Assembly: GCF_013410565.1 (NCBI RefSeq)
Contig: NZ_JACCFO010000001.1
Location: forward strand, 248,001-312,000
Reading direction: 5' to 3'
Source: Streptomonospora nanhaiensis
GTDB lineage: Bacteria > Actinomycetota > Actinomycetes > Streptosporangiales > Streptosporangiaceae
Length of the DNA: 64,000 nucleotides
This document shows, in pieces, positions 1 through 64,000 of this stretch (the first letter of the stretch is position 1; every line of letters begins with the position of its first letter). The notes below the pieces were generated by a model that searched no databases, was not told where the DNA came from, and was given only the letters and a program-made list of their open reading frames with translations. The position numbers and the translations under genes were made by a program.

Positions 1-1
1 C

Positions 2-2347
2 GCCGCGCCCGCACTCGTCCTCACCACCGCCGGCCTGCGCGGCCGCGCCGCCGAGGCGGCGCCGGGCCTGCCCGCGCTGGTGCTCGACGACACCGGTGCG
101 GCCGCACCCGGTCCGGCCGGCGGCCCCGCGCGGCCCGACACCGATCCCACCGACACCGACCGCACCGCGCCGCTGTCCCCCGACCACCCCGCCTACGTCA
201 TCTACACCTCCGGCTCCACCGGCCGGCCCAAGGGCGTGGCGGCCACCCACCGGGGCCTGGCCAACCTCTTCCACAGCCACCGCGAGACGCTGTACCGGCC
301 CACCCGGCGCCGCGCCGGGCGCGAGCGGCTGCGCGTGGGCCACGCCTGGTCGTTCTCCTTCGACGCCGCCTGGCAGCCCCAGCTGTGGCTGCTGGACGGG
401 CACGCGCTGCACATCGTCACCGAGGACGCCATGCACGACCCCGCGCTGCTGGTGGAGCGCGTCCGCGCCGACCGCCTCGACTTCATCGAGGTCACCCCCT
501 CCCACCTGCTCCAGCTGATGCGGGCCGGACTCGGCGCGCCCGGCACCCGCACCCCGCTCACCCTGGGGGTGGGCGGCGAGGCCGTGCCGCCGGCGCTGTG
601 GACGCGGCTGCGCGAACTGGAGGCCGAGGGCACCGTCACGTTCAACCTCTACGGGCCCACCGAGACGACCGTGGACGCGCTGTCGGCGCGGGTGGGCGCC
701 GGCGCGCGGCCCGTCATCGGCCGGCCCACCGCCAACACCGCCGCCCACGTCCTGGACGAGCGGCTGCGGCCGGTGGCCCCGGGCGTGGTGGGCGAGCTGT
801 ACCTGGGCGGGATGGGCGTGGCGCGCGGCTACCTCAACCGGCCCGGCCTCACCGCCGACCGGTTCGTGGCCGACCCCTACGGCCCGCCCGGGGCGCGCAT
901 GTACCGCACCGGCGACCTGGTGCGGCGCATGCCCGACGGCAGCGTCGACTACGTCGGCCGCGCCGACGACCAGGTCAAGGTGCGCGGGTTCCGCATCGAG
1001 CCGGGCGAGATCGCGGCGGCGCTGGGCCGCCACCCCGACGTCGACCAGGCCGTGGTCGACACCTGGGAGGCCGCGCCGGGCGACCGGCGGCTGGTGGCCT
1101 ACGTGGTGCCGCGCGCCGGAACCGGCGCCCCCGACACCGCCGCCCTGCGCGGCCACCTCGCCCAGAGCCTGCCCGACTACATGGTCCCGGCGGTCTACGT
1201 GCCCATCGCCGCGCTGCCGCTCACCGCGCACGGCAAGCTCGACCGCGCCGCCCTGCCCGCGCCCGACCCCGCCGCGCTGGCGCCCGCGCCGGGCCGCGCC
1301 CCCCGCGACGCCGCCGAGGCGCTGCTGTGCGAGGTCTTCGCCGAGGTGCTGGGCGCCGGGGAGGTCGGCGCCGACGACGACTTCTTCGACCGTGGCGGCC
1401 ACTCGATGCTGCTGGTGCGGCTGCGGTCGCGGGTGGAGGCCGAGACGGGCGTGCGCGCGGCGATCGCCGACCTGTTCACCAACCCCACGCCCGCGGCGCT
1501 GGCCGCCCACCTGGCGCGGCGCGCCGCCGAGGGCGGAGACGGCGCGGACGGCGGCGGCGCGGCGGATCCGGCGGCCGGGCGAGCCCGGCCGGCGCCCGGC
1601 TCCGGCGCCGTGCCCGGCGTCGTGGTGCTGCGCGCCGGCGGCGCGCGGCCGCCGCTGTTCTGCGTGCACCCGGCGAGCGGCCTGAGCTGGCCGTTCGTGC
1701 GCCTGCGCCGGCACATCGGCGCCGACGTGCCCATCCTCGGCCTGGACACCCCCGACCTCGCCGCCGCGCACGGCCCGGGCGCTGCGCCGCCCGCCTCGGT
1801 CGCCGACCTCGCCGCCCTCTACGTCGAGCGGGTGCGGCGCGTGCGCCCGCACGGCCCCTACCGCCTGGCGGGCTGGTCCTTCGGCGGCGCGGTGGCCCAC
1901 GCCATGGCGGCGCTGCTGGCCGAGGCGGGCGAGCGGGTGGACCTGCTGGCGCTGCTGGACGCCTACCCGCCCGGCGCGCTGCCCGCTCCGGCCGCCGCGA
2001 GCGCGGCCGAGGGGGACCCGGCGGGCGGGCCGGCCGCACCGGCCGCGGTCGCCGCCGAGGTCGGCCGCGACCACGGCGACGCCGGTCTGCTGCGCGCCAA
2101 CCACCGGCTCGCCGCGCGGCTGGCCGCCGGGGGGCGGCCCCCGCGGTTTGCGGGCGACGCCGTGTTCTTCGCCGCCAAGGACGCCCCCGGCGCCGCCGAG
2201 GAGCTGTGGCGCCCCCACATCACCGGCCGCGTCGACCGCCACGAGGTCCCCGCCGCCCACGACGACCTGCTGGGCCGCGAGGGCGCGGCGGCGATCGGCG
2301 CGGTGCTGGACGGCCTGCTCGCCCCCGGCCCCGAGGCCGCCCGGTGA
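2..2347 (+). CDS. Non-ribosomal peptide synthetase, C-terminal part (A-PCP-TE)
   Basis: The gene enters from the left edge in frame 2. It carries an adenylation domain with core motifs A3 ([11 protein letters not shown], near 200-232), A5 (NLYGPTETT, near 643-669), A7 (YRTGD, near 902), A8 ([13 protein letters not shown], near 956) and A10 (TAHGKLDR, near 1222). A carrier domain follows, with its phosphopantetheine serine in GGHSM near 1395-1409, then an alpha/beta-hydrolase thioesterase with nucleophile motif GWSFGG near 1870 and a candidate catalytic His in AAHDD near 2253. It is therefore the terminal module, which loads the last residue and releases the peptide. The A4 region reads FDAAWQPQ, so the pocket starts D-A with Q at the third code position; I cannot assign a substrate. 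Iron-uptake genes follow directly, so a siderophore product is inferred. Confidence 0.95.
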
Positions 2348-2444
2348 GCGGGCGGCGCGGCGCGCGCCCCAGACCGTTCCCGCCGTGCTCGACGCGTCCC
2401 CTGTGCCCGCTGGGCCCGGCCCGCCTTCCCCGTCTGGAGTGCCG

Positions 2445-3380
2445 ATGATCCGCATCCGTTGCGGTGCCCCCGCCCGCCGCGCGGGCGCCGCGGCCGCCCT
2501 CGCGGCGAGCGGCGACGAGGACGTGCCCGTCCGCGAGGTCGGCAGCGGCCACACCGACGCCCGCGTGGAAATCCCCGAGGACCCCCGCCGGGTCGTCGCG
2601 ACCGGCTGGGCGGTCACCGCGCTGATCTCGGTGGAGGGCTCCGGCCTCGTCGGCGTCTCCAGCGGCACCCAGGACACCGGCATGACCCCCGGCGAGCCGG
2701 CCCGGGCCCGGGACCTGCCCCAGGTCGGCGCGGACCTGGTGATCAGCGCCGAGCGGGTCGCCGAACCGGAGCCCCACCTGATCGTGTCGGGCCTGCCCGC
2801 CGCCGTGGACTTCGACCACTCCGCGCTGGAACGGGTCGCCCCGGTCGCCGTCGCCGCCATGAACACCTGGGCCGAGTGGAAGGACATGAGCGAGCGCGTC
2901 GCCGACGCCGCCGGGGCCGGTGCGGCCCACGGCGAGCTGGTCCAGAAGTACGAGGCCCGCGCCGGGGAGATCCGCGACGCCTACGCCGACGTGCTGGAGG
3001 ACACCGAGTTCGCGGCCGTCGACGCCTACGGCGACGGCGCGTGGACCCTGGAGCACCGGGACGCCCACGGCACCACCGTGCCCGCCGACGCGGGGTTCCG
3101 GTTCAGCGCCCGGGCCGCCGACGGCGCGTTCAGCGAGTCCCTGCCGTACGAGCGGCTGGACCGGCTCAACGACTACGACGCCGTGCTGACCCGCGCCGAG
3201 CCCGACGGCACCCCCACCGAGGCCGCGCGGCAGGTGATGGACCAGGGCCCGTGGGCCGACCTGGAGCCGGTGCGCGCCGATCGCGTCTACGCCGTGCCCC
3301 AGTTGGGCGCGATGAGCTACACCACCGGACTCGCCCTGTTCGACGAACTGGAGGACCGCGTCCTGCACGACCTGGAGTAG
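2445..3380 (+). CDS. Iron-siderophore ABC transporter substrate-binding protein
   Basis: This 311-residue protein has the periplasmic-binding type III layout: the N-terminal lobe opens with PRRVVATGWA, EPHLIVSG gives the substrate-facing strand, a long helix links the lobes, and the C-terminal lobe ends with DRVYAVPQ. It should bind ferric siderophore outside the membrane for an FecCD-type permease, which is not in this window. ATG 2445 is the first sensible start, 97 bases after the NRPS stop. The N-terminus is odd: the signal-like stretch (RRAGAAAALAAS) is very short, and where family members have the lipobox Cys the sequence reads LAASGDED. Serine codon AGC replaces an expected TGC, so lipidation is not predicted. 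The 3' end is followed by a terminator hairpin. Confidence 0.87.
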   Translation: MIRIRCGAPARRAGAAAALAASGDEDVPVREVGSGHTDARVEIPEDPRRVVATGWAVTALISVEGSGLVGVSSGTQDTGMTPGEPARARDLPQVGADLVISAERVAEPEPHLIVSGLPAAVDFDHSALERVAPVAVAAMNTWAEWKDMSERVADAAGAGAAHGELVQKYEARAGEIRDAYADVLEDTEFAAVDAYGDGAWTLEHRDAHGTTVPADAGFRFSARAADGAFSESLPYERLDRLNDYDAVLTRAEPDGTPTEAARQVMDQGPWADLEPVRADRVYAVPQLGAMSYTTGLALFDELEDRVLHDLE

Positions 3381-3404
3381 CCCCGCGCCGGCCGGACCCG
3401 CGCG

Positions 3405-3427
3405 GCCGGCTCCGCCGAGGAGCCGGC
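3405..3427. terminator. Hairpin terminator after the binding-protein gene
   Basis: A perfect 9-bp stem (GCCGGCTCC at 3405-3413 with GGAGCCGGC at 3419-3427) encloses a 5-base loop, 25 bases after the stop codon. There is no U tract, as is usual in high-GC actinobacteria. Confidence 0.65.
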
Positions 3428-3512
3428 ACCCCCCGACCGGGGGCGCGCCGACCGGCCGCCGCCCGCCGTTCGCCGTACCGCTCCTGCCCGCCGCCACCCG
3501 GAGGTGCCGCCC

Positions 3513-4127
3513 GTGTCCCTGTCCGAACCCGCCGACACCGCGCGGCGCTCCCCGCGCGAGATCACCGTCGCCGCGCGGGTCCTGGCCGCCGGCCCCCCGC
3601 CCGAGGTGCGCCCCGCGCCGCCTTTTGCGGCGCGGGTGGCGCGCGACCACGGCGCCGATCTCGACCTGGTGCACGCCTGGATGAACCGGCCGCACGTCGC
3701 GGCCTTCTACGACCAGGCGTGGAGCCGCGAGCGGTGGGGCGATGAGCTGGCGGCCCAGCGCGCGGGCACGTTCGCCCGGCCGCACATCGTCGGTTACGAG
3801 GGCGCCGACGTGGCCTACGTCGAGCTGTACCGGGCGGCGCGCGACGTGGTGGCCCGGCACTACGCCGCCGAGCCGCACGACGTGGGCCTGCACATCGCCA
3901 TCGGCGCGGCCGAGCGGACGGGCGCCGGGTTGGGGCGGCGCGTCATCGACGCGGTCGCCGCGGCCGTGTTCGCGGCCGACCCCGAGTGCCGGCGCGTGGT
4001 GATGGAGCCCGACGCCGCCAACACGGCCGCCCGCCGGGCCGCCGAGGGGGCGGGCCTGCGGCTCCTCGCCGAGGTGGACCTGCCCCACAAGCGCGCCGCC
4101 CTACTCGTGCGCACCCGCGAGGCGTGA
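3513..4127 (+). CDS. GNAT N-acyltransferase of hydroxamate-siderophore type (IucB/RhbD/MbtK-like)
   Basis: The 204-residue protein matches the siderophore acyltransferase fold: an N-terminal linker, then DLDLVHAWMNRPHVAAFYDQAWS, a signature of AlcB/IucB/MbtK proteins, then PHIVGYEGADVAYVELY and a C-terminal acetyl-CoA-binding segment (GLHIAIGAAERTGAGLGRRV). Family members acylate an N-hydroxylated lysine or ornithine side chain, or a similar amine, to make hydroxamate ligands. GTG 3513 is chosen because GGAGG at 3500-3504 lies 8 bases upstream; an in-frame GTG at 3504 would overlap that site. Its position beside a terminal NRPS module and a siderophore binding protein argues that the product contains an acyl-hydroxamate. 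No N-monooxygenase is visible here; it would have to lie upstream of the window or elsewhere. Confidence 0.85.
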   Translation: MSLSEPADTARRSPREITVAARVLAAGPPPEVRPAPPFAARVARDHGADLDLVHAWMNRPHVAAFYDQAWSRERWGDELAAQRAGTFARPHIVGYEGADVAYVELYRAARDVVARHYAAEPHDVGLHIAIGAAERTGAGLGRRVIDAVAAAVFAADPECRRVVMEPDAANTAARRAAEGAGLRLLAEVDLPHKRAALLVRTREA

Positions 4128-4957
4128 GCGCCGTGATCGGCCCCCGGCCCCCCGCGCACCCGACGGCGCCGCCACGCGAGGCGGCCCGCCGCAGGCCGAC
4201 CGCCCTGCGGCGCGACGAGGCGGACCGCGCCGAACAAGCCGGCTCCGCCCCCGCCGGTCCGCCGCCCGCCGGTGTGCCGGGTGGCGGACCGGGTGCCGGG
4301 GACACTCAGCGGCGGCACCCGCGCCGCCCCGCCCACCCCAGCGCTCCCGCCGACCGGTCCCCCTGGGACGCCGCCGCGTGGCGGCCGGTCGGTGCGGTCT
4401 TCGGGGGCGGCTGCGGGGCGGGGCCGGGCGTCGCGGGCTGCCTTGGCGCTTCCCGCCGGTCCCTGTGGGACGCCGCCGCTCGCCGGGCGGCCACCGCGGA
4501 CCCCGGTGTCGGCTGTGCGGGCCCGGCGCTGCCCGGGTGCGGCCGCGCGTGGGGCTGCGACCGCACCCCGGGTGGTGGCGGAAGCAGGGGCGATGCCTGT
4601 GGAGCGGGGCGGGTGGTGGCGGGCCGCCTCGTCGCCTCCGGCAGGGCGGGCGTCCCCCGGTGCGCCCGCCGTGGGACGCGGGGTGCGCACCGGGCGCCCG
4701 TCGGCCGCACCCGCGGCCCGCTGCCGCGCACCGCCGCGGCAGCGCGGGCGGCGGCCTTCCGCACCTGCCCGGCGGTCTGCCCCGCCCTCCCGGCGCCTCA
4801 CCGCACCCGCCCGGCGCGCCTCCACGCCTTCCCGGCGGCCCCTCGCCCGCACCCGATGGGCCGGGGCGTCGCCCCCGGCCGCGGGTGGCGGCCCGGCGGG
4901 CGCCGGGCGGGAACGGGGCGCGCCGTTCGTCGGACAACCGAGTCGAAGGGAGCCCGC
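4128..4957. other. Gene-free 830-base stretch with a degenerate 24-base direct repeat
   Basis: No convincing gene lies between the acyltransferase and the first exporter. Long open frames exist on both strands but encode arginine-, proline- and glycine-rich sequence with no domain, as expected of very GC-rich non-coding DNA. A 24-base element at 4354-4377 recurs at 4456-4479 with 22 of 24 identities, a spacing of 102 bases. The last 20 bases hold the exporter's ribosome binding site (AAGGGAG, 4946-4952). Confidence 0.6.
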
Positions 4958-6235
4958 GTGGCCGCACGGGCGGGGCTGGCAGGACTTGTCATCGACCTCG
5001 GTCCGCTGCGCGAGGGCCGGGGGTTCCGGATCGTGTTCGCGGTCCGGCTCATCTCCCTCTTCGGCGGCGGGTTCCGGCTGGTCGCGCTGCCCCTCCAGGT
5101 CTACGCCATGACCGGGTCCTCGGTGCTGGTGGCCAGCGTGGCCGTGGTCAACGGGCTGGCCGGCTTCGGCGGCACGCTCGTGGGCGGGGTGCTCGCCGAC
5201 CGGCTGGACCGGCGCCGGCTCACGGTGTTCAGCCTGGCCGTGGAGACCGTGGTGGTGGCGCTGTTCGCGGTCAACACCTACCTGCCCGGCGGGCCGGAGC
5301 TGTGGGTGGTCTACCTGTGCGCCGCCGTCAACGGCGTCATCGGCACCATGGGCCTGATCGCCCAGCAGACCCTGGTGCCCGCCCTCGTGGGCCCCGGGCG
5401 GCTGGCCGCCGCCGGCGCTCTCCTGGCCCTCACCGCGCAGTTCGGCGCCGTCACCGCCCCCGCCCTGGGCGGCGCGCTGGTGTCGCTGGGCGGTGTGGGC
5501 GCCGGGTACCTCATCACCTGCGGTATCACCGCCGTGGCCGCCGCGGCCGCGTGGTTCCTGCCGCCCGTGGCCACCGCCCCGGGCGCCGAGCGCGTCCCGG
5601 CCCCGCGCGCCATGGCCGAGGGACTGGCGTTCGTGGCCCGCCACCCCGTGGTGCGTCCGCTGCTGCTCCTGGGCTTCGTGCAGGTGCTGTTCACCATGCC
5701 CGCCGTGCTGATCCCGGAGTTCACCGACCGCGTTCTGGGCGCCGACGCCGCCGTGGCCGGCCTGCTCTACACGGCGCCGGCCGCCGGCGCTCTGCTGGCC
5801 TCCCTCTCCAGCGGGTGGACCGGCCGGGTGCGCCGGGGCGGCGCGGTCGTGCCGGCGGCGGTCGCCCTGGGCGGGGCCTTCGTCGCCGCCGTCGGCCTGG
5901 GCCGCACCGCGGCCGTCGCCCTGGTCGCGCTGGCGCTGCTGGGCTGCTGCCAGGCGGTCGAGGAGATCCTGCGCTACGCGCTGATCCAGTCGCACACCCC
6001 CGACGCGCTGCGCGGGCGGGTCAACAGCGCGTGGCTGGCCCAGGCCACGGTCGGCGGCTCGCTGGGCGCGACGCTGATGGGCGCCCTGGCGGCGGCGCTG
6101 GGCACGGCCGCCGCGCTGGCGGTGGCCGGGGGAGCGGGCGCGCTCGCCGCCGCCGCGATCGCGCTGACCGCGCCGGGCCTGCGCCGCGCGGGTGAGGGCG
6201 CGCCCGCCCTTCCCGACACCACACCTGATTGCTAA
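4958..6235 (+). CDS. MFS exporter, EntS (enterobactin exporter)-like, copy 1
   Basis: A 425-residue, 12-helix major facilitator. It starts with the EntS-type N-terminus (LVIDLGPLREGRGFRIVFAVRLISLFG), has the loop 2-3 signature GGVLADRLDRR, and later LIPEFTDRVLGADAAVAGLLY and QSHTPDALRGRVNSAW, all typical of siderophore-exporting EntS/YbdA proteins. It most likely exports the newly made siderophore by proton antiport. GTG 4958 is preceded by AAGGGAG at 4946-4952. The stop codon TAA (6233-6235) is also the first three bases of an iron box controlling the next unit. It is a clear paralogue of the MFS gene at 6638-7972. Confidence 0.9.
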   Translation: MAARAGLAGLVIDLGPLREGRGFRIVFAVRLISLFGGGFRLVALPLQVYAMTGSSVLVASVAVVNGLAGFGGTLVGGVLADRLDRRRLTVFSLAVETVVVALFAVNTYLPGGPELWVVYLCAAVNGVIGTMGLIAQQTLVPALVGPGRLAAAGALLALTAQFGAVTAPALGGALVSLGGVGAGYLITCGITAVAAAAAWFLPPVATAPGAERVPAPRAMAEGLAFVARHPVVRPLLLLGFVQVLFTMPAVLIPEFTDRVLGADAAVAGLLYTAPAAGALLASLSSGWTGRVRRGGAVVPAAVALGGAFVAAVGLGRTAAVALVALALLGCCQAVEEILRYALIQSHTPDALRGRVNSAWLAQATVGGSLGATLMGALAAALGTAAALAVAGGAGALAAAAIALTAPGLRRAGEGAPALPDTTPDC

Positions 6236-6251
6236 GGTAAGCCTCGCCTAA
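6233..6251. promoter_or_regulatory. DmdR/IdeR iron box upstream of mbtH
   Basis: TAAGGTAAGCCTCGCCTAA matches 17 of 19 positions of the DmdR1/IdeR consensus TWAGGTWAGSCTWACCTWA. It overlaps the stop codon of the upstream exporter and ends 18 bases before the mbtH ATG, so an iron-loaded regulator bound here would repress the mbtH unit. Confidence 0.85.
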
Positions 6252-6269
6252 CATATTGAGGAGAATCGG

Positions 6270-6530
6270 ATGAGCAACCCCTTCGACGACGCCGACGGCC
6301 GCTTCCTGGTCCTGGTCAACGACGAGGACCAGCACTCCCTGTGGCCGGAGTTCGCCGCGGTGCCCGAGGGCTGGCACCAGGTGCTGGGCCCGGTGGACCG
6401 CGCGGCGGCCCTGGAGTACGTCGAAGCCAACTGGACCGACCTGCGGCCGCGCAGCCTGCGCGAGGCCATGGGCGAACCGGCGGCGCAGGGGGAGCCGGGC
6501 ACGGCCGCCGACACCGCCGGCTCCGCCTGA
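6270..6530 (+). CDS. MbtH-like NRPS chaperone
   Basis: The 86-residue protein has the full MbtH signature: N-terminal NPFDD, then [24 protein letters not shown] and the end motif [13 protein letters not shown]. MbtH proteins bind adenylation domains and support their folding and activity, so the likely partner is the NRPS at the left edge. An AGGAGAAT ribosome binding site sits just upstream (near 6259-6266). The conserved fold ends around residue 70; the last 16 residues are a low-complexity tail. Its promoter lies under an iron box. Confidence 0.97.
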
Positions 6531-6637
6531 CCCAGGGCCCCCGCCATGCGCACCGCACCCGCCCCGGCGCGCCCGCCCGCCCACCGCCCGCCGCCGCGCC
6601 GGCCCGCCCGCGGGCGGGCGGCCGCAGGGGCGGCGCG

Positions 6638-7972
6638 GTGAGGCTGCGCGACGCCGCCATCGACCTCACGCCGCTGCGCGCGAGCCGGGCGTTCCGCGTC
6701 GTCTTCACCGCCCGTCTGATCTCGGTGTTCGGGCTGGGCTTCGCCCTGGTGGCGCTGCCGATGCAGGTCTACTCCGCCACCGGCTCCTCCGCGCTGGTCG
6801 CGGTGGTCAGCGCCGTCAACGGCGCGTCGGTGTTCGGCGGCACCCTGGTCGGCGGGGTGCTGGCGGACCGCTGCTCGCGGCGGGCGCTCATCGTCGCCGG
6901 CCGGGCGGCGGCCACCCTCGCCTTCACCGGGCTCGCCCTCAACGCGGCATGGGCCGCCGCCGACCCCGGTCCCTCCGCCGCCCAGTTCGCCGCCGTGTGC
7001 CTGTGCGCGGCGCTCAACGGCTTCGTCGGCACCTTCAGCACGGTCGCCCTCCAGGCGGCGGTGCCCGGCCTGGTGCCCCGCGACCGGCTGCCCGCCGCCG
7101 GAGCGCTGCTGGCCCTCACCGGCCAGTTCGGCTCGATCGCCGCGCCCGCGCTGGGCGGTGCGGTCATCGCGCTGTGGGGTTTTCCCGCCGTCTTCGGCGT
7201 CACCGCCGCGGTCAGCGCGCTCACCACCGCCCTGGTGTGCCGCCTGCCCCGGCTGGACCCGCCCGCCGCCGAGGCCGGCGCGCGCCCGGGCCTGGCGGCC
7301 TCGGCCCTCCAGGGGCTCCGGTTCGCGGCGCGCCACCGCGTCGTCGGGCCGCTGCTGGCCCTGGGGTTCGTGCAGTTGCTGTTCGCCACGCCCTACGTGC
7401 TCATCCCGGAGTTCACCGACCGCGTCCTGCACGGCGGCGAGGCCACCGCCGGACTGCTCTACTCGGCGTCGGCCTTCGGGGCGGTGTGCGCGTCGCTGAC
7501 CAGCGGCTGGACGCGCGGCACGCGCCTGGGCGGCGGTGCGCCGGCGGCGGCCGTGGCCGGGTGCGGGCTGGCCTCGGCCGCCTTCGGCGCCTCCGGGGGC
7601 ACGGCGTGGGCGGTCGGGGCGCTGGTGCTGCTCGGATTCGCCGAGATCGTTGAAGAGATCCTGCGCTTCTCCCTGCTGCAGGCCCACACCCCCGACGCGC
7701 TGCGCGGCCGGGTCACCAGTGTCTGGAGCGCCCAGAACACGGTCGGCGGCGCGCTGGGCGCGCTCGCCCTGGGCGCCCTGGCGCCGCTGGTGGGCGCCGG
7801 CGCGGCGATCACCGCCGGAGGAGCGGTGGCGGTCGCGCTCGTGGCGGTGCTGGCGGCCGCCTGCCCCGGACTGCGCCGCGCCACTCCCGCGGCGGCCGCG
7901 CCGCCGCCCGCCGACCCGCCCGGCCCGGCGGCGGGGACCGGTGCGGTGCGCGCGACTGGCGCGGAACAGTGA
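6638..7972 (+). CDS. MFS exporter, EntS-like, copy 2
   Basis: A 444-residue MFS protein parallel in every landmark to the one at 4958-6235: IDLTPLRASRAFRVVFTARLISVFG at the N-terminus, GGVLADRCSRR in loop 2-3, LIPEFTDRVLHGGEATAGLLY midway and QAHTPDALRGRVTSVW near the end. The C-terminal tail is longer and Pro/Ala-rich. GTG 6638 is used because the conserved N-terminus begins there; the ribosome binding site is weak (GCAGGGG, about 10 bases upstream). It is probably co-transcribed with mbtH from the iron box at 6233. Two such exporters in one locus suggest duplication with separate substrates, such as intact siderophore and a precursor. Confidence 0.88.
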   Translation: MRLRDAAIDLTPLRASRAFRVVFTARLISVFGLGFALVALPMQVYSATGSSALVAVVSAVNGASVFGGTLVGGVLADRCSRRALIVAGRAAATLAFTGLALNAAWAAADPGPSAAQFAAVCLCAALNGFVGTFSTVALQAAVPGLVPRDRLPAAGALLALTGQFGSIAAPALGGAVIALWGFPAVFGVTAAVSALTTALVCRLPRLDPPAAEAGARPGLAASALQGLRFAARHRVVGPLLALGFVQLLFATPYVLIPEFTDRVLHGGEATAGLLYSASAFGAVCASLTSGWTRGTRLGGGAPAAAVAGCGLASAAFGASGGTAWAVGALVLLGFAEIVEEILRFSLLQAHTPDALRGRVTSVWSAQNTVGGALGALALGALAPLVGAGAAITAGGAVAVALVAVLAAACPGLRRATPAAAAPPPADPPGPAAGTGAVRATGAEQ

Positions 7973-7973
7973 G

Positions 7974-7992
7974 TTAGCTTAGCCTAAGCTAA
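7974..7992. promoter_or_regulatory. DmdR/IdeR iron box upstream of the siderophore-interacting protein
   Basis: TTAGCTTAGCCTAAGCTAA is a perfect 19-base palindrome around a central C and fits the DmdR1/IdeR consensus apart from a symmetric G-to-C change in each half. It begins 1 base after the upstream exporter's stop and 88 bases before the next start codon. Confidence 0.88.
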
Positions 7993-8080
7993 AGATCACG
8001 GCGGGGCGGGTGCGCGCGGCGAACCCGCCCCGCCCGCGCCCCGGCGCCCGAGGATTCCCCGACCCAGGAGCTGATGCCCG

Positions 8081-8896
8081 ATGGCCGTTTCCCGCGACCC
8101 CCGCGTGGAGTTCTACCCCCTGCGCCCCCGCGTCCTCGCGGTCCGCACGGCCGAACGCCTGACACCGGGCCTGGTGCGCGTCGTCCTGGGCGGCCCCGAC
8201 CTCGACGGCTTCCGCACCGACAACTTCGCCGACCACGTCAAGCTCTTCTTCCCCGACGAGGCCACCGGCGAGCTGCGCATGCCGCGCCTGACCGAGGACG
8301 GCCGCGCCGACTTCCGCGACCCCCGCCTGGTGTTCCGCGACTACACCGTGCGCCGCTACGACCCCGGCGCCGGCGAGCTGACCATCGACATGGTGGCCCA
8401 CGAGCACGGCCCGGGCGGGCGCTGGGCCGTGCGCGCCCGCCCCGGCGACCGGATCGGCGTCCTGGGCCCGCGCGGCACCCACCACATGGACGTGGGCTTC
8501 GACTACTTCCTCATCGGCGCCGACGAGACCGCGCTGCCCGCCGCCGCCCGCTGGCTGGAGGAGCTGCCCCGCACCGCCACGGTCCTGGCGTTCCTGGAGG
8601 TCGCCGACTCCGGCGAGGAGCTGAAGCTGGACACCCCCGACGACACCGCGCTGACCTGGCTGCACCGCGGCGGCGCCGCGCCCGGCACCACCGACCTGCT
8701 GGAGCGCGCCATCCGCGGCGCCCGGCTGCCCGAGGGGCGCGGGTTCGCCTGGTGCGCGGGCGAGGCCACCACGCTCAAGCCCATCCGCCGCCACCTCAAG
8801 GAGCGCGGGTTCGAGCGCCGGACCGGGTTCGACGTCGACGGGTACTGGCGGCGCGGCACCAGCAACCACGACCACCACGCCGACGAGGAGGACTAG
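8081..8896 (+). CDS. Siderophore-interacting protein, flavin-dependent ferric-siderophore reductase
   Basis: This 271-residue cytoplasmic flavoprotein belongs to the SIP/ViuB family. The FAD-binding beta-barrel has LTPGLVRVVLGGPDL and DHVKLFFP, the flavin motif RDYTVRRYD, and HGPGGRWAVRARPGD before the nicotinamide-binding half (FLIGADETALPAAARWLEELP). FAWCAGEA and GYWRRGTSNHD complete the family pattern. SIPs reduce ferric siderophore after uptake to release Fe(II). ATG 8081 has AGGAG at 8066-8070; a second ATG at 8074 is out of frame. An iron box lies directly upstream. Confidence 0.95.
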   Translation: MAVSRDPRVEFYPLRPRVLAVRTAERLTPGLVRVVLGGPDLDGFRTDNFADHVKLFFPDEATGELRMPRLTEDGRADFRDPRLVFRDYTVRRYDPGAGELTIDMVAHEHGPGGRWAVRARPGDRIGVLGPRGTHHMDVGFDYFLIGADETALPAAARWLEELPRTATVLAFLEVADSGEELKLDTPDDTALTWLHRGGAAPGTTDLLERAIRGARLPEGRGFAWCAGEATTLKPIRRHLKERGFERRTGFDVDGYWRRGTSNHDHHADEED

Positions 8897-9171
8897 GCGC
8901 TGCGGGCGCGGGCCGGGCGGCCCGTCCCCGCCGCGCGGCGGTTTCCGGGCGGTCCGGGCGGGCCGTGTGACGCGTCGCTCCCACCCCGGCCGTACCCGGC
9001 GGCGGCCCCGCGGGCTACCCTCGTGATCGCCCGGAATGCGGCGCCGGCGCCGGGCGTTGGCCCGGTGGCGGCACCCGCCGCCCCGCGGCGCCGCATCCGA
9101 CGCCCTGAGCGTGCACGGGACCCGGCAGGGCCTGTAACCCCAACTCAGCACGGAAGACGAGGTCGCAGCAG

Positions 9172-9585
9172 ATGCGTCGCACTCTTTTCCACGGCAAGAT
9201 CCACCGCGCCACCGTGACCCAGGCCGACCTGCACTACGTCGGCTCCATCACCGTCGACGCCGACCTTTTGGACGCCGCCGACATCGTCGAGGGCGAGCAG
9301 GTGCACGTCGTCGACATCGACAACGGCAACCGCCTGGTCACCTACACCATCGCCGGGGAGCGCGGCAGCGGCGTCATCGGCGTCAACGGCGCGGCGGCGC
9401 ACCTGGTGCACCCCGGGGACCTGGTCATCATCATGTCCTACGTGGAGCTGGAGGAGTCCGAGCGCCCGCACCACACCCCCCGGGTCGTGCACGTCGACTC
9501 CGCCAACCGCATCGTGGCCCTGGGGTCCGACCCCGCCGAGCCCGTCCCCGGCTCCGACCTGGTTTCCGGTGCCGCCCTTAACTGA
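9172..9585 (+). CDS. panD: Aspartate 1-decarboxylase proenzyme
   Basis: The 137-residue protein makes beta-alanine from L-aspartate for pantothenate and CoA synthesis. It contains the self-cleavage site Gly24-Ser25 in HYVGSITVD, where Ser25 becomes the pyruvoyl group, plus [20 protein letters not shown], typical of PanD. It starts with the canonical [15 protein letters not shown]. The length is normal for the family with a short C-terminal extension. No other pan gene lies beside it. Its presence here may help supply CoA and phosphopantetheine for the NRPS, but that is only inference. Confidence 0.97.
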
Positions 9586-9662
9586 ACGGCCCTGTCCATA
9601 TTTGCGGCGTGTCCACATCCGGCCCGATCGGCGGGTGACGGGCCGGGTATGCCAGCAACGCA

Positions 9663-9899
9663 ATGGACGGTGAAGACGATGACCGGCGTGAGGTCGCGGC
9701 GCACATCGAGTGGCAGAAGCAGGGCATGTGGCTGGTCCTGTGGGGGTCCTACACCCGCCGCTACTGGGCGTTCGCGCGCTGGCCGGTACCCCAGGGCGGC
9801 GCCGTCGTCTCCGCGCCCGACCCCGACGCCCTCTACGCCGAGATGCGCCGTGTGGAGCGGGAGTTCGGCTTCCTGCGCTGGCGCTACGGGCGCGGCTGA
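9663..9899 (+). CDS. Small hypothetical protein, aromatic-rich
   Basis: I do not recognise this 78-residue protein. It has an acidic start (MDGEDDDRREV), then a tryptophan- and tyrosine-rich centre (QKQGMWLVLWGSYTRRYWAFARW) and a basic end. The composition looks protein-like rather than like a GC-driven shadow frame. There is no good ribosome binding site before ATG 9663, so the start is uncertain. It sits alone between panD and a membrane-anchored protein. Confidence 0.5.
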   Translation: MDGEDDDRREVAAHIEWQKQGMWLVLWGSYTRRYWAFARWPVPQGGAVVSAPDPDALYAEMRRVEREFGFLRWRYGRG

Positions 9900-10142
9900 G
9901 CGCCGCGCCCGCCGGGCCGCCTGAGACCTCTCGGGCGCGGCCCTCGCCCCGCCCGGCGCGCCCCCGCCTGCCGGCCCAGCCGCCGCCGATCACCGAAACA
10001 CCTCCCCACCTGCGTGTTTCCCGCCGTGCGGATCGCTATCGTACGCAGCGCACAGCATTCGACACGCTCCGTCGCGACGGCATCGCCCCGAGCACACGCC
10101 GGCCCCGGGCGCGCGCCGGCGGCGGCAGGGAGGGCCGAACCG

Positions 10143-10985
10143 ATGAGCGACACCCCCGACGACGGCCCGGCCGGGCACGCGGGCTCCCCCGCCCGGGGCG
10201 GCCCGGTCCCGTCGCGTCCGCTGTTCCCCCGCGATCGCGACGATTCGGGCGGGGGTTTCGGTCCGACAGGTCCGGACGCGCCACCAGGGGAGCCCACCCC
10301 GATCGTCACCGCGCTCGCCGCCGCGCCCGCCGCCCGGCTGGCCTCCGCGCCCACACCGCCCACCGGACCGCCCGGACCGCCCGGGCGGATCCGCCGCCGC
10401 CTGCGGGCCCTCGCCGGCCTGCCGCGCCGCCGCCCCGGGCTCACCGCCGCGCTCGCGGCGGCGGTGGTCCTGGCGGCCGGCGCCGCCGCCGCGGCGGTCC
10501 TGGCCGAGGCGCCCGGGGGCACGGGCGGGCTGGCCGAGCGCTGGACCCGGACCGAGCCCGCCCGCACCGGCGCGGACGGCGGCGGAGTCGGGGGCGTGGG
10601 CGAGCGGGTGGCCTCCGGCGGGCTGGAGTTCACGGTCACCGAGGTCCACACCGGCGTGCGCCGCGTGGGCGGCGAGGTCACCGGCGAGCGGGCCGAGGGG
10701 CGGTTCGTCATCGCCCGCGTCCGGGTCCGCAACACCGGGGAGGAGGCCGCCACCTTCACCGACGCCGACCAGCGGCTGGTGGACTCCCGCGGCCGCCGGC
10801 ACGCCCCCGACAACTCGGCGGGCCTGCGGGTGGGCGGCTCCGGGCGGCTGTTCGGGCGGCTGGGCCCGGGGGAGGAGGGCAACGGCGGCCTGGTGTTCGA
10901 CATCCCGGCCGGGGCCGAGCCGGTGGAGCTGCGGCTCAGCGACTTCCGGGCCGAGAAGCCGGCGGTGGTGCGGCTGGACCCGTGA
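10143..10985 (+). CDS. Membrane-anchored protein with DUF4352-like extracytoplasmic domain
   Basis: The 280-residue protein has a disordered Pro/Gly-rich cytoplasmic start (residues 1-80), a basic patch (RIRRRLRALAGLPRRR), one membrane helix at about residues 99-121 (TAALAAAVVLAAGAAAAAVL), and an outside domain. That domain, from VASGGLEFTVTEVHTGVRRV to the end, has the DUF4352 Ig-like pattern: FVIARVRVRNTGEEAATF, DSRGRRHAPD and a terminal GLVFDIPAGAEPVELRL strand. Such domains are found on secreted proteins of unknown ligand. ATG 10143 is preceded by GGGAGGG. No link with the iron genes is visible. Confidence 0.75.
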   Translation: MSDTPDDGPAGHAGSPARGGPVPSRPLFPRDRDDSGGGFGPTGPDAPPGEPTPIVTALAAAPAARLASAPTPPTGPPGPPGRIRRRLRALAGLPRRRPGLTAALAAAVVLAAGAAAAAVLAEAPGGTGGLAERWTRTEPARTGADGGGVGGVGERVASGGLEFTVTEVHTGVRRVGGEVTGERAEGRFVIARVRVRNTGEEAATFTDADQRLVDSRGRRHAPDNSAGLRVGGSGRLFGRLGPGEEGNGGLVFDIPAGAEPVELRLSDFRAEKPAVVRLDP

Positions 10986-11053
10986 GGGCGGCGGGGCGTC
11001 CGGCCGGGGCCGCGCGGGTGCGGAGGCCGGAGCCCGGGGGCGCAAAGCGCAGG

Positions 11054-11923
11054 TCAGGGCGCCAGCGCCGGGTTGCGGATCCACTCGCGCAGTTCGGCGC
11101 GGCGGTCGGAGTCGCACTTGAGCGGGCAGGTGGTGCAGTAGCCGTGCTCGGGATCGCCCTTGTAGTCGAAGCAGCAGGTGCCCCGGACCGCCCAGGTGCC
11201 GCGCGGGTGGTTCTCGTAGAACGGGAACAGCCGGGGCCGCGCCCGGGTGACCGCGCCCGCCTCGACCAGCGCGGCGCCCAGCCGTCCGGCGCGCTCCCAG
11301 GCGGCCTCGGCGTCGCGGCCCAAAAACCGCGCGGGGTTGAGCATGTAGAAGTGCAGGGTGTCCAGGACCCAGCCCCACAGGGTGCGCAGCCCCACCCGGG
11401 TGTGGGCGTGCAGCGCCTCGATGATGGGGGAGAACGCCCGCACCATGTGCCGGGCGGCCAGCGCGTCGAGCGCGGCCTCGTCGGGCACCACCACGGAGTC
11501 GGGGTGGCCGGCGGCAGGGTCGTCGGGCAGCACCGCCACGCGCGCGCTGGTGATGGCGGGGGTGCCGAAGGCGGCGGTGGACAGCCACGGGAACCACAGG
11601 TGGCGCTCGTCCAGCAGCGGCGCCCGCCCGGTGAGGTAGACGCCCGCCGAGACCAGGAAGATCGGCTCGCGCAGCAGCGCCCGCAGGAAGTGGGTGGCCG
11701 CCGGCAGCTTGTGCGCCGGGCCGTGGTGGGCGGTGAGCTGGGTGAACAGGGGGCCCACCGCGCCCTCGGCGACCATGAGGTCGGTGCGGTACCAGTGCTC
11801 GGTGCCGGGGTGCTTGCGGGTGCGCTGCACCGTGGCGGTGCGGATGTCGGGAAGGGGGGCGAACTTCAGGGAGGCGCAGGAGTCGAGGAGCGCTTGCAGC
11901 GGGGCCTGCTGCTCTTCGCTCAT
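11054..11923 (-). CDS. fhuF: Ferric-siderophore reductase, FhuF-like [2Fe-2S] protein
   Basis: The 289-residue protein ends with the FhuF C-terminal iron-sulfur motif: Cys-Cys in RGTCCFDYKG, then Cys-x2-Cys in YCTTCPLKC. That four-cysteine pattern (CC-x10-C-x2-C) binds the [2Fe-2S] cluster, and the following KCDSDRR fits the family. FhuF-type enzymes reduce ferric hydroxamate siderophores in the cytoplasm. The preceding about 250 residues include LREPIFLVSAGVYLTG and HFYMLNPARF. It is transcribed towards the rest of the iron locus. An iron box lies about 100 bases upstream of its ATG, which supports iron repression. Together with the SIP at 8081 the locus has two different reductase types. 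Confidence 0.88.
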   Translation of the reverse strand: MSEEQQAPLQALLDSCASLKFAPLPDIRTATVQRTRKHPGTEHWYRTDLMVAEGAVGPLFTQLTAHHGPAHKLPAATHFLRALLREPIFLVSAGVYLTGRAPLLDERHLWFPWLSTAAFGTPAITSARVAVLPDDPAAGHPDSVVVPDEAALDALAARHMVRAFSPIIEALHAHTRVGLRTLWGWVLDTLHFYMLNPARFLGRDAEAAWERAGRLGAALVEAGAVTRARPRLFPFYENHPRGTWAVRGTCCFDYKGDPEHGYCTTCPLKCDSDRRAELREWIRNPALAP

Positions 11924-12024
11924 GCGCTCAGCCCGCCTTTCCGCATCCGGTCGCGATGGTGCGGCGCGGGCGCGCGAACGCGGCGCCGCTGCCGCCGGAG
12001 ATCGGCGAAGTTGATCACCGTTCT

Positions 12025-12043
12025 TTAGTTGAGGCTACCCTAA
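12025..12043. promoter_or_regulatory. DmdR/IdeR iron box upstream of fhuF
   Basis: TTAGTTGAGGCTACCCTAA matches the iron-box consensus TTAGGTTAGGCTAACCTAA at 16 of 19 positions. It lies 101 bases upstream of the fhuF ATG, and no other gene starts nearby, so fhuF is the only plausible target. Confidence 0.75.
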
Positions 12044-12165
12044 TCTGTCCTGGCCGAGCAATGACCACCCTCGATCCTTTACCCCGCCCGAACCGCCGTG
12101 AAAACGGGCATTTCGGCCCGTTTGCGTGTGCGGGCGGCCGGCCGGGAGCGCCCCGCACCAGCTCA

Positions 12166-12197
12166 GGCGGGGGCCGCCGCGCGCGGCGGCCCCCGCC
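12166..12197. terminator. Hairpin terminator after the DUF2306 gene
   Basis: Arms 12166-12180 and 12183-12197 (15 bases each) are perfectly complementary around a 2-base centre. The palindrome lies 13 bases downstream of the DUF2306 stop on the minus strand. Confidence 0.65.
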
Positions 12198-12209
12198 GTG
12201 CCGGATCGG

Positions 12210-12989
12210 TCACACCCGGGCAACGCGGCGCGGGCGAGCGGGGCGGCGCCGGCGGCGCAGCCACCACTCCGCGGCGAGCAGGTTCACCACCCAGCTCAGC
12301 CACACCGACGCCGCCGCGGCGGCCTGGATCATCGCCTGCTCGTTGCCGCCATACATGGTCTCCAGCTGCGGCTCCGCCAGCACGACGCACAGCATCAGCC
12401 AGGGCCGGTTGGCCACGATCGAGAACGTCAGGGCGAACCCGCGCACCATCCACTCGCGGTGGTCGGCGAAGTCGCGCCGGCGCGCGGCGCGCCAGCCCGC
12501 CACCGCGAAGCAGAACCACAGCAGCGCCGACATCGCGTTGCCGGCCTGCTGCGCCAGGCCCTGCTGGCCCAGCACGGCGGCGGCCAGGGCCAGCGGCGCG
12601 CCGGGCAGCACCCCGGCGAAGACGTAGAGCCGGCCGCTCCAGCGGTGCACCGCCGGGTGGCGCCGCCGCAGCCACGGCCAGACCTGCAGGCAGCAGGTCG
12701 CCAGCGCCACGGTGCCGAACAGGATGTGGCCGATGATCAGCGGGTAGTGCAGGGGGTTGTCCTCGCGCAGCTCCATCCGCGAGGTGGCGGGGTCGAACGT
12801 CAGGTAGGGCGGCAGGGAGTAGGCCAGGAAGAGCACGGTCACCAGGGCCAGGGGCACGATCCAGGGGCGGCGCCACCACGGCGTGGGGGCGCGCCCGGGG
12901 CGCGGCGGGCGGGCGGCGCCCGCAGGAGCGGCCGGCGTGCCGCCGTCGGCGGCGGACCGGGGGCCGGGCGGGGCGGGTGTGGCGGTCAT
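12210..12989 (-). CDS. DUF2306 multi-pass membrane protein
   Basis: The 259-residue protein has a Pro/Ala-rich cytoplasmic start (residues 1-40) and then about six hydrophobic segments, beginning IVPLALVTVLFLAYSLPPYL. The motif HILFGTVALATCCLQVWPWLRRRHPAVHRWSGRLYVFAG is diagnostic of DUF2306, and DHREWMVRGFALTF is the second hallmark. Members are predicted membrane proteins of unknown function; some resemble haem-binding membrane proteins because of spaced histidines. It ends just before the ABC exporter genes on the same strand but is downstream of them by 44 bases, so it may be the last gene of that operon. Confidence 0.85.
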   Translation of the reverse strand: MTATPAPPGPRSAADGGTPAAPAGAARPPRPGRAPTPWWRRPWIVPLALVTVLFLAYSLPPYLTFDPATSRMELREDNPLHYPLIIGHILFGTVALATCCLQVWPWLRRRHPAVHRWSGRLYVFAGVLPGAPLALAAAVLGQQGLAQQAGNAMSALLWFCFAVAGWRAARRRDFADHREWMVRGFALTFSIVANRPWLMLCVVLAEPQLETMYGGNEQAMIQAAAAASVWLSWVVNLLAAEWWLRRRRRPARPRRVARV

Positions 12990-13032
12990 GGGTGTCTCCG
13001 TTCCGAGGGGGTGCGGGCGGGGCCCGCGCGGG

Positions 13033-13905
13033 TCAGCGGCTCAGCCGCCGGAAGCGCCGCACGGCCGGCGGCGCGCAGAGGAGGAGGATCGCCACAGGCC
13101 AGGCCACGGCCATGGCCAGCGGGTGCTCGGCGATCCAGGAGTCCCCGGCGATGCGGGGGTTGCCGAACAGCACCCGCGCGGCGTCGATCACCGCCGAGAT
13201 CGGGTTCCACTCGGCGACGGTGCCCAGCGGCGCGGGCATCAGCTCGGGCGGGGTGAACATGGTCGAGAGCACGCCCAGGGGGAAGGCCAGCGGGTAGACG
13301 ATCAGCCCCACCACGTTGGGGTTGGGCGCCAGCACGCCCAGCAGGATCCCCACCCACGTCATGCTGAGGCGGAACAGCAGGAGCAGGCCCAGGGCGGCCA
13401 GGGCCCGGTCCCAGCCCTCGTGCCACCGCCAGTCGATGAGCAGGCCGCAGCCCACCAGCACCGCCAGTTCGGGCAGGGCGCGCAGCAGGTCGGCGGCGGC
13501 GCGGCCGGCCGGCAGCGCCGAGGGCGCCATGGGCAGCGAGCGGAACCGGCCCATCACCGCCTTGTCGACGTCCAGGGCCACGCCGCTCGCCGTGGCGGCG
13601 ACCGAGTACAGCATCGCCATCACGAACATGCCGGGCATCAGGTACTCGCGGAACTGCTCGGGGGTGCCGCCGGTGCCCTCGGCGGCCATCACGTTGCCGA
13701 AGACGAAGCCGAACAGCAGCACCATCATCAGCGGCACCAGCAGGGCCAGCAGCGGCTCGGCGGGCGAGCGCACCGAGTGCAGCAGGTTGCGCCGGGTCAG
13801 CACGGCGGTGTCGGACCAGGCGCGGGCGAACCGGCCGGCGGTGCGCGGCGCGTGCGCCGCGCGCGGGGAGCGCGGGCCCGCGGGGCGGGCGGTGGCGGCG
13901 GTCAT
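13033..13905 (-). CDS. Drug ABC exporter permease (DrrB/ABC-2 type)
   Basis: The 290-residue permease has a cytoplasmic start with WSDTAVLTRRNLLHSVRSP, then six predicted helices (LLALLVPLMMVLLFGFVFG first). The ABC-2 landmarks are EYLMPGMFVMAMLYSVAATASGVALDVDKAVMGRFRSLPMAPSAL and YPLAFPLGVLSTMFTPPELMP with VAEWNPISAVIDAAR. It pairs with the ATPase encoded just upstream; ATG 13905 overlaps the ATPase TGA as ATGA, indicating translational coupling. The substrate is unknown; the family exports anthracyclines and other hydrophobic drugs. Confidence 0.92.
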   Translation of the reverse strand: MTAATARPAGPRSPRAAHAPRTAGRFARAWSDTAVLTRRNLLHSVRSPAEPLLALLVPLMMVLLFGFVFGNVMAAEGTGGTPEQFREYLMPGMFVMAMLYSVAATASGVALDVDKAVMGRFRSLPMAPSALPAGRAAADLLRALPELAVLVGCGLLIDWRWHEGWDRALAALGLLLLFRLSMTWVGILLGVLAPNPNVVGLIVYPLAFPLGVLSTMFTPPELMPAPLGTVAEWNPISAVIDAARVLFGNPRIAGDSWIAEHPLAMAVAWPVAILLLCAPPAVRRFRRLSR

Positions 13906-14924
13906 GCCCGGGCCCCCTGCCCGGCCGGCACCGGAGCGAAGCGGGGCGCGTCCGGCACCGGCGCCGTCTCGCCGGTGTGCCCGGTGAGGCTCAGGAAGAC
14001 GTCGTCCAGCGTGGGGCGGCGCAGGCCGATGTCGGCGGCACGCACGCCGGCGGCGTCGAGTTCGCGCACCGCCCCGGTCAGCGCGGCGATGCGGTCGGCG
14101 GCCGAGACGGGGGCGCTGACGCGGCGCCGCTCGGTGTCGACGCGGGCCGCGCCGCCGCAGACCCGGCCGAGCACGGCGGCGGCGGGGCCGAGGTCGGCGG
14201 CGTCCTCCAGGACGACGTCGACGCGGTCGCCGCCCACCGCCGACTTCAGCTCCTCGGCGGTGCCCTCGGCGATCACCCGGCCGGAGTCGATCACCGCCAT
14301 GCGGTCGGCGAGCCGGTCGGCCTCCTCCAGGTACTGGGTGGTCAGCAGCACGGTGGTGCCCCGGCCCGCGAGGTCGCGCACGGCCGCCCACACGCCGTTG
14401 CGGCTGCGCGGGTCCAGGCCGGTGGTGGGCTCGTCCAGGAACAGCACCTGCGGGTCCAGCGTCAGGCTGGCCGCGAGGTCCAGACGGCGGCGCATGCCGC
14501 CGGAGTAGCGGCCCGCGGGGCGGCCGGCCGCCCCGGTGAGGCCGAAGCGCTCCAGGAGGTCGTCGGCCCGGCGGCGCGCGCCGCCTGCGCCCAGACCGCT
14601 CAGCCGGGCGAACATCACGAGGTTCTCGCGGCCGGTGAGGATCTCGTCGACGGCGGCGAACTGGCCGGTGAGCCCGATGCGCTCGCGCACCCGGTCGGGC
14701 CGGCGGGCGACGTCGTGGCCGGCCACCACGGCGCGCCCGGCGTCGGGGCGCCGCAGCGTGGCCAGGATCTCCACCGCGGTGGTCTTGCCCGCGCCGTTGG
14801 GGCCGAGCAGGGCCATCACCGTTCCCCGGGGAACGGCGAGGTCCAGCCCGTCGAGCGCCCGTGTGGCGCCGTAGCGCTTGACCAGCCCTTCGGCGGTGAC
14901 CGCGTGGTCGGGGGCGGGGTGCAT
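13902..14924 (-). CDS. Drug ABC exporter ATPase (DrrA type)
   Basis: The 340-residue ATPase has Walker A GPNGAGKT, Q-loop GLTGQFAAVDE, signature YSGGMRRRLDLA, Walker B VLFLDEPTTGLD and the H-loop position as Gln (LTTQYLEEAD), as in DrrA proteins. A DrrA-type C-terminal domain (ALTGAVRELDAAGVRAADIGLRRPTLDDVFLSLTG) follows. The start is taken at ATG 14924 (MHPAPDHAV), because an in-frame ATG at 14957 would lie inside the operator palindrome. It is the first gene of a drrAB-like operon divergent from the TetR gene at 15027. Confidence 0.93.
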   Translation of the reverse strand: MHPAPDHAVTAEGLVKRYGATRALDGLDLAVPRGTVMALLGPNGAGKTTAVEILATLRRPDAGRAVVAGHDVARRPDRVRERIGLTGQFAAVDEILTGRENLVMFARLSGLGAGGARRRADDLLERFGLTGAAGRPAGRYSGGMRRRLDLAASLTLDPQVLFLDEPTTGLDPRSRNGVWAAVRDLAGRGTTVLLTTQYLEEADRLADRMAVIDSGRVIAEGTAEELKSAVGGDRVDVVLEDAADLGPAAAVLGRVCGGAARVDTERRRVSAPVSAADRIAALTGAVRELDAAGVRAADIGLRRPTLDDVFLSLTGHTGETAPVPDAPRFAPVPAGQGARA

Positions 14925-14940
14925 GCCGCTCGCCTTCTTT

Positions 14941-14980
14941 CTGTGTATATGACACACTAATTAGTGTAAGTGATACACAG
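14941..14980. promoter_or_regulatory. Nested palindromic operator between the drug exporter and tetR
   Basis: Outer arms CTGTGTAT (14941-14948) and ATACACAG (14973-14980) are perfect 8-base inverted repeats. They share the same centre as an inner 14-base palindrome, ACACTAATTAGTGT (14954-14967). The element lies 17 bases from the ATPase start and 47 from the TetR start, so binding could shut off both promoters. It is AT-rich against a very GC-rich background. Confidence 0.82.
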
Positions 14981-15026
14981 ATCTAGGATGGAGTCAAGCC
15001 GACGGAACCGACGGGGGAGCGCGCGC

Positions 15027-15839
15027 ATGGCGACACCGGACCAGGGCGGGGCCGAGGAGCTGGAGGAACGCCTGGCCCTGCTGTGGGGTGTCCAGGAGCG
15101 GCCGAACCGCGGGCCCAAGCCCAAGCTCAGCGTGGACAAGATCGTCGCGGCGGCCGTGGCGGTCGCCGACGCCGAGGGGCTGGACGCCGTGTCGATGCAG
15201 CGCGTCGCCGCCGATCTCGGCTACACCACCATGTCGCTCTACCGCTACGTGCGCAGCAAGGAGCAGCTGGTCGTGCTGATGGCCGACGCCGCGCTGGGCC
15301 GGGCGCCCCAACCCCGCGCCGGCGCCGACTGGCGCCAGCGCATGGAGGAGCTGGTCACCGCCGTCATGGCCCTCTACCGGCGGCGCCCCTGGCTGCTGCG
15401 CCTGGACATCTCCGGCCCCCCGATGGCGCCCATGCAGCTCACCTGGTTCGACGCCTACCTGGGCGCCCTGGCCGGCACGCGGCTGTCCATGGCCGAGCGG
15501 ATCTCAACGGTGACGTTCATCGACGGCGCCTCGCGCGAGCTGGCCCGCATCGCCATCCACAGCGAGCACGCGCGCCGGCGGAGCGGGGTCAGCGCCGCCG
15601 CCGCCCTCACCTCCTACAGCCAGGCCCTGCGGCGCTTCGCCGACCCCGAGCGCTACCCCCACGTCGCGGCGGCCGCCGCCGAGGGCGTGTTCGACCCCCC
15701 GCCGGGCGCCGCCGACCCCGGCGCCGAGGAGTTCGTGGACGACATCGGCGTGGACGCGGCCTTCGGCCTGCACCGGCTGCTGGACGGCGTGGAGTCCTAC
15801 GTCCGCGCGCGCTCGGGCGCCGAGCGGGCGGACGGCTGA
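15027..15839 (+). CDS. TetR-family repressor (TetR_C_1 type) of the divergent drug exporter
   Basis: The 270-residue regulator has an N-terminal arm, then the DNA-binding domain at about residues 35-85 (LSVDKIVAAAVAVADAEGLDAVSMQRVAADLGYTTMSLYRYV), where TTMSLYRYVRSKEQL is the recognition helix region. The C-terminal ligand domain (WFDAYLGALAGTRLSMAERI) fits the TetR_C_1 group found beside drug exporters. ATG 15027 with GGGGGAG upstream is preferred over ATG 14970 or 14988, which lie in or next to the operator. By position it represses the drrAB-like operon and itself. Confidence 0.9.
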   Translation: MATPDQGGAEELEERLALLWGVQERPNRGPKPKLSVDKIVAAAVAVADAEGLDAVSMQRVAADLGYTTMSLYRYVRSKEQLVVLMADAALGRAPQPRAGADWRQRMEELVTAVMALYRRRPWLLRLDISGPPMAPMQLTWFDAYLGALAGTRLSMAERISTVTFIDGASRELARIAIHSEHARRRSGVSAAAALTSYSQALRRFADPERYPHVAAAAAEGVFDPPPGAADPGAEEFVDDIGVDAAFGLHRLLDGVESYVRARSGAERADG

Positions 15840-15852
15840 GCGGCGGGGCCCC

Positions 15853-15889
15853 GCCTCCGCCGCCCGCCGGGGCGGCGCGCGGCGGAGGC
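15853..15889. terminator. Bidirectional hairpin terminator between tetR and the JmjC gene
   Basis: Perfect 10-base arms (GCCTCCGCCG at 15853-15862 and CGGCGGAGGC at 15880-15889) lie between the convergent ends of the TetR gene (15839) and the hydroxylase gene (15938). A TG-rich simple tract (about 15905-15938) follows. Confidence 0.65.
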
Positions 15890-15937
15890 GCCCCGCGTCC
15901 GCGTCTGTGACTGTGTGTGTCGGTGTCTGCGTCTGTG

Positions 15938-17116
15938 TCAGGACAGCAGTACGAGGTGGTGGCGCACCAGCGCGCGCACCACCCCGACGGTCGCCTCCAG
16001 CGGCGTGCCCGAGCGCTCGGCCAGCTCGCCCACGGTCAGCACGCGGTCGCGCCCCAGCACCGCCAGCACCGGCTCGGCCAGCGCGGGGAACCGGTAGCGG
16101 CGGCCCGAGACCGCCACCGCCACCTGATCGCCCTCGCGCTCCAGCGCCGGAGCCAGGATCGGCACGAACTCCACGCGGGTGCCCTCGCCCGGCGCCGCGC
16201 CCTCCACCGCCCACGGCAGGGCGAACGACTGCCGCCGGGGGAACCGGGCGTCGCGCTCGGCCAGGAAGTCGTCCACACCGTGCTGCTCGGCGGCGTCGGC
16301 CAACCGCCGCAGAAGCTCGTGCCCGTGCTTGCGCCGCTCCTCGTCGGAGGCGAAGCGCGGCAGGTCCCGGCGGAACACCTCCACGTCGTGCAGCCGCTCC
16401 AGCAGCGCCCGCGCCCAGTCCATGCCGGTGGCCCGGGTGAACCCGAAGGTCAGGTGCATGCTGACGTCGCCGGTGCCGGTGACCGTGTGCCACCAGCCGC
16501 GCGGCACGTGCAGCACCTGCCCGGGCCGCAGCACGCCCTCCCACACCGTGCCCTCGGGCGGGGTGTGCGCGTGGTCGGAGTCGACCTTCATCGGGTGGGG
16601 CCGGCTGCCCTGGCCGTGCACCTGCCAGTGCTTGGTGCCCGCCACCTGCACGATGAAGGTGTCGTGGTCGTCCCAGTGGGTGTCGAACCCGTGGGAGGAC
16701 CCCCAGATCAGATACAGGTTCACCTGGGCGCGCTCGCGCACCAGCCGCATGAGGTCGTCGGTGGCCGCGCGGATGGGCGGGTGCAGCCGGTCGATGCCGT
16801 CCAGGACCAGGCTGGCGCCCTCGCGCAGCTCCCGGTAGAGGCCGTCGGGGCGGACGACCGTGCGCGCGCCGGTGGAGGCGCCGGCGGTGTCGGTGTAGCG
16901 GGCGGCCGGCACCGGAGCGCCCTGCCGGTGCAGCCGCAGCTGCGGCGGGGCCAGGCCGCGGGTGCCCAGGATCTCGTTGAGGTCCTCGAAGGTGAGCAGG
17001 TGCCGCACGGCCTCGGCGCCGATGTCGGCGAAGACGAAGTCCGACGACAGCCGCGTGGAGAGGAAGTCGTCGCCCAGGGCGGCGCGCAGCGTCTCGGTGA
17101 ACAGGCGGTCGGTCAT
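15938..17116 (-). CDS. JmjC/cupin-4 Fe(II)/2-oxoglutarate hydroxylase (YcfD/RoxA-like), probable RiPP tailoring enzyme
   Basis: The 392-residue protein has a JmjC core with the iron-binding triad visible: His147 and Asp149 in THWDDHD and the distal His210 in PRGWWHTV; GTKHWQVHG is the typical cupin-4 strand. A helical segment follows, then a C-terminal winged-helix-like domain (LAEPVLAVLGRDRVLTVGELAERSG), as in ribosomal-protein arginine hydroxylase YcfD. Members hydroxylate protein or peptide side chains using O2 and 2-oxoglutarate. ATG 17116 has GGAGG 11 bases upstream; GTG 17134 is an alternative. The gene directly follows a 37-codon peptide gene (94 bases apart) on the same strand, so that peptide is the likely substrate. 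A housekeeping ribosomal-protein role cannot be excluded. Confidence 0.88.
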   Translation of the reverse strand: MTDRLFTETLRAALGDDFLSTRLSSDFVFADIGAEAVRHLLTFEDLNEILGTRGLAPPQLRLHRQGAPVPAARYTDTAGASTGARTVVRPDGLYRELREGASLVLDGIDRLHPPIRAATDDLMRLVRERAQVNLYLIWGSSHGFDTHWDDHDTFIVQVAGTKHWQVHGQGSRPHPMKVDSDHAHTPPEGTVWEGVLRPGQVLHVPRGWWHTVTGTGDVSMHLTFGFTRATGMDWARALLERLHDVEVFRRDLPRFASDEERRKHGHELLRRLADAAEQHGVDDFLAERDARFPRRQSFALPWAVEGAAPGEGTRVEFVPILAPALEREGDQVAVAVSGRRYRFPALAEPVLAVLGRDRVLTVGELAERSGTPLEATVGVVRALVRHHLVLLS

Positions 17117-17210
17117 GGTGGGGGCGTCCTCCACTGCGGCGGCGGCCGCGGCGGACCGCCGGGGGCGGCGTCGCGCCCTCGGCGGCCCCTACGCGACCGA
17201 CTGGTGCGGT

Positions 17211-17324
17211 CTAGATGAAGTCGGAGCTGGAGTCCGTGCCGTCGGTGTCGCCGCCGGCGGTGATGTCCCGCGACGTGACCTCGGCCAGGTCCTCCACCTC
17301 GACCTCGATCTCGAAGGGATCCAT
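17211..17324 (-). CDS. 37-residue acidic peptide, candidate RiPP precursor
   Basis: The peptide begins MDPFEIEVEVEDLAEV and ends TSRDITAGGDTDGTDSSSDFI. It is strongly acidic, has one Arg (19) and one Pro (3), and no Cys or Lys. The first half resembles actinobacterial RiPP leaders: F-x-I/L-E/D motif, alternating hydrophobic and acidic residues, and a DITAG segment like the EITAG that ends many class I lanthipeptide leaders. The second half (GGDTDGTDSSSDFI) would be the core. The ribosome binding site is excellent: AAAGGAG with 7 bases to ATG 17324. It lies between a prolyl oligopeptidase gene and a JmjC hydroxylase gene on the same strand. No LanB, LanC, YcaO or ATP-grasp enzyme is nearby, so it fits no class I know. 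Confidence 0.7.
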   Translation of the reverse strand: MDPFEIEVEVEDLAEVTSRDITAGGDTDGTDSSSDFI

Positions 17325-17497
17325 AGGGGTCTCCTTTCCGTGTTGACGCTGTGGACCTCGGCGCGCCGCCGCGCAGACCCGGTGGGCCTCACGGTGTGGA
17401 CGGCGCACCGCCAACCCCCTGCCGGGGGGAGGACCGCCGCCCCCGCGCGCACCGGCGCGGGGGTGGGGCCGCCGGGGCGGCAGCCTGCCTGGGGACG

Positions 17498-19789
17498 TCA
17501 CGTCGCCTCCCGCGACCGCGCCGGCGCGGCGCCGCGCCGGCCCGGGGGACCGGCCAGCCCGGTCTGGTCGGCGGCGAAGGCGTGGGCGTCGGCGGCCAGG
17601 CTGATGGCGCGGGTGACGGCGCGCGGCCCGTGGCCGACGTCGCGCTCGTAGCGCAGCAGCACCGGGCGGTGCCCGCCCCGCGCCTGGAGCGCCGCGCACA
17701 TCTTGCGCGGGTGGGCGGCGTCGGTGCGGGTGTCGCCGTGGAACCCGGTGAGCAGCACCGCCGGGTGCCGGGCGGTGCCCTCGGCGAGCACGCGGTGGTA
17801 GGGGGAGTAGGACATCAGCGCGGCGAAGTCGGCGGGGTCGGCGGCGGTGCCGAACTCCCGGGTCCACATGGCACCCAGGCCCAGGCGCTCGAAGCGGGCC
17901 ATGTCGGCCAGCGGGGCCGAGGCGATGACCGCCGAGCACAGGTCGGGCCGCAGTGCGGCGGCGGCCAGCACCAGCAGACCGCCGGCCGAGCCTCCGGACA
18001 GGCACAGTTGGCCGCGCGAGCACCACCCGGCGGCCACGAGTTCGTCGGCGGCGGCGATCAGATCCTCGACCGCGCGCACCTTGGCGCGGCCGGAGCCGCG
18101 CAGATGCCATTCGCGGCCCCGGTCGCCTCCGCCGCGCACGTGCGCGACCGCGTAGCGCCCGCCCGCCAGCAGCCAGGCCAGCACGGTGGCGCTGAACCCG
18201 AACTGGCGCGGGCGGCCGAATCCGCCGTAGGCGTGGAGGATGGTCGGGCCGGGGGCGAACGCGGGGCCGGCGGGGACAGGGGCGGGGGCTGTTGGCCCGG
18301 TGGCGGCGGGCACGGCAGTGGAGGGCACGGCGGCGAAGACCGTGACGGGCACCCGCGTGCCGTCGGCCGAGCGGCACCACGTGGTGCGTCGGCGGATGTC
18401 GGCGGGGGGCGCGGGCGCGGTCCCGCGCGGCCAGGGCCGGGGGCGTTCGGCGCCGGGCGCCAGGGTCAGCACGCACTGCTGGGTGGCGACGTCGGCGTAG
18501 CACAGGTGGGCGCCGCCGTCCGGCTCGGCCTCCAGGCGGGTGACCATGCCCTCGTCGGGCAGCGGAAGCACGCGCAGCAGCCGGCCGTCGCGGGGGTCGT
18601 GCGCGGCGAGTTCGCTGATGCCCAACCGGGTGCGGGTGAGCAGCAGTTCGGGGGCCTCGGCCGTGCCCGCCGCCGCGAACCCGTCGAGCGTGGCGTCAGG
18701 GTCCTCGGGCACGACCTCGCGCCAGTTGGCGGTCCCCGGATCGCGCGGGTCGACGGCGCAGATCCGCCGCCGGGGCGCGCCCAGGGTGGTGCGCAGGTAG
18801 AGCATGCCGTCGGGACCCAGGTCGGGGTGGGACTCCGCGTCCAGGCCCACGTGCACGGGCCGCCAGCGGGGGCGGGCGGGACCGCCGTCGAGGTCGGCGG
18901 CGGACAAGGCGCCTGCGGCGGCGGTGGGGGCGGTGGTGGCCCCCGCGGCGTCGGTGGCTGCTGCGGCGGGGGCAGGTTCGGCGGGGCCGCCCAGGTCGGC
19001 GATCCACAGGTCGGTGCGGTGGCCCGTGCCGTGGCTCTCCGACACCACCAGCCAGCGGCCGCCCAGCAGCCGTACACCCGGGACGGTGCGCGGACCCGAG
19101 CAGGGGCGGACCAGCACGTCGGGCTCCGACCGGCCGGCCGAGACGCGGTGCAGCCACACGCCGCGCCGGCCGTCGGTGTCGTCGCGGCGCACGAAGTAGA
19201 ACGCATCGGGGGAGACCCAGGCGACGTGGGAGTAGCGGACCCCCCGGATCGCCTCCTCGACCGGCAGGCCGGAGTCGGTGTCCAGGACCCGCAGTACCCC
19301 GCGCTCGGTACCGCCCGAGGAGGTCTGCACGGCGACGCGGCGCCCGTCGGGCGAGGGCTCCCAGGAGTCCAGGGTGGTGCCGCCGCTGGGATCGAAGGCG
19401 TGGGGGTCGAAGACGGTGCGCTCGCGCGGGGGACCGGCGGGGTCGTCGGTGCCGGGGCTCAGGACGACGATGGCGGGGTGGTCGGCGCCGGCGCGGCGCC
19501 GGGTGGCGAAGACGAGGCCGCCGCGCCGCACCGGGGGAGTCCACAGGTCGGTGGCGACCAGTCGGCGGATGCGCTCGGCCAGCGGCGCGCGCAGCCGCCA
19601 ACGCGCGGCTGCGGCGGCGAACTCGCGCTCGCGGTCGGCCAGCCACTGGCGCGTGGCGGGGGAGTCGGGGTCCTCCAGCCAGCGGTAGGGGTCGGCCACC
19701 TGGATGCCGTGCACGGTCTCGACAACCGACAGCAGCGCGTTCCTGCCGTCCTCACCGGCGATGCCGTGGCGGGGGGCGGCGTTGCTCAC
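17498..19789 (-). CDS. Prolyl oligopeptidase family serine peptidase (S9)
   Basis: The 763-residue enzyme starts with the S9 N-terminal motif VADPYRWLED (residues 31-40), has a seven-blade propeller region to about residue 460, and a C-terminal hydrolase. The triad is visible: Ser601 in LSGGSAGG, Asp686 in HGDTRTD and His720 in DVGHGP. It has no signal peptide, so it acts in the cytoplasm. S9 peptidases cut short peptides and several remove RiPP leaders (for example FlaP in class III lanthipeptides). The neighbouring 37-residue peptide has a single Arg19 and Pro3 as plausible cleavage points. GTG 19789 overlaps the stop of an upstream 81-codon frame as GTGA. There are 173 bases, and probably a separate promoter, before the peptide gene. 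Confidence 0.92.
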   Translation of the reverse strand: MSNAAPRHGIAGEDGRNALLSVVETVHGIQVADPYRWLEDPDSPATRQWLADREREFAAAAARWRLRAPLAERIRRLVATDLWTPPVRRGGLVFATRRRAGADHPAIVVLSPGTDDPAGPPRERTVFDPHAFDPSGGTTLDSWEPSPDGRRVAVQTSSGGTERGVLRVLDTDSGLPVEEAIRGVRYSHVAWVSPDAFYFVRRDDTDGRRGVWLHRVSAGRSEPDVLVRPCSGPRTVPGVRLLGGRWLVVSESHGTGHRTDLWIADLGGPAEPAPAAAATDAAGATTAPTAAAGALSAADLDGGPARPRWRPVHVGLDAESHPDLGPDGMLYLRTTLGAPRRRICAVDPRDPGTANWREVVPEDPDATLDGFAAAGTAEAPELLLTRTRLGISELAAHDPRDGRLLRVLPLPDEGMVTRLEAEPDGGAHLCYADVATQQCVLTLAPGAERPRPWPRGTAPAPPADIRRRTTWCRSADGTRVPVTVFAAVPSTAVPAATGPTAPAPVPAGPAFAPGPTILHAYGGFGRPRQFGFSATVLAWLLAGGRYAVAHVRGGGDRGREWHLRGSGRAKVRAVEDLIAAADELVAAGWCSRGQLCLSGGSAGGLLVLAAAALRPDLCSAVIASAPLADMARFERLGLGAMWTREFGTAADPADFAALMSYSPYHRVLAEGTARHPAVLLTGFHGDTRTDAAHPRKMCAALQARGGHRPVLLRYERDVGHGPRAVTRAISLAADAHAFAADQTGLAGPPGRRGAAPARSREAT

Positions 19790-20031
19790 CTGAGACCGAG
19801 GGGTCGGGCAGCGGGGCCGGTGAACGCGCCGGGAACGGCGCGAGTTGCCGGAGACGCGGGAGATGCGGCCGCGGGCGGCGCAGGGGGCGCAAGAGGCGCG
19901 GCGAGGGCGGCTGCGGGAGGTGCTGCCAGGGGTGATGCGAGAGGTGCAAGTGGTGCGGGGGCAGAGCCAGGGCGACGGTTGCGCACAACCACATACTTCA
20001 AGCGGCGGTTGGTGCCGGTCAAGTGAGTCAT
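19786..20031 (-). CDS. Possible 81-residue Pro/Ala-rich ORF coupled to the peptidase gene
   Basis: The reading frame begins MTHLTGTNRRLKYVVVRNRR and continues as a Pro/Ala-rich stretch with about 20 prolines, ending PARPLGLR. Its TGA overlaps the GTG start of the prolyl oligopeptidase gene (GTGA), the form usual for translational coupling, and the peptidase has no other ribosome binding site. Against it: no ribosome binding site before ATG 20031 and codon third positions less GC-rich than in neighbouring genes. I recognise no family. It could be a leader frame, a second peptide substrate, or chance. Confidence 0.25.
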   Translation of the reverse strand: MTHLTGTNRRLKYVVVRNRRPGSAPAPLAPLASPLAAPPAAALAAPLAPPAPPAAASPASPATRAVPGAFTGPAARPLGLR

Positions 20032-21020
20032 GACTGGCACAAGGTCACGAAAAAATGTCGGCAAGGGACGTTTGTGGCAAAAGTGAGCAGTGCGGCAGGC
20101 GAGGTGGGGGATGGTGGTGGGGCTTGGGGCGGGGTGATGATCGGTTCCCGCAGTGGGTGGTCGGAGCGGTGACGTGGCGCCGAGGGCGGCGGGTGGCCGG
20201 GATGGGCGGTGATCGGCTCCCGGAGCCGGGGCGGAGGTTGTGGCAGCCGGGGTTCGCGGCCGGGCCGGGGTGGGGCGACGGGCGGTCGGCGCGCGGCAGG
20301 GCCGGCCGGTGGGGCAGGCGGCAGCTGCCTGACGCCCCAGCAGGCGGCTGGGCCGTCGACGAGTCGCATCCTCCTGGGCCTTCCGACTCGCCCACAGGGC
20401 AGAACGGACACCGAACCATCCAGGTCTCATACGGTGAGACGAAGACGCCACCTCTCGCGACGGTCTGCGGTCCACGGTCACCGGATTCGCGAAAAACCGC
20501 AGATCGTCGTCCGCGAGAACGGGTGAACCGTGCATATGGCCGCCGGAGCGGCGCTGTTGTCTCGGTATATGAGACACGGGCTGATCATGCCGCCCGTCGG
20601 GGTGTGGTGGGGCGGGCAAATGCAAGCGTTTTTCGGGCAAGTTCATCAAATCGGAGGCCTGTATACATTGTCATCCCGATTCCCGTCTCCTGCGCGCCGC
20701 AACCTGCGCTCGGCATCGGGTTGCCGCGTTTTCCGGCGGCCGCCGCGCCGTCGGAGACCTTGACCACCACGTCCGGGGCCCGCTGGTTGCCCCGCCCGGC
20801 CCCCGACCGCCCTCGTCGTCGCCCGTTCCCGTGGCCGGCGGGTTCGGCGACCGCCTGCCCGGCCGCCCGTGTGCCCTCGCTGCCTCGTCGGGGCGGTGCG
20901 TCGCAACCGGCCCTGCCGCTGCGCGCCGCACCGGCACCCGCTCGCCCTTGGTGCCCGTCCCCGTCCTTGGCGTTCTCCGTCTCGTCGCCACGCCCCCGCG
21001 TGCCGCTCGGCCGGGCGGTG
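20032..21020. other. About 1 kb without a confident gene, partly low GC
   Basis: No frame here has recognisable domains or a good ribosome binding site. Two stretches (20032-20140 and 20400-20700) are visibly less GC-rich than the surroundings and contain A runs and TA-rich words such as TGTATACA (near 20661). On the minus strand a frame around 20420-20530 reads PVLADDDLRFFANPVTVD; a similar DDDLRF segment occurs in the low-GC stretch at 45100-45380. I take the region to be promoter DNA plus decayed or foreign sequence. Confidence 0.5.
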
Positions 21021-21914
21021 TCAGCGGGTCGCCGACGGGCCGGGCCGGTGCTGCGAGGCGGGGGCGGTGCGGCGGGTGGCTGTGGCGGGGGCGGTGCGGG
21101 TTTTCGCGGGGCCGAGGCCGGTGCCGCCGCGCAGGCCGGTGCGAGGCCGGGCCTTCGGCAGTCCTTTCAGCAGGTCGGCGGTGTCGCGGACGGAGATCTC
21201 CAGCGGCCGGGGGGTGAGTGCGGCCACGGAGGCGCTGTAGCCGTCACCGGCCGCGACGTCGAGCAGTTGGACGTGGCCGGGGGCGGGACCGTTCGGCGTG
21301 TCCCAGGAGTGGACCGCTATGGGGGCGCCCGGGGGCGAGACGACCACCTTGGTCGCCGCGGCGAGCCCCTCGCCCGTTGCCTTGACCAAGGCCTCCTTGC
21401 GCGACCAGTAGGTGAAGAAGTCGGCCTCGCGCTGCCGCGGGTCGAGTCGGGTGAAGTGGCCGCGTTCGTCCTCGTGCAGCAGTTGGCCGAGGAGGCTGTC
21501 GACTCCCATGCGGACGGTCCGGACCTCCTGCACGTCGGCGCCCACCTGCACACCCCGGGCCATGGCCAGCAGGACGCGGTCTCCGGAGTGGCTGAAGGAG
21601 ATCTCCCACCCCTCGGCCGGGCCGCTGGGCCGGGGCTTGCCGCGCGGACCCCGGCCGGGCGGGTCCGCCTTGCCTTGACGGGGAGTGCGGAGGTGGTCGA
21701 AGGTCACCGACTCCGGCGCGATCCCGGCGGCCCGCCCCACCGCCAGGCGGGCGAGCCCGTGGGCCAGCGCGTAGCGGTCCTTGTCGGCGGGGACGCGGAA
21801 GGCGGCGTGCCGCTGCCGCTCGTCGGCGTCGAGCAGGCCGTACAGGGCGCGCAGTCGGTCGGGGGAGGTGGCGGTGAGGTCGCCCCACCACAGATCGCAC
21901 GTCAGGGGAGTCAC
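21021..21914 (-). CDS. Sfp-type 4'-phosphopantetheinyl transferase, copy 1
   Basis: The 297-residue enzyme would transfer phosphopantetheine from CoA to the Ser of carrier proteins such as the NRPS carrier at the left edge. It shows EISFSHSGDRVLLAMA, the metal-site motif GADVQEVR and FFTYWSRKEALVKATGEGL (Glu of KEA, catalytic Lys). Where most Sfp enzymes have Asp-x-Glu, this copy has Asp-Val-Gln followed by Glu. Start is GTG 21914 (VTPLTCDLWWGD), shared with copy 2. The last about 45 residues are a basic, low-complexity extension (LPKARPRTGLRGG onward) absent from copy 2, suggesting that the original stop was lost. Confidence 0.9.
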   Translation of the reverse strand: MTPLTCDLWWGDLTATSPDRLRALYGLLDADERQRHAAFRVPADKDRYALAHGLARLAVGRAAGIAPESVTFDHLRTPRQGKADPPGRGPRGKPRPSGPAEGWEISFSHSGDRVLLAMARGVQVGADVQEVRTVRMGVDSLLGQLLHEDERGHFTRLDPRQREADFFTYWSRKEALVKATGEGLAAATKVVVSPPGAPIAVHSWDTPNGPAPGHVQLLDVAAGDGYSASVAALTPRPLEISVRDTADLLKGLPKARPRTGLRGGTGLGPAKTRTAPATATRRTAPASQHRPGPSATR

Positions 21915-22078
21915 GGCCCTATTGTGGCGCGACTCCACGCAAACCGCGCACTCAACACAAATCCCCACATTCCTACTTGTGTCGACCGCTCGATCGGCCG
22001 CCGTTCGCCGCGCCGCCTCGGACCCGCGCGAGCGCCCGCCCGTCTGGGTGCGCGGCCGTGGGCGGGCGCGTGCGGCGG

Positions 22079-22831
22079 CTACCGCAACAGCTCGGCCGCG
22101 TCGCGGACGGCGATCTCCAGGGGCCGGGGAGTCAGTACGGCCACGGCCGCGCGGTACTCGTCGCCGGCGGGGATGTCGCGCAGGTGGACGTGGCCGGGGG
22201 CGGGGGCATCGGGCGAGTCCCAGGAGCGGACCTCGATGGGCGCGCCCGGCACCGAGAGGGTGACGGCGGTCAGGTTGCCGACCCCTTCCCCGGTGGCCTT
22301 GAGCAGGGCCTCCTTGCGCGACCAGTAGGTGAAGAAGGCGGCCTCGCGCTCCTGCGGGCCGAGCGCGGCGAGGTCGGCGCGCTCGCCCTCGGTCAGCGCG
22401 TGGTCGAGGAGGCCGTCGAGGCTGGCGCGCAGCGACCGCACCCGCTCCACGTCGGCGCCCACCCGCACACCCCGGGCCATGGCCAGCAGGACGCGGTCTC
22501 CGGAGTGGCTGAAGGAGATCTCCCACCCCTCGGCCGGGCCGCTGGGCCGGGGCTTGCCGTGCGGCCCCCGGTCGGGCGGGTCCGCCTTGCGTTCGCAGGG
22601 AACGCAGCGGAGGTCGAAGGTCACCGACTCCGGCGCGATCCCGGCGGCCCGCCCCACCGCCAGGCGCGCGAGCCCGTGGGCCAGCGCGTAGCGGTCCTTG
22701 TCGGCCTGCAGGCGGAAGCGGGCGTGCCGCTGCCGTTCGTCGGCGTCGAGCAGGGCGGACAGGGTGCGCAGTCGGTCGGGGGAGGTGGCGGTGAGGTCGC
22801 CCCACCACAGGTCGCACGTCAGGGGAGTCAC
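22079..22831 (-). CDS. Sfp-type 4'-phosphopantetheinyl transferase, copy 2
   Basis: The 250-residue copy has the normal family length and canonical motifs: EISFSHSGDRVLLAMA, the Mg-binding GADVERVR (Asp-x-Glu) and FFTYWSRKEALLKATGEGV. It begins at GTG 22831 with the same VTPLTCDLWWGDLTATSPDR as copy 1. Its CPWxx-like insert DLRCVPCERK (near residue 75) replaces a cysteine-free segment in copy 1. It lies 164 bases upstream of copy 1 on the same strand. Being canonical, it is the more likely working enzyme for NRPS activation. Confidence 0.93.
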   Translation of the reverse strand: MTPLTCDLWWGDLTATSPDRLRTLSALLDADERQRHARFRLQADKDRYALAHGLARLAVGRAAGIAPESVTFDLRCVPCERKADPPDRGPHGKPRPSGPAEGWEISFSHSGDRVLLAMARGVRVGADVERVRSLRASLDGLLDHALTEGERADLAALGPQEREAAFFTYWSRKEALLKATGEGVGNLTAVTLSVPGAPIEVRSWDSPDAPAPGHVHLRDIPAGDEYRAAVAVLTPRPLEIAVRDAAELLR

Positions 22832-23063
22832 CGCCCCATTGTGGCCCGGCCCCGCCGGGACCCGCCACGGTGGACGCCCGCCCGGCTGTTTCCCGCCGAC
22901 TCCGGCTGATTTCGTCCGGTAACGGCCGGGGTCCGCCGCAAACGACTCGCCCGACCGGGGCATGAAACCGCCCCGCACCGGGCATCGACTCCTATGACCC
23001 CTCCGGTGCGAGGCCGCCTTCACCGCGACGTCGCCGGTCAGCCCGCTCACCAGGGAGGCCCTC

Positions 23064-23234
23064 GTGTCCATCATGGTGCTGTTCGGTATTGGGACACTCG
23101 TCATACTCGGCGTGCTCATCACCCTCTTCGTGCTCGCGTTCGTCGTCCGCGGCCCCGCTCTTGAGGACGACTCCACGGCCGACGACGACACCATCGACCG
23201 CTCGTTCCACACCCATGGAGTGCATTTCGGCTGA
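23064..23234 (+). CDS. 56-residue single-helix membrane protein
   Basis: GTG 23064 follows GGGAGG (23053-23058) by 5 bases. The peptide begins VSIMVLFGIGTLVILGVL and continues as one long hydrophobic helix (residues 3-28), then VRGPALEDDSTADDDTIDRSF and a short tail HTHGVHFG. It therefore has one membrane segment and an acidic tail. I do not recognise a family. The gene stops 67 bases before the DeoR gene and could be co-transcribed with it. Codon choice is less extreme than in neighbours. Confidence 0.6.
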   Translation: MSIMVLFGIGTLVILGVLITLFVLAFVVRGPALEDDSTADDDTIDRSFHTHGVHFG

Positions 23235-23301
23235 GAACGGCGGCTCTATCATCGGATCGCACAGGGCCGCCCACCCGGCCCGGCACCGAGATGGAGTTGT
23301 C

Positions 23302-24108
23302 ATGGCAGACGAGACCCGGCCCGCGTTCGCGGCCGAACGCCGCGAACGCATCCTGGAACTCGTGCGGGCCAACGGCGCCATGGCCCTGCGCGAGATCGCC
23401 TCGCGCGTGCGCGCTTCCGAGGTCACGGTGCGCCGCGACGTCCGCGCGCTGGAGGCCGAAGGCCTGATCGACCGCCGCCGGGGCGGCGCCGCGCTGCCCG
23501 GCCGTCTGGGCTACGAGCAGAGCTACGCGCAGAAGTCCGGCCAGGCCGCGCCCGAGAAGCTCGCCATCGCCGCCGCCGCGGCGCGCCTGGTCGAGGACGA
23601 CGACGCGATCGTGCTGGGCCCCGGCACCACCACCGAGGCCCTGGCCCGCGAACTCGTGGGCCGGCAGAACCTCACCGTGGTCACCAACTCCCTCCTGGTC
23701 GCCGAGGTCCTGGCCGCCGCCCCCGGGGTCGAGGTCGTGATGACCGGCGGCACCCTGCGCGGCTCCATCCGCGCGCTGGTGGGCACCGCCGCCGAGCAGG
23801 CGCTGGCGGGGCTTCGGGTGCGCCTGGCGTTCGTCTCGGGCAACGGCATCACCGCCGAGCGCGGCCTGAGCACGCCCAACCCGGCGGTCGCCAGCGTCGA
23901 CCGGGCCCTGGTGGCCTGCGCGCAGGAGGTCGTGGTGCTCGCCGACCACACCAAGGTCGGCGCCGACACCATGGTGCAGACCGTGCCGCCCGAGCACATC
24001 GCGCACCTGATCACCGACAACCACGCCGACCCCGAGGTGCTGATGACGTTGGAGGACATGGGCACGCTCGTGCACGTGGCGGTGCTGGAGGTCGACCGGG
24101 GCGAGTGA
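23302..24108 (+). CDS. DeoR/GlpR-family transcriptional regulator
   Basis: The 268-residue regulator has an N-terminal DeoR winged helix ([53 protein letters not shown]) and the C-terminal sugar-phosphate sensor domain: [47 protein letters not shown], and [17 protein letters not shown]. The effector is usually a phosphorylated sugar. ATG 23302 is the first start that gives the whole domain. No sugar operon adjoins it; the next gene is a mannosyltransferase, so targets are unclear. Confidence 0.92.
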
Positions 24109-24208
24109 CGAACCGGGCGGCGCCGACGGGCAAAGGTGGGCAAATCCCTGCGAACCCCCCTACGCTACGTGTCATTCGCCCAAGCCCGCGAACCCCAGAG
24201 GAGCGCCT

Positions 24209-24997
<789 letters not shown>

Positions 24998-25115
24998 CCC
25001 CCGCCCGCGCGGCCCGTCCTGCGGCCCCGGCCGCCGTGCGGGTGCCTCTCCCCTCAATTCCCGGCGCGACTCCCCGCCGCACCGCGCCCCCACCCGCCAC
25101 CGACCGCCGCGGGCC

Positions 25116-25853
25116 TCAGCCCGCGCGGCCCGGGGGCGTGCGCAGCACCGTGTCGGCGATGCGCTGGGCCAGCGCCTCGGCCTGGTCGCGCATGCGGGGC
25201 ACCGTGGCCGGGCCGCCGTCGCGCACCGCGCCCACCGCGAACACCCGCCGCGCCGGCTCGCCCGACCCGGTGAGCACCGCGCCGCACCGGCACGCGGCCA
25301 GCCCCGCGCCCGCCCCGGCGCGCAGGGCGCCGGCCACCCGCGGCGGCGCCGCCTCGGCCGGATCGCCGGTGGCCACCACCACCGCCGCCGCCTCCACCCG
25401 CCCGCCGTCGGCCAGCAGCACGCGCGCGCCCGCGTCGTCGGCCTCCACCGCCGCCACCCGCGCCGTTCGGGTGACCAGGGCCGCGTGCGGCGCCGCCCAC
25501 GCGGCGGTGGCCGCCAGGGTGTCGGCGAGGTAGTCGCCGTAGACCCGGCGGGCCAGCACGGTGCCCGGCCCGCAGGCCGCGCCCGCCGCGCGCCGCCACT
25601 CCAGCAGGTGGCAGGGGCGGTCGGGCAGCGCCGACATGTCCTTGACAGGGGCCTCCAGCGGGCAGTCGCCGCCGGGGGAGCCGTAGACCCGCCCGCGCGC
25701 GAAGCGCCCGTGCTCGTCCAGCAGCACGATCCGGTAGACCAGGCGCAGCCAGGTGGTCGCGCGCAGCAGCGCGATCGCGGTCAGCGCGGCGCCGGGCCCG
25801 CCGCCCGCGAACACGACGGCCGGCGCGCCGCCTTCGGAGGCCGGAAGTCCCAT
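25116..25853 (-). CDS. FAD/NAD(P)-binding oxidoreductase, short form
   Basis: The 245-residue protein begins with a Rossmann motif (VVFAGGGPGAALTAIALL), then VYRIVLLDEHGRFARGRVYGSP, APVKDMSALPD and RVYGDYLADTL, features of the FAD-NAD(P)-binding family PF13454. A second dinucleotide strand is AAAVVVATGDP. Family members are usually much longer (400 residues or more), so this is a compact or truncated version. The substrate is unknown. It lies 20 bases after the stop of the DHA2 exporter on the same strand and is likely its operon partner. Confidence 0.7.
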   Translation of the reverse strand: MGLPASEGGAPAVVFAGGGPGAALTAIALLRATTWLRLVYRIVLLDEHGRFARGRVYGSPGGDCPLEAPVKDMSALPDRPCHLLEWRRAAGAACGPGTVLARRVYGDYLADTLAATAAWAAPHAALVTRTARVAAVEADDAGARVLLADGGRVEAAAVVVATGDPAEAAPPRVAGALRAGAGAGLAACRCGAVLTGSGEPARRVFAVGAVRDGGPATVPRMRDQAEALAQRIADTVLRTPPGRAG

Positions 25854-25873
25854 GCCACCGACTCTAGGACCTC

Positions 25874-27448
25874 TCAGGCGTCCGGCGAAGCCGGCCGCCC
25901 CGCCGATGAGTGCGGGCAGGTGCCCAGCGGGGGGCCGCACACCCCGCAGAACATCCGGTCGGCCGCCGCCTCCGGCTCGGGCTCCCGCCGCTCCGGCGGC
26001 TGCGCGGCGGCCGCCGCACGCGGCTCGGCCGGGGCCTCGGGCCCGCCCCGCCTGGGGGCCCGCCGCAGCAGCACCAGCGCCAGCAGCCCCGCCGCCGCGG
26101 CCAGCCCGGCGATCATCAGCATCGCGGGCGCGAACCCGCCCGCCACCCCGGCGCCGCCGCTGATCCCGGCCAGCACCGGCACCGCCGCCACCCCCACCAG
26201 TTGCGCGGTGCGCGCCAGGGTGTTGTTCACCCCCGAGGCCACCCCGGCGTGCCGCTCGGCCGCCGAGGCCAGGACGGTGGCGGTCAGCGGAGCCACGGCG
26301 GTCGACAGCCCCAGGCCCACCAGCAGCACGCCCGGCAGCACACCGGTGAGGTAGGTGTCGCCCGGCCCGACCAGCGACAGCACCACCAGCCCGGCCGCCA
26401 CCAGCAGCGGCCCGGCGGTCAGCTGCCACCGCGGCCCGATCCGCTCGGCCAGGCGGCCCGACTGCCCCGACAGCGCCAGCATCAGCAGCGTGATCGGCAG
26501 CGACGCCGCCCCCGCCGCCACCGCCGAGTAGTCCAGCACCTCCTGCAGGTAGATCACCAGCAGGAACAGCAGCGGCCCCAGCGCGCCGTACATCAGCACC
26601 GTCACCACGTTGGTCACGGTGAAGCGCGTGGAGCGGAAGATGTCCAGCGGCAGCATCGGGTGCGGCCCGCGGCGCTCCACCCACACGAACGCCGCCAGCG
26701 CCGCCAACCCCAGCACGGCCGCGGCGGCGGTCGCCGCCACCGGGGCACCCGCCTCGCCCGAGGCGATCATCGCGTAGGTCAGCGCCGCCAGGCCGACCAT
26801 GCCCAGCAGTGCGCCCGCGTAGTCCAGGTGCGCGGGCGCCTGGTCGTCGACCGACTCCGGAAGGTGCCGCCGGGCGATCAGCAGCACGGCCGCCGCCAGC
26901 GGCAGGTTGATGAGGAAGATGAGGCGCCAGGACCCGATGTCGACCAGCCACCCGCCCACGAAGGGCCCGATCGCCGAGGCCACCCCCGTCAGCCCCGACC
27001 ACGCGCCGATGGCCCGCGCCCGGTCGCCCTTGCGGAAGCTCGCCTGCAGGATCGCCAGGCTGCCCGGGGTGAGCAGCGCGCCGCCCACCCCCTGCAGCAC
27101 CCGCCCGGCGATCAGCCAGCCCAGGCCGGGCGCCACCGTGCACAGCGCCGATGCCAGCGCGAACCACGCCACGCCCAGCGAGAACAGCCGCACCCGGCCG
27201 AACCGGTCGCTCAGCGAACCGCTGAGCAGGATCAGCGCCGAGAGCGTGACCATGTAGCCGTTGGCGATCCACTGCAGCCCGGCCACCCCGGTGTCCAGGT
27301 CGCCGCTGATGGCCGGCAGCGCCACGTTGACCACCGTGGAGTCCAGGAACGCCATGCCCGAGCCCAGCACGGTCGCCGTCAGGATCCAGCGCGCCGCCGG
27401 AGTCCCCCACGCCACCTCGCCGCCGCCGGTCGCACCCGCGGTTGCCAC
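25874..27448 (-). CDS. DHA2-family (EmrB/QacA) 14-helix MFS drug exporter
   Basis: The 524-residue transporter starts with WILTATVLGSGMAFLDSTVVNVALPAISGDL, the DHA2 motif D1, then QWIANGYMVTLSALILLSGSLSDRFGRVRLF (motif A) and RVLQGVGGALLTPGSLAIL (motif C region). Fourteen hydrophobic segments fit. It probably exports drugs or metabolites by proton antiport. The cytoplasmic tail is unusual: after the last helix (about residue 460) it is Pro/Glu-rich and ends with a CGVC and a third Cys (MFCGVCGPPLGTC), which could bind metal. The gene is followed by the FAD protein at 25116. Confidence 0.92.
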   Translation of the reverse strand: MATAGATGGGEVAWGTPAARWILTATVLGSGMAFLDSTVVNVALPAISGDLDTGVAGLQWIANGYMVTLSALILLSGSLSDRFGRVRLFSLGVAWFALASALCTVAPGLGWLIAGRVLQGVGGALLTPGSLAILQASFRKGDRARAIGAWSGLTGVASAIGPFVGGWLVDIGSWRLIFLINLPLAAAVLLIARRHLPESVDDQAPAHLDYAGALLGMVGLAALTYAMIASGEAGAPVAATAAAAVLGLAALAAFVWVERRGPHPMLPLDIFRSTRFTVTNVVTVLMYGALGPLLFLLVIYLQEVLDYSAVAAGAASLPITLLMLALSGQSGRLAERIGPRWQLTAGPLLVAAGLVVLSLVGPGDTYLTGVLPGVLLVGLGLSTAVAPLTATVLASAAERHAGVASGVNNTLARTAQLVGVAAVPVLAGISGGAGVAGGFAPAMLMIAGLAAAAGLLALVLLRRAPRRGGPEAPAEPRAAAAAQPPERREPEPEAAADRMFCGVCGPPLGTCPHSSAGRPASPDA

Positions 27449-27582
27449 ACGCCACCCCCTGCCCCTCCGCCGCGGCGGTGCGCCGCCCCGCCGGGGGGCG
27501 GCCGCGGCGGCGCCAGGGCCACACTACGGCGCGGGCCGCCCGATGGGGCGGCCCGCGTCCGGGGTGTGTCGCGCGGGTGCGG

Positions 27583-30096
27583 CTAGCGCCCGGCCATCGC
27601 GGCGGTGATCGAGGTCCGCGCCGCGCGGCGGGCCGGCAGCACCGAGGCGAGCAGGCCGGCGGCCACGGCGATCGCCAGGAACGCCGCGATCTGGTCCGCG
27701 GGCACCTGGAAGATCAGGCCGCGCAGCACCGCGCTGCCCGCCGCCCAGCCGAAGAACACGCCCAGGGCCACGCCGACGAGCGCGCCGGTCAGGCACAGCA
27801 CGACCGCCTCCAGCGCCAGCATCAGCCGCAGCTGCCCCCGGCGCAGGCCCAGCGCCCGCAGCATCGCCGACTCCCGGGTGCGCTCCAGCACCGACAGCGC
27901 CAGGGTGTTGGCGATGCCGAACACCGCGATCAGCACGGCCAGGCCCAGCATGGCCATGATCGCCAGGAACGCCCCGGCCAGCACGGTGTCGAACTGCGCG
28001 CGCATGTCGCTCATCGAGACCATCTGCACGGTGGGGTGGTCGGCCAGCACGGCCTCGACGGCCGCGCGGACCTCCCCGGGTTCGGCGTCCTCGGCGCCGG
28101 TCACCAGGACGGTGGAGTCCTCGGTGACCTCGGGGAAGGCCGCGGCGAAGTCGCGCGGGGCCAGTGTGACGCCCCACAGCTGGCTGCTGTTGGGCACGAT
28201 CGCCGCGATCTCGTACTCCCGCTCGCCGCGGGCGGTCTCCACGGCGACGGTGTCGCCGACCGAGCGGCCCGCGGCGATCTCCTCGTCCACGGCGGCCCGC
28301 CCCGGCCCCACGTCGGCGAGGTCGCCGGCGACCATCTCCGACTCCAGGTCGCGGCCCAGTTCGGCGCCCCGGTAGGTGGCCACCCGGTAGCCCGCGGTCT
28401 GCCCCCCGGCCTCGGGGAAGACGGAGCGGTCGGCGATCACCGAGCCGATCGCGGGGGAGTCGCGCAGGTCCTCGGCGACCTCCGCCGGCACGGTGGCCGG
28501 GCCGTCCTCGGCCAGTTGCGCGGTGAGCTGGTAGTCGAAAGGGAACTGCCGGTCCAGCATGTCGTCGGTGGTGGCCCGCATCGACGCGTTGACCACCGAG
28601 TACCCGCTGATCAGCGTGGCGCCCACGGTGAGCGCGACCATCGCGGTGGCCGCCCGGCGCGGATTGCGCCGGGCGTTGTCGGCGGCCAGCGCGCCCGAGA
28701 CGCCCAGCAGCCGCATCAGCGGGGCGAGCGCGGCCACGGCCAGGCGCACCAGCAGCGGGCTCAGCACGACCACGCCGAGGAACGCCAGGATGCCCGCCAG
28801 TGCCACCACCACCAGGCCCTGCTGGCCCGAGGGCGTGTCCACGGCGTAGGCCACCAGCAGCGCCGAGGCGCTCAGCAGCACCGCGCCCGCGCCGGTGCGC
28901 AGCCACCCGGTGCGCCGGTCCAGGCCGGTGGCCACGGCGCTGCCGCGCAGCGCCGCCAGCGGCGGCACGAACGTGGCGCGGCGGGCCGGCAGCACGGCGG
29001 CGATCAGTGTGGTGAGGGTGCCCACGGCCAGGCCGACCACCACCGCCGCCGGGGTGAGCACCACCGGCGCCGCGCCGGCGCCGGCGTCCAGCGCGTCGCC
29101 GCCCAGGCGGAACCCCACCGCGGCCAGGGCGATCCCGGCCAGCACGCCCAGCACCGAGGCGGCCAGGCCCACCACCAGCGCCTCGACCACCACGCTGGTG
29201 AAGACCTGCCCGCGCCGGGCGCCCACGCAGCGCAGCAGCGCCATCTCGCGCTGGCGCTGGGCCACCAGGATCGCGAAGGTGTTGTGGATGACGATCGCGG
29301 CCACCACCACCGACACCACCGCGAACAGCAGCAGCGCGGTGGCGATGCTGTCGGCCTCGACACCGGCCCGGTCGGCCAGCCGCTCGCCCAGGGTCCGCCC
29401 GGTGATCACCTCGGCGCCGGAGCCGGCCACGGCGTCCACGGCCGCCGCGGCCTCCTCGGCGGGCACCCCCTCGGCGGCGACGGCGTCGATCTCGGCGAAC
29501 CCCGCCACGCCGGTCATGCGGGTGGCGGTCTCGGGGGTGAACACGACCGCGCCCTGGTAGCCCACCTGCGGGTCGACGCCGAAGTCGACCAGACCGGTGA
29601 CGGTGAACGCGTGGCGCTCGCCGTCGGCGTCCAGCACCTCGGCGGTGTCGCCGATGCCGTAGCCGGCGGCCTCGGCGGTGGAGGTGGCCAGGGCCGCCTC
29701 GTCGTCGGCGGCGGGCAGTTCGCCCTCGGCGGCCGTGTAGCGGCTGAGGCCGCCCACCGACACCGCCAGGGTGGGCATCGCGCCCACCGCGCGGCCGTCG
29801 CGGTCCAGCAGCGGCGCCTCGGCGCGGACCATGCCCTCGGCGCGGTCGATCTCGGGCAGGGCGCGGATCTCGTCGAGCAGGCCGGGCGGCAGCGGCCGCT
29901 CGGAGTCCCCGGCGGGCAGCGCGACGGCGTCCATCCGCTCCGCCGAGCCCATCACCTGGGCGCTGTAGGAGGCGCGCACGGTGTCGGTGAAGACCAGGGT
30001 GCCCGCGACGAACATGACCCCCAGCGCGATGGCCAGGGCGGTGGTGACGAGCCGGCCCTTGTGCAGCCGCAGGCCGGCCAGTGTGGTGCGCAGCAT
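27583..30096 (-). CDS. MacB/FtsX-type ABC exporter permease
   Basis: The 837-residue permease has two FtsX repeats, each with three C-terminal helices and a large outside domain. Repeat 1 begins MLRTTLAGLRLHKGRLVTTALAIALGVMFVAGTLVFTDTV and has FTIRNTFAILVAQRQREMALLRCVGARRGQVF-like features (VIHNTFAILVAQRQREMALLR). Repeat 2 has ALAADNARRNPRRAATAMVALTVGATLISG and GIANTLALSVLERTRESAMLRALGLRRGQL. Such proteins move lipids, peptides or antibiotics across the membrane by a mechanotransmission mechanism. The start lies 4 bases after the ATPase stop, so the pair is one operon. The divergent two-component system at 31296 is the probable regulator. Confidence 0.93.
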   Translation of the reverse strand: MLRTTLAGLRLHKGRLVTTALAIALGVMFVAGTLVFTDTVRASYSAQVMGSAERMDAVALPAGDSERPLPPGLLDEIRALPEIDRAEGMVRAEAPLLDRDGRAVGAMPTLAVSVGGLSRYTAAEGELPAADDEAALATSTAEAAGYGIGDTAEVLDADGERHAFTVTGLVDFGVDPQVGYQGAVVFTPETATRMTGVAGFAEIDAVAAEGVPAEEAAAAVDAVAGSGAEVITGRTLGERLADRAGVEADSIATALLLFAVVSVVVAAIVIHNTFAILVAQRQREMALLRCVGARRGQVFTSVVVEALVVGLAASVLGVLAGIALAAVGFRLGGDALDAGAGAAPVVLTPAAVVVGLAVGTLTTLIAAVLPARRATFVPPLAALRGSAVATGLDRRTGWLRTGAGAVLLSASALLVAYAVDTPSGQQGLVVVALAGILAFLGVVVLSPLLVRLAVAALAPLMRLLGVSGALAADNARRNPRRAATAMVALTVGATLISGYSVVNASMRATTDDMLDRQFPFDYQLTAQLAEDGPATVPAEVAEDLRDSPAIGSVIADRSVFPEAGGQTAGYRVATYRGAELGRDLESEMVAGDLADVGPGRAAVDEEIAAGRSVGDTVAVETARGEREYEIAAIVPNSSQLWGVTLAPRDFAAAFPEVTEDSTVLVTGAEDAEPGEVRAAVEAVLADHPTVQMVSMSDMRAQFDTVLAGAFLAIMAMLGLAVLIAVFGIANTLALSVLERTRESAMLRALGLRRGQLRLMLALEAVVLCLTGALVGVALGVFFGWAAGSAVLRGLIFQVPADQIAAFLAIAVAAGLLASVLPARRAARTSITAAMAGR

Positions 30097-30100
30097 CGGA

Positions 30101-30868
30101 TCAGGACTCCAGCTTCACCAGGCGGTCGAGCACGGTCTCGGCGGTGGGGCCGTACACCTCGTCCACCAGCCGGCCGTCGCGCAGGAACACCACGCGGTCG
30201 GCGTAGGCGGCGGCGACCGGGTCGTGGGTGACCATCACCACCGTCTGGCCCAGGTCGCGCGCGGAGTCGCGCAGGAACCCCAGCACCTCCGCGCCGGAGC
30301 GGGAGTCGAGGTTGCCGGTGGGCTCGTCGGCGTACACCACCTCGGGGTCGCCCAGCAGCGCGCGGGCCACCGCCACGCGCTGCTGCTGGCCGCCCGACAG
30401 CGCCGAGGGCAGGTGGTGCAGGCGCTCGCCGAGCCCGACCACCTCCACGATGCGCGCCAGCCGGGCGGGGTCGGTGCGGCGCCGGGCGATGCGGGCGGGC
30501 AGCAGGATGTTCTGCTCGGCGGTGAGCATCGGCAGCAGGTTGAACGACTGGAAGACGAACCCGATGCGGTCGCGGCGCAGCAGGGTCAGTTCGCGGTCCC
30601 TGAGCCGGGTGATCTCGGTGCCGCCCAGGTGCACGGTGCCGGAGGTGACCGTGTCCAGCCCGGCCAGGCAGTGCATCAGGGTCGACTTGCCCGAGCCCGA
30701 CGGACCCATGATCGCGGTGAAGGCGCCGCGGGCGAAGGACACGCTGACCTCGTCCAGCGCGCGGACGGTCGATCCCGCGCCGCCGTAGACCTTGGTCAGG
30801 TCGCGGGCGACCACCACGGGCGGGGCGGGGGAGGGCTGCGGTGCGGCCGCGGCCGCGTACTCGCTCAC
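30101..30868 (-). CDS. MacB/LolD-type ABC exporter ATPase
   Basis: The 255-residue ATPase has Walker A GPSGSGKS, Q-loop FVFQSFNLLPMLTA, signature LSGGQQQRVAVARALLG, Walker B VVYADEPTGNLD and H-loop VMVTHDPVAA, the classic pattern for partners of FtsX permeases. It starts at GTG 30868 (VSEYAAAA) with TTGGAG upstream; longer alternatives would run into the promoter region. It powers the permease at 27583. It is divergent from the histidine kinase gene. Confidence 0.95.
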   Translation of the reverse strand: MSEYAAAAAPQPSPAPPVVVARDLTKVYGGAGSTVRALDEVSVSFARGAFTAIMGPSGSGKSTLMHCLAGLDTVTSGTVHLGGTEITRLRDRELTLLRRDRIGFVFQSFNLLPMLTAEQNILLPARIARRRTDPARLARIVEVVGLGERLHHLPSALSGGQQQRVAVARALLGDPEVVYADEPTGNLDSRSGAEVLGFLRDSARDLGQTVVMVTHDPVAAAYADRVVFLRDGRLVDEVYGPTAETVLDRLVKLES

Positions 30869-31295
30869 TCGAAGACTCCAAAACGGTTGCGGAAGACAAC
30901 GGCGTAACCGGTCCACGGGCCGCGCCCCGGGCGTCCCCGGCTGCGGCGCGGCACGGTGTCCAACGCTAGGCCCGCGCAGGTGGCGGGGGCATCGGCCGCA
31001 GTGGCGATCAACCGCATGGGCGAAAGCCGCGCCGCCGGGGCCCGCGCGCCGCACATGGTCGGGGCGGGGGCACCGACTTTCGTCGGGGGCGGGCGCGCCC
31101 CGGCCGCGCCCCCGCGCGCCGCCCGTACCCCGGCGCACCCGCCGCCACCTGGGCCGACGCGCGGCGCACCGACTTTCGGCGGAGGCGCCCGGCGGCCGTT
31201 CGACCAGCGCCGACGCGCGCGCGTGGGGCGCATAGACTCCGCCGCAGACACCGGCCGCCGAGCATCGGGGCGGCCCTGCGGCACGGGGGCGAGGA
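30869..31295. promoter_or_regulatory. Divergent promoter region of the ABC exporter and two-component genes, with a direct repeat
   Basis: This 427-base gap holds no gene. The word GCACCGACTTTCG occurs at 31070-31082 and 31166-31178, 96 bases apart, each time followed by a similar GC-rich segment (CGGGGGCG or GCGGAGGCG). Each copy contains a short inverted repeat around TTTC (CCGAC then GTCGG in the first). Direct or inverted repeats in front of a two-component operon and its divergent transporter are good candidates for response-regulator binding. Confidence 0.45.
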
Positions 31296-32567
31296 GTGGT
31301 GGAGCAACAGGACGGGGCGGCGCGGACCTGGAGGGAGCGCTGGTGGGCGCGCCGCCACCGGGCCGCCGACTGGACGCTGGCGGCGATGGCCTACCCCTGG
31401 ATCGCGCTGATGGTCGCGGTGGCGCCGGCCGGCCCCCTCGGCGGCACGGCCATGCAGGCGTCCGGATCGATGCCGCGCGTGCTGTCCATGGCCGCCCTCA
31501 CCTTCCTGGTGCCCGCCGGGGTCGCCGCCCTGGTGCTGGTGCGCCGCACCCGCCCCGGCCTGCTGATGGCGGCCTCGGCCGCGCTGCTGCTGTGCGTCGG
31601 CGACTTCGGCACTCCGGGCCTGGCACTGTTCAGCTACGCCGCCTGGAACGAGAACCGGCGGTCGCTGGCGGCGTGGGCGGTGGGCCTGATGGGCGCCTCC
31701 ATCGCCCAGTTCAGCCTGGCCAGCGCCGTCGTCCCCGGCGCGGCGGTGATGCTGGTCCTGGTGTTCCAGGCCATGCCGCTGACCGTGGGTCTGTGGGTGG
31801 GCACCCGCCGCGAGCTCATCGCCAACCTGCACGAGCGCGCCGAGCGCCTGGAGCGCGAGCAGCACCTGCTGGCGGACCAGGCCATCACCGCCGAGCGCAC
31901 CCGCATCGCCCGCGAGATGCACGACGTGGTCGCCCACCGGGTCAGCCTGATGGTGCTGCACGCCGGCGGCCTGGAGGTCTCGGCGGCCGACGAGCGCACC
32001 GTGGCCACGGCCGGGCTGATCCGCACCACCGGCCGCGAGGCGCTGGCCGAGCTGCGCGGCATTCTGGGCGTGCTGCGCGAGGAGCCCGACGCCGCCGCGC
32101 CCACCGCACCCCAGCCGGTGCTGGCCGACCTCGCCCGCCTCATCGGCGAGTGGCGGCGCGCGGGGACGCCGGTGGACTGGCGGGTGTCGGGCACGCCCGC
32201 GCCGCTGCCCGCCCAGACCGAGCGCACCGCCTACCGCACCGTGCAGGAGGCGCTGACCAACGCGGGAAAGCACGCCCCCGGCGGCGCCGTGCGCGTGGAA
32301 CTGGAGCACCGGCCCGGCGAACTGGCCGTCACGGTCGACAACGAGGACCCGCCCGATGGGCCGCCCGCCGATCCCCCGCCGGGCAGCGGCTACGGCCTGG
32401 CGGGCCTGCGCGAGCGGCTGGCGCTGATCGGCGGTACGCTCGCCGCCGGACCCCGGCCCGGCGGCGGCTGGCGGGTGCGCGCCGTCATGCCCGCCGGGCG
32501 CGCGCCGGAGAGCGGGGAGCGGGAGCCGGACAAGGATTCCGGCGCGGAAAGAGCCACACAGCGGTGA
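31296..32567 (+). CDS. NarL-family sensor histidine kinase
   Basis: The 423-residue kinase has an N-terminal sensor with about five membrane helices (residues 25-170), a coiled linker (LIANLHERAERLEREQHLLADQ), the HisKA_3 box with the phospho-His in RTRIAREMHDVVAHRVSLM, and an ATPase domain (TVQEALTNAGKHAP, GYGLAGLRERLALIGG). No large outside domain is present, which fits intramembrane sensing of a drug or lipid signal. GTG 31296 or GTG 31299 can be the start. The stop overlaps the response regulator start (GTGA), so the two are coupled. Confidence 0.92.
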   Translation: MVEQQDGAARTWRERWWARRHRAADWTLAAMAYPWIALMVAVAPAGPLGGTAMQASGSMPRVLSMAALTFLVPAGVAALVLVRRTRPGLLMAASAALLLCVGDFGTPGLALFSYAAWNENRRSLAAWAVGLMGASIAQFSLASAVVPGAAVMLVLVFQAMPLTVGLWVGTRRELIANLHERAERLEREQHLLADQAITAERTRIAREMHDVVAHRVSLMVLHAGGLEVSAADERTVATAGLIRTTGREALAELRGILGVLREEPDAAAPTAPQPVLADLARLIGEWRRAGTPVDWRVSGTPAPLPAQTERTAYRTVQEALTNAGKHAPGGAVRVELEHRPGELAVTVDNEDPPDGPPADPPPGSGYGLAGLRERLALIGGTLAAGPRPGGGWRVRAVMPAGRAPESGEREPDKDSGAERATQR

Positions 32568-33211
32568 TCCGCACGATTCTGGTGGACGACGAGCAGCTGG
32601 TCCGCTCGGGCCTGCGGATGATCCTGGACTCCGCCGAGGACATCGAGGTCGTGGGCGAGGCCGGCGACGGCGCCGAGGCGGTGGAGCTGGCGGCGCGCGT
32701 GGAGCCCGACGTGGCCCTGCTGGACATCCGCATGCCCGGCACCGACGGGCTCACCGCGGCCGCCGCGCTGGCCGACCTTGCGCACCCGCCCAAGGTGGTG
32801 CTGCTGACCACCTTCGACCTGGACGAGTACGTGCACCGGGCGCTGCGCGCCGGAGCCGTGGGGTTCCTGCTCAAGGACACCCCGCCGCGCGACCTCATCT
32901 CCGCCGTGCGCACCATCGCCGAGGGCAACGCCATGCTGGCGCCCAGCATCACCAAGCGGATGCTGGAGCGGTTCGCGGCCGCGGGGTCGGGTGCCGGCGC
33001 CGCGGCCGCCCAGCGCCTGTCCGTGCTCAGCGAGCGCGAGCGCGACGTGCTGGTGGCGGTGGCCAAGGGGATGTCCAACGCCGAGGCCGGGCGCAGCCTG
33101 GGCATGCGCGAGGCCACCGTGAAGGCGCACGTCAGCAGCATCCTGGCCAAGCTGGGGCTGAGCAACCGGGTGCAGGCCGCCATCCTCGCCCACGACGCCG
33201 GGTGGGCCTGA
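32564..33211 (+). CDS. NarL/LuxR-family response regulator
   Basis: The 215-residue regulator has an acidic pocket (VDDEQLVRSGL), the phospho-Asp in DVALLDIRMPG, the signalling Thr in LLTTF and Lys in LLKDTPPRDLI. The C-terminal LuxR helix-turn-helix is LSERERDVLVAVAKGMSNAEAGRSLGMREATVKAHVSSILAKLGLSNRVQA. GTG 32564 overlaps the kinase stop. It probably controls the divergent MacB-like exporter through sites in 30869-31295. Confidence 0.95.
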   Translation: MIRTILVDDEQLVRSGLRMILDSAEDIEVVGEAGDGAEAVELAARVEPDVALLDIRMPGTDGLTAAAALADLAHPPKVVLLTTFDLDEYVHRALRAGAVGFLLKDTPPRDLISAVRTIAEGNAMLAPSITKRMLERFAAAGSGAGAAAAQRLSVLSERERDVLVAVAKGMSNAEAGRSLGMREATVKAHVSSILAKLGLSNRVQAAILAHDAGWA

Positions 33212-33402
33212 GCGGCTCGGGCGGCCGCCGCGACGGCCCAGGGCGCGGCGGCGCCGGGTAAGGCGGGGGTGACGTGGTTCACCCGAGGCGGGGCGGCCGG
33301 GCGGTCTATTGTGGGTGCAGCGCCGCATCAGGGTCCGCAGCCACGTGTCCAGACCCGGGCGCTCCGCGCAGCCGCCTCCGTTCGTCGTAGAAAGGCCGAG
33401 CC

Positions 33403-34071
33403 GTGGCCGTTCGCACCCAGGGGGGCTTGGGGACGCCGGCCGGGACCGCCGCCGCTCCCGACCCCGGACCCGCCGGGCCCCTTGCCACCGAGTCCGCCGA
33501 GCAGTCGGTGCCCCGCCGCCTGCTGGCCGTCGCCACCCGGCTGTTTGCCGAGAAGGGCTTCGACCGCACCTCCGTCCAGGAGATCGTGGACGCCGCCAAC
33601 GTCACCAAGGGGGCGATGTACCACTACTTCGACTCCAAGGACGACCTGCTCGCCGAGATCTACGCGCGCGTGCTGCGGATGCAGATGAGCCGGCTCCAGG
33701 AGATCGCCGGCTCCGGCGGCCCCGTCGCCGACCGGGTGGGCCGCGCCGCCGCCGACGTGGTGGTCAGCACCATCGACCACCTCGACGACGCCACCATCTC
33801 CTTCCGCTCGCTGCACCAGCTCACCGCCGAGAAGCAGCGCGAGGTCCGCCTGGAGCGCCGCCGCTACCACGAGCTGTTCCGCTCGCTGATCACCGAGGGC
33901 CAGCAGGCGGGCGTGTTCACCGACCGCGTGCCCGCCGACCTGGTGGTCGACTTCTACTTCGGCAGCGTGCACCACCTCAGCACCTGGTACCGCCCCGACG
34001 GCGAGCTGAGCCCCCAGCAGATCGGCGACTACTACGCCGACCTGCTGCTCACCGCGCTGCGCGCCCAGTAG
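33403..34071 (+). CDS. TetR-family regulator (KstR2/FadR-like)
   Basis: The 222-residue protein has a disordered start (residues 1-35) and a TetR DNA-binding domain (RRLLAVATRLFAEKGFDRTSVQEIVDAANVTKGAMYHYFDSKDDLLAEIYARV). The recognition helix KGAMYHYF and the C-terminal domain with TISFRSLHQLTAEKQREVRLERRRYHELFRSLI resemble lipid-metabolism regulators such as KstR2. The ligand is unknown. GTG 33403 is preceded by GAAAGG. Its neighbours are convergent, so the target is not obvious. Confidence 0.88.
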   Translation: MAVRTQGGLGTPAGTAAAPDPGPAGPLATESAEQSVPRRLLAVATRLFAEKGFDRTSVQEIVDAANVTKGAMYHYFDSKDDLLAEIYARVLRMQMSRLQEIAGSGGPVADRVGRAAADVVVSTIDHLDDATISFRSLHQLTAEKQREVRLERRRYHELFRSLITEGQQAGVFTDRVPADLVVDFYFGSVHHLSTWYRPDGELSPQQIGDYYADLLLTALRAQ

Positions 34072-34156
34072 CGGGCCCGGGGGAGCCGGGGCGCCGCATA
34101 CCGCCGCTCCGCGGATGCGCCGGCGTCGGCACGGCTAGCGGCCGGGAGCCCGCACG

Positions 34157-34200
34157 CCGTGCGGCCGCCGCCCGCACACGGGCGGGCGGCGGCCGCACGG
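34157..34200. terminator. Strong bidirectional terminator between tetR and the MFS gene
   Basis: Two 19-base arms (34157-34175 and 34182-34200) pair perfectly around a 6-base loop ACACGG. The hairpin lies between the convergent ends of the TetR gene (34071) and the MFS pseudogene (34219). Confidence 0.8.
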
Positions 34201-34218
34201 GGACCGGACCGGGCCGGG

Positions 34219-35573
34219 CTAGGCCGCCGGGCCGCGCCCGCCCTGTCCCTGTCCCTGCTCCTCCATGGGCGACTCCGCCGACGCGGCCGTGCGTGCAAGC
34301 GCCACCGCCGCCAGGGAGATCCCCGCGGTCACCACCAGGTACACCGCGATGGGCACCCACGACTCGCCGAACCGCGACAGCAGCCACGTGGCGATCAGCG
34401 GGGCCGTGCCCCGGCCAGGGCGGCGCCGACCTGGTAGCCCAGGGTGACCCCGGTGTAGCGCACGCGGGTCGAGAAGATCTCCGAGCTGAGCGTGCCGATC
34501 GTGGCGGTCACCGGCGGCCACAGGATGCCCAGCCCGATCACCGTGGCGGCCACCAGCATCAGCCCCGCGCCCGTCTGCAGCATCAGGAAGTAGGGCACGG
34601 CGAACACGGCCAGCGCGACGGTGCCGATGACGTAGACGCGCCGGCGGCCCCAGGAGTCCGACAGCCGGCCGGCCAGCGGGATCGCGACGGTGGCCACCAC
34701 CGCGGCCGCCGTCACCGAGTTCAGCGCCACGGTGTTGGAGTAGTCCAGCGTTCCGGTCGCGTAGCTCACCACGAACGTGCCGAAGATGTAGAACGGCGCG
34801 GTCTCGACCACCTTCACGCCCACCGCGATCAGCACCGCGCGCCAGTGGTGGCGCAGCGTCTCCACGATCGGCAGCCGGGCGACGCGGCCCTCGCTCCTGG
34901 CCGCGCGGAACGCCGGGGTCTCCTCGATACCGGAGCGGATCCACAGGCCCACGGCCACCAGTACCACGCTGGCGACGAACGGCACGCGCCAGCCCCACGC
35001 CGCGAACTGGGCGTCGTCCAGCAGGCTCATCCCCGACAGCGCCAGGCCGGCCAGCAGCATGCCGCTGGTGATGCCCATCTGCGGCACGCTGCCGTAGAGG
35101 CCGCGCCTGTGCGCGGGGGCGTACTCGTAGGCCAGCAGCAGCGCGCCGCCCCACTCGCCGCCGATCCCCATGCCCTGCACCACCCGCAGGGCGACCAGCA
35201 GCACCGGCGCCCACAGCCCGGCGGTGTCGTAGGTCGGCAGCAGGCCGATGAGCATGGTCGCGCCGCCCATCAGGGACAGCGTGATGACCAGGGTGCGCTT
35301 GCGGCCGACGCGGTCGCCGATGTGGGCGAAGACGACCCCGCCCAGCGGCCGGATGAAGAACGTCAGCGCGAAGGTCAGGTAGGACAGCATCAGCGACACG
35401 AACGGGTCGTCGGAGGGGAAGAACAGTTCGTCGAAGACGAGCGCCGCCGCCGTGCCGTAGAGGAAGAAGTCGAACCACTCGATGGTGCTGCCGGTCAGGC
35501 TCGCCACCAGGACCTTGGTCCGTTGCGGGCCGGGCGGCGCCGAAGGCGGTGTGGGCGTGTTCGCCACGCTCAT
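34219..35573 (-). pseudogene. MHS-family MFS transporter (ProP/ShiA-like) with a 1-base frameshift
   Basis: The gene starts at ATG 35573 and encodes a 12-helix metabolite:proton symporter: LVASLTGSTIEWFDFFLYGTAAALVF, the motif HIGDRVGRKRTLVITL and RVVQGMGIGGEWGGALLLAYE. After GYQVGAALAG the frame reads ARPR and stops near 34395. The missing end continues in the next frame as GTAPLIATWLLSRFGESWVPIAVYL and so on to 34219. The break is in a G run (C run at 34409-34412 on the plus strand) where one more base would restore GYQVGAALAGGTAPLIATWLL. It is either a real inactivating deletion, losing the last two helices, or a sequencing error in the homopolymer. The substrate would be a small organic acid or osmolyte. 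Confidence 0.85.
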
Positions 35574-36187
35574 AGCAGGCTCCCTGAATCGCAGAGGGTC
35601 CGCCCCGGGGGGCGGACGGGGGATCGGCCCGGTGCTCGGGCCGCCGCGGAGTCGACGCGGCGCGGGCCGAACGGCGGGGCCGCCGCGTGGCGGGCACGCG
35701 CGGACCCGCCGGGGGCGGGGGGTGGCGGCCGCCTCCGCACCGGAGGGGTGGGCGGTGCGGGCGCCGCCGCGCGGCCGCTCGCCGATGGTCGATCGGGGCG
35801 CGCCGGTGAGCGGTGGCGGAATCCTACGGGCGGGGTGAACAGCGGGTGTTCGTTCCCGCGGACAAAAACCCGGGACCTTCTTGGTTGTTCCGCACAGTTG
35901 TGCGCCAGGAGAACACGGAGGTCGGGGCCTGCCGGAGGGTACCGGGCGCCGCACCCCCGCCGCGCCCCTCCGGGCCCTGGCGCGCGCGGCCGCGACACGC
36001 CCGCAGGCCGCTGAGCTGGGAGTTGTGGATGAGCGGGGCGGGGCCGGTGGGTCCGGAGTTAGGGTGAGAACCTCCAGTGGCGCAGACCGCGCACCGGCCG
36101 GCCGCCGGGCGCCCGCCGCCACCGGCCGTCGTGTCCGACCGACCGATCCCTGACCGTTTGAACCCCGACCGACAGAGAGCACGAGCT
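35574..36187. other. Intergenic 614 bases upstream of dnaE
   Basis: No gene is seen. The region separates the divergent MFS gene and dnaE, so both promoters should lie here. The stretch 35815-35935 is less GC-rich and contains a 6-base inverted repeat CGCACA-GT-TGTGCG (35891-35904). Weak open frames on both strands have only Arg/Pro/Gly-rich content. Confidence 0.5.
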
Positions 36188-39742
<3,555 letters not shown>

Positions 39743-39994
39743 GGCCCGCCGGCGCCGCCCCCCGCCGGGCCGTCCGCGCCGTCCACCCCGCCCGGGTGGC
39801 GCGCGGCGGCCCGGCGTGCCCGGTCGCCCCTCCCACGGGCCCCGGCCGCCCTTCGCCCACCCCCGCCGCCAGGAAACCGACCGGATGGTATGTTGTGGTC
39901 GTTTACGTCGAGCGGGGCCGCTCGGCCGTGCCGCCGCGCGGCGCGTCCGGGCGCCATGGGCCGCCCCGCGGCCCGATCAGACCAGGGAGTGCGC

Positions 39995-41029
39995 ATGGGC
40001 GACAACGCCGGGACCGCCAATCCACCGGGCCTGGACCTGCGGCGGCTGGAGGACCACCTGGCGGCCCACCTGCCCGGCGTGGTCCAGGGCGAGCTGAAGG
40101 GCGAGGTCATCGCCGGAGGCCGGTCCAACCTCACCTACGCGGTCACCGACGGCCGCACCCGCTGGGTGGTGCGCCGGCCGCCCCTGGGCCACGTACTGCC
40201 CACCGCCCACGACATGGCCCGCGAGCACCGGGTGGTGTCGGCCCTGGCCGGCACCGCGGTCCCCGTGCCGGGCACCCTGCTGCTGTGCACCGACCCCGAC
40301 GTGATCGGCGCGCCCTTCTACGTCATGGAGTACGTGGAGGGGGTGCCCTACCGCACCGCCCGCCAGCTCGCCGCGATCGGCCCCGAGCGCACCCACGCCG
40401 TCGCCATGACCATGATCGACACCCTGGTGGCGCTGCACGCGGTCGACCCCGCCGGCGTGGGCCTGGCCGACTTCGGACGCCCCGAGGGCTTCCTGGAGCG
40501 GCAGGTGCGCCGCTGGTCCCAGCAGCTGGAGGCGTCGCGCAGCCGCGAGCTGCCCGGCATCGACGAGCTGCGCTCGCGCCTGGCCGAGAACATCCCCGAG
40601 GGCACCGCGCCCGCCATCGTGCACGGCGACTACCGACTGGACAACCTGCTGGTGGGGCCCGACGACCGCGTCCGCGCGGTCATCGACTGGGAGATGTCCA
40701 CCCTGGGCGACCCGCTCACCGACCTCGCGCTGATCCTCACCTACAACAGCGAGGCCATGCGCGCCAGCACCGGGGTCAGCGACGCCCACACCGCCGAGGG
40801 CTACCCCGACGCCGACGAGATCATCGCCCGCTACGCCGCGGGCTCGGGCCGCGACATCACCCACCTGGACTGGTACGTGGGCCTGGCGTTCTTCAAGCTG
40901 GCGGTGATCCTGGAGGGGATCCACTACCGCTACCGGCAGGGCAAGACCGTGGGGGCCGACTTCGACCGCATCGGCGAGGTGGTGCCGCGGCTGGTCGAGG
41001 GCGGGCTCAAGTACCTGACCGGGGACTGA
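39995..41029 (+). CDS. APH-family phosphotransferase (ACAD10-like kinase domain)
   Basis: The 344-residue protein has the APH kinase fold: a nucleotide-binding start (EVIAGGRSNLTYAV, WVVRRPP with Lys replaced by Arg-Arg), VMEYVEGVPY hinge, catalytic loop IVHGDYRLDNLLVG and metal-binding AVIDWEMSTLGDPLTDLALIL. This is the group fused to acyl-CoA dehydrogenases in ACAD10/11, thought to phosphorylate hydroxyacyl substrates, rather than an aminoglycoside resistance enzyme. ATG 39995 has CAGGGAG upstream. Its 3' end overlaps the convergent reductase gene by 23 bases. Confidence 0.88.
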   Translation: MGDNAGTANPPGLDLRRLEDHLAAHLPGVVQGELKGEVIAGGRSNLTYAVTDGRTRWVVRRPPLGHVLPTAHDMAREHRVVSALAGTAVPVPGTLLLCTDPDVIGAPFYVMEYVEGVPYRTARQLAAIGPERTHAVAMTMIDTLVALHAVDPAGVGLADFGRPEGFLERQVRRWSQQLEASRSRELPGIDELRSRLAENIPEGTAPAIVHGDYRLDNLLVGPDDRVRAVIDWEMSTLGDPLTDLALILTYNSEAMRASTGVSDAHTAEGYPDADEIIARYAAGSGRDITHLDWYVGLAFFKLAVILEGIHYRYRQGKTVGADFDRIGEVVPRLVEGGLKYLTGD

Positions 41030-42026
41030 GCACCGGGGCGCCGGGGCCGCCGCCGCTGAGCCGCGCGCGGTCGTGGGGCGCGTCGAAGTCGGGCCGCGGC
41101 CCCACCGGCACGATCCGGCGCGGGTTCAGGTTGCCGTGGGTGACGTAGTAGTGCCGCCGGATGTGGTCGAAGTCGGTGGTCTCGCGGAACGCCGGCAGCG
41201 TGTAGAGGTCGCGGGTGTAGCCCCACAGGTTGGGGTAGTCCGCCAGCCGCCGCAGGTTGGTCTTGAAGTGGGTGAAGTACACGGTGTCGAACCGCGCCAG
41301 GGTCACCCACAGCCGGATGTCGGCCTCGGTGACGAAGTCGCCGGTGAGGAACCGGCGGTCGGCCAGCAGCTCCTCAAGCTCGTCCAGGGCCGCGAACAGT
41401 TCGGCGACCGCGGAGTCGTAGGCCTCCTGGCTGGGCGCGAACCCGCACTTGTAGACCCCGTTGTTGATTGCCGCGTAGACCCGCTCGTTGAGGCGGTCGA
41501 TCTCGGCCCGCGCGTGCTCGGGGTACAGCTCCACGTCGTGCTCGGCCCAGGCGTTGAAGCGGGCGTTGAGGTCGAGGGTGATGTCGGGGAAGTGGTTGCT
41601 GACGATGCGGCGGGTGGCGGTGTCCCACAGCACCGGCACCGAGATGTGGCCGTCGTAGCCCGGCTCGGTGGCCTCGTACAGCTCCCGCAGCAGGGCGAAC
41701 CCGCCGACCTCGTCGGGGCCGTGGCCGGGGCCCTCGCGGAACGCCCAGCCCCGGCCGTCGCGCACGGGGTCGACGATCGCCACCGAGACCGCCTTCTCCA
41801 GGCCCTTGAGCCGCCGCACGATCAGGCTGCGCTGGGCCCACGGGCAGGCGTAGGAGGCGTAGACGCGGTAGCGGCCGGGCTCGGCGGGGAACCGCTCGCC
41901 GCCGACGCGCTCCTGGAAGGGGTAGGTGGGGCGCTCGAAGGTGCGGCCCTTGGGCGCGGTCATGCTCCCGCCGTACTCGCCGTAGACGGCGAAGTCGACG
42001 GGCGTGGCGACGATGGCGGTGTCCAC
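41007..42026 (-). CDS. Glutathionyl-hydroquinone reductase-like Xi-class GST (YqjG/ECM4)
   Basis: The 339-residue protein has the Xi-class signature: catalytic Cys in YASYACPWAQRSLIVRRLKGL, the downstream TARRIVSNHF-like segment (RRIVSNHFPDI) and YKCGFAPSQEAYDSAVAELF with GDFVTEADIRLWVTLARFDTVYFTHFKTNLRRL. These enzymes reduce glutathionyl-hydroquinones; in a mycothiol-using actinomycete the physiological thiol is probably mycothiol, so the exact substrate is open. GTG 42026 is chosen for its GGGAGG 6 bases upstream, and it adds VDTAIVATPVDFAVYGEYGG before the inner Met. Confidence 0.92.
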   Translation of the reverse strand: MDTAIVATPVDFAVYGEYGGSMTAPKGRTFERPTYPFQERVGGERFPAEPGRYRVYASYACPWAQRSLIVRRLKGLEKAVSVAIVDPVRDGRGWAFREGPGHGPDEVGGFALLRELYEATEPGYDGHISVPVLWDTATRRIVSNHFPDITLDLNARFNAWAEHDVELYPEHARAEIDRLNERVYAAINNGVYKCGFAPSQEAYDSAVAELFAALDELEELLADRRFLTGDFVTEADIRLWVTLARFDTVYFTHFKTNLRRLADYPNLWGYTRDLYTLPAFRETTDFDHIRRHYYVTHGNLNPRRIVPVGPRPDFDAPHDRARLSGGGPGAPVLSPRSGT

Positions 42027-42196
42027 GGTGAGCCTCCCGGTCGCTGCGGCGCGGCCCGCCCGGCGCGGGCGCCCAAACCCCTGCATACCCGACACCGGGG
42101 CCGCGCGCCAGCCCGCTTCCCAGGGGGTGTCAAACGGCCGCGGAGGGGCGGTGGACACGGCGTCGCCGAGCCGTGGACCACCGGCGACGCCGCTGA

Positions 42197-43024
<828 letters not shown>

Positions 43025-43209
43025 GCCCGCAGACGGCATGAGGGGGCGGGGCCCGGTCCCCGCCCGCGGGTGCGGCGGTGCCTCCGGGACCGCCGCCCGC
43101 GGCCGCCCCGAGCGCGTCCCCGCCGCCGCACGCCCCCGCCCACGCACTGCCCCCCCGCTCACGCAACGCCCCCCAGAGCAACCGAACAAGAACAGGACGA
43201 ACAGACTCC

Positions 43210-43974
43210 ATGGGAATCCTTGAGGGCAAGCGCATCCTCGTCACCGGGGTGATCACCGACAGCTCGATCGCCTTCCACATCGCGCGGCTGTGCCAGGAGC
43301 AGGGCGCCACCGTCGTCCTGACCGGCTACGGCCGCCTCTCCCTCGTCGAACGGATCGCCCAGCGCCTCCCCGAGACCCCTCCGGTGCTGGAACTCGACGT
43401 CACCGACACCGAGCACCTGGACAGCCTCGCCGACCGCGTGCGCGAGCACGTGGACGGCCTCGACGGCATCGTGCACTCCATCGGCTTCACCCCCCAGGAG
43501 GCCCTGGGCGGCAACTTCCTCAACACGTCGTGGGAGGACGTCGCCACGGCGATGCACACCTCGACGTACTCGCTGAAGGCGCTGTCCACGGCCCTGCTGC
43601 CGCTCATGAAGGACGGCGGGTCCATCGTGGCGATGGACTTCCAGCACAACGTCTCCTTCCCCGTCTACGACTGGATGGGCGTGGCCAAGGCCGGGCTCAT
43701 GTCCACGGCGCGCTACCTGGCCCGCTACCTGGGCAAGGACGCCATCCGGGTCAACCTGGTCTCGGCCGGGCCGCTGCGCACGATGGCCGCGCGCAGCATC
43801 CCCGGCTTCGAGGAACTGGCCGACATGTGGCCGGAGCGCGCCCCGCTGGGCTGGGACACCGCCAACCCCGAGCCGGCCGCGCGCGCGGTCGTGGCGCTGC
43901 TGTCGGACTGGTTCCCGGCCACGACGGGCGAGGTCGTGCACGTCGACGGCGGTTTCCACTCCACCGGCGCGTAG
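43210..43974 (+). CDS. fabI: Enoyl-ACP reductase (NADH), FabI/InhA type
   Basis: The 254-residue enzyme starts MGILEGKRILVTGVITDSSIAFHIAR with the FabI-type nucleotide motif (GVITDSSIA in place of GxxxGxG), as in InhA. Its catalytic pair is Tyr-x6-Lys in YDWMGVAKAGL, preceded by MDFQHNVSFPV; the InhA equivalents are MDFDPS...AYNWMTVAK. It does the last reduction of each fatty acid cycle and is the isoniazid/triclosan target family. It is 185 bases downstream of fabG on the same strand and ends in a strong terminator. Confidence 0.95.
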   Translation: MGILEGKRILVTGVITDSSIAFHIARLCQEQGATVVLTGYGRLSLVERIAQRLPETPPVLELDVTDTEHLDSLADRVREHVDGLDGIVHSIGFTPQEALGGNFLNTSWEDVATAMHTSTYSLKALSTALLPLMKDGGSIVAMDFQHNVSFPVYDWMGVAKAGLMSTARYLARYLGKDAIRVNLVSAGPLRTMAARSIPGFEELADMWPERAPLGWDTANPEPAARAVVALLSDWFPATTGEVVHVDGGFHSTGA

Positions 43975-43997
43975 GCTTCCCGCGCCCAGGGCGCGAC

Positions 43998-44031
43998 GCG
44001 GGCGTCCCCTCCACGCGGAGGGGGCGCCCGC
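43998..44031. terminator. Hairpin terminator after fabI
   Basis: A 15-pair stem (43998-44012 with 44017-44031, one G-T pair) around the loop ACGC lies 24 bases after the fabI stop and should end the fabG-fabI transcript. Confidence 0.7.
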
Positions 44032-44203
44032 AGTGGCGTCCGGGGGAGGCCCGGCGGGGGAGCGGGCCGGGGGAGCGGGCAGAGGAGGCAGGGGAGGCGG
44101 CGGGGGAAGTAGGGGAGCAGGGAGGCGGGCGGGGAGCGGGGCGGTGGCCCCGCCGACGGCCGTCCGAGGGAGTCGGCACGAGAGATCAGAGAGGACGGAC
44201 AGC

Positions 44204-44956
44204 ATGGATCTGGGACTTGGGGGCGCCCGCGTCGTGGTGACAGGTGCGAGCCGGGGCATCGGCCGGGCGATCGCCCAGACGTTCGCGGAGGAGGGCGCCG
44301 ACCTCGCGGTGTGCGCCCGCTCGCCCGAGCCGCTGGAGCGGGCGGCCGAGGAGCTGCGGGCGCTGGGGGCCACCGTGGTCGCCGAGCCGGTGGACGTCGC
44401 CGACACCGACGCGCTGACGGGCTTTCTGGACCGCGCCGCCGACGGGCTGGGCGGGATCGACGTGCTGGTGTCCAACGTGTCGGGCGGGAGTTCGGCGTCC
44501 TGGGAGCAGAGCTTCGCCACCGACGTGCTGCCGTTCGTGCGGATGGCCGAGCACGCGGCCCCGCGGCTGGCGGAGTCCGAGCGGGGCGGCGCGATCGTGC
44601 TGATCTCGACCACGTCGGCGCTGCACTCCGGGCGGCCTTCGGGCCCCAAGTCCTACGGCGCGGTGAAGGCGGCGCTGAACCACCACGCGGCGGCCCTGGG
44701 CCGGACCCTGCCCGAGCGGGGGATCCGCGTCAACACGGTGTCGCCCGGCCCGGTGGAGTTCGAGGGCGGCGGCTGGGCCCGCCGCCGCACGGCGGACCCC
44801 GAGTTCTACACCAGCGTGCGCGACGGAATCCCCATGGGCCGCATGGGCCGCCCCGAGGAGGTCGCCCGCGCCGTCGTCTTCCTCGCATCGCCTGCGGCGT
44901 CCTTCATCACGGGCGCGAACCTGGTCGTGGACGGCGGCTTCGTCGACCGCGTGTGA
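44204..44956 (+). CDS. SDR-family oxidoreductase
   Basis: The 250-residue protein is a classical SDR with VVVTGASRGIGRAIAQ, LVSNVSGGSS (NNAG equivalent with Ser), catalytic Ser in LISTTSALHS and Tyr-x3-Lys in SYGAVKAALN. The substrate loop is VSPGPVEFEGGGWARRR. The natural substrate is unknown. GAGAGGA sits 8 bases before ATG 44204. It is separated from fabI by a terminator, so it is probably its own unit despite the shared family. Confidence 0.88.
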   Translation: MDLGLGGARVVVTGASRGIGRAIAQTFAEEGADLAVCARSPEPLERAAEELRALGATVVAEPVDVADTDALTGFLDRAADGLGGIDVLVSNVSGGSSASWEQSFATDVLPFVRMAEHAAPRLAESERGGAIVLISTTSALHSGRPSGPKSYGAVKAALNHHAAALGRTLPERGIRVNTVSPGPVEFEGGGWARRRTADPEFYTSVRDGIPMGRMGRPEEVARAVVFLASPAASFITGANLVVDGGFVDRV

Positions 44957-45713
44957 CGGCCGTGTCGGGGGCGGCGAGGGCGGCGAGGCCCCCGGTCACC
45001 GGCCCCCGGGGCATGTGGTGCGGCCCCCTACGAGGCGTGGCAACGACGACAGCAGCCTGGGTCGCGCGCGACCACCGGTTCCCGTAGCCGCGCCCTGAGC
45101 GGTGTCCGTAATGTCGCGAATGCCACCATATTCGTCGTGAAATGTGAGACGAATGAGGTTGCTGGGCGACGCTCTGGGGGTTTGGGCGTTGGTTTCGACC
45201 GGAAATCGTAGATCGTCGTCGAGGGAAACGGGCATAAGTGCCAAAGCAGACGGCGAGAGGTCGCGGTTGTCCCACATGGTGGACGTGTGCGCTGCTCGGG
45301 TGGCCCATGGGGTCCCGCTTGGCGTCCAAATGCGGGGGTCATTCGGGCAAAGGTGGCAGAAGCGGTAGTTGAAAGTAGACCTGTCTGCGGTTTGCGTCCC
45401 GGGGCCTCGCGGCAGTCTTCTCCCGGCCAACGGCCACGCCCCGGTCTCCGGTCAGCGCCGCCGACCTCCCGGGGCGGCGCTCCTTCCTCCCGTGCGAGGG
45501 TCCTGCCCAGCCCGCCGCGCCGCCCCCGCCGGGGCCTGGACCGCGCTCGCGGGGACCGGTGGCCGCCAAGCCGCCCCTCCGGCGCCGTTGCCATGCTCCC
45601 CGAGTACCGGTGACCGCTGAGCCGGCCGCCCGGGACCCTCGCCGCCGCGTCTTGGCCCCTGCCTTCTACCGGCCTCGGCGAGCGTGTGTCCGGACGTCCC
45701 GGACATCAGCCGG
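44957..45713. other. 757 bases without a confident gene, with a low-GC stretch
   Basis: Between 45100 and 45380 base composition drops clearly below the surroundings. On the minus strand a frame there reads MPVSLDDDLRFPVETNAQT and LIRLTFHDEYGG, preceded by FCHLCPND; the DNA word AGATCGTCGTC and flanks are shared with 20500-20511. No family is recognised and no ribosome binding site is seen. The remainder is GC-rich with no features. I read this as promoter DNA plus decayed or imported sequence. Confidence 0.45.
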
Positions 45714-47768
45714 TCAGCCTTCGCGGAGGACCTGGACCAGGCGGGTGTGGCGGTTCAGGGCCGCGTTGTCGCGGACGGCCGAGGCGAGGGCCGGGCCGGC
45801 CGCCTGCACGATGGACAGGTGGCGGCGGGCGGCGGACACGGCGGTGTAGACCTGGGGCCGCGACCCCTTGGTCTCGGGTGGGAACACCGCCACCACGGCC
45901 GGCCAGGCGCCGCCGTGGGCGGCGGCCACGGTGAGCGCCCAGCCCGGACGCAACCGGCCGACATCGGCGACCGGGACACGCGAGCCGTCGGGCAGCTCCA
46001 CGAAAAGGTCCGCGCCGGTGCCTCGGGGGTCGGCGTTCCCGCCTCCTGCGGGGCGGGTGCCCCCGCGCTCTCCTCCGGTGGCGCTTCCGGGAACGGCGCC
46101 CATACCGCCACCGTCGGAGCCCTGGCTGCCCTGGTCTTCCCGACCGACCTCAGCGCCGTCTCGGCCCCGATCGGGCTCACCGCCCTCGACGCCGGGCGCG
46201 CCGCCATCGTCGGGCACGCTCTCGGGCGCGCCATCGGGAGCCCCCTCCGGCGCCGCCTCGGCGCGCAGGTAGCCGACGTCGCCCGCCGCGAGGCCGGGGC
46301 CGTCGACGGTGACCACGACGCGGTCGCCCACGTCCAGGCCGTTGTGGGTGCCCGGGCCCGGGTTGAACCGCTCCTTGCACGCGCGGTTGAGCGCCTCGGT
46401 GCCCGCCTCGCCGCCGCGCGTGGCCGCCACCAGCTGCACCTGCTCCACGGGGATGCCCAGCGCCCGGGGAATGGAGTCGCCGATGAGCTGCGCCGCCCGG
46501 TGCGCGGCGGCGGCGCCGGAGTCCGCCGGGACCACGACGACCTCCCGCTCGGGCGCGCTCACCTCCTCCAGGGCGCCGCCCGCCACCAGGCCGGCCAGCC
46601 GCGCGATGGGACCGGGCTGCGGCCCGTCGGGGAGTTCGGCCACGTGCACCACCCGCGACGCCACGAGGTCGGCCACCACCCGGCCCGGTGCCGCCGAAGG
46701 CGCCTGGGCGGGGTCGGCGATCAGCACCAGGTGCGTGCCGTCGGCGCAGGCGTCGACCAGCGCGGCGGCGCGCTCCACGTCCAGCCACATCGCCCCGGCG
46801 ACCACCACCAGCCCGGCCTCGATCGGACGCTCGGCCCCTCGGGCGTAGACGCCGGGCGCCCGCGCCTCCAGGAGCGCGGCCAGCGGCACCGCGCGCACGT
46901 CGTCGCCCGCGCCGAGGTCGGCCAGGTCGGCGTTGAGGGCGGCGGCGGCCTGGGCCGTGGGCGCGGCGACCGCGATGCCGACCTCGCTGACGGCGGCGAC
47001 GGCCGCCGCGCACGCCACCGTGTGGGCGATGGGCACGGCCGCGCCCGCGCCGTGGGTCAGGACGCACACGCCCCGCAGCGCCACCGTGACCAGGGCCGCC
47101 TGCGTGCGGGGGTCGATGTCGGCGCCCAGCCGCTCGGCGGTCGCCTCGACCGTCTCGGCGGCGGTGGCGGAGTCCATGATCGGCTCGCTGGTGCCCATCA
47201 GCCGCACGACGCCCTCGCCCAGGTCCTGCTCGGCAAGGCCCACCCGGGTCAGCGCGTACCAGCGCTCGGGGTCGGGCATCTCGCCGGGGTCGCCGCCGGA
47301 GAAGTCGTCCTCGGGCTCGTCGAACATCTCGAAGAGCATGACGTCGCCGTCGTCCAGGGCGGCCGTCAGCGCGTCGTCCACCGAGCGCACGCCCAGCGAC
47401 CGCAGCGCGCCCGCCAGCCGGCGCTCCTCCAGCGCGGTGTGCCCCTCGCGGGCCGCGCGGCGCAGCAGGTGCGCGGTCAGCGCCCGGCCGCGACGGGGGT
47501 CGTCGGGCGAGGCGTCGGCGCCCAGGGCGCGCCGCGCGCAGAAGTCGGCCTGCTCGGGGATGACCGAGCCCAGGGCCAGCAGCCGCCACGGGTCGGCCGC
47601 GAGTTCACCGGCGGCGCCCGGGCCCAGGGCCGCGACCAGCGGCGCCGCCAGTGAGCCGGGGGCGCCCATGCGCTGAAGCACCTCGCCGGTGCGCTCGACC
47701 GCGCCGCCCTCCGGATCGGCGCCCGCGAACTGCGGCGTTGACGGCGTCGGTGTCGGCGCCTCGGGCAT
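45714..47768 (-). CDS. RecD2-like helicase with degenerate ATPase motifs
   Basis: The 684-residue protein follows the RecD2 plan: N-terminal helix-hairpin-helix-type region (ERTGEVLQRMGAPGSL, FCARRALGAD), then motif remnants in order. The Walker A position reads LTHGAGAAVPIAHT instead of GGPGTGKT, without the Lys; Walker B is VVVAGAMWLDV; motif III is LVLIADPAQAPS; LVAATRGGEAGTEALNRACKERFNP and GDRVVVTVDGPG are typical of RecD2; motif VI is VSAARRHLSIV. An insertion of about 90 acidic, Gly-rich residues (roughly 510-600) separates the SH3-like part. The family is recognisable, but ATP hydrolysis is doubtful. It may be a structural or DNA-binding relic. Confidence 0.8.
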   Translation of the reverse strand: MPEAPTPTPSTPQFAGADPEGGAVERTGEVLQRMGAPGSLAAPLVAALGPGAAGELAADPWRLLALGSVIPEQADFCARRALGADASPDDPRRGRALTAHLLRRAAREGHTALEERRLAGALRSLGVRSVDDALTAALDDGDVMLFEMFDEPEDDFSGGDPGEMPDPERWYALTRVGLAEQDLGEGVVRLMGTSEPIMDSATAAETVEATAERLGADIDPRTQAALVTVALRGVCVLTHGAGAAVPIAHTVACAAAVAAVSEVGIAVAAPTAQAAAALNADLADLGAGDDVRAVPLAALLEARAPGVYARGAERPIEAGLVVVAGAMWLDVERAAALVDACADGTHLVLIADPAQAPSAAPGRVVADLVASRVVHVAELPDGPQPGPIARLAGLVAGGALEEVSAPEREVVVVPADSGAAAAHRAAQLIGDSIPRALGIPVEQVQLVAATRGGEAGTEALNRACKERFNPGPGTHNGLDVGDRVVVTVDGPGLAAGDVGYLRAEAAPEGAPDGAPESVPDDGGAPGVEGGEPDRGRDGAEVGREDQGSQGSDGGGMGAVPGSATGGERGGTRPAGGGNADPRGTGADLFVELPDGSRVPVADVGRLRPGWALTVAAAHGGAWPAVVAVFPPETKGSRPQVYTAVSAARRHLSIVQAAGPALASAVRDNAALNRHTRLVQVLREG

Positions 47769-48116
47769 GGCGACTGGTTCCTCTCGGGCGGTGGTGGTCG
47801 TCTGAGGAGCTTAGCGAGGACCAGCGACGGCTTCACCCGGCCGCGCGTCCGGCCGCCGCAGCGCGGTCCTCCGCCCTGGCGGGCACGCCAGGCGCCTTGG
47901 CCCCGGAGCCCTGCCCACGGGCCCACGTCCCACCGCCACGCCTTCGCGCACCGGTCAGGACGGGCCGCCCGCGGCGCGGACGGAGCCGGCGGGACAGGCC
48001 GGGAGGACGCGGCAAAGGCCGGACCGGCGGAGCGGGCGGGGCGGCCGGCCGGCGGGGAATGCAGCCGGCGCGCGAAGGCAGCCCCGGGCAGGCGGGGGCC
48101 GACTCGCCGGCCCCGA
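47769..48116. other. Gene-free 348 bases
   Basis: The gap lies between the start of the RecD2-like gene and the end of the aldo/keto reductase gene, both on the minus strand. It should hold the RecD2-like promoter. I see no hairpin, repeat or coding signal. Confidence 0.5.
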
Positions 48117-49076
48117 TCAGCGCGGCGGGCCCGACGACGCGTCGTCCAGGGCCTCGCGGATCTCGCGCGGGAGTTCCACGCCCTCGGTGGCCAGGATCTC
48201 CTCCAACTGGGCGGTGGTGCGCGGGCCCACCGTGGCCGCCGCGACGCCTTCGCGGTCGCGGACCCAGCTCAGGGCCACCGCGAGCGGGGACACGCCCAGG
48301 CCCTCGGCGGCGGTGCACACCGACTCCACGATGCGGCGGCTGCGCTCGCCCAGGTAGGGCTCGACGTAGGACGCCATGTGGCTGCGCGCCGCGCGGGAGT
48401 CGCTGGGCACGCCGTTGCGGTACTGCGCGGTCAGCACGCCGCGCCCCAGCGGCGACCACGCGATGAGCCCGGCGCCGTGGTCGATCACGGCGGGCAGCAG
48501 GTCGCGCTCGGCGCCCCGGTTCAGCAGGGAGTACTCGCACCCGGCCGACACGATCGGCGTGCGGTACAGCCCCGACGCCGCGCGCTGCCAGGCGGCGTAC
48601 TTGGTGAACTGCCAGGCGGTGAAGTCGCCGGTGCCCGCGTAGCGGACCTTGCCCGAGGTCAGCGCGGTGTCCAGCGCCGACAGGGTCTCCTCGACCGGGG
48701 TGTCGGGGTCGCGCACGTGCAGCTGCCACAGGTCGACGTGGTCGGTGCCCAGCCGCCGCAGCGAGGCCTCCAGCGCCGCCAGCAGGTGCCGCCGCGACAG
48801 GTCGCAGGGGCGGAAGCCCTCGGGCGTGTGCCCGGACTTGGTGGCGATGATCACATCGTCGCGCCGGACCACCCCGCTCACCAGGCGGCCCAGGATCCGC
48901 TCGCTCTGGCCGCCGCCGTAGATATCGGCTGTGTCGACCAGGGTCCCGCCGGCGTCCACAAACGCGGTGAGCTGATCGGCGGCCTCTTCCTCGGGGGTGT
49001 CCTTTCCCCAGGTCATGGTGCCCAGAGCGGTGCGAGACACCCACAGGCCCGACCCACCCACCTGTCGCTGTTCCAT
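48117..49076 (-). CDS. Aldo/keto reductase
   Basis: The 319-residue TIM-barrel reductase has all four catalytic residues: Asp and Tyr in VDTADIYGGGQSERILG, Lys in VIIATKSG and His in LWQLHVRD. The NADPH-binding end VSPLAVALSWVRDREGVAAATVGPRTTAQLEE is standard. The substrate is unknown; the closest style is the YajO/perakine-reductase group. ATG 49076 begins MEQRQVGGSGLWVSRTALGTM. It is divergent from uppP. Confidence 0.95.
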   Translation of the reverse strand: MEQRQVGGSGLWVSRTALGTMTWGKDTPEEEAADQLTAFVDAGGTLVDTADIYGGGQSERILGRLVSGVVRRDDVIIATKSGHTPEGFRPCDLSRRHLLAALEASLRRLGTDHVDLWQLHVRDPDTPVEETLSALDTALTSGKVRYAGTGDFTAWQFTKYAAWQRAASGLYRTPIVSAGCEYSLLNRGAERDLLPAVIDHGAGLIAWSPLGRGVLTAQYRNGVPSDSRAARSHMASYVEPYLGERSRRIVESVCTAAEGLGVSPLAVALSWVRDREGVAAATVGPRTTAQLEEILATEGVELPREIREALDDASSGPPR

Positions 49077-49478
49077 GGCGCGGAGGTTACCCCGTCACGG
49101 TGTCGAAAACGGTGATACGCACCGCACCGGCCTGCGACCGCCTGCGGCCACCGCCCTCCGCCGCCCCGCGCCGCCCTCGCTCCGGCGCCGCGCCGGGCGC
49201 CCGCGCGGCCCGCCGCCTCCCGCCCCGGCTGTTGTGACCCCGGTGATCCCAGTAAGCTTCCGGGGTCTGCCCCCTGCACGTCGCGCGGCGAGCGCTCCTC
49301 GCCGCCCGGTGCGGCGACGGCGTGGCCGCGCGGTCCGTGCGCCGACGTGCGGGCGCCCGGCCGTGCCCGCTCCCACGGTCGGCCGCGAGCCACACCCCAT
49401 CCGTGCGCCGGATCGCGAAACGCCAGGGCACCAGGAGCCCCCGCACGCAAACCGAAGAACCCAGGAGCCGATCCCGCC
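49077..49478. other. Divergent promoter gap (402 bases) between the aldo/keto reductase and uppP
   Basis: No gene. Both genes point away, so both promoters should be here. Weak open frames contain only Arg/Ala/Pro-rich sequence. No convincing operator is seen. Confidence 0.5.
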
Positions 49479-50660
49479 GTGTCCATCTTTGAGGCGATCG
49501 TCCTTGGACTCATCCAGGGACTGACCGAATTCCTGCCCATCTCCTCCAGCGGGCACCTGCGGGTGTTCTCCGCCTTCTTCGGGTGGCCCGATCCCGGCGC
49601 GGCGTTCACCGCCGTCAGCCAGATCGGCACCGAACTGGCGGTCATCCTCTTCTTCCGCAAGCGGATCTGGGCGATCATCTCCACCTGGACGCGGTCCCTG
49701 GTCAAGAGCGAACTGCGGCGCGACATCAACGCCCGCATGGGCTGGTACGTCATCATCGGCACCATCCCGATCGGCGTGCTGGGCCTGACCCTGGAGGACT
49801 ACATCGAGAGCGTCTTCCGCGACCTGCGGCTGATCGCCCTCACCCTCATCGTCTTCGGTGTGGTCCTCGGCGCGGTGGACCGCTACACCCGCAAGCACCG
49901 CGAGCTGAGCGACCTCACCGTCGGGCGCGGCCTGGTCTTCGGCCTCTTCCAGACCCTGGCGCTGATCCCCGGCGTCTCGCGCTCCGGCGCCACCGTCACC
50001 GGCGGCATGCTGCTCGGCTTCAAGCGCGCCGACGCCGCCGAGTACGCCTTCCTGCTGGCGCTGCCCGCCGTGTTCGCCTCCGGGCTCTACCAGCTCACCG
50101 ACATCGGCGGCGACGAGTACGCCGGATGGACGGCCACCATCGTGGGCACCGTGGTCGCGTTCGCCGTGGGCTACGCGGTCATCGCCTGGCTGATGCGCTT
50201 CATCTCCACCCACAGCTTCATGCCGTTCGTGTACTACCGCATCGCCCTGGGCGTGCTCATCCTGACCCTCGTCAGCTTCGGCGTGCTCACCCCCCAGTCC
50301 GGGGCCACCGGCGACGAGGCCCCCGTGGGCGCCGAGAGCGAGCAGAGCGAGCAGGAGGAGGCGCGCGAGGAGCCCGAGGCCGGCCCCTCGGCCGAGCCGA
50401 GCGCCTCGGCCTCTCCGTCGGCCTCGGCGGACCCGGTCACCGGCTGGCCCATCGACCCCGAGACCGGCCTGGCCAAGGACCCCGAGACCGGCCAGTACCG
50501 CGACCCCGACACCGGCGAGAACGTGCAGATCGACCCCAACACCGGGCTGCCCATCGACCCCTACACCGGCCAGCCCTACGACCCCCGCCACGACGACGCC
50601 CAGGGCGGCGCGCAGGACGGCGCCGGCCAGCCCACCGGCCGGCAGCAGCCCGTCGGCTGA
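49479..50660 (+). CDS. uppP: Undecaprenyl-diphosphatase (BacA/UppP) with DPxTG-repeat tail
   Basis: The 393-residue membrane enzyme recycles undecaprenyl diphosphate for wall synthesis. Family motifs are VLGLIQGLTEFLPISSSGHL (the Glu and Ser-rich site) and LALIPGVSRSGATVTGGMLLGF (the Arg/Ser site). About eight helices end near residue 270. BacA proteins normally stop about there. Here an extra about 120 residues follow: a Glu/Ser-rich linker and six D-P-x-T-G units (DPVTG, two DPETG, DPDTG, DPNTG, DPYTG, near 50432-50583) in a Pro/Asp-rich tail. GTG 49479 has AGGAG at 49463-49467. Confidence 0.95.
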   Translation: MSIFEAIVLGLIQGLTEFLPISSSGHLRVFSAFFGWPDPGAAFTAVSQIGTELAVILFFRKRIWAIISTWTRSLVKSELRRDINARMGWYVIIGTIPIGVLGLTLEDYIESVFRDLRLIALTLIVFGVVLGAVDRYTRKHRELSDLTVGRGLVFGLFQTLALIPGVSRSGATVTGGMLLGFKRADAAEYAFLLALPAVFASGLYQLTDIGGDEYAGWTATIVGTVVAFAVGYAVIAWLMRFISTHSFMPFVYYRIALGVLILTLVSFGVLTPQSGATGDEAPVGAESEQSEQEEAREEPEAGPSAEPSASASPSASADPVTGWPIDPETGLAKDPETGQYRDPDTGENVQIDPNTGLPIDPYTGQPYDPRHDDAQGGAQDGAGQPTGRQQPVG

Positions 50661-50820
50661 GGCGCCGCGGGCCGCCCGCCCGCCGCCCTCCCGGCCCCCC
50701 GCACCCCGCGCCCCCGCCCCCGGCGGGCCCTCCGCGCCCGCCCCGCCCCCGTTCCCGTGCCGTGCCGCCGCGCCCCGGGAGCGGGGGCGCGGCCGTCCGG
50801 CGGCCGCTATCGTGGCGCGA

Positions 50821-51681
50821 ATGGGGAACCCGTCGCACCAGCCCGCAGCACCCGACCAGCCCGACCAGCCGCACGAGTCCGACCGGCCCGAGCGCCCCGC
50901 CGACGCGCCGCCGCCCGAACCCGTCGCCACCCTGCTGCTCGTCCGCCACGGCCTCACCTCCGTCACCGGCAGCACCCTCACCGGCCGCGCGCCCGGCGTG
51001 CACCTGGACGACCGCGGCCGCGCCCAGGCCGCCGACCTCGCCGCGCGCCTGGCCGGGCTCGACCTCGCCGCGATCGTCGCCAGCCCCCTGGAGCGCTGCC
51101 AGGAGACCGCCGCCGCCATCGCCGAGGCCACCGGCCGCCCGGTGGCCACCGACGCCGCCTTCACCGAGTGCGACTACGGCGAGTGGACCGGGCGCACCCT
51201 CACCGAGTTGGCCCGCGAGCCGCTGTGGCGCACCGTCCAGGCCCACCCCAGCGCCGCCCGCTTCCCCGGAGGCGAGGCCATGACCGACATGTCGGCGCGC
51301 GCCGTGGCCGGGGTCCGCGCGTGGAACCGGCGGCTGCTGGCGGAGTCGGCGGCGCCGGTCTACGTGGTGTGCAGCCACGGCGACGTCATCAAGGCCATCA
51401 CCGCCGACGCCCTGGGCCTGCACCTGGACCAGTTCCAGCGCATCCAGGCCGACCCCTGCTCGCTGACCGCCATCCGCTACACCGCCGTGCGCCCGTTCGT
51501 GCTGCGGCTCAACGACGTCGGGGGATCGGTGGCGGGCCTCGTGCCCGCGCCCGAGGACGCCTCCGGCGACGCGGCCGTGGGCGGGGGCGCCGGAGGCGCC
51601 CGCACCGCCCGCCCCGGCACCGCCCCGGCGCACGCGCCCGGCCCGTCGCCCGCCTCGGCCGCCGGCCCAGCGGGCGCCTGA
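50821..51681 (+). CDS. Histidine phosphatase, TIGR03848 (MSMEG_4193) family
   Basis: The 286-residue protein has the phosphatase RHG motif (LLVRHGLTSVTG), GRAPGVHLDDRGRAQA, ASPLERCQETA and the second catalytic His in VVCSHGD. The VHLDDRG and CDYGEWTGR segments mark the MSMEG_4193 subfamily found beside mycothiol genes. Its substrate is unknown. Residues 1-35 and the last 50 are low-complexity. GTG 50812 is an alternative start. It is the first of three genes whose order is conserved across actinobacteria. Confidence 0.92.
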   Translation: MGNPSHQPAAPDQPDQPHESDRPERPADAPPPEPVATLLLVRHGLTSVTGSTLTGRAPGVHLDDRGRAQAADLAARLAGLDLAAIVASPLERCQETAAAIAEATGRPVATDAAFTECDYGEWTGRTLTELAREPLWRTVQAHPSAARFPGGEAMTDMSARAVAGVRAWNRRLLAESAAPVYVVCSHGDVIKAITADALGLHLDQFQRIQADPCSLTAIRYTAVRPFVLRLNDVGGSVAGLVPAPEDASGDAAVGGGAGGARTARPGTAPAHAPGPSPASAAGPAGA

Positions 51682-51739
51682 GCAGGACGCGGCCCGCGGC
51701 GAATCGCCAGGCTGGGCGGGATCATCTAGGGTTCGTTCC

Positions 51740-52306
51740 ATGTCCGTGTTCGAATACGACCCCCCGGAGCGCTTCATCGCCGGAACGGTGGGGCAGCCGG
51801 GAGACCGCACCTTCTTCCTCCAGGCCACCGGCGGCGGCCGGGTCACCAGCGCCGTCGTCGAGAAGGCCCAGGTCTCGGCGCTGGCCGAGCGCATCGAGGA
51901 GCTGCTGGAAGAGGTGCGCCGCCGCTTCGGCGAGCCGCCCGAGGAGGGCCCCGGCGAGGCCGACGACGGCCCCCTGGAGCAGCCCATCGAGGCCGACTTC
52001 CGGGTGGGCACGCTCGCCCTGGCCTGGGACGCCGAGTCCTCCCGCGTGATCATCGAGGCCCAGCAGATCCAGGAGGTCGAGGAGCCCGAGGACGCCGAAG
52101 AGGTCGAGGTCTTCGCCCAGGACGCGCCCGCCGACCGCGACGTGCTGCGGGTGCACCTGACCGCGTCGGCCGCGCGGGCGTTCGCCGGGCGGGCCATGCG
52201 CGTGGTGGCCGCCGGGCGGCCCAACTGCCCGCTGTGCGGGCAGCCCCTGGACCCCACGGGCCACATCTGCCCCCGGCAGAACGGGTACAAGCCCGGGGGA
52301 CTGTAG
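51740..52306 (+). CDS. DUF3090 family protein (TIGR03847)
   Basis: The 188-residue protein matches DUF3090: VFEYDPPERFIAGTVGQPGDRTFFLQA at the start, EADFRVGTLALAWD in the centre and HLTASAARAFAGRAMRVVAAGRPNCPLCGQPLDPTGHICPRQNGY at the end. The C-terminal Cys-x2-Cys and His-x-Cys (CPLC, HIC) could bind zinc. The function is unknown; the gene is almost always between the TIGR03848 and SCO1664 genes, as here. Confidence 0.96.
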   Translation: MSVFEYDPPERFIAGTVGQPGDRTFFLQATGGGRVTSAVVEKAQVSALAERIEELLEEVRRRFGEPPEEGPGEADDGPLEQPIEADFRVGTLALAWDAESSRVIIEAQQIQEVEEPEDAEEVEVFAQDAPADRDVLRVHLTASAARAFAGRAMRVVAAGRPNCPLCGQPLDPTGHICPRQNGYKPGGL

Positions 52307-52342
52307 CGGAGCAGGTTGAGGAGTAGGGGGACGGGGGCGGTC

Positions 52343-53086
52343 ATGACCGCGTCGTTCGAGGGGCTTTCGGCCACCGACGCCGTGGAGCTGCTGAGCACCG
52401 GCGAGCTGACCCCGGTGGGCCGGCTGACCGACGCGTCCAACGCCACGCTGTACTGCACCATCGCCGCGGGCGGCACCGAGGCGGCCTGCGTCTACAAGCC
52501 GGTGGCCGGCGAGCGCCCGCTGTGGGACTTCCCCGACGGCACGCTCGCCGGACGGGAGCTGTCGGCGTTCGCGGTCTCCGACGCGCTGGGCTGGGAGATC
52601 GTGCCGCCCACCGTCTACCGCGACGGCCCGTTCGGCGAGGGCATGGTGCAGCTGTGGATCGACGGCGACCCCGAGGTCGACCTGATCGAGCTGTCGCGTG
52701 CCACCGACCACGAGGGCCTGCGCCGCATGGCGGTCTTCGACGCGGTCATCAACAACTCCGACCGCAAGATCGGCCACCTGCTGCCCACCCGCCGCGGCCA
52801 CCTCTACGGCTGCGACCACGGCGTGTGCTTCTCCGAAGAGTACAAGCTGCGCACGGTGCTGTGGCAGTGGCAGGGCGAGCCGCTGACCGAGGAGGCGCTG
52901 GCCGGGCTGGCGCTGCTGGAGGGCCGGCTGGCCGACCCCGACAGCCCGGTGTCGGTGGAGCTGCGGCGCCACCTCACCGAGCCGGAGAACTTCGCGGTGC
53001 GCAACCGGGTGCGGCTGCTGCTGCACCACAAGGTGCACCCCTACCCGTCGCCGGACTGGCCGGCGATCCCCTGGCCGCCGGTGTGA
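52343..53086 (+). CDS. SCO1664-family PI3/4-kinase-like protein (TIGR03843)
   Basis: The 247-residue protein has a kinase-like plan: Lys in CVYKPVAGERPLWDFPDGTLAGRE, catalytic-loop-like FDAVINNSDRKIGHLL, and metal-binding CDHGVCF in the DFG position. It is the family defined by Streptomyces SCO1664, next to mshC in most actinobacteria. What it phosphorylates is unknown; a role with mycothiol is only suggested by neighbourhood. Here the mshC gene is 6.9 kb away instead of adjacent. It ends in a palindromic terminator. Confidence 0.95.
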   Translation: MTASFEGLSATDAVELLSTGELTPVGRLTDASNATLYCTIAAGGTEAACVYKPVAGERPLWDFPDGTLAGRELSAFAVSDALGWEIVPPTVYRDGPFGEGMVQLWIDGDPEVDLIELSRATDHEGLRRMAVFDAVINNSDRKIGHLLPTRRGHLYGCDHGVCFSEEYKLRTVLWQWQGEPLTEEALAGLALLEGRLADPDSPVSVELRRHLTEPENFAVRNRVRLLLHHKVHPYPSPDWPAIPWPPV

Positions 53087-53094
53087 GGCGCGCG

Positions 53095-53120
53095 GCGGCG
53101 GCCCCGATCGGGGCCGCCGC
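53095..53120. terminator. Palindromic bidirectional terminator after the SCO1664-family gene
   Basis: A perfect 26-base palindrome (13-base arms 53095-53107 and 53108-53120) lies 8 bases after the stop, between genes that converge (stops at 53086 and 53201). Confidence 0.65.
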
Positions 53121-53200
53121 ACACGGGCGCCGGCCCGCACGGCCGGCCCCGTCCGCCCCTGGGACCGCCGGTCCCCCCGGGGCCGCCGCGCCCGCTCCGG

Positions 53201-55699
53201 CTACACCGCCGCCGGGTCCGCCTCGGGGTCGGCCGCCGACTCCCCGCCCGCGGCCTCGGCGCGGTCGCGGCGCGCCCGCACGAACCGGTCGTCCACCACC
53301 CGCACCACGGTGATCAGCGCCGCGGCCACCGCCGCCACCACCAGGGCGGTGCCGACCTTGGCGGGGTCGCTGACGTCGAGTGCGAAGAACGCCCGCCCCA
53401 CCGGGGTGAGCAGCGCGGTCAGCAGCAGCCCCACCATCGCCGCCACCAGCACCGCCTTCCACCACACGAACGGCCGCGCCACCAGCAGCAGCACCCACAG
53501 CGTGGTCGCGCACAGCGTGATCACCACCGCCGTGCGGTCGGTCAGCGCCGGCACCGACGCGCCGTCCAGCACCAGCAGGTAGGTGGTGATGGCGGCGAAC
53601 CCGCTGATCAGCCCGGAGGGGACCGCCAGCCGCAGGGTGCGCGCCACGAACCCGGGCCGGGCGCGCTCCACGTTGGGCGCCAGCGCCAGGAAGAACGACG
53701 GGATGCCGAAGGTGACCGCGTTGATCAGGGTGGCGTGCCGGGGGAAGAACGGGTAGGCCACCGCCAGCACGCCCACCACGCTGGCCATCGTCATCGAGTA
53801 GACGGTCTTGGTGAGGAACAGGTTGGCCACCCGCTCGATGTTGCCGATCACCCGCCTGCCCTCGGCCACCACGGCGGGCAGGGTCGCGAACCGGTCGTCC
53901 AGCAGCACGATCTGGGCGACCGCGCGCGAGGCCGGGCTGCCCGAGCCCATCGCCACGCCCACGTCGGCCTCCTTCAGCGCCAGCACGTCGTTGACGCCGT
54001 CGCCGGTCATGGCCACGGTGTGGCCGCGCCGCCGCAGCGCCCGCACCATGTCGCGCTTGCGCTCGGGGCCCACCCGGCCGAAGGCGGTGGTGCGCTCCAC
54101 CGCCGCGCCGAGGCCGGCCTCGTCCTCGGGCAGGGACCGCGCGTCGGCGGGGGAGCCGCCGCCGGGCAGCTCCAGTTGGCGGGCCACCGCGCCCACGGCG
54201 GCCGGATGGTCGCCGGAGACGACCTTGACCGCCACCTCCTGCTCGGCGAAGTAGCGCAGCGTGGGGGCGGCGTCGGCGCGCAGCCGCTGGTCCAGCACCA
54301 CCAGCGAGACCGGCACCACCCGCCCGGGCGCGCCGGGGGAGTCCACGCGCTCGGCGGCGCGGGCCAGCAGCAGCACGCGCAGGCCCTGGGCGGCCAGGCG
54401 CGCGGCCTCGGCGGCCTCCGGCGCGCCGGGGGCCGCCAGCACGTCGGCCGCGCCCAGCACCCAGTGCCGCTCGCCCTCGGGGGTGGCGAAGCTCGCGCCG
54501 CTCCACTTGCGCGCCGAGGAGAACGGGGCCGGCGCCAGGACCGCCCAGTCGGGGGCGTCGGGGCACGCCTCGGCGATGGCGGCCATGCTGGCGTTGGGGG
54601 AGGGGTCGGCGGCGGCGAGCGCCGCCAGCACCTCGCGCTCCACGCGCGCATCCTCCACCCGGCCGCCGCCGAGGTCGCGGAACCCGGCCAGCCGCATGCC
54701 GTTCTCGGTGAGGGTGCCGGTCTTGTCGGTGGCGACGATGTCGACCCGGGCCAGCCCCTCGATGGCGGGCAGCTCCTGGACCAGGCACTGGCGCCGGCCC
54801 AGCCGGACCACCCCCACCGCGAACGCGATGCTGATGAGCAGGACCAGGCCCTCGGGGACCATCGACACCAGGGCGGCGACCATGCCGCGCAGCGCGTCGG
54901 CCAGCGGGCCCGGCAGCCCGCCGCCGCCGGCCGGCTCCTCGATGGTGACCTGGCCGCCGAGCACGAGCTGGCTGAACACCAGCAGGCCGCCGATGGGGAA
55001 CAGCGCCCAGGTGATGAACCGCAGGATGCGGTCCACGCCCGCGCGCAGCTCGGAGGTGACCAGCGAGAACCGGCCGGCCTCCTCGGCCAGGCGCGCGGCG
55101 TAGGCGTTGCGGCCCACGCGGGTGGCGCGGAAGTAGCCGGTTCCGGCCACCACGAAGCTGCCCGACATCACGGTGTCGCCCGGCCGCTTGAGGACGGGGT
55201 CGGACTCCCCGGTCAGCAGGGACTCGTCGATCTCCAGGGCGGTGGCTGCCACCACGTCGCCGTCCACGGGCACCTGCTCGCCCTGGCCCAGCGCGATCAC
55301 GTCGTCCAGCACGATCTCCTGCGGGGTGACCGCGGCGACCGCGCCGTCGCGCAGCACCCGGGGCCGCGCGGCGTTGACGATGGCCAGCCGGTCCAGGGTG
55401 CGCTTGGCGCGCAGCTCCTGCACGATCCCGATCAGCGTGTTGAACACGATGACCAGCGCGAACAGGCCGTCCTGGACGGGGCCCACGACCGCGATGACCG
55501 CGAACAGCACGGCCACCATCGCGTTGATGCGGGTGAAGACGTTGCCGCGCACGATCTGCCAGACGCCGCGGGAGGCCCGCACCGGCACGTCGTTGCTCCG
55601 TCCGTCGGCGGCGCGCCGGGCGGCCTCGGCCGCCGTCAGCCCGCGCACCCCGTCGGGCGGTCCAGCCGCCCGGTCCTGCCGGTCGCCCCGCGAGGCCAT
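53201..55699 (-). CDS. P-type cation ATPase, CtpE-like
   Basis: The 832-residue pump has the actuator TGES (LLTGESDPVLKRPGD), the membrane motif VSMVPEGLVLL in M4, the phosphorylation site DIVATDKTGTLTENG, and the hinge MTGDGVNDVLALKEADVGVAMG. Ten membrane helices are visible. PEGL in M4 and the overall order are closest to mycobacterial CtpE, implicated in calcium uptake. The nucleotide-binding KGA motif reads LGAADVL, as in this subgroup. ATG 55699 starts MASRGDRQDRAAGPPDGVRG. The gene is not part of the normal mshC neighbourhood. Confidence 0.92.
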   Translation of the reverse strand: MASRGDRQDRAAGPPDGVRGLTAAEAARRAADGRSNDVPVRASRGVWQIVRGNVFTRINAMVAVLFAVIAVVGPVQDGLFALVIVFNTLIGIVQELRAKRTLDRLAIVNAARPRVLRDGAVAAVTPQEIVLDDVIALGQGEQVPVDGDVVAATALEIDESLLTGESDPVLKRPGDTVMSGSFVVAGTGYFRATRVGRNAYAARLAEEAGRFSLVTSELRAGVDRILRFITWALFPIGGLLVFSQLVLGGQVTIEEPAGGGGLPGPLADALRGMVAALVSMVPEGLVLLISIAFAVGVVRLGRRQCLVQELPAIEGLARVDIVATDKTGTLTENGMRLAGFRDLGGGRVEDARVEREVLAALAAADPSPNASMAAIAEACPDAPDWAVLAPAPFSSARKWSGASFATPEGERHWVLGAADVLAAPGAPEAAEAARLAAQGLRVLLLARAAERVDSPGAPGRVVPVSLVVLDQRLRADAAPTLRYFAEQEVAVKVVSGDHPAAVGAVARQLELPGGGSPADARSLPEDEAGLGAAVERTTAFGRVGPERKRDMVRALRRRGHTVAMTGDGVNDVLALKEADVGVAMGSGSPASRAVAQIVLLDDRFATLPAVVAEGRRVIGNIERVANLFLTKTVYSMTMASVVGVLAVAYPFFPRHATLINAVTFGIPSFFLALAPNVERARPGFVARTLRLAVPSGLISGFAAITTYLLVLDGASVPALTDRTAVVITLCATTLWVLLLVARPFVWWKAVLVAAMVGLLLTALLTPVGRAFFALDVSDPAKVGTALVVAAVAAALITVVRVVDDRFVRARRDRAEAAGGESAADPEADPAAV

Positions 55700-56289
55700 G
55701 CACGCTCCAACTGGGAAGGGGGGAAGGGGAATGGGGAAGAGAAGCAAAAAGAAGGGACACGAGTGGGGGAGGGGACGGGAAGACGGCCGGGCGGCGCGCG
55801 CCGCGCGGCGTCCGCGGCCGCTCGCCCGAAGCTTAGGGCAGCGGCGGTCCTCCGCGCGGTGGTGCGCGCACGCCACTGCGGGTGGGGCGCGCCCCCGGCG
55901 GCGGCCCCGGGGCGGGCTCCGCGGCGCCTCGGCCCGCTGCGCGGCGCCCGGGCGCGGGTTCCGGCTCCCGCCGCGTTCTGCGGGTCTGGCGGGCGTACTC
56001 GGCGGAGCCGGTCCGCCGGGGCGGTCGGCGGGCGACCACCCCGAAGCCTCCCCGGCCGGCCGCGAGCGGCACCGGCTCCGGGTCCGGCGTCCCGCGCGAG
56101 GGCGCCGCGCGCCGGGGACGGCATCGCCGGGCCGCGCCGTGGCGGGCCCCGGCGGGGGCGGACCTGCGGTGCCGGGGCAAAGCCGGGGGCGGTTCGGGCG
56201 GCCCGGTCGGCGCGGGCGTACCGTCGTCGCAACGGACCTCGGGCGCCGATCGGGGCCCGAGGCGCGGCCAGGAGCGGAGGCGGTCGGTC
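55700..56289. other. Divergent 590-base gap between ctpE-like and NRDE genes
   Basis: No gene is supported. A purine-rich run (55710-55795) near the P-type ATPase start is the only distinctive composition. The rest is very GC-rich with Arg-rich shadow frames. Promoters of both flanking genes should be here. Confidence 0.5.
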
Positions 56290-57105
56290 ATGTGTACGGT
56301 CATCGTCGGCTTCGACCCCGAGAAGTCGACGCCTGTTGTCATCGCGGCCCTGCGCGACGAGATGCTGGACCGGGCCTGGCGCCCGCCCGCCGCGCACTGG
56401 CCCGACCACCCCGGCCTGGTGGGCGGCCGGGACGAGCGCGAAGGCGGCACCTGGCTGGCCGCCGGGACCGGTGCCGATCCCGCGGACGGCCCCCGGGTCG
56501 CGGCGCTGCTCAACGGGATCCCGCCCGGCGCCGCGTCGCCCACCGACACCGTCGTGCCGCCCGACCTGCGCCTCAGCCGGGGCCGGCTGCCCCTCCTGGC
56601 CGCCGAGAGCGGCAAACTCGACCTGCCGCCCGAGGACCTGCGCCGCTACGAGCCCTTCCACCTGCTGCTCGCCGACGCCGGCCGCGCCGTGCTCTACTCC
56701 TGGGACGGCCGCCAGGCGGTCGAGCAGCGGCTGCCCGTCGGGGTGACCGTGCTGGTCAACACCGGCTGCGACAGCGCGGAGCCCCGCGCGCGCCGGCACG
56801 CGCCGGTGTTCGCCGAGTCCCGGCCCGATCCCGAGGCCGACCGGCTGCGCGCGGCCGACCGGGTCGCCGACGTCTGGGGCGCCTGGCCCGACCTGCTGGA
56901 CGCCGCCGCGCGGGGCGGCGCCCGCACCGGCGGCTACGGCGCCGGCGCCGACGCCCCCTCCTCGCTCGTGGCCCGCTCGGAGTTCGGCGACGGCCGCGTG
57001 TGGGCGACCTCCTCCATCGCCCTGGTCGCCTGCACCGCCGACACCCTGCGCTACGCCTTCACCGCCGAGCCCGGCACCCCCGGCGGCTGGTACTTCGTGC
57101 GCTGA
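56290..57105 (+). CDS. NRDE (TANGO2-like) family protein
   Basis: The 271-residue protein starts MCTVIVGFDPEKSTPVVIAALRDEMLDRAWRPPAAHW, the TANGO2/NRDE pattern with Cys2 that resembles an Ntn-hydrolase nucleophile, then LLNGIPPG and LLLADAGRAVLYSW. NRDE itself is replaced by RDE (LRDEM). The function is unsettled: eukaryotic TANGO2 is linked to haem and lipid handling. ATG 56290 is clear because Cys must be residue 2. Confidence 0.85.
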   Translation: MCTVIVGFDPEKSTPVVIAALRDEMLDRAWRPPAAHWPDHPGLVGGRDEREGGTWLAAGTGADPADGPRVAALLNGIPPGAASPTDTVVPPDLRLSRGRLPLLAAESGKLDLPPEDLRRYEPFHLLLADAGRAVLYSWDGRQAVEQRLPVGVTVLVNTGCDSAEPRARRHAPVFAESRPDPEADRLRAADRVADVWGAWPDLLDAAARGGARTGGYGAGADAPSSLVARSEFGDGRVWATSSIALVACTADTLRYAFTAEPGTPGGWYFVR

Positions 57106-57318
57106 GCGCCCCCGTCCCGTCCCCGCCGCCCGCCTTTGCCTTGCCCCGGTCCCGCACCGCCCCGCCGCCCCTGACCTGCCGCTGCGCCGTGGTGTTTGCC
57201 TCACGGGTAAACCTCGGGGCGGGGACCCGCGTCGTACTGTCGCGGGACCGTGACCCCCGGTACCGCCCACCACCGCCCGCCGTCCGGGCCGCACCCGGCC
57301 CGGACGCGCGCTCTGCCC

Positions 57319-57588
57319 ATGGGGCGAAGGGACGACGATGACTCCGTGACGGCCCGATACGCCTGGCGCAACCGCCGCGCCGACCCCGCACCGCACCCGC
57401 CGCGCGTCCCCGCCCGCGCCCGCGCCGCCCAGCTCCGCGAGGCCGCGGCCTACTGGCTGCTCTACGTGGTGGCCCTGGCCGCCGCCGTCCTGCACTGGCG
57501 CGCCGGCAACGAGTCCCTGGCCGCCGTATGCGCGGTCATGACCGTCCTCAGCGCCACCGCCATCGCCGGCACCTATCGCAGGCGCTGA
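57319..57588 (+). CDS. Small two-helix membrane protein
   Basis: The 89-residue protein (from ATG 57319; GTG 57346 is possible) has a charged start with Arg/Pro-rich stretch and two membrane helices, AAAYWLLYVVALAAAVLHW and ESLAAVCAVMTVLSATAIAGTY, ending in a basic YRRR. No family is recognised. An imperfect inverted repeat, GTTTGCC and GGTAAAC (57194-57212), lies upstream and may be a regulatory site. Confidence 0.55.
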   Translation: MGRRDDDDSVTARYAWRNRRADPAPHPPRVPARARAAQLREAAAYWLLYVVALAAAVLHWRAGNESLAAVCAVMTVLSATAIAGTYRRR

Positions 57589-57729
57589 GCCGCCGCGCCC
57601 CGGCCCGCCGCACGGGCGCGCCGCGCGTGGGCCCGGCCGTCCCCGGTCCGTGGGACGGACGCGGGGGAGCGCGCGGGATCCGCGGCGGCGTACGCTCGGC
57701 GGGTGACATCCACGGACCGAGGAGGGGCG

Positions 57730-58623
57730 ATGGCCGAGCCGCAGACGAGTGGCGGGGCGCCGCAGGGGCGGGGTGCGGGGGAGTCCGCCGGGCGGCGGGG
57801 GCCGCGGGCCAGGCGGGCCGCCGTCGTGCGCTCCGAGCGGCTGACCCCGCACATGATCCGGGTGGTGCTGGGCGGGCCGGACCTGGCGGAGCTGCCCGTG
57901 GGGGAGTACACCGACCACTACGTCAAGCTGCTGTTCCCGCCCCCCGGTGAGGACTACCCCGAGCCCTTCGACCTCCAGCGCGTCCGCGCCGAGCTGCCGC
58001 GCGAGCGGTGGCCGCGCATGCGCACCTACACCGTGCGGGCCTTCGACCGCGCGGCCGGCGAGATGACGGTCGACTTCGTCTACCACGGCGACTCCGGGCT
58101 GGCCGGGCCGTGGGCCGCGGCGGCGCGTCCGGGCGACGTCGTGTACTTCGCCGGGCCCGGTGGCGGCTACGCGCCCGACCCCGCCGCCGACTGGCACCTG
58201 CTCGCCGGGGACGAGAGCGCGCTGCCCGCCGTCGCCGCCGCCCTGGAGCGCCTGCCCGAGGGCGCCAGGGCGCACGCGTTCATCGAGGTGGCCGGGCCCG
58301 AGGAGGAGCAGAAGATCGACCCCTCCGGCGACGCCCGGGTGACCTGGCTGCACTGCGGGGCCGAGCCCGTCGGCGCCCGCCTGGTCGCCGCCGTCACCGG
58401 GCTGGACTTCCCGCCCGGCGACGTCCAGGCGTTCGTCCACGGCGAGGCCGGGTTCGTCAAGGAGCTGCGCCGCCACCTGCGCCAGGACCGGGGAGTGGCG
58501 CGCGAGCGGCTCTCGGTCTCGGGCTACTGGCGGCTGGGGCTGGACGAGGACGGCTGGCAGTCCAGCAAGGGGGAGTGGAACCGCCAGGTGGAGCGCGAGC
58601 AGGAGCAGGAGCCCGAGGGGTAG
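57730..58623 (+). CDS. Siderophore-interacting protein, second copy
   Basis: The 297-residue protein is an SIP flavoreductase: LTPHMIRVVLGGPDLAELPVGEYTDHYVKLLFPPPG, the flavin motif MRTYTVRAFDRAAGEM, FAGPGGGYAP with LLAGDESALPAVAAALERLP, and C-terminal FVHGEAGFVKELRRHL with VSGYWRLGLDEDGWQ. ATG 57730 has GAGGAGGGG immediately upstream and is preferred over ATG 57703. It differs enough from the copy at 8081 to be a separate reductase with its own siderophore preference. No iron box is visible upstream. Confidence 0.92.
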   Translation: MAEPQTSGGAPQGRGAGESAGRRGPRARRAAVVRSERLTPHMIRVVLGGPDLAELPVGEYTDHYVKLLFPPPGEDYPEPFDLQRVRAELPRERWPRMRTYTVRAFDRAAGEMTVDFVYHGDSGLAGPWAAAARPGDVVYFAGPGGGYAPDPAADWHLLAGDESALPAVAAALERLPEGARAHAFIEVAGPEEEQKIDPSGDARVTWLHCGAEPVGARLVAAVTGLDFPPGDVQAFVHGEAGFVKELRRHLRQDRGVARERLSVSGYWRLGLDEDGWQSSKGEWNRQVEREQEQEPEG

Positions 58624-58692
58624 CCGCCGGGGCGCGGGCCCGCGCCGGTGCGGTGCGCCCGCCCCGGCGCCCTCCCGGCGGCCCGCCCGGCA

Positions 58693-59100
58693 TCAGCCGG
58701 CCGAGCGGCCGTCGATCCAGTAGTACTGGGTGAAGCAGCGCGAGCGGTCCAGCCGCAGGCTCTCGCGCAGGACCGTGCGCAGCCGTTTGACCAGCGCCCG
58801 CTCGCCCGCCGCCCACACGTACAGCCCCGGTGCGGGCGGCGCCTGCGCGTGCACGGCCCGGGCCAGGGCGGCGCCGCGGTCGGCCGTGGGGGCCACCCAT
58901 GCCCAGTCCGCCGGCGCCGCCGAGGCGGGGCGCGCGGTGCGGGGCAGCGCGCCGGTGTCGGGGTGGCCGTCCTCGATCAGCACCCGTACCGCGACGTGCG
59001 CGGGGATCGCGGCCAGCCAGCTGTTGACGGCGGGCAGCGCCGTGGCGTCGCCCGCGAGCAGCACCCGCGCGGTCCCCGCGGGCAGGCCGATGCGGGCCGC
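58693..59100 (-). pseudogene. Siderophore-interacting protein, 5'-truncated remnant
   Basis: The last about 135 residues of a third SIP are present on the minus strand: [78 protein letters not shown]. This is the nicotinamide half; the whole FAD-binding half, start codon and promoter are missing. Upstream of about 59100 the same frame is a shadow of a histidine kinase on the other strand. The remnant therefore cannot be expressed normally. Confidence 0.85.
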
Positions 59101-59814
59101 TTCGTCGCCGACGCCTCCCACGAGCTGCGCACGCCGCTGTCGTCCATCCGCGGGTTCGCCGAGCTGTACCGGCAGGGCCGCGCCCAGGGCGTGGTCGCCC
59201 CCGACGAGCGCGCCGACCGCTGGATGTCGCGGATCGAGGACGAGGCCGCCCGCATGGCCGGCCTCGTGGACGACCTGCTGGTGCTGGCGCGCTTCGACGA
59301 GGCGCCCGAGCTGGAGCGCGAACCGGTCGAACTGGGCGAGATCGCCGAGCGGGTGGCCGCCGCCATCGGCGCCCGCGCCCCGGCGACCCCGATCACCGTG
59401 GACGCGCCGGAACCGGTCACCGTCACCGGCGACCGCGACCGGATCCGCCAGGTCGTGGAGAACCTCGTCGGCAACGCCGCCGCCCACACCCCGCCCGGCA
59501 CCCCGGTGCGCGTGGCCGTCGCGGCCCGCCCCGCGCCGCCCGCCGACGGCGCCGCCGCCGTCGGCGCGCTTCCCCCGGGCACCGCGCGGGCGGCCGTGGT
59601 CGCCGTGCACGACGACGGCCCCGGGATCGCCCCCGAGGACCTGGCGCACGTCTTCGACCGCTTCTACCGGGTGGACCAGGCGCGTTCGCGCGGCGGAGCG
59701 GGACTGGGGCTGTCCATCAGCGCCGCGTTCGTCGCCGCCCACGGCGGCCGCATCACGGCCGACTCCGCACCCGGGCGCGGCACCGACTTCACCGTGGTCC
59801 TGCCGATGGCCTGA
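59098..59814 (+). pseudogene. Sensor histidine kinase, 5'-truncated remnant
   Basis: From about 59098 the plus strand encodes the C-terminal half of an OmpR-type kinase: [24 protein letters not shown] with the phospho-His, [23 protein letters not shown], the N-box [14 protein letters not shown]1 [16 protein letters not shown] and F/G2 [22 protein letters not shown]. Sensor, membrane helices and HAMP are missing; the sequence to the left belongs to the reductase remnant on the other strand. No cognate response regulator is next to it. A deletion between two divergent genes explains both remnants. Confidence 0.85.
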
Positions 59815-59936
59815 GCCCCCGGCGCCCCAACGAGGCGGCCTGCGGCGCCCCCGGAAGGAGCGTGCGGCCGGGCCCGGCGGCCCCGCAACGCCCGGTGCGG
59901 GGGATTGCGGCGAAAAGCGGCGGATATCCTCTGGCT

Positions 59937-61184
59937 ATGCGTTCTTGGCCCGCGCCCGACCTCGTCCGGCTGCCCGGCAGCGGCGGCCCGCTCACCGTCC
60001 ACGACACCGCCTCCGGCGGCCGGCGGACCGTCGATCCCGGGCCCACGGCCCGGATGTACGTCTGCGGGATCACCCCCTACGACGCCGCCCACCTGGGCCA
60101 CGCCTTCACCTACCTGACCTTCGACCTGGTCAACCGGGTGCTGCGCGACGCCGGCCACGACGTCGACTACGTGCAGAACGTCACCGACGTCGACGACCCC
60201 CTCCTGGAGCGCGCCGACTCCACCGGCGAGGACTGGCGGGCGCTCGCCGAGCGCGAGATCGCCCTGTTCCGCGACGACATGGCGGCCCTGCGCATCCTGC
60301 CGCCGCGCGCCTACGTCGGCGTGGTGGAGTCGGTCGCTCTGATCGCCGACTTCGTGGCGCGCATCCGCGCCACCGGCGCCGCCTACGACCTCGACGGCGA
60401 CATCTACTTCGCCGCCGAGTCCGCACCGCACTTCGGCGAGGTCAGCGGCTACGACCGCGCGCGCATGCTGGAGCTGTTCCCCGAGCGCGGCGGCGACCCC
60501 GACCGCCCCGGCAAGAAGGACCCCCTGGACTGGCTGCTGTGGCGCGCAGAGCGCCCCGGGGAGCCCGCCTGGGACTCCCCGCTGGGCCGGGGCCGCCCCG
60601 GCTGGCACGTGGAGTGCAGCGCCATCTCCCTCAACGAGCTGGGCATGGGCTTCGACATCAGCGGCGGCGGCGACGACCTCGTCTTCCCCCACCACGAGAT
60701 GGGCGCCGCCGAGGCCCGCTGCGTCACCGCCGCGGCCACCGGCACCGCCGACACCGGCCCGCACGCCCGCGCCTACATGCACGTGGGCATGGTCGGCCTC
60801 GACGGCGAGAAGATGTCCAAGTCCCGGGGCAACCTGGTGTTCGTCTCCCGCCTGCGCGAACGCGGCGTCGACCCCATGGTGCTGCGCCTGGCCATGCTGC
60901 CCCACCACTACCGCGCAGCCTGGGAGTGGACCGACGACCAGCTCGACTCCGCCGCCCGGCGCCACGGGCGCTGGCGCGCGGCCGCCGAGCTGCCCGCCGG
61001 GCCCGACGCCCGGCCCACCCTGGAGCGGGTGCGCGCGGCGCTGGCCGACGACCTCGACACCGCCGCGGCGCTGGCCGCCGTGGACGAGTGGGCCGAGCAG
61101 GCGCTGGCCGCGGGCGGCGACGACCCCGCCGCCCCGGCCCTGGTGCGCGACACCGCCGACGCCCTGCTGGGCGTGCGCCTCTAG
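59937..61184 (+). CDS. mshC: L-cysteine:1D-myo-inositol 2-amino-2-deoxy-alpha-D-glucopyranoside ligase
   Basis: The 415-residue enzyme joins cysteine to GlcN-inositol, the ATP-using step of mycothiol synthesis. It is a cysteinyl-tRNA synthetase homologue: zinc Cys in [14 protein letters not shown] motif [19 protein letters not shown], zinc-site WHVECSAIS and [14 protein letters not shown], and KMSKS in [13 protein letters not shown]. It lacks the tRNA-binding C-terminus, as expected for MshC. It starts [14 protein letters not shown] at ATG 59937. Confidence 0.97.
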
Positions 61185-61333
61185 CCGCACGACCCGCATG
61201 CCGCGCGGCGGGCCGGGCCCGCCGCGCGGCATCTCGGCCCCCAGGTCGGGCGGGTCCGCGGGGTGCGGCCACTTGTGGCCGCAAGCGCTTGTTCGGTCAC
61301 ACCCGGTGGCCCGGCCGTGGTGGGATGGGGGCC

Positions 61334-61750
61334 ATGAGCACCCCCACACAGACCAGCTCCGCCGCCGCGCTCGTGCAAGCGTTCGTCGCGACCGGAGACA
61401 CCCTGTCCGACCGCGCCGACCTCGCGCGCTTTCTGCGCGAGCACCGGCTGGTGACCGAGGGCGCGATTCCGATCACCCTGGCCGACTTCGAGGAGGCGGT
61501 CTCCCTGCGCGACGCGCTGCGCGCGCTGCTGCGGCGGGCCAGCGGCGCGCCCGCCGAGGAGGACGTGATCGCGCGCGGCCAGCGCGTCCTGGACGGTCTG
61601 CGGGTGACCGTGCGGCTGGAGCCCGGCGAGGACCCGGTGAACCTGCTCGCCCCGGCGGTGGTCGACGAGGTCCGGCGCGGACTGGCGCGGATCGCCGCCG
61701 CCTGGGCGGCCGTGGTCGCCACGGGCGAGTGGCGCTCGCTCAAGCCCTGA
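61334..61750 (+). CDS. ABATE-domain protein lacking the CGNR zinc finger
   Basis: The 138-residue protein has the ABATE (stress-induced regulator) domain: LVQAFVATGDTLSDRADLARFLREHRLV at the start and LRDALRALLRRASG in the middle. Full-length relatives continue after WRxLK with the DNA-binding CGNR zinc finger. Here the frame ends at EWRSLKP and stop; the 80 bases after it do not encode CxxxxC or CGNR in any plus-strand frame. It is either a natural single-domain form or a 3'-truncated gene. ATG 61334 is preceded by GGGATGGGGG. Confidence 0.75.
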   Translation: MSTPTQTSSAAALVQAFVATGDTLSDRADLARFLREHRLVTEGAIPITLADFEEAVSLRDALRALLRRASGAPAEEDVIARGQRVLDGLRVTVRLEPGEDPVNLLAPAVVDEVRRGLARIAAAWAAVVATGEWRSLKP

Positions 61751-61823
61751 GCCCTTCGGGCCCCGGCGCCCCGCCCGGCGCGCGCCCGCCCAGGGCGGAC
61801 AGGGGCGGCCAGGAGACGCGGTA

Positions 61824-61888
61824 GGGGCCCGGCACCGCCGCGCGCCCGCGGACCCAGCGTCCGCGGCGGCGCGGCGGTGCCGGGCCCC
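61824..61888. terminator. Long nested hairpin, bidirectional terminator
   Basis: Perfect 20-base arms (61824-61843 and 61869-61888) enclose a second 8-base stem, CCGCGGAC (61846-61853) with GTCCGCGG (61859-61866). It lies between the convergent ABATE (stop 61750) and PAC2 (stop 61935) genes. Confidence 0.8.
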
Positions 61889-61934
61889 AGACGGCCGGGC
61901 CGGCGCCCCGGGCGCGCGCACCGCGCCCTCGGGC

Positions 61935-62795
61935 TCAGCCCCGGCCGCGGCGCCGCAGGTAGCGCTCGAACTCCCGCGCGATCGCCTCGCCCGAGGCCTC
62001 GGGCAGGTCGGCGGCGTCCTTGGCCTCCTCCAGGCTGCGCACGTAGCCGGCGATGTCGTCGTCCTCGGAGGCGAGTTCGTCCACCCCGCGCTCCCAGGCC
62101 CGCGCCTCCTCGGGGAGGTCGCCCATGGGCACCGTGGTGTCCAGGACGTCCTCGACCCGGCGCAGCAGGGCGAGGGTGCCCTTGGGGCACGGCGGCTGCG
62201 CCACGTAGTGGGGCACCGCCGCCCACAGCGACACCGCCTCCAGCCCGGCGTTCTCGAACGCCTCGTGCAGCACGCCGAGAATCCCCGTGGGGCCGTCGTA
62301 GGTGGTGGGCTCCAGGTGCAGCGCACCGCGCAGGGCGCCGGGCGAGGTGATACCGGTCACCGGCACCGGGCGGGTGTGCGGGGAGTCGGCCAGCAGGGCG
62401 CCCACCAGCACGATCCGGCGCACCCCCAGCTCGCGCGCGATCGAGAGCAGGTCGCCCGCGAAGCCCCGCCAGCGCATGTTGGGCTCGGGGCCGCTGACCA
62501 GCACGACGTCGTGCGGCGCGCCGTCGGGGCGGGCCACCGACACGCGGGTGGTGGGCCAGGCCAGCCCCCGGTGCTCGCCGTCGACCACGGTGGCACGCGG
62601 CCGGGAGACCTGGAAGTCGTAGTAGTCGTCAGGCGCAAGCGCCAGCAGCTCGTCGGCGTCCCAGGCCGAGGCCAGGTGCTCGATGACCGCGCTCGCGGCC
62701 TCACCGGCGTCGTTCCAGCCCTCGAACGCGGCAACCATGACAGGCTCGACGAGCTCGGGCGCGCTGTCGAGCTCGGCCACTGACCGCCTCCTCAT
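61935..62795 (-). CDS. PAC2-family protein
   Basis: The 286-residue protein belongs to the PAC2 family (proteasome assembly chaperone fold): VMVAAFEGWNDAGEAASAVIEHL, DDYYDFQVSRPRATVVDGEHRGLAWPTTRVSV, LVSGPEPNMRWRGFAGDLLSIARELGVRRIVLVGALLADSPHTRPVPVTG and SLWAAVPHYVAQPPCPKGTLALLRRVEDVL. The C-terminal part is an acidic helix bundle with repeated Glu/Asp. In actinobacteria its role is not established. The gene lies between mshC and metH, as in Streptomyces. ATG 62795 gives MRRRSVAELDSAPELVEP. Confidence 0.95.
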   Translation of the reverse strand: MRRRSVAELDSAPELVEPVMVAAFEGWNDAGEAASAVIEHLASAWDADELLALAPDDYYDFQVSRPRATVVDGEHRGLAWPTTRVSVARPDGAPHDVVLVSGPEPNMRWRGFAGDLLSIARELGVRRIVLVGALLADSPHTRPVPVTGITSPGALRGALHLEPTTYDGPTGILGVLHEAFENAGLEAVSLWAAVPHYVAQPPCPKGTLALLRRVEDVLDTTVPMGDLPEEARAWERGVDELASEDDDIAGYVRSLEEAKDAADLPEASGEAIAREFERYLRRRGRG

Positions 62796-62961
62796 CTTCG
62801 CCGGGCCACCTGGTCCGGTCTGGTGTCGTCGGCCGATCGCGCACGGGTCCGCGCGCCATCCAGCCCTACCACGTCGGGCGGTGGTGGCAACAGCCACCGG
62901 GCCGCCGCCCCGCGCCGCACCTGACACAGGGCCATCACCACCCTATGACCACGGCGCCTCA

Positions 62962-62994
62962 GGGCATAACCGTTAGACCGCCCGCGTTATGCCC
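62962..62994. promoter_or_regulatory. Inverted repeat between the divergent PAC2 and metH genes
   Basis: GGGCATAAC (62962-62970) and GTTATGCCC (62986-62994) pair perfectly over 9 bases with a 15-base spacer. It sits 129 bases before the metH ATG and 167 from the PAC2 start. The AT-rich tips stand out. It may be an operator of a dimeric regulator or a leader hairpin. Confidence 0.55.
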
Positions 62995-63122
62995 GCCGAG
63001 GGCAACCCCCGCCGGCCGCCGCGGTGCACACCACCGCCTGACCAGCCGCCCCGCCACGCCGATCGGCGCCGGGCACCCCCGAACCCGGCGGGGCCGCCGC
63101 ACCGACACTAAGGTTGAACGCT

Positions 63123-64000
63123 ATGAGTTCTCGACTCTCCTTCCGAGATGCCCTCGCCCAGCGCGTCATCGTGGCCGACGGCGCGATGGGCACGATGCTC
63201 CAGGCCCACAACCTCGACCTCGATGACTTCGACGGGCTCGAAGGCTGCAACGAGATCCTCAACGTCACCCGCCCCGACGTCGTCCGCGCCGTCCACGGCG
63301 CGTTCTTCGACGTCGGTGTCGACTGTGTCGAGACCAACACCTTCGGCACCAACTTCGCCGCTCTCAGCGAGTACGACATCCCCCACCGCACGCACGAACT
63401 CGCCGCGGCCGGCGCCCGCCTGGCCCGCGAGGTCGCCGACGAGAACTCCACCGCCGACCACCCCCGCTACGTCCTCGGCTCCGTCGGCCCCGGCACCAAG
63501 CTGCCGACCCTGGGCCACGTGCCCTTCGCCACGCTGCGCGACTACTACGAGCAGTGCCACCGCGGCCTCATCGAGGGCGGCGCCGACGCCATCCTCATCG
63601 AGACCTGCCAGGACCTGCTGCAGACCAAGGCCGCCGTGATCGCCGCCCAGCGCGCCCGGCGCGCCGCCGGCGTGGACATCCCGATCATCGCCCAGGTCAC
63701 CATCGAGACCACCGGCACCATGCTGCTGGGCTCGGAGATCGGCGCCGCCCTGACCTCCCTGGAGCCGCTGGGCATCGACGCCATCGGCCTCAACTGCGCC
63801 ACCGGGCCGGCCGAGATGAGCGAGCACCTGCGCTACCTCTCCCACCACGCCCGCGTGCCGATCACCTGCATGCCCAACGCCGGCCTGCCCGAGCTGGGCG
63901 CCGACGGCGCGGTCTACCCGCTGCAGCCCCACGAGCTGGCCGACGCCCACGACACCTTCACCACCGAGTTCGGGCTGTCGATGGTCGGCGGCTGCTGCGG
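63123..64000 (+). CDS. metH: Cobalamin-dependent methionine synthase, N-terminal part
   Basis: The first 292 residues are present and the gene runs off the right edge. This is the homocysteine-binding barrel: VIVADGAMGTMLQAHNLDLDDFDGLEGCNEILNVTRPDVV, DCVETNTFGTN, GSVGPGTKLPTLGH, ILIETCQDLLQTKAAVI, GLNCATGPAEM and, at the very end, MVGGCCG with two of the three zinc-binding cysteines (the first is in GLNC). MetH methylates homocysteine from methyltetrahydrofolate. No sequence resembling a cobalamin riboswitch B12 box is seen upstream. Confidence 0.96.
   Translation, partial: MSSRLSFRDALAQRVIVADGAMGTMLQAHNLDLDDFDGLEGCNEILNVTRPDVVRAVHGAFFDVGVDCVETNTFGTNFAALSEYDIPHRTHELAAAGARLAREVADENSTADHPRYVLGSVGPGTKLPTLGHVPFATLRDYYEQCHRGLIEGGADAILIETCQDLLQTKAAVIAAQRARRAAGVDIPIIAQVTIETTGTMLLGSEIGAALTSLEPLGIDAIGLNCATGPAEMSEHLRYLSHHARVPITCMPNAGLPELGADGAVYPLQPHELADAHDTFTTEFGLSMVGGCC

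Follow-up and report, generated by a model that had tools for sequence, protein, structure and literature searches.

A very small gene in Streptomonospora nanhaiensis lies between genes for a peptidase and an oxygenase, which raises the question of whether the three make up a minimal RiPP pathway. The window, as the whole analysed stretch of 64,000 nucleotides is called here, carries them on the minus strand. They are, in order, a 763 aa S9A prolyl-oligopeptidase-like peptidase with a GTG start (17498..19789), which is the candidate leader peptidase, the 37-aa precursor peptide gene (17211..17324), and a 392 aa JmjC_2 (RoxA/NO66-like) 2-oxoglutarate oxygenase (15938..17116) whose start is 94 nt from the peptide stop. 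Order and strand are as given in the first-pass annotation, and the good ribosome binding site that it recorded is present as AGGAG (17331..17335, minus strand), 6 nt before the peptide ATG. No terminator or sigma-70-like promoter pattern was found at the locus, and Rfam gave no match in 15000-21000. A TetR-family regulator identified by the protein family scan (14970..15839, plus strand) is convergent with the JmjC gene, and an ABC transporter gene (13902-14957, minus strand) is beside it. The regulator adjoins the JmjC gene in many but not all relatives and is therefore probably not part of the unit.

The precursor peptide

The 37-aa peptide gene is real. Of the 50 orthologous loci, 49 encode a peptide upstream of the JmjC gene, and the sole miss is a locus cut by a contig end. 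Thirteen of 60 genomes, the source genome counted, hold the peptide, and these are exactly the 13 in which a JmjC orthologue is present at 68% identity or more. A codon test of the 41 distinct cores gave a dN/dS of 0.097 over the last 23 peptide codons. The first-pass annotation would have given up its proposal had the frame not been conserved near JmjC genes of related genomes; the frame is kept.

Comparison of orthologues divides the peptide into two parts that differ sharply in variability. The leader-like part (residues 1-19; 17268..17324, minus strand) has a variable start, then an acidic and hydrophobic stretch (EVEVEDL) and then V-T-S-R, which is common to all 50 peptides compared. Comparison of the cores gives the core-like part (residues 20-37; 17214..17267, minus strand) the pattern D[IVLT]TAG..D.DG.D.SSDFI. 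Asp26, Asp28, Gly29, Asp31, Ser33, Ser34, Asp35, Phe36 and Ile37 are identical in the 41 distinct cores of one length, and four further loci have a core with one extra Gly. The pattern fixes many positions and retrieved 46 of the 50 peptides (49 orthologues and that of the window); the remaining four are those with the extra Gly, therefore no divergent peptide was left out. Because the core is nearly invariant, its sequence suggests a conserved job, such as metal handling, a cofactor or a signal, over a variable antibiotic.

Two features of RiPP loci are found here: a short precursor gene adjoins a modifying-type enzyme, and the two are inherited together and diverge together. The F-E-I-E near the N terminus of the peptide resembles the FxLD motif, which a passage of PMC12710340 lists for lanthipeptides. 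That the peptide is the precursor of a class I lanthipeptide of the FxLD type, or belongs to another named RiPP class, can nevertheless hardly be right. Only 17 of the 50 orthologous peptides retain an F before VTSRD. The window peptide has no Cys; no NCBIfam model matches it even at E 10, nor any Pfam model at E 0.01, and the ten window proteins scanned include no dehydratase, cyclase or LanB/LanC. The lack of a model match, of Cys and of lanthionine enzymes among the scanned proteins ruled against the FxLD lanthipeptide.

The JmjC oxygenase and its relatives in Actinobacteria

The oxygenase matches PF08007 (JmjC_2) at E 7.9e-24, with 84 bits against a cut-off of 22. Its metal triad, previously read as intact, is H147-x-D149...H210 and is invariant across 13 JmjC orthologues. 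In Foldseek the AlphaFold2 model (pLDDT 90.1) matches NO66 (4cck) at E 2e-22, and the nearest solved folds are NO66, MINA and YcfD. The ribosomal oxygenases RoxA/YcfD, NO66 and MINA53 share the JmjC and winged helix fold and PF08007 with the window enzyme, but are about 20% identical to it, and the enzymes studied here are adjoined by a small peptide.

The C-terminal domain of the oxygenase (residues 296-392; 15941..16231, minus strand) is predicted to have three strands followed by three helices. Its Foldseek matches include the winged helices of NO66/MINA, followed by ThcOx, TbiB1 with leader, TruD, PqqD, McbBCD, PbtF and lasso B1. The RRE-protein matches are weak (E 0.01-0.4), fall mostly below NO66/MINA and share the list with unrelated chains. 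The model thus resembles the winged helix of ribosomal oxygenases, which carry the same one, and weakly resembles an RRE. The JmjC of one relative (locus L077) also matches PF20514 ROXA-like_wH. Passages of PMC12710340 note RRE-JmjC proteins (PF08007) and state that the nearest bacterial relatives of fish and algal proteins occur in RiPP-like contexts. These too join JmjC to an RRE-like fold, but unlike the case of the window locus, those passages give no precursor peptide, family or chemistry.

JmjC enzymes matching a profile of this enzyme group are carried by 96 of 296 sampled actinobacterial genomes. By class patterns, an Asp/Gly-rich small peptide lies directly upstream of JmjC in 67 of the 72 genomes examined, against 0 of 349 control genes; the other 24 of the 96 genomes have mostly weaker matches, and one of the five genomes without a peptide match (G075) is a contig edge. 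By a composition rule, an Asp-rich small ORF with a ribosome binding site is found upstream of 112 of 154 JmjC anchors and 0 of 386 control genes, L119 being dropped as an edge case and L046-L058 and L162-L169 left out. Several of the 42 anchors that fail this strict rule visibly have a peptide (e.g. L094, L126 and L144). Both the classes and the rule were drawn up after the peptides had been seen, and the controls were treated under the same rules. In a tree of 98 JmjC enzymes, a chosen subset of loci from which rows covering fewer than 280 model positions were dropped, peptide type tracks enzyme clade, needing 9 changes where shuffling gives a mean of 55.5. Ten of the 98 rows are without a typed peptide, although by eye L073, L080 and L213 have a candidate.

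The folds closest to the window enzyme are the one argument for taking JmjC as a housekeeping ribosomal-protein hydroxylase and the peptide as an unrelated small gene. This is very improbable given that peptide and JmjC co-occur genome by genome and remain adjacent, that peptide type follows enzyme clade and that both control sets are empty. Clustering with housekeeping hydroxylases had been named in advance as a possible refutation; in our tree, which contains no proven ribosomal oxygenase, the enzyme groups with peptide-linked JmjCs. The proposal of a RiPP-like precursor and JmjC locus is supported by the peptide conserved beside JmjC and by related JmjCs elsewhere that have their own small peptide.

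The locus is probably one branch, whose genera belong to Nocardiopsaceae, of a large JmjC-centred family that is apparently undescribed. No precursor tried scored above the cut-off of a Pfam or NCBIfam model, a class D repeat giving only chance-level adhesin matches far below the NCBIfam cut-off. Full-text literature searches, which mostly covered sources other than subscription journals, returned no description of these precursors. The pairing of JmjC with small Asp-rich peptides in many actinobacteria suggests a modified peptide of a widespread kind, for which no description was found. If this is true, a RiPP family defined by a single small pair of enzyme and peptide is present in at least 67 of the 296 sampled actinobacterial genomes, more than a fifth. 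JmjC chemistry would be extended to Asp-rich ribosomal peptides, and a leader-binding domain common to both would link ribosomal oxygenases with RiPP enzymes. Testing the family would be straightforward, as two or three genes are enough.

The proposed pathway and the leader cut

Gene order, conservation and co-distribution, together with the selection on the peptide and the predicted folds, lead us to infer a minimal RiPP pathway, which we regard as probable. In it, the RRE-like C-terminal domain of JmjC would bind the leader of the 37-aa peptide, after which the double-stranded beta-helix domain would use Fe(II) and 2-oxoglutarate to oxidise the C-terminal core, most likely by beta-hydroxylation of one or more Asp in the D-x-D-G-x-D-x-S-S-D motif. 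The S9A peptidase would then take off the leader.

A D-G motif is present in 82 of 87 typed peptides, and none of the 87 has a Cys in its last 35 residues, which favours Asp chemistry and argues against thioether or thiazole chemistry. Across the JmjC-centred class, the Asp of D-G motifs is probably hydroxylated. Two points count against an Asp substrate. Ribosomal oxygenases that share this fold are known by name as hydroxylases of His or Arg, which the core lacks, and the JmjC RiPP enzymes met in print act on ornithine. The latter are BipG and PbsQ, JmjC oxygenases or related cupin-like ones for which parts of PMC12707348 and PMC12257519 describe the hydroxylation of RiPP precursors. As described there, these biphenomycin-type systems likewise pair such an oxygenase with a ribosomal precursor, but their substrate is ornithine made by arginase and their clusters include MNIO and B12 radical SAM enzymes. 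In the window JmjC is the sole modifying enzyme seen and the core is made of Asp, Gly and Ser.

JmjC might instead act on the peptide to give a product other than hydroxy-Asp, through desaturation, decarboxylation or crosslinking, or by cleaving the backbone, with the C-terminal D-F-I or Ser/Thr as the site. Core Ser, Phe and Ile are as constant as Asp, and other RiPP 2-oxoglutarate enzymes, in the part of PMC12636437 consulted, give a Cys-Tyr crosslink or oxidative backbone cleavage. The macrocyclase of Xia et al. 2025, as told there, is a 2-oxoglutarate enzyme of a RiPP pathway like the window JmjC, but it joins Cys and Tyr, and the window peptide has neither. Such a product is a minority prospect, as the reported JmjC RiPP enzymes hydroxylate (PMC12707348 and PMC12257519, in part) and Asp is the residue common to the peptide classes.

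The proposed leader peptidase has the propeller and catalytic domains of an S9A prolyl oligopeptidase (PF02897 at E 5e-46 and PF00326 at E 1e-37). The annotation was right that its Ser-Asp-His triad is intact: S601 (GGSAGG), D686 and H720 are invariant in ten aligned orthologues. It asked whether homologues always sit beside a JmjC and S9 pair. The pair is a rule within the branch of the window, where S9 is found in all 49 orthologous loci having upstream DNA, the same 49 that have the peptide. It is no rule outside, as S9 was not found in the flanking DNA searched at 92 loci, and S9 is best read as an add-on of this branch. Among 62 S9-bearing orthologous loci, about 55 of them different and seven apparent duplicates, S9 matches fall in more than one frame in five. 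A strict check (a long frame and three motif words) is passed by 51; of the remaining 11, two (L090 and L093) carry GGSTGG within an open frame and two (L056 and L103) have short frames.

Prolyl oligopeptidases have an S1 pocket with a taste for Pro and Ala. The cut after Arg19 that was first suggested, which would be oligopeptidase-B-like, is less likely because S9 resembles enzymes cutting after Pro more than those cutting after Arg. Its PDB match to prolyl endopeptidase (2bkl) is at E 2e-116 and that to the best oligopeptidase B (an Arg/Lys cutter) at E 3e-44, with 87 bits against the cut-off of 1313 for the oligopeptidase B model NF007511. An Arg is also retained at a similar place in peptide classes without S9. 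A cut near the invariant Ala23 of Thr-Ala-Gly is likelier, although the contrast of Thr-Ala-Gly with S9 counts as one evolutionary event. FlaP, implicated in class III lanthipeptide maturation in part of PMC10885120, is likewise an S9 prolyl oligopeptidase in a RiPP locus, but it cuts after Pro and the window peptide has no conserved Pro.

Candidate roles and neighbouring genes

The mature peptide might be a signal read by a regulator, which we consider improbable. The one Streptomyces plasmid regulator scanned with NCBIfam is an NsdA-family TPR regulator (NF053720, E 4e-47) divergent to the peptide, and genes read as XRE-type regulators, outside a family scan, lie nearby in 16 of 36 cases of class B and 3 of 11 of class C. 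However, no such regulator is among the ten window proteins scanned, and TetR adjoins JmjC in only part of the relatives.

Slightly less probable still is that the peptide undergoes no maturation and instead serves JmjC as a small acidic partner, metal-binding or regulatory. The Asp/Gly-rich repeats of class D, such as DGGADGG, resemble a metal-binding low-complexity protein, and some loci of classes A, C, D and P have [2Fe-2S]-type neighbours. On the other side stand the sharp difference between leader-like and core-like halves, the peptidase adjoining in class A and the RRE-like domain predicted in the enzyme.

A carrier-protein idea, based on G-x-D-S in the peptide and PPTase genes upstream, was dropped because no PPTase match was obtained within 5 kb upstream in most Nocardiopsis loci.

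The iron link through the [2Fe-2S] neighbours is only a lead. It would allow a bolder and doubtful extension of the modified-peptide reading, a pan-actinobacterial RiPP class in which an RRE-bearing RoxA-like JmjC, its only shared maturase, beta-hydroxylates the Asp of D-G motifs, from single short cores as in the window to long DGGADGG arrays. In ribosomally made metallophores the hydroxy-Asp would serve as ligands for iron, which the [2Fe-2S]-type neighbours would reduce or release. Downstream of JmjC in the window is an FhuF-like [2Fe-2S] protein (11054..11923, minus strand), which passes the FhuF_C cut-off (PF11575, E 1e-6) and scores 28 bits against the siderophore reductase model TIGR03951, below its cut-off of 63.85. 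This gene is present in 45 of 50 orthologous loci and is a possible accessory; outside the branch the link was seen in a single distant locus among those searched (L061) and therefore may be mere synteny. FhuF-like neighbours are found in class A, and many D and P loci and some C loci have sucrase/ferredoxin-like neighbours, which are presumably [2Fe-2S] proteins.

The peptide gene and its orthologues

As the first-pass annotation had described, three genes lie together on the minus strand: an S9A prolyl-oligopeptidase-like peptidase (S9, 19789-17498), a 37-codon gene (17324-17211) for an Asp-rich candidate RiPP precursor with the translation MDPFEIEVEVEDLAEVTSRDITAGGDTDGTDSSSDFI, and a JmjC_2 oxygenase (JmjC, 17116-15938). 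The Pfam families agree with that description (PF02897 and PF00326 for S9, PF08007 for JmjC). The peptide matches no model in Pfam or NCBIfam, and its ATG is preceded at 6 nt by AGGAG.

The peptide was found in 13 of 60 genomes, that of the window included. JmjC orthologues (68-100% identity) are confined to the same 13, and the next-best JmjC proteins elsewhere reach at most 44% identity. The order and strand of S9, peptide and JmjC are conserved in the contexts of these 13 genomes; at one locus (L056) S9 is split in two pieces, and at another (L054) the peptide fell under the tblastn cut-off and its position was taken from the 60-genome peptide search. A broader genome scan gave 80 loci, 50 of them orthologous to the window locus. 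Nearly all of these bear the names of Nocardiopsaceae genera, for example Streptomonospora, Nocardiopsis, Thermobifida and Marinactinospora; there are also a few MAGs and one record named Glycomyces fuscus. The conservation of the peptide frame near JmjC, which the earlier proposal required, is seen in 49 of the 50 loci, with the peptide immediately upstream, and S9 was found in the same 49. In the sole exception, L119, JmjC starts at contig position 79.

Over the last 23 codons of 41 distinct coding sequences, pS is 0.295, pN 0.036 and dN/dS 0.097, and the amino acid is invariant at 17 of 23 positions; the search pattern itself fixes many invariant positions, and with a second search all 50 peptides were recovered and no divergent one was omitted. 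Judged by this conservation, the peptide is a real gene, and the constancy of its core speaks for a conserved function.

A wider set of JmjC-peptide pairs

Sequence comparison indicates that the window locus is part of a wider set of JmjC-peptide pairs. In three Pseudonocardia loci (JmjC 51-55% identity) the peptide ends in DNDGxDxxSDF[VI] and S9 is absent. All 27 distant loci retained in the broader scan (JmjC 33-38% identity) have an upstream ORF of 40-53 aa with an RBS, typically ending in SDGGSTGVSDTND, SDNTGGKSDMNDT or similar. A typed peptide was found in 36 of 40 further loci, mostly longer and made of ADGG, DGGADGT or DGDATDG words, and all five Streptomyces plasmid loci examined carry the B type. 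Under a strict composition rule, an Asp-rich ORF lies upstream of 112 of 154 distinct JmjC anchors, whereas none of the 386 remaining long genes of these loci has one. By class patterns, a peptide was found upstream of JmjC in 67 of 72 genomes inspected versus 0 of 349 controls; these 72 belong to a group of 96 whose JmjC matches reach E <= 1e-30, out of 296 genomes sampled in the class.

The peptide classes (among them A, the window's branch, and B, C, D and P) follow the JmjC phylogeny. Mapped onto a tree of 98 JmjC proteins, of which 88 have a typed peptide, the classes, which were named after inspection of the peptides, need 9 changes (minimum possible 7, shuffled mean 55.5), and none of 200 shuffles was as low. 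In this tree the Pseudonocardia class comes out as the sister group of class A; long branches leave the deep joins unsure.

Within the class D clade, L223 and L224 have differently built peptides, PEL[SA]GADL...PT[VI]EPGA, upstream of JmjC. The Streptomyces plasmid locus L077 has an NsdA-family TPR regulator (5342-6670) divergent to a class B peptide, hinting at peptide-responsive regulation. A JmjC fragment also occurs in the window's own genome (G000:C1:5096623-5096817; L076 9926-10060), and the piece after it resembles, by eye, the end of the class B aldo/keto reductase; the two may be what is left of a second locus, of class B.

Predicted folds and proposed peptide processing

JmjC or related RiPP hydroxylases (BipG, PbsQ; PMC12707348, PMC12257519) and an S9 leader peptidase (FlaP; PMC10885120) are already known. 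Full-text searches, which covered few subscription journals, turned up no description of the peptide family.

The AlphaFold2 model of the window JmjC (pLDDT 90) is closest to the solved folds of NO66, MINA53, YcfD and YxbC. Its C-terminal 97 residues, modelled alone (pLDDT 89), form strands and then three helices. In Foldseek the winged helices of NO66 and MINA rank first for this domain, and the matches that follow include the RiPP recognition domains ThcOx, TbiB1 with leader, TruD, PqqD, McbBCD, PbtF and lasso B1, which are weak (E 0.01 to 0.4); no match of the domain fell below 0.001. A published survey describes folds like the RiPP recognition element on PF08007 proteins, and bacterial homologues in RiPP-like contexts (PMC12710340).

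Most likely, the winged helix of JmjC would bind the leader, JmjC would oxidise the core and S9 would then cleave the peptide. Asp would be the favoured target, because it is common to all classes: 82 of the 87 typed peptides contain D-G, and none of the 87 has a Cys among its last 35 residues. S9 is closest to the Myxococcus prolyl endopeptidase 2bkl (E 2e-116), with oligopeptidase B at 3e-44. Prolyl oligopeptidases cleave on the carboxyl side of Pro and, less efficiently, of Ala. The first-pass annotation had placed the cut perhaps after Arg19; we favour Ala23, in the TAG of the peptide, since S9 is of the prolyl-oligopeptidase type, there is no conserved Pro, TAG is retained in all 50 peptides of the S9-bearing branch, and a similarly placed Arg is conserved in peptides whose loci lack S9.

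Other partner genes

The first-pass annotation had asked whether homologues always sit beside a JmjC and S9 pair; within the DNA searched, such a pair was seen in class A only. S9 was matched in 62 of 155 loci checked, every one class A (five with matches in more than one frame); the 93 without a match are 92 loci outside that branch and the contig-edge L119.

Of 50 class A loci, 45 also encode a FhuF-like protein downstream, on the strand of JmjC, and four of the other five have less than 5 kb of downstream sequence. Among 41 genomes it is present in the 11 with the peptide, which form one clade. The sole FhuF link seen outside class A is the distant locus L061 (9404-11607), where the gene lies directly downstream of a JmjC frame that looks broken, with a peptide upstream. 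In class D, 16 of 35 loci encode a sucrase/ferredoxin-like protein, which is of [2Fe-2S] type, at most 80 nt downstream; all three class P loci have one near JmjC in the opposite orientation, and in class C one is found nearby in 3 of 11 loci. The [2Fe-2S]-type neighbours suggest an iron connection, as a lead only. Of the 47 loci of classes B and C, 16 have an aldo/keto reductase and 37 a kinase-like protein, a label that reflects a Pfam APH match under the cut-off in the class B member scanned; scanning a class C member gave no match.

Upstream of S9 on the same strand are tandem phosphopantetheinyl-transferase-like genes (21165-21926 and 22079-23212), 74% alike over 254 aa; several relatives have just one. 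TetR and ABC transporter genes (13902-15839), perhaps an exchangeable insert, separate JmjC from the FhuF-like gene in the window and in many relatives, though not all.
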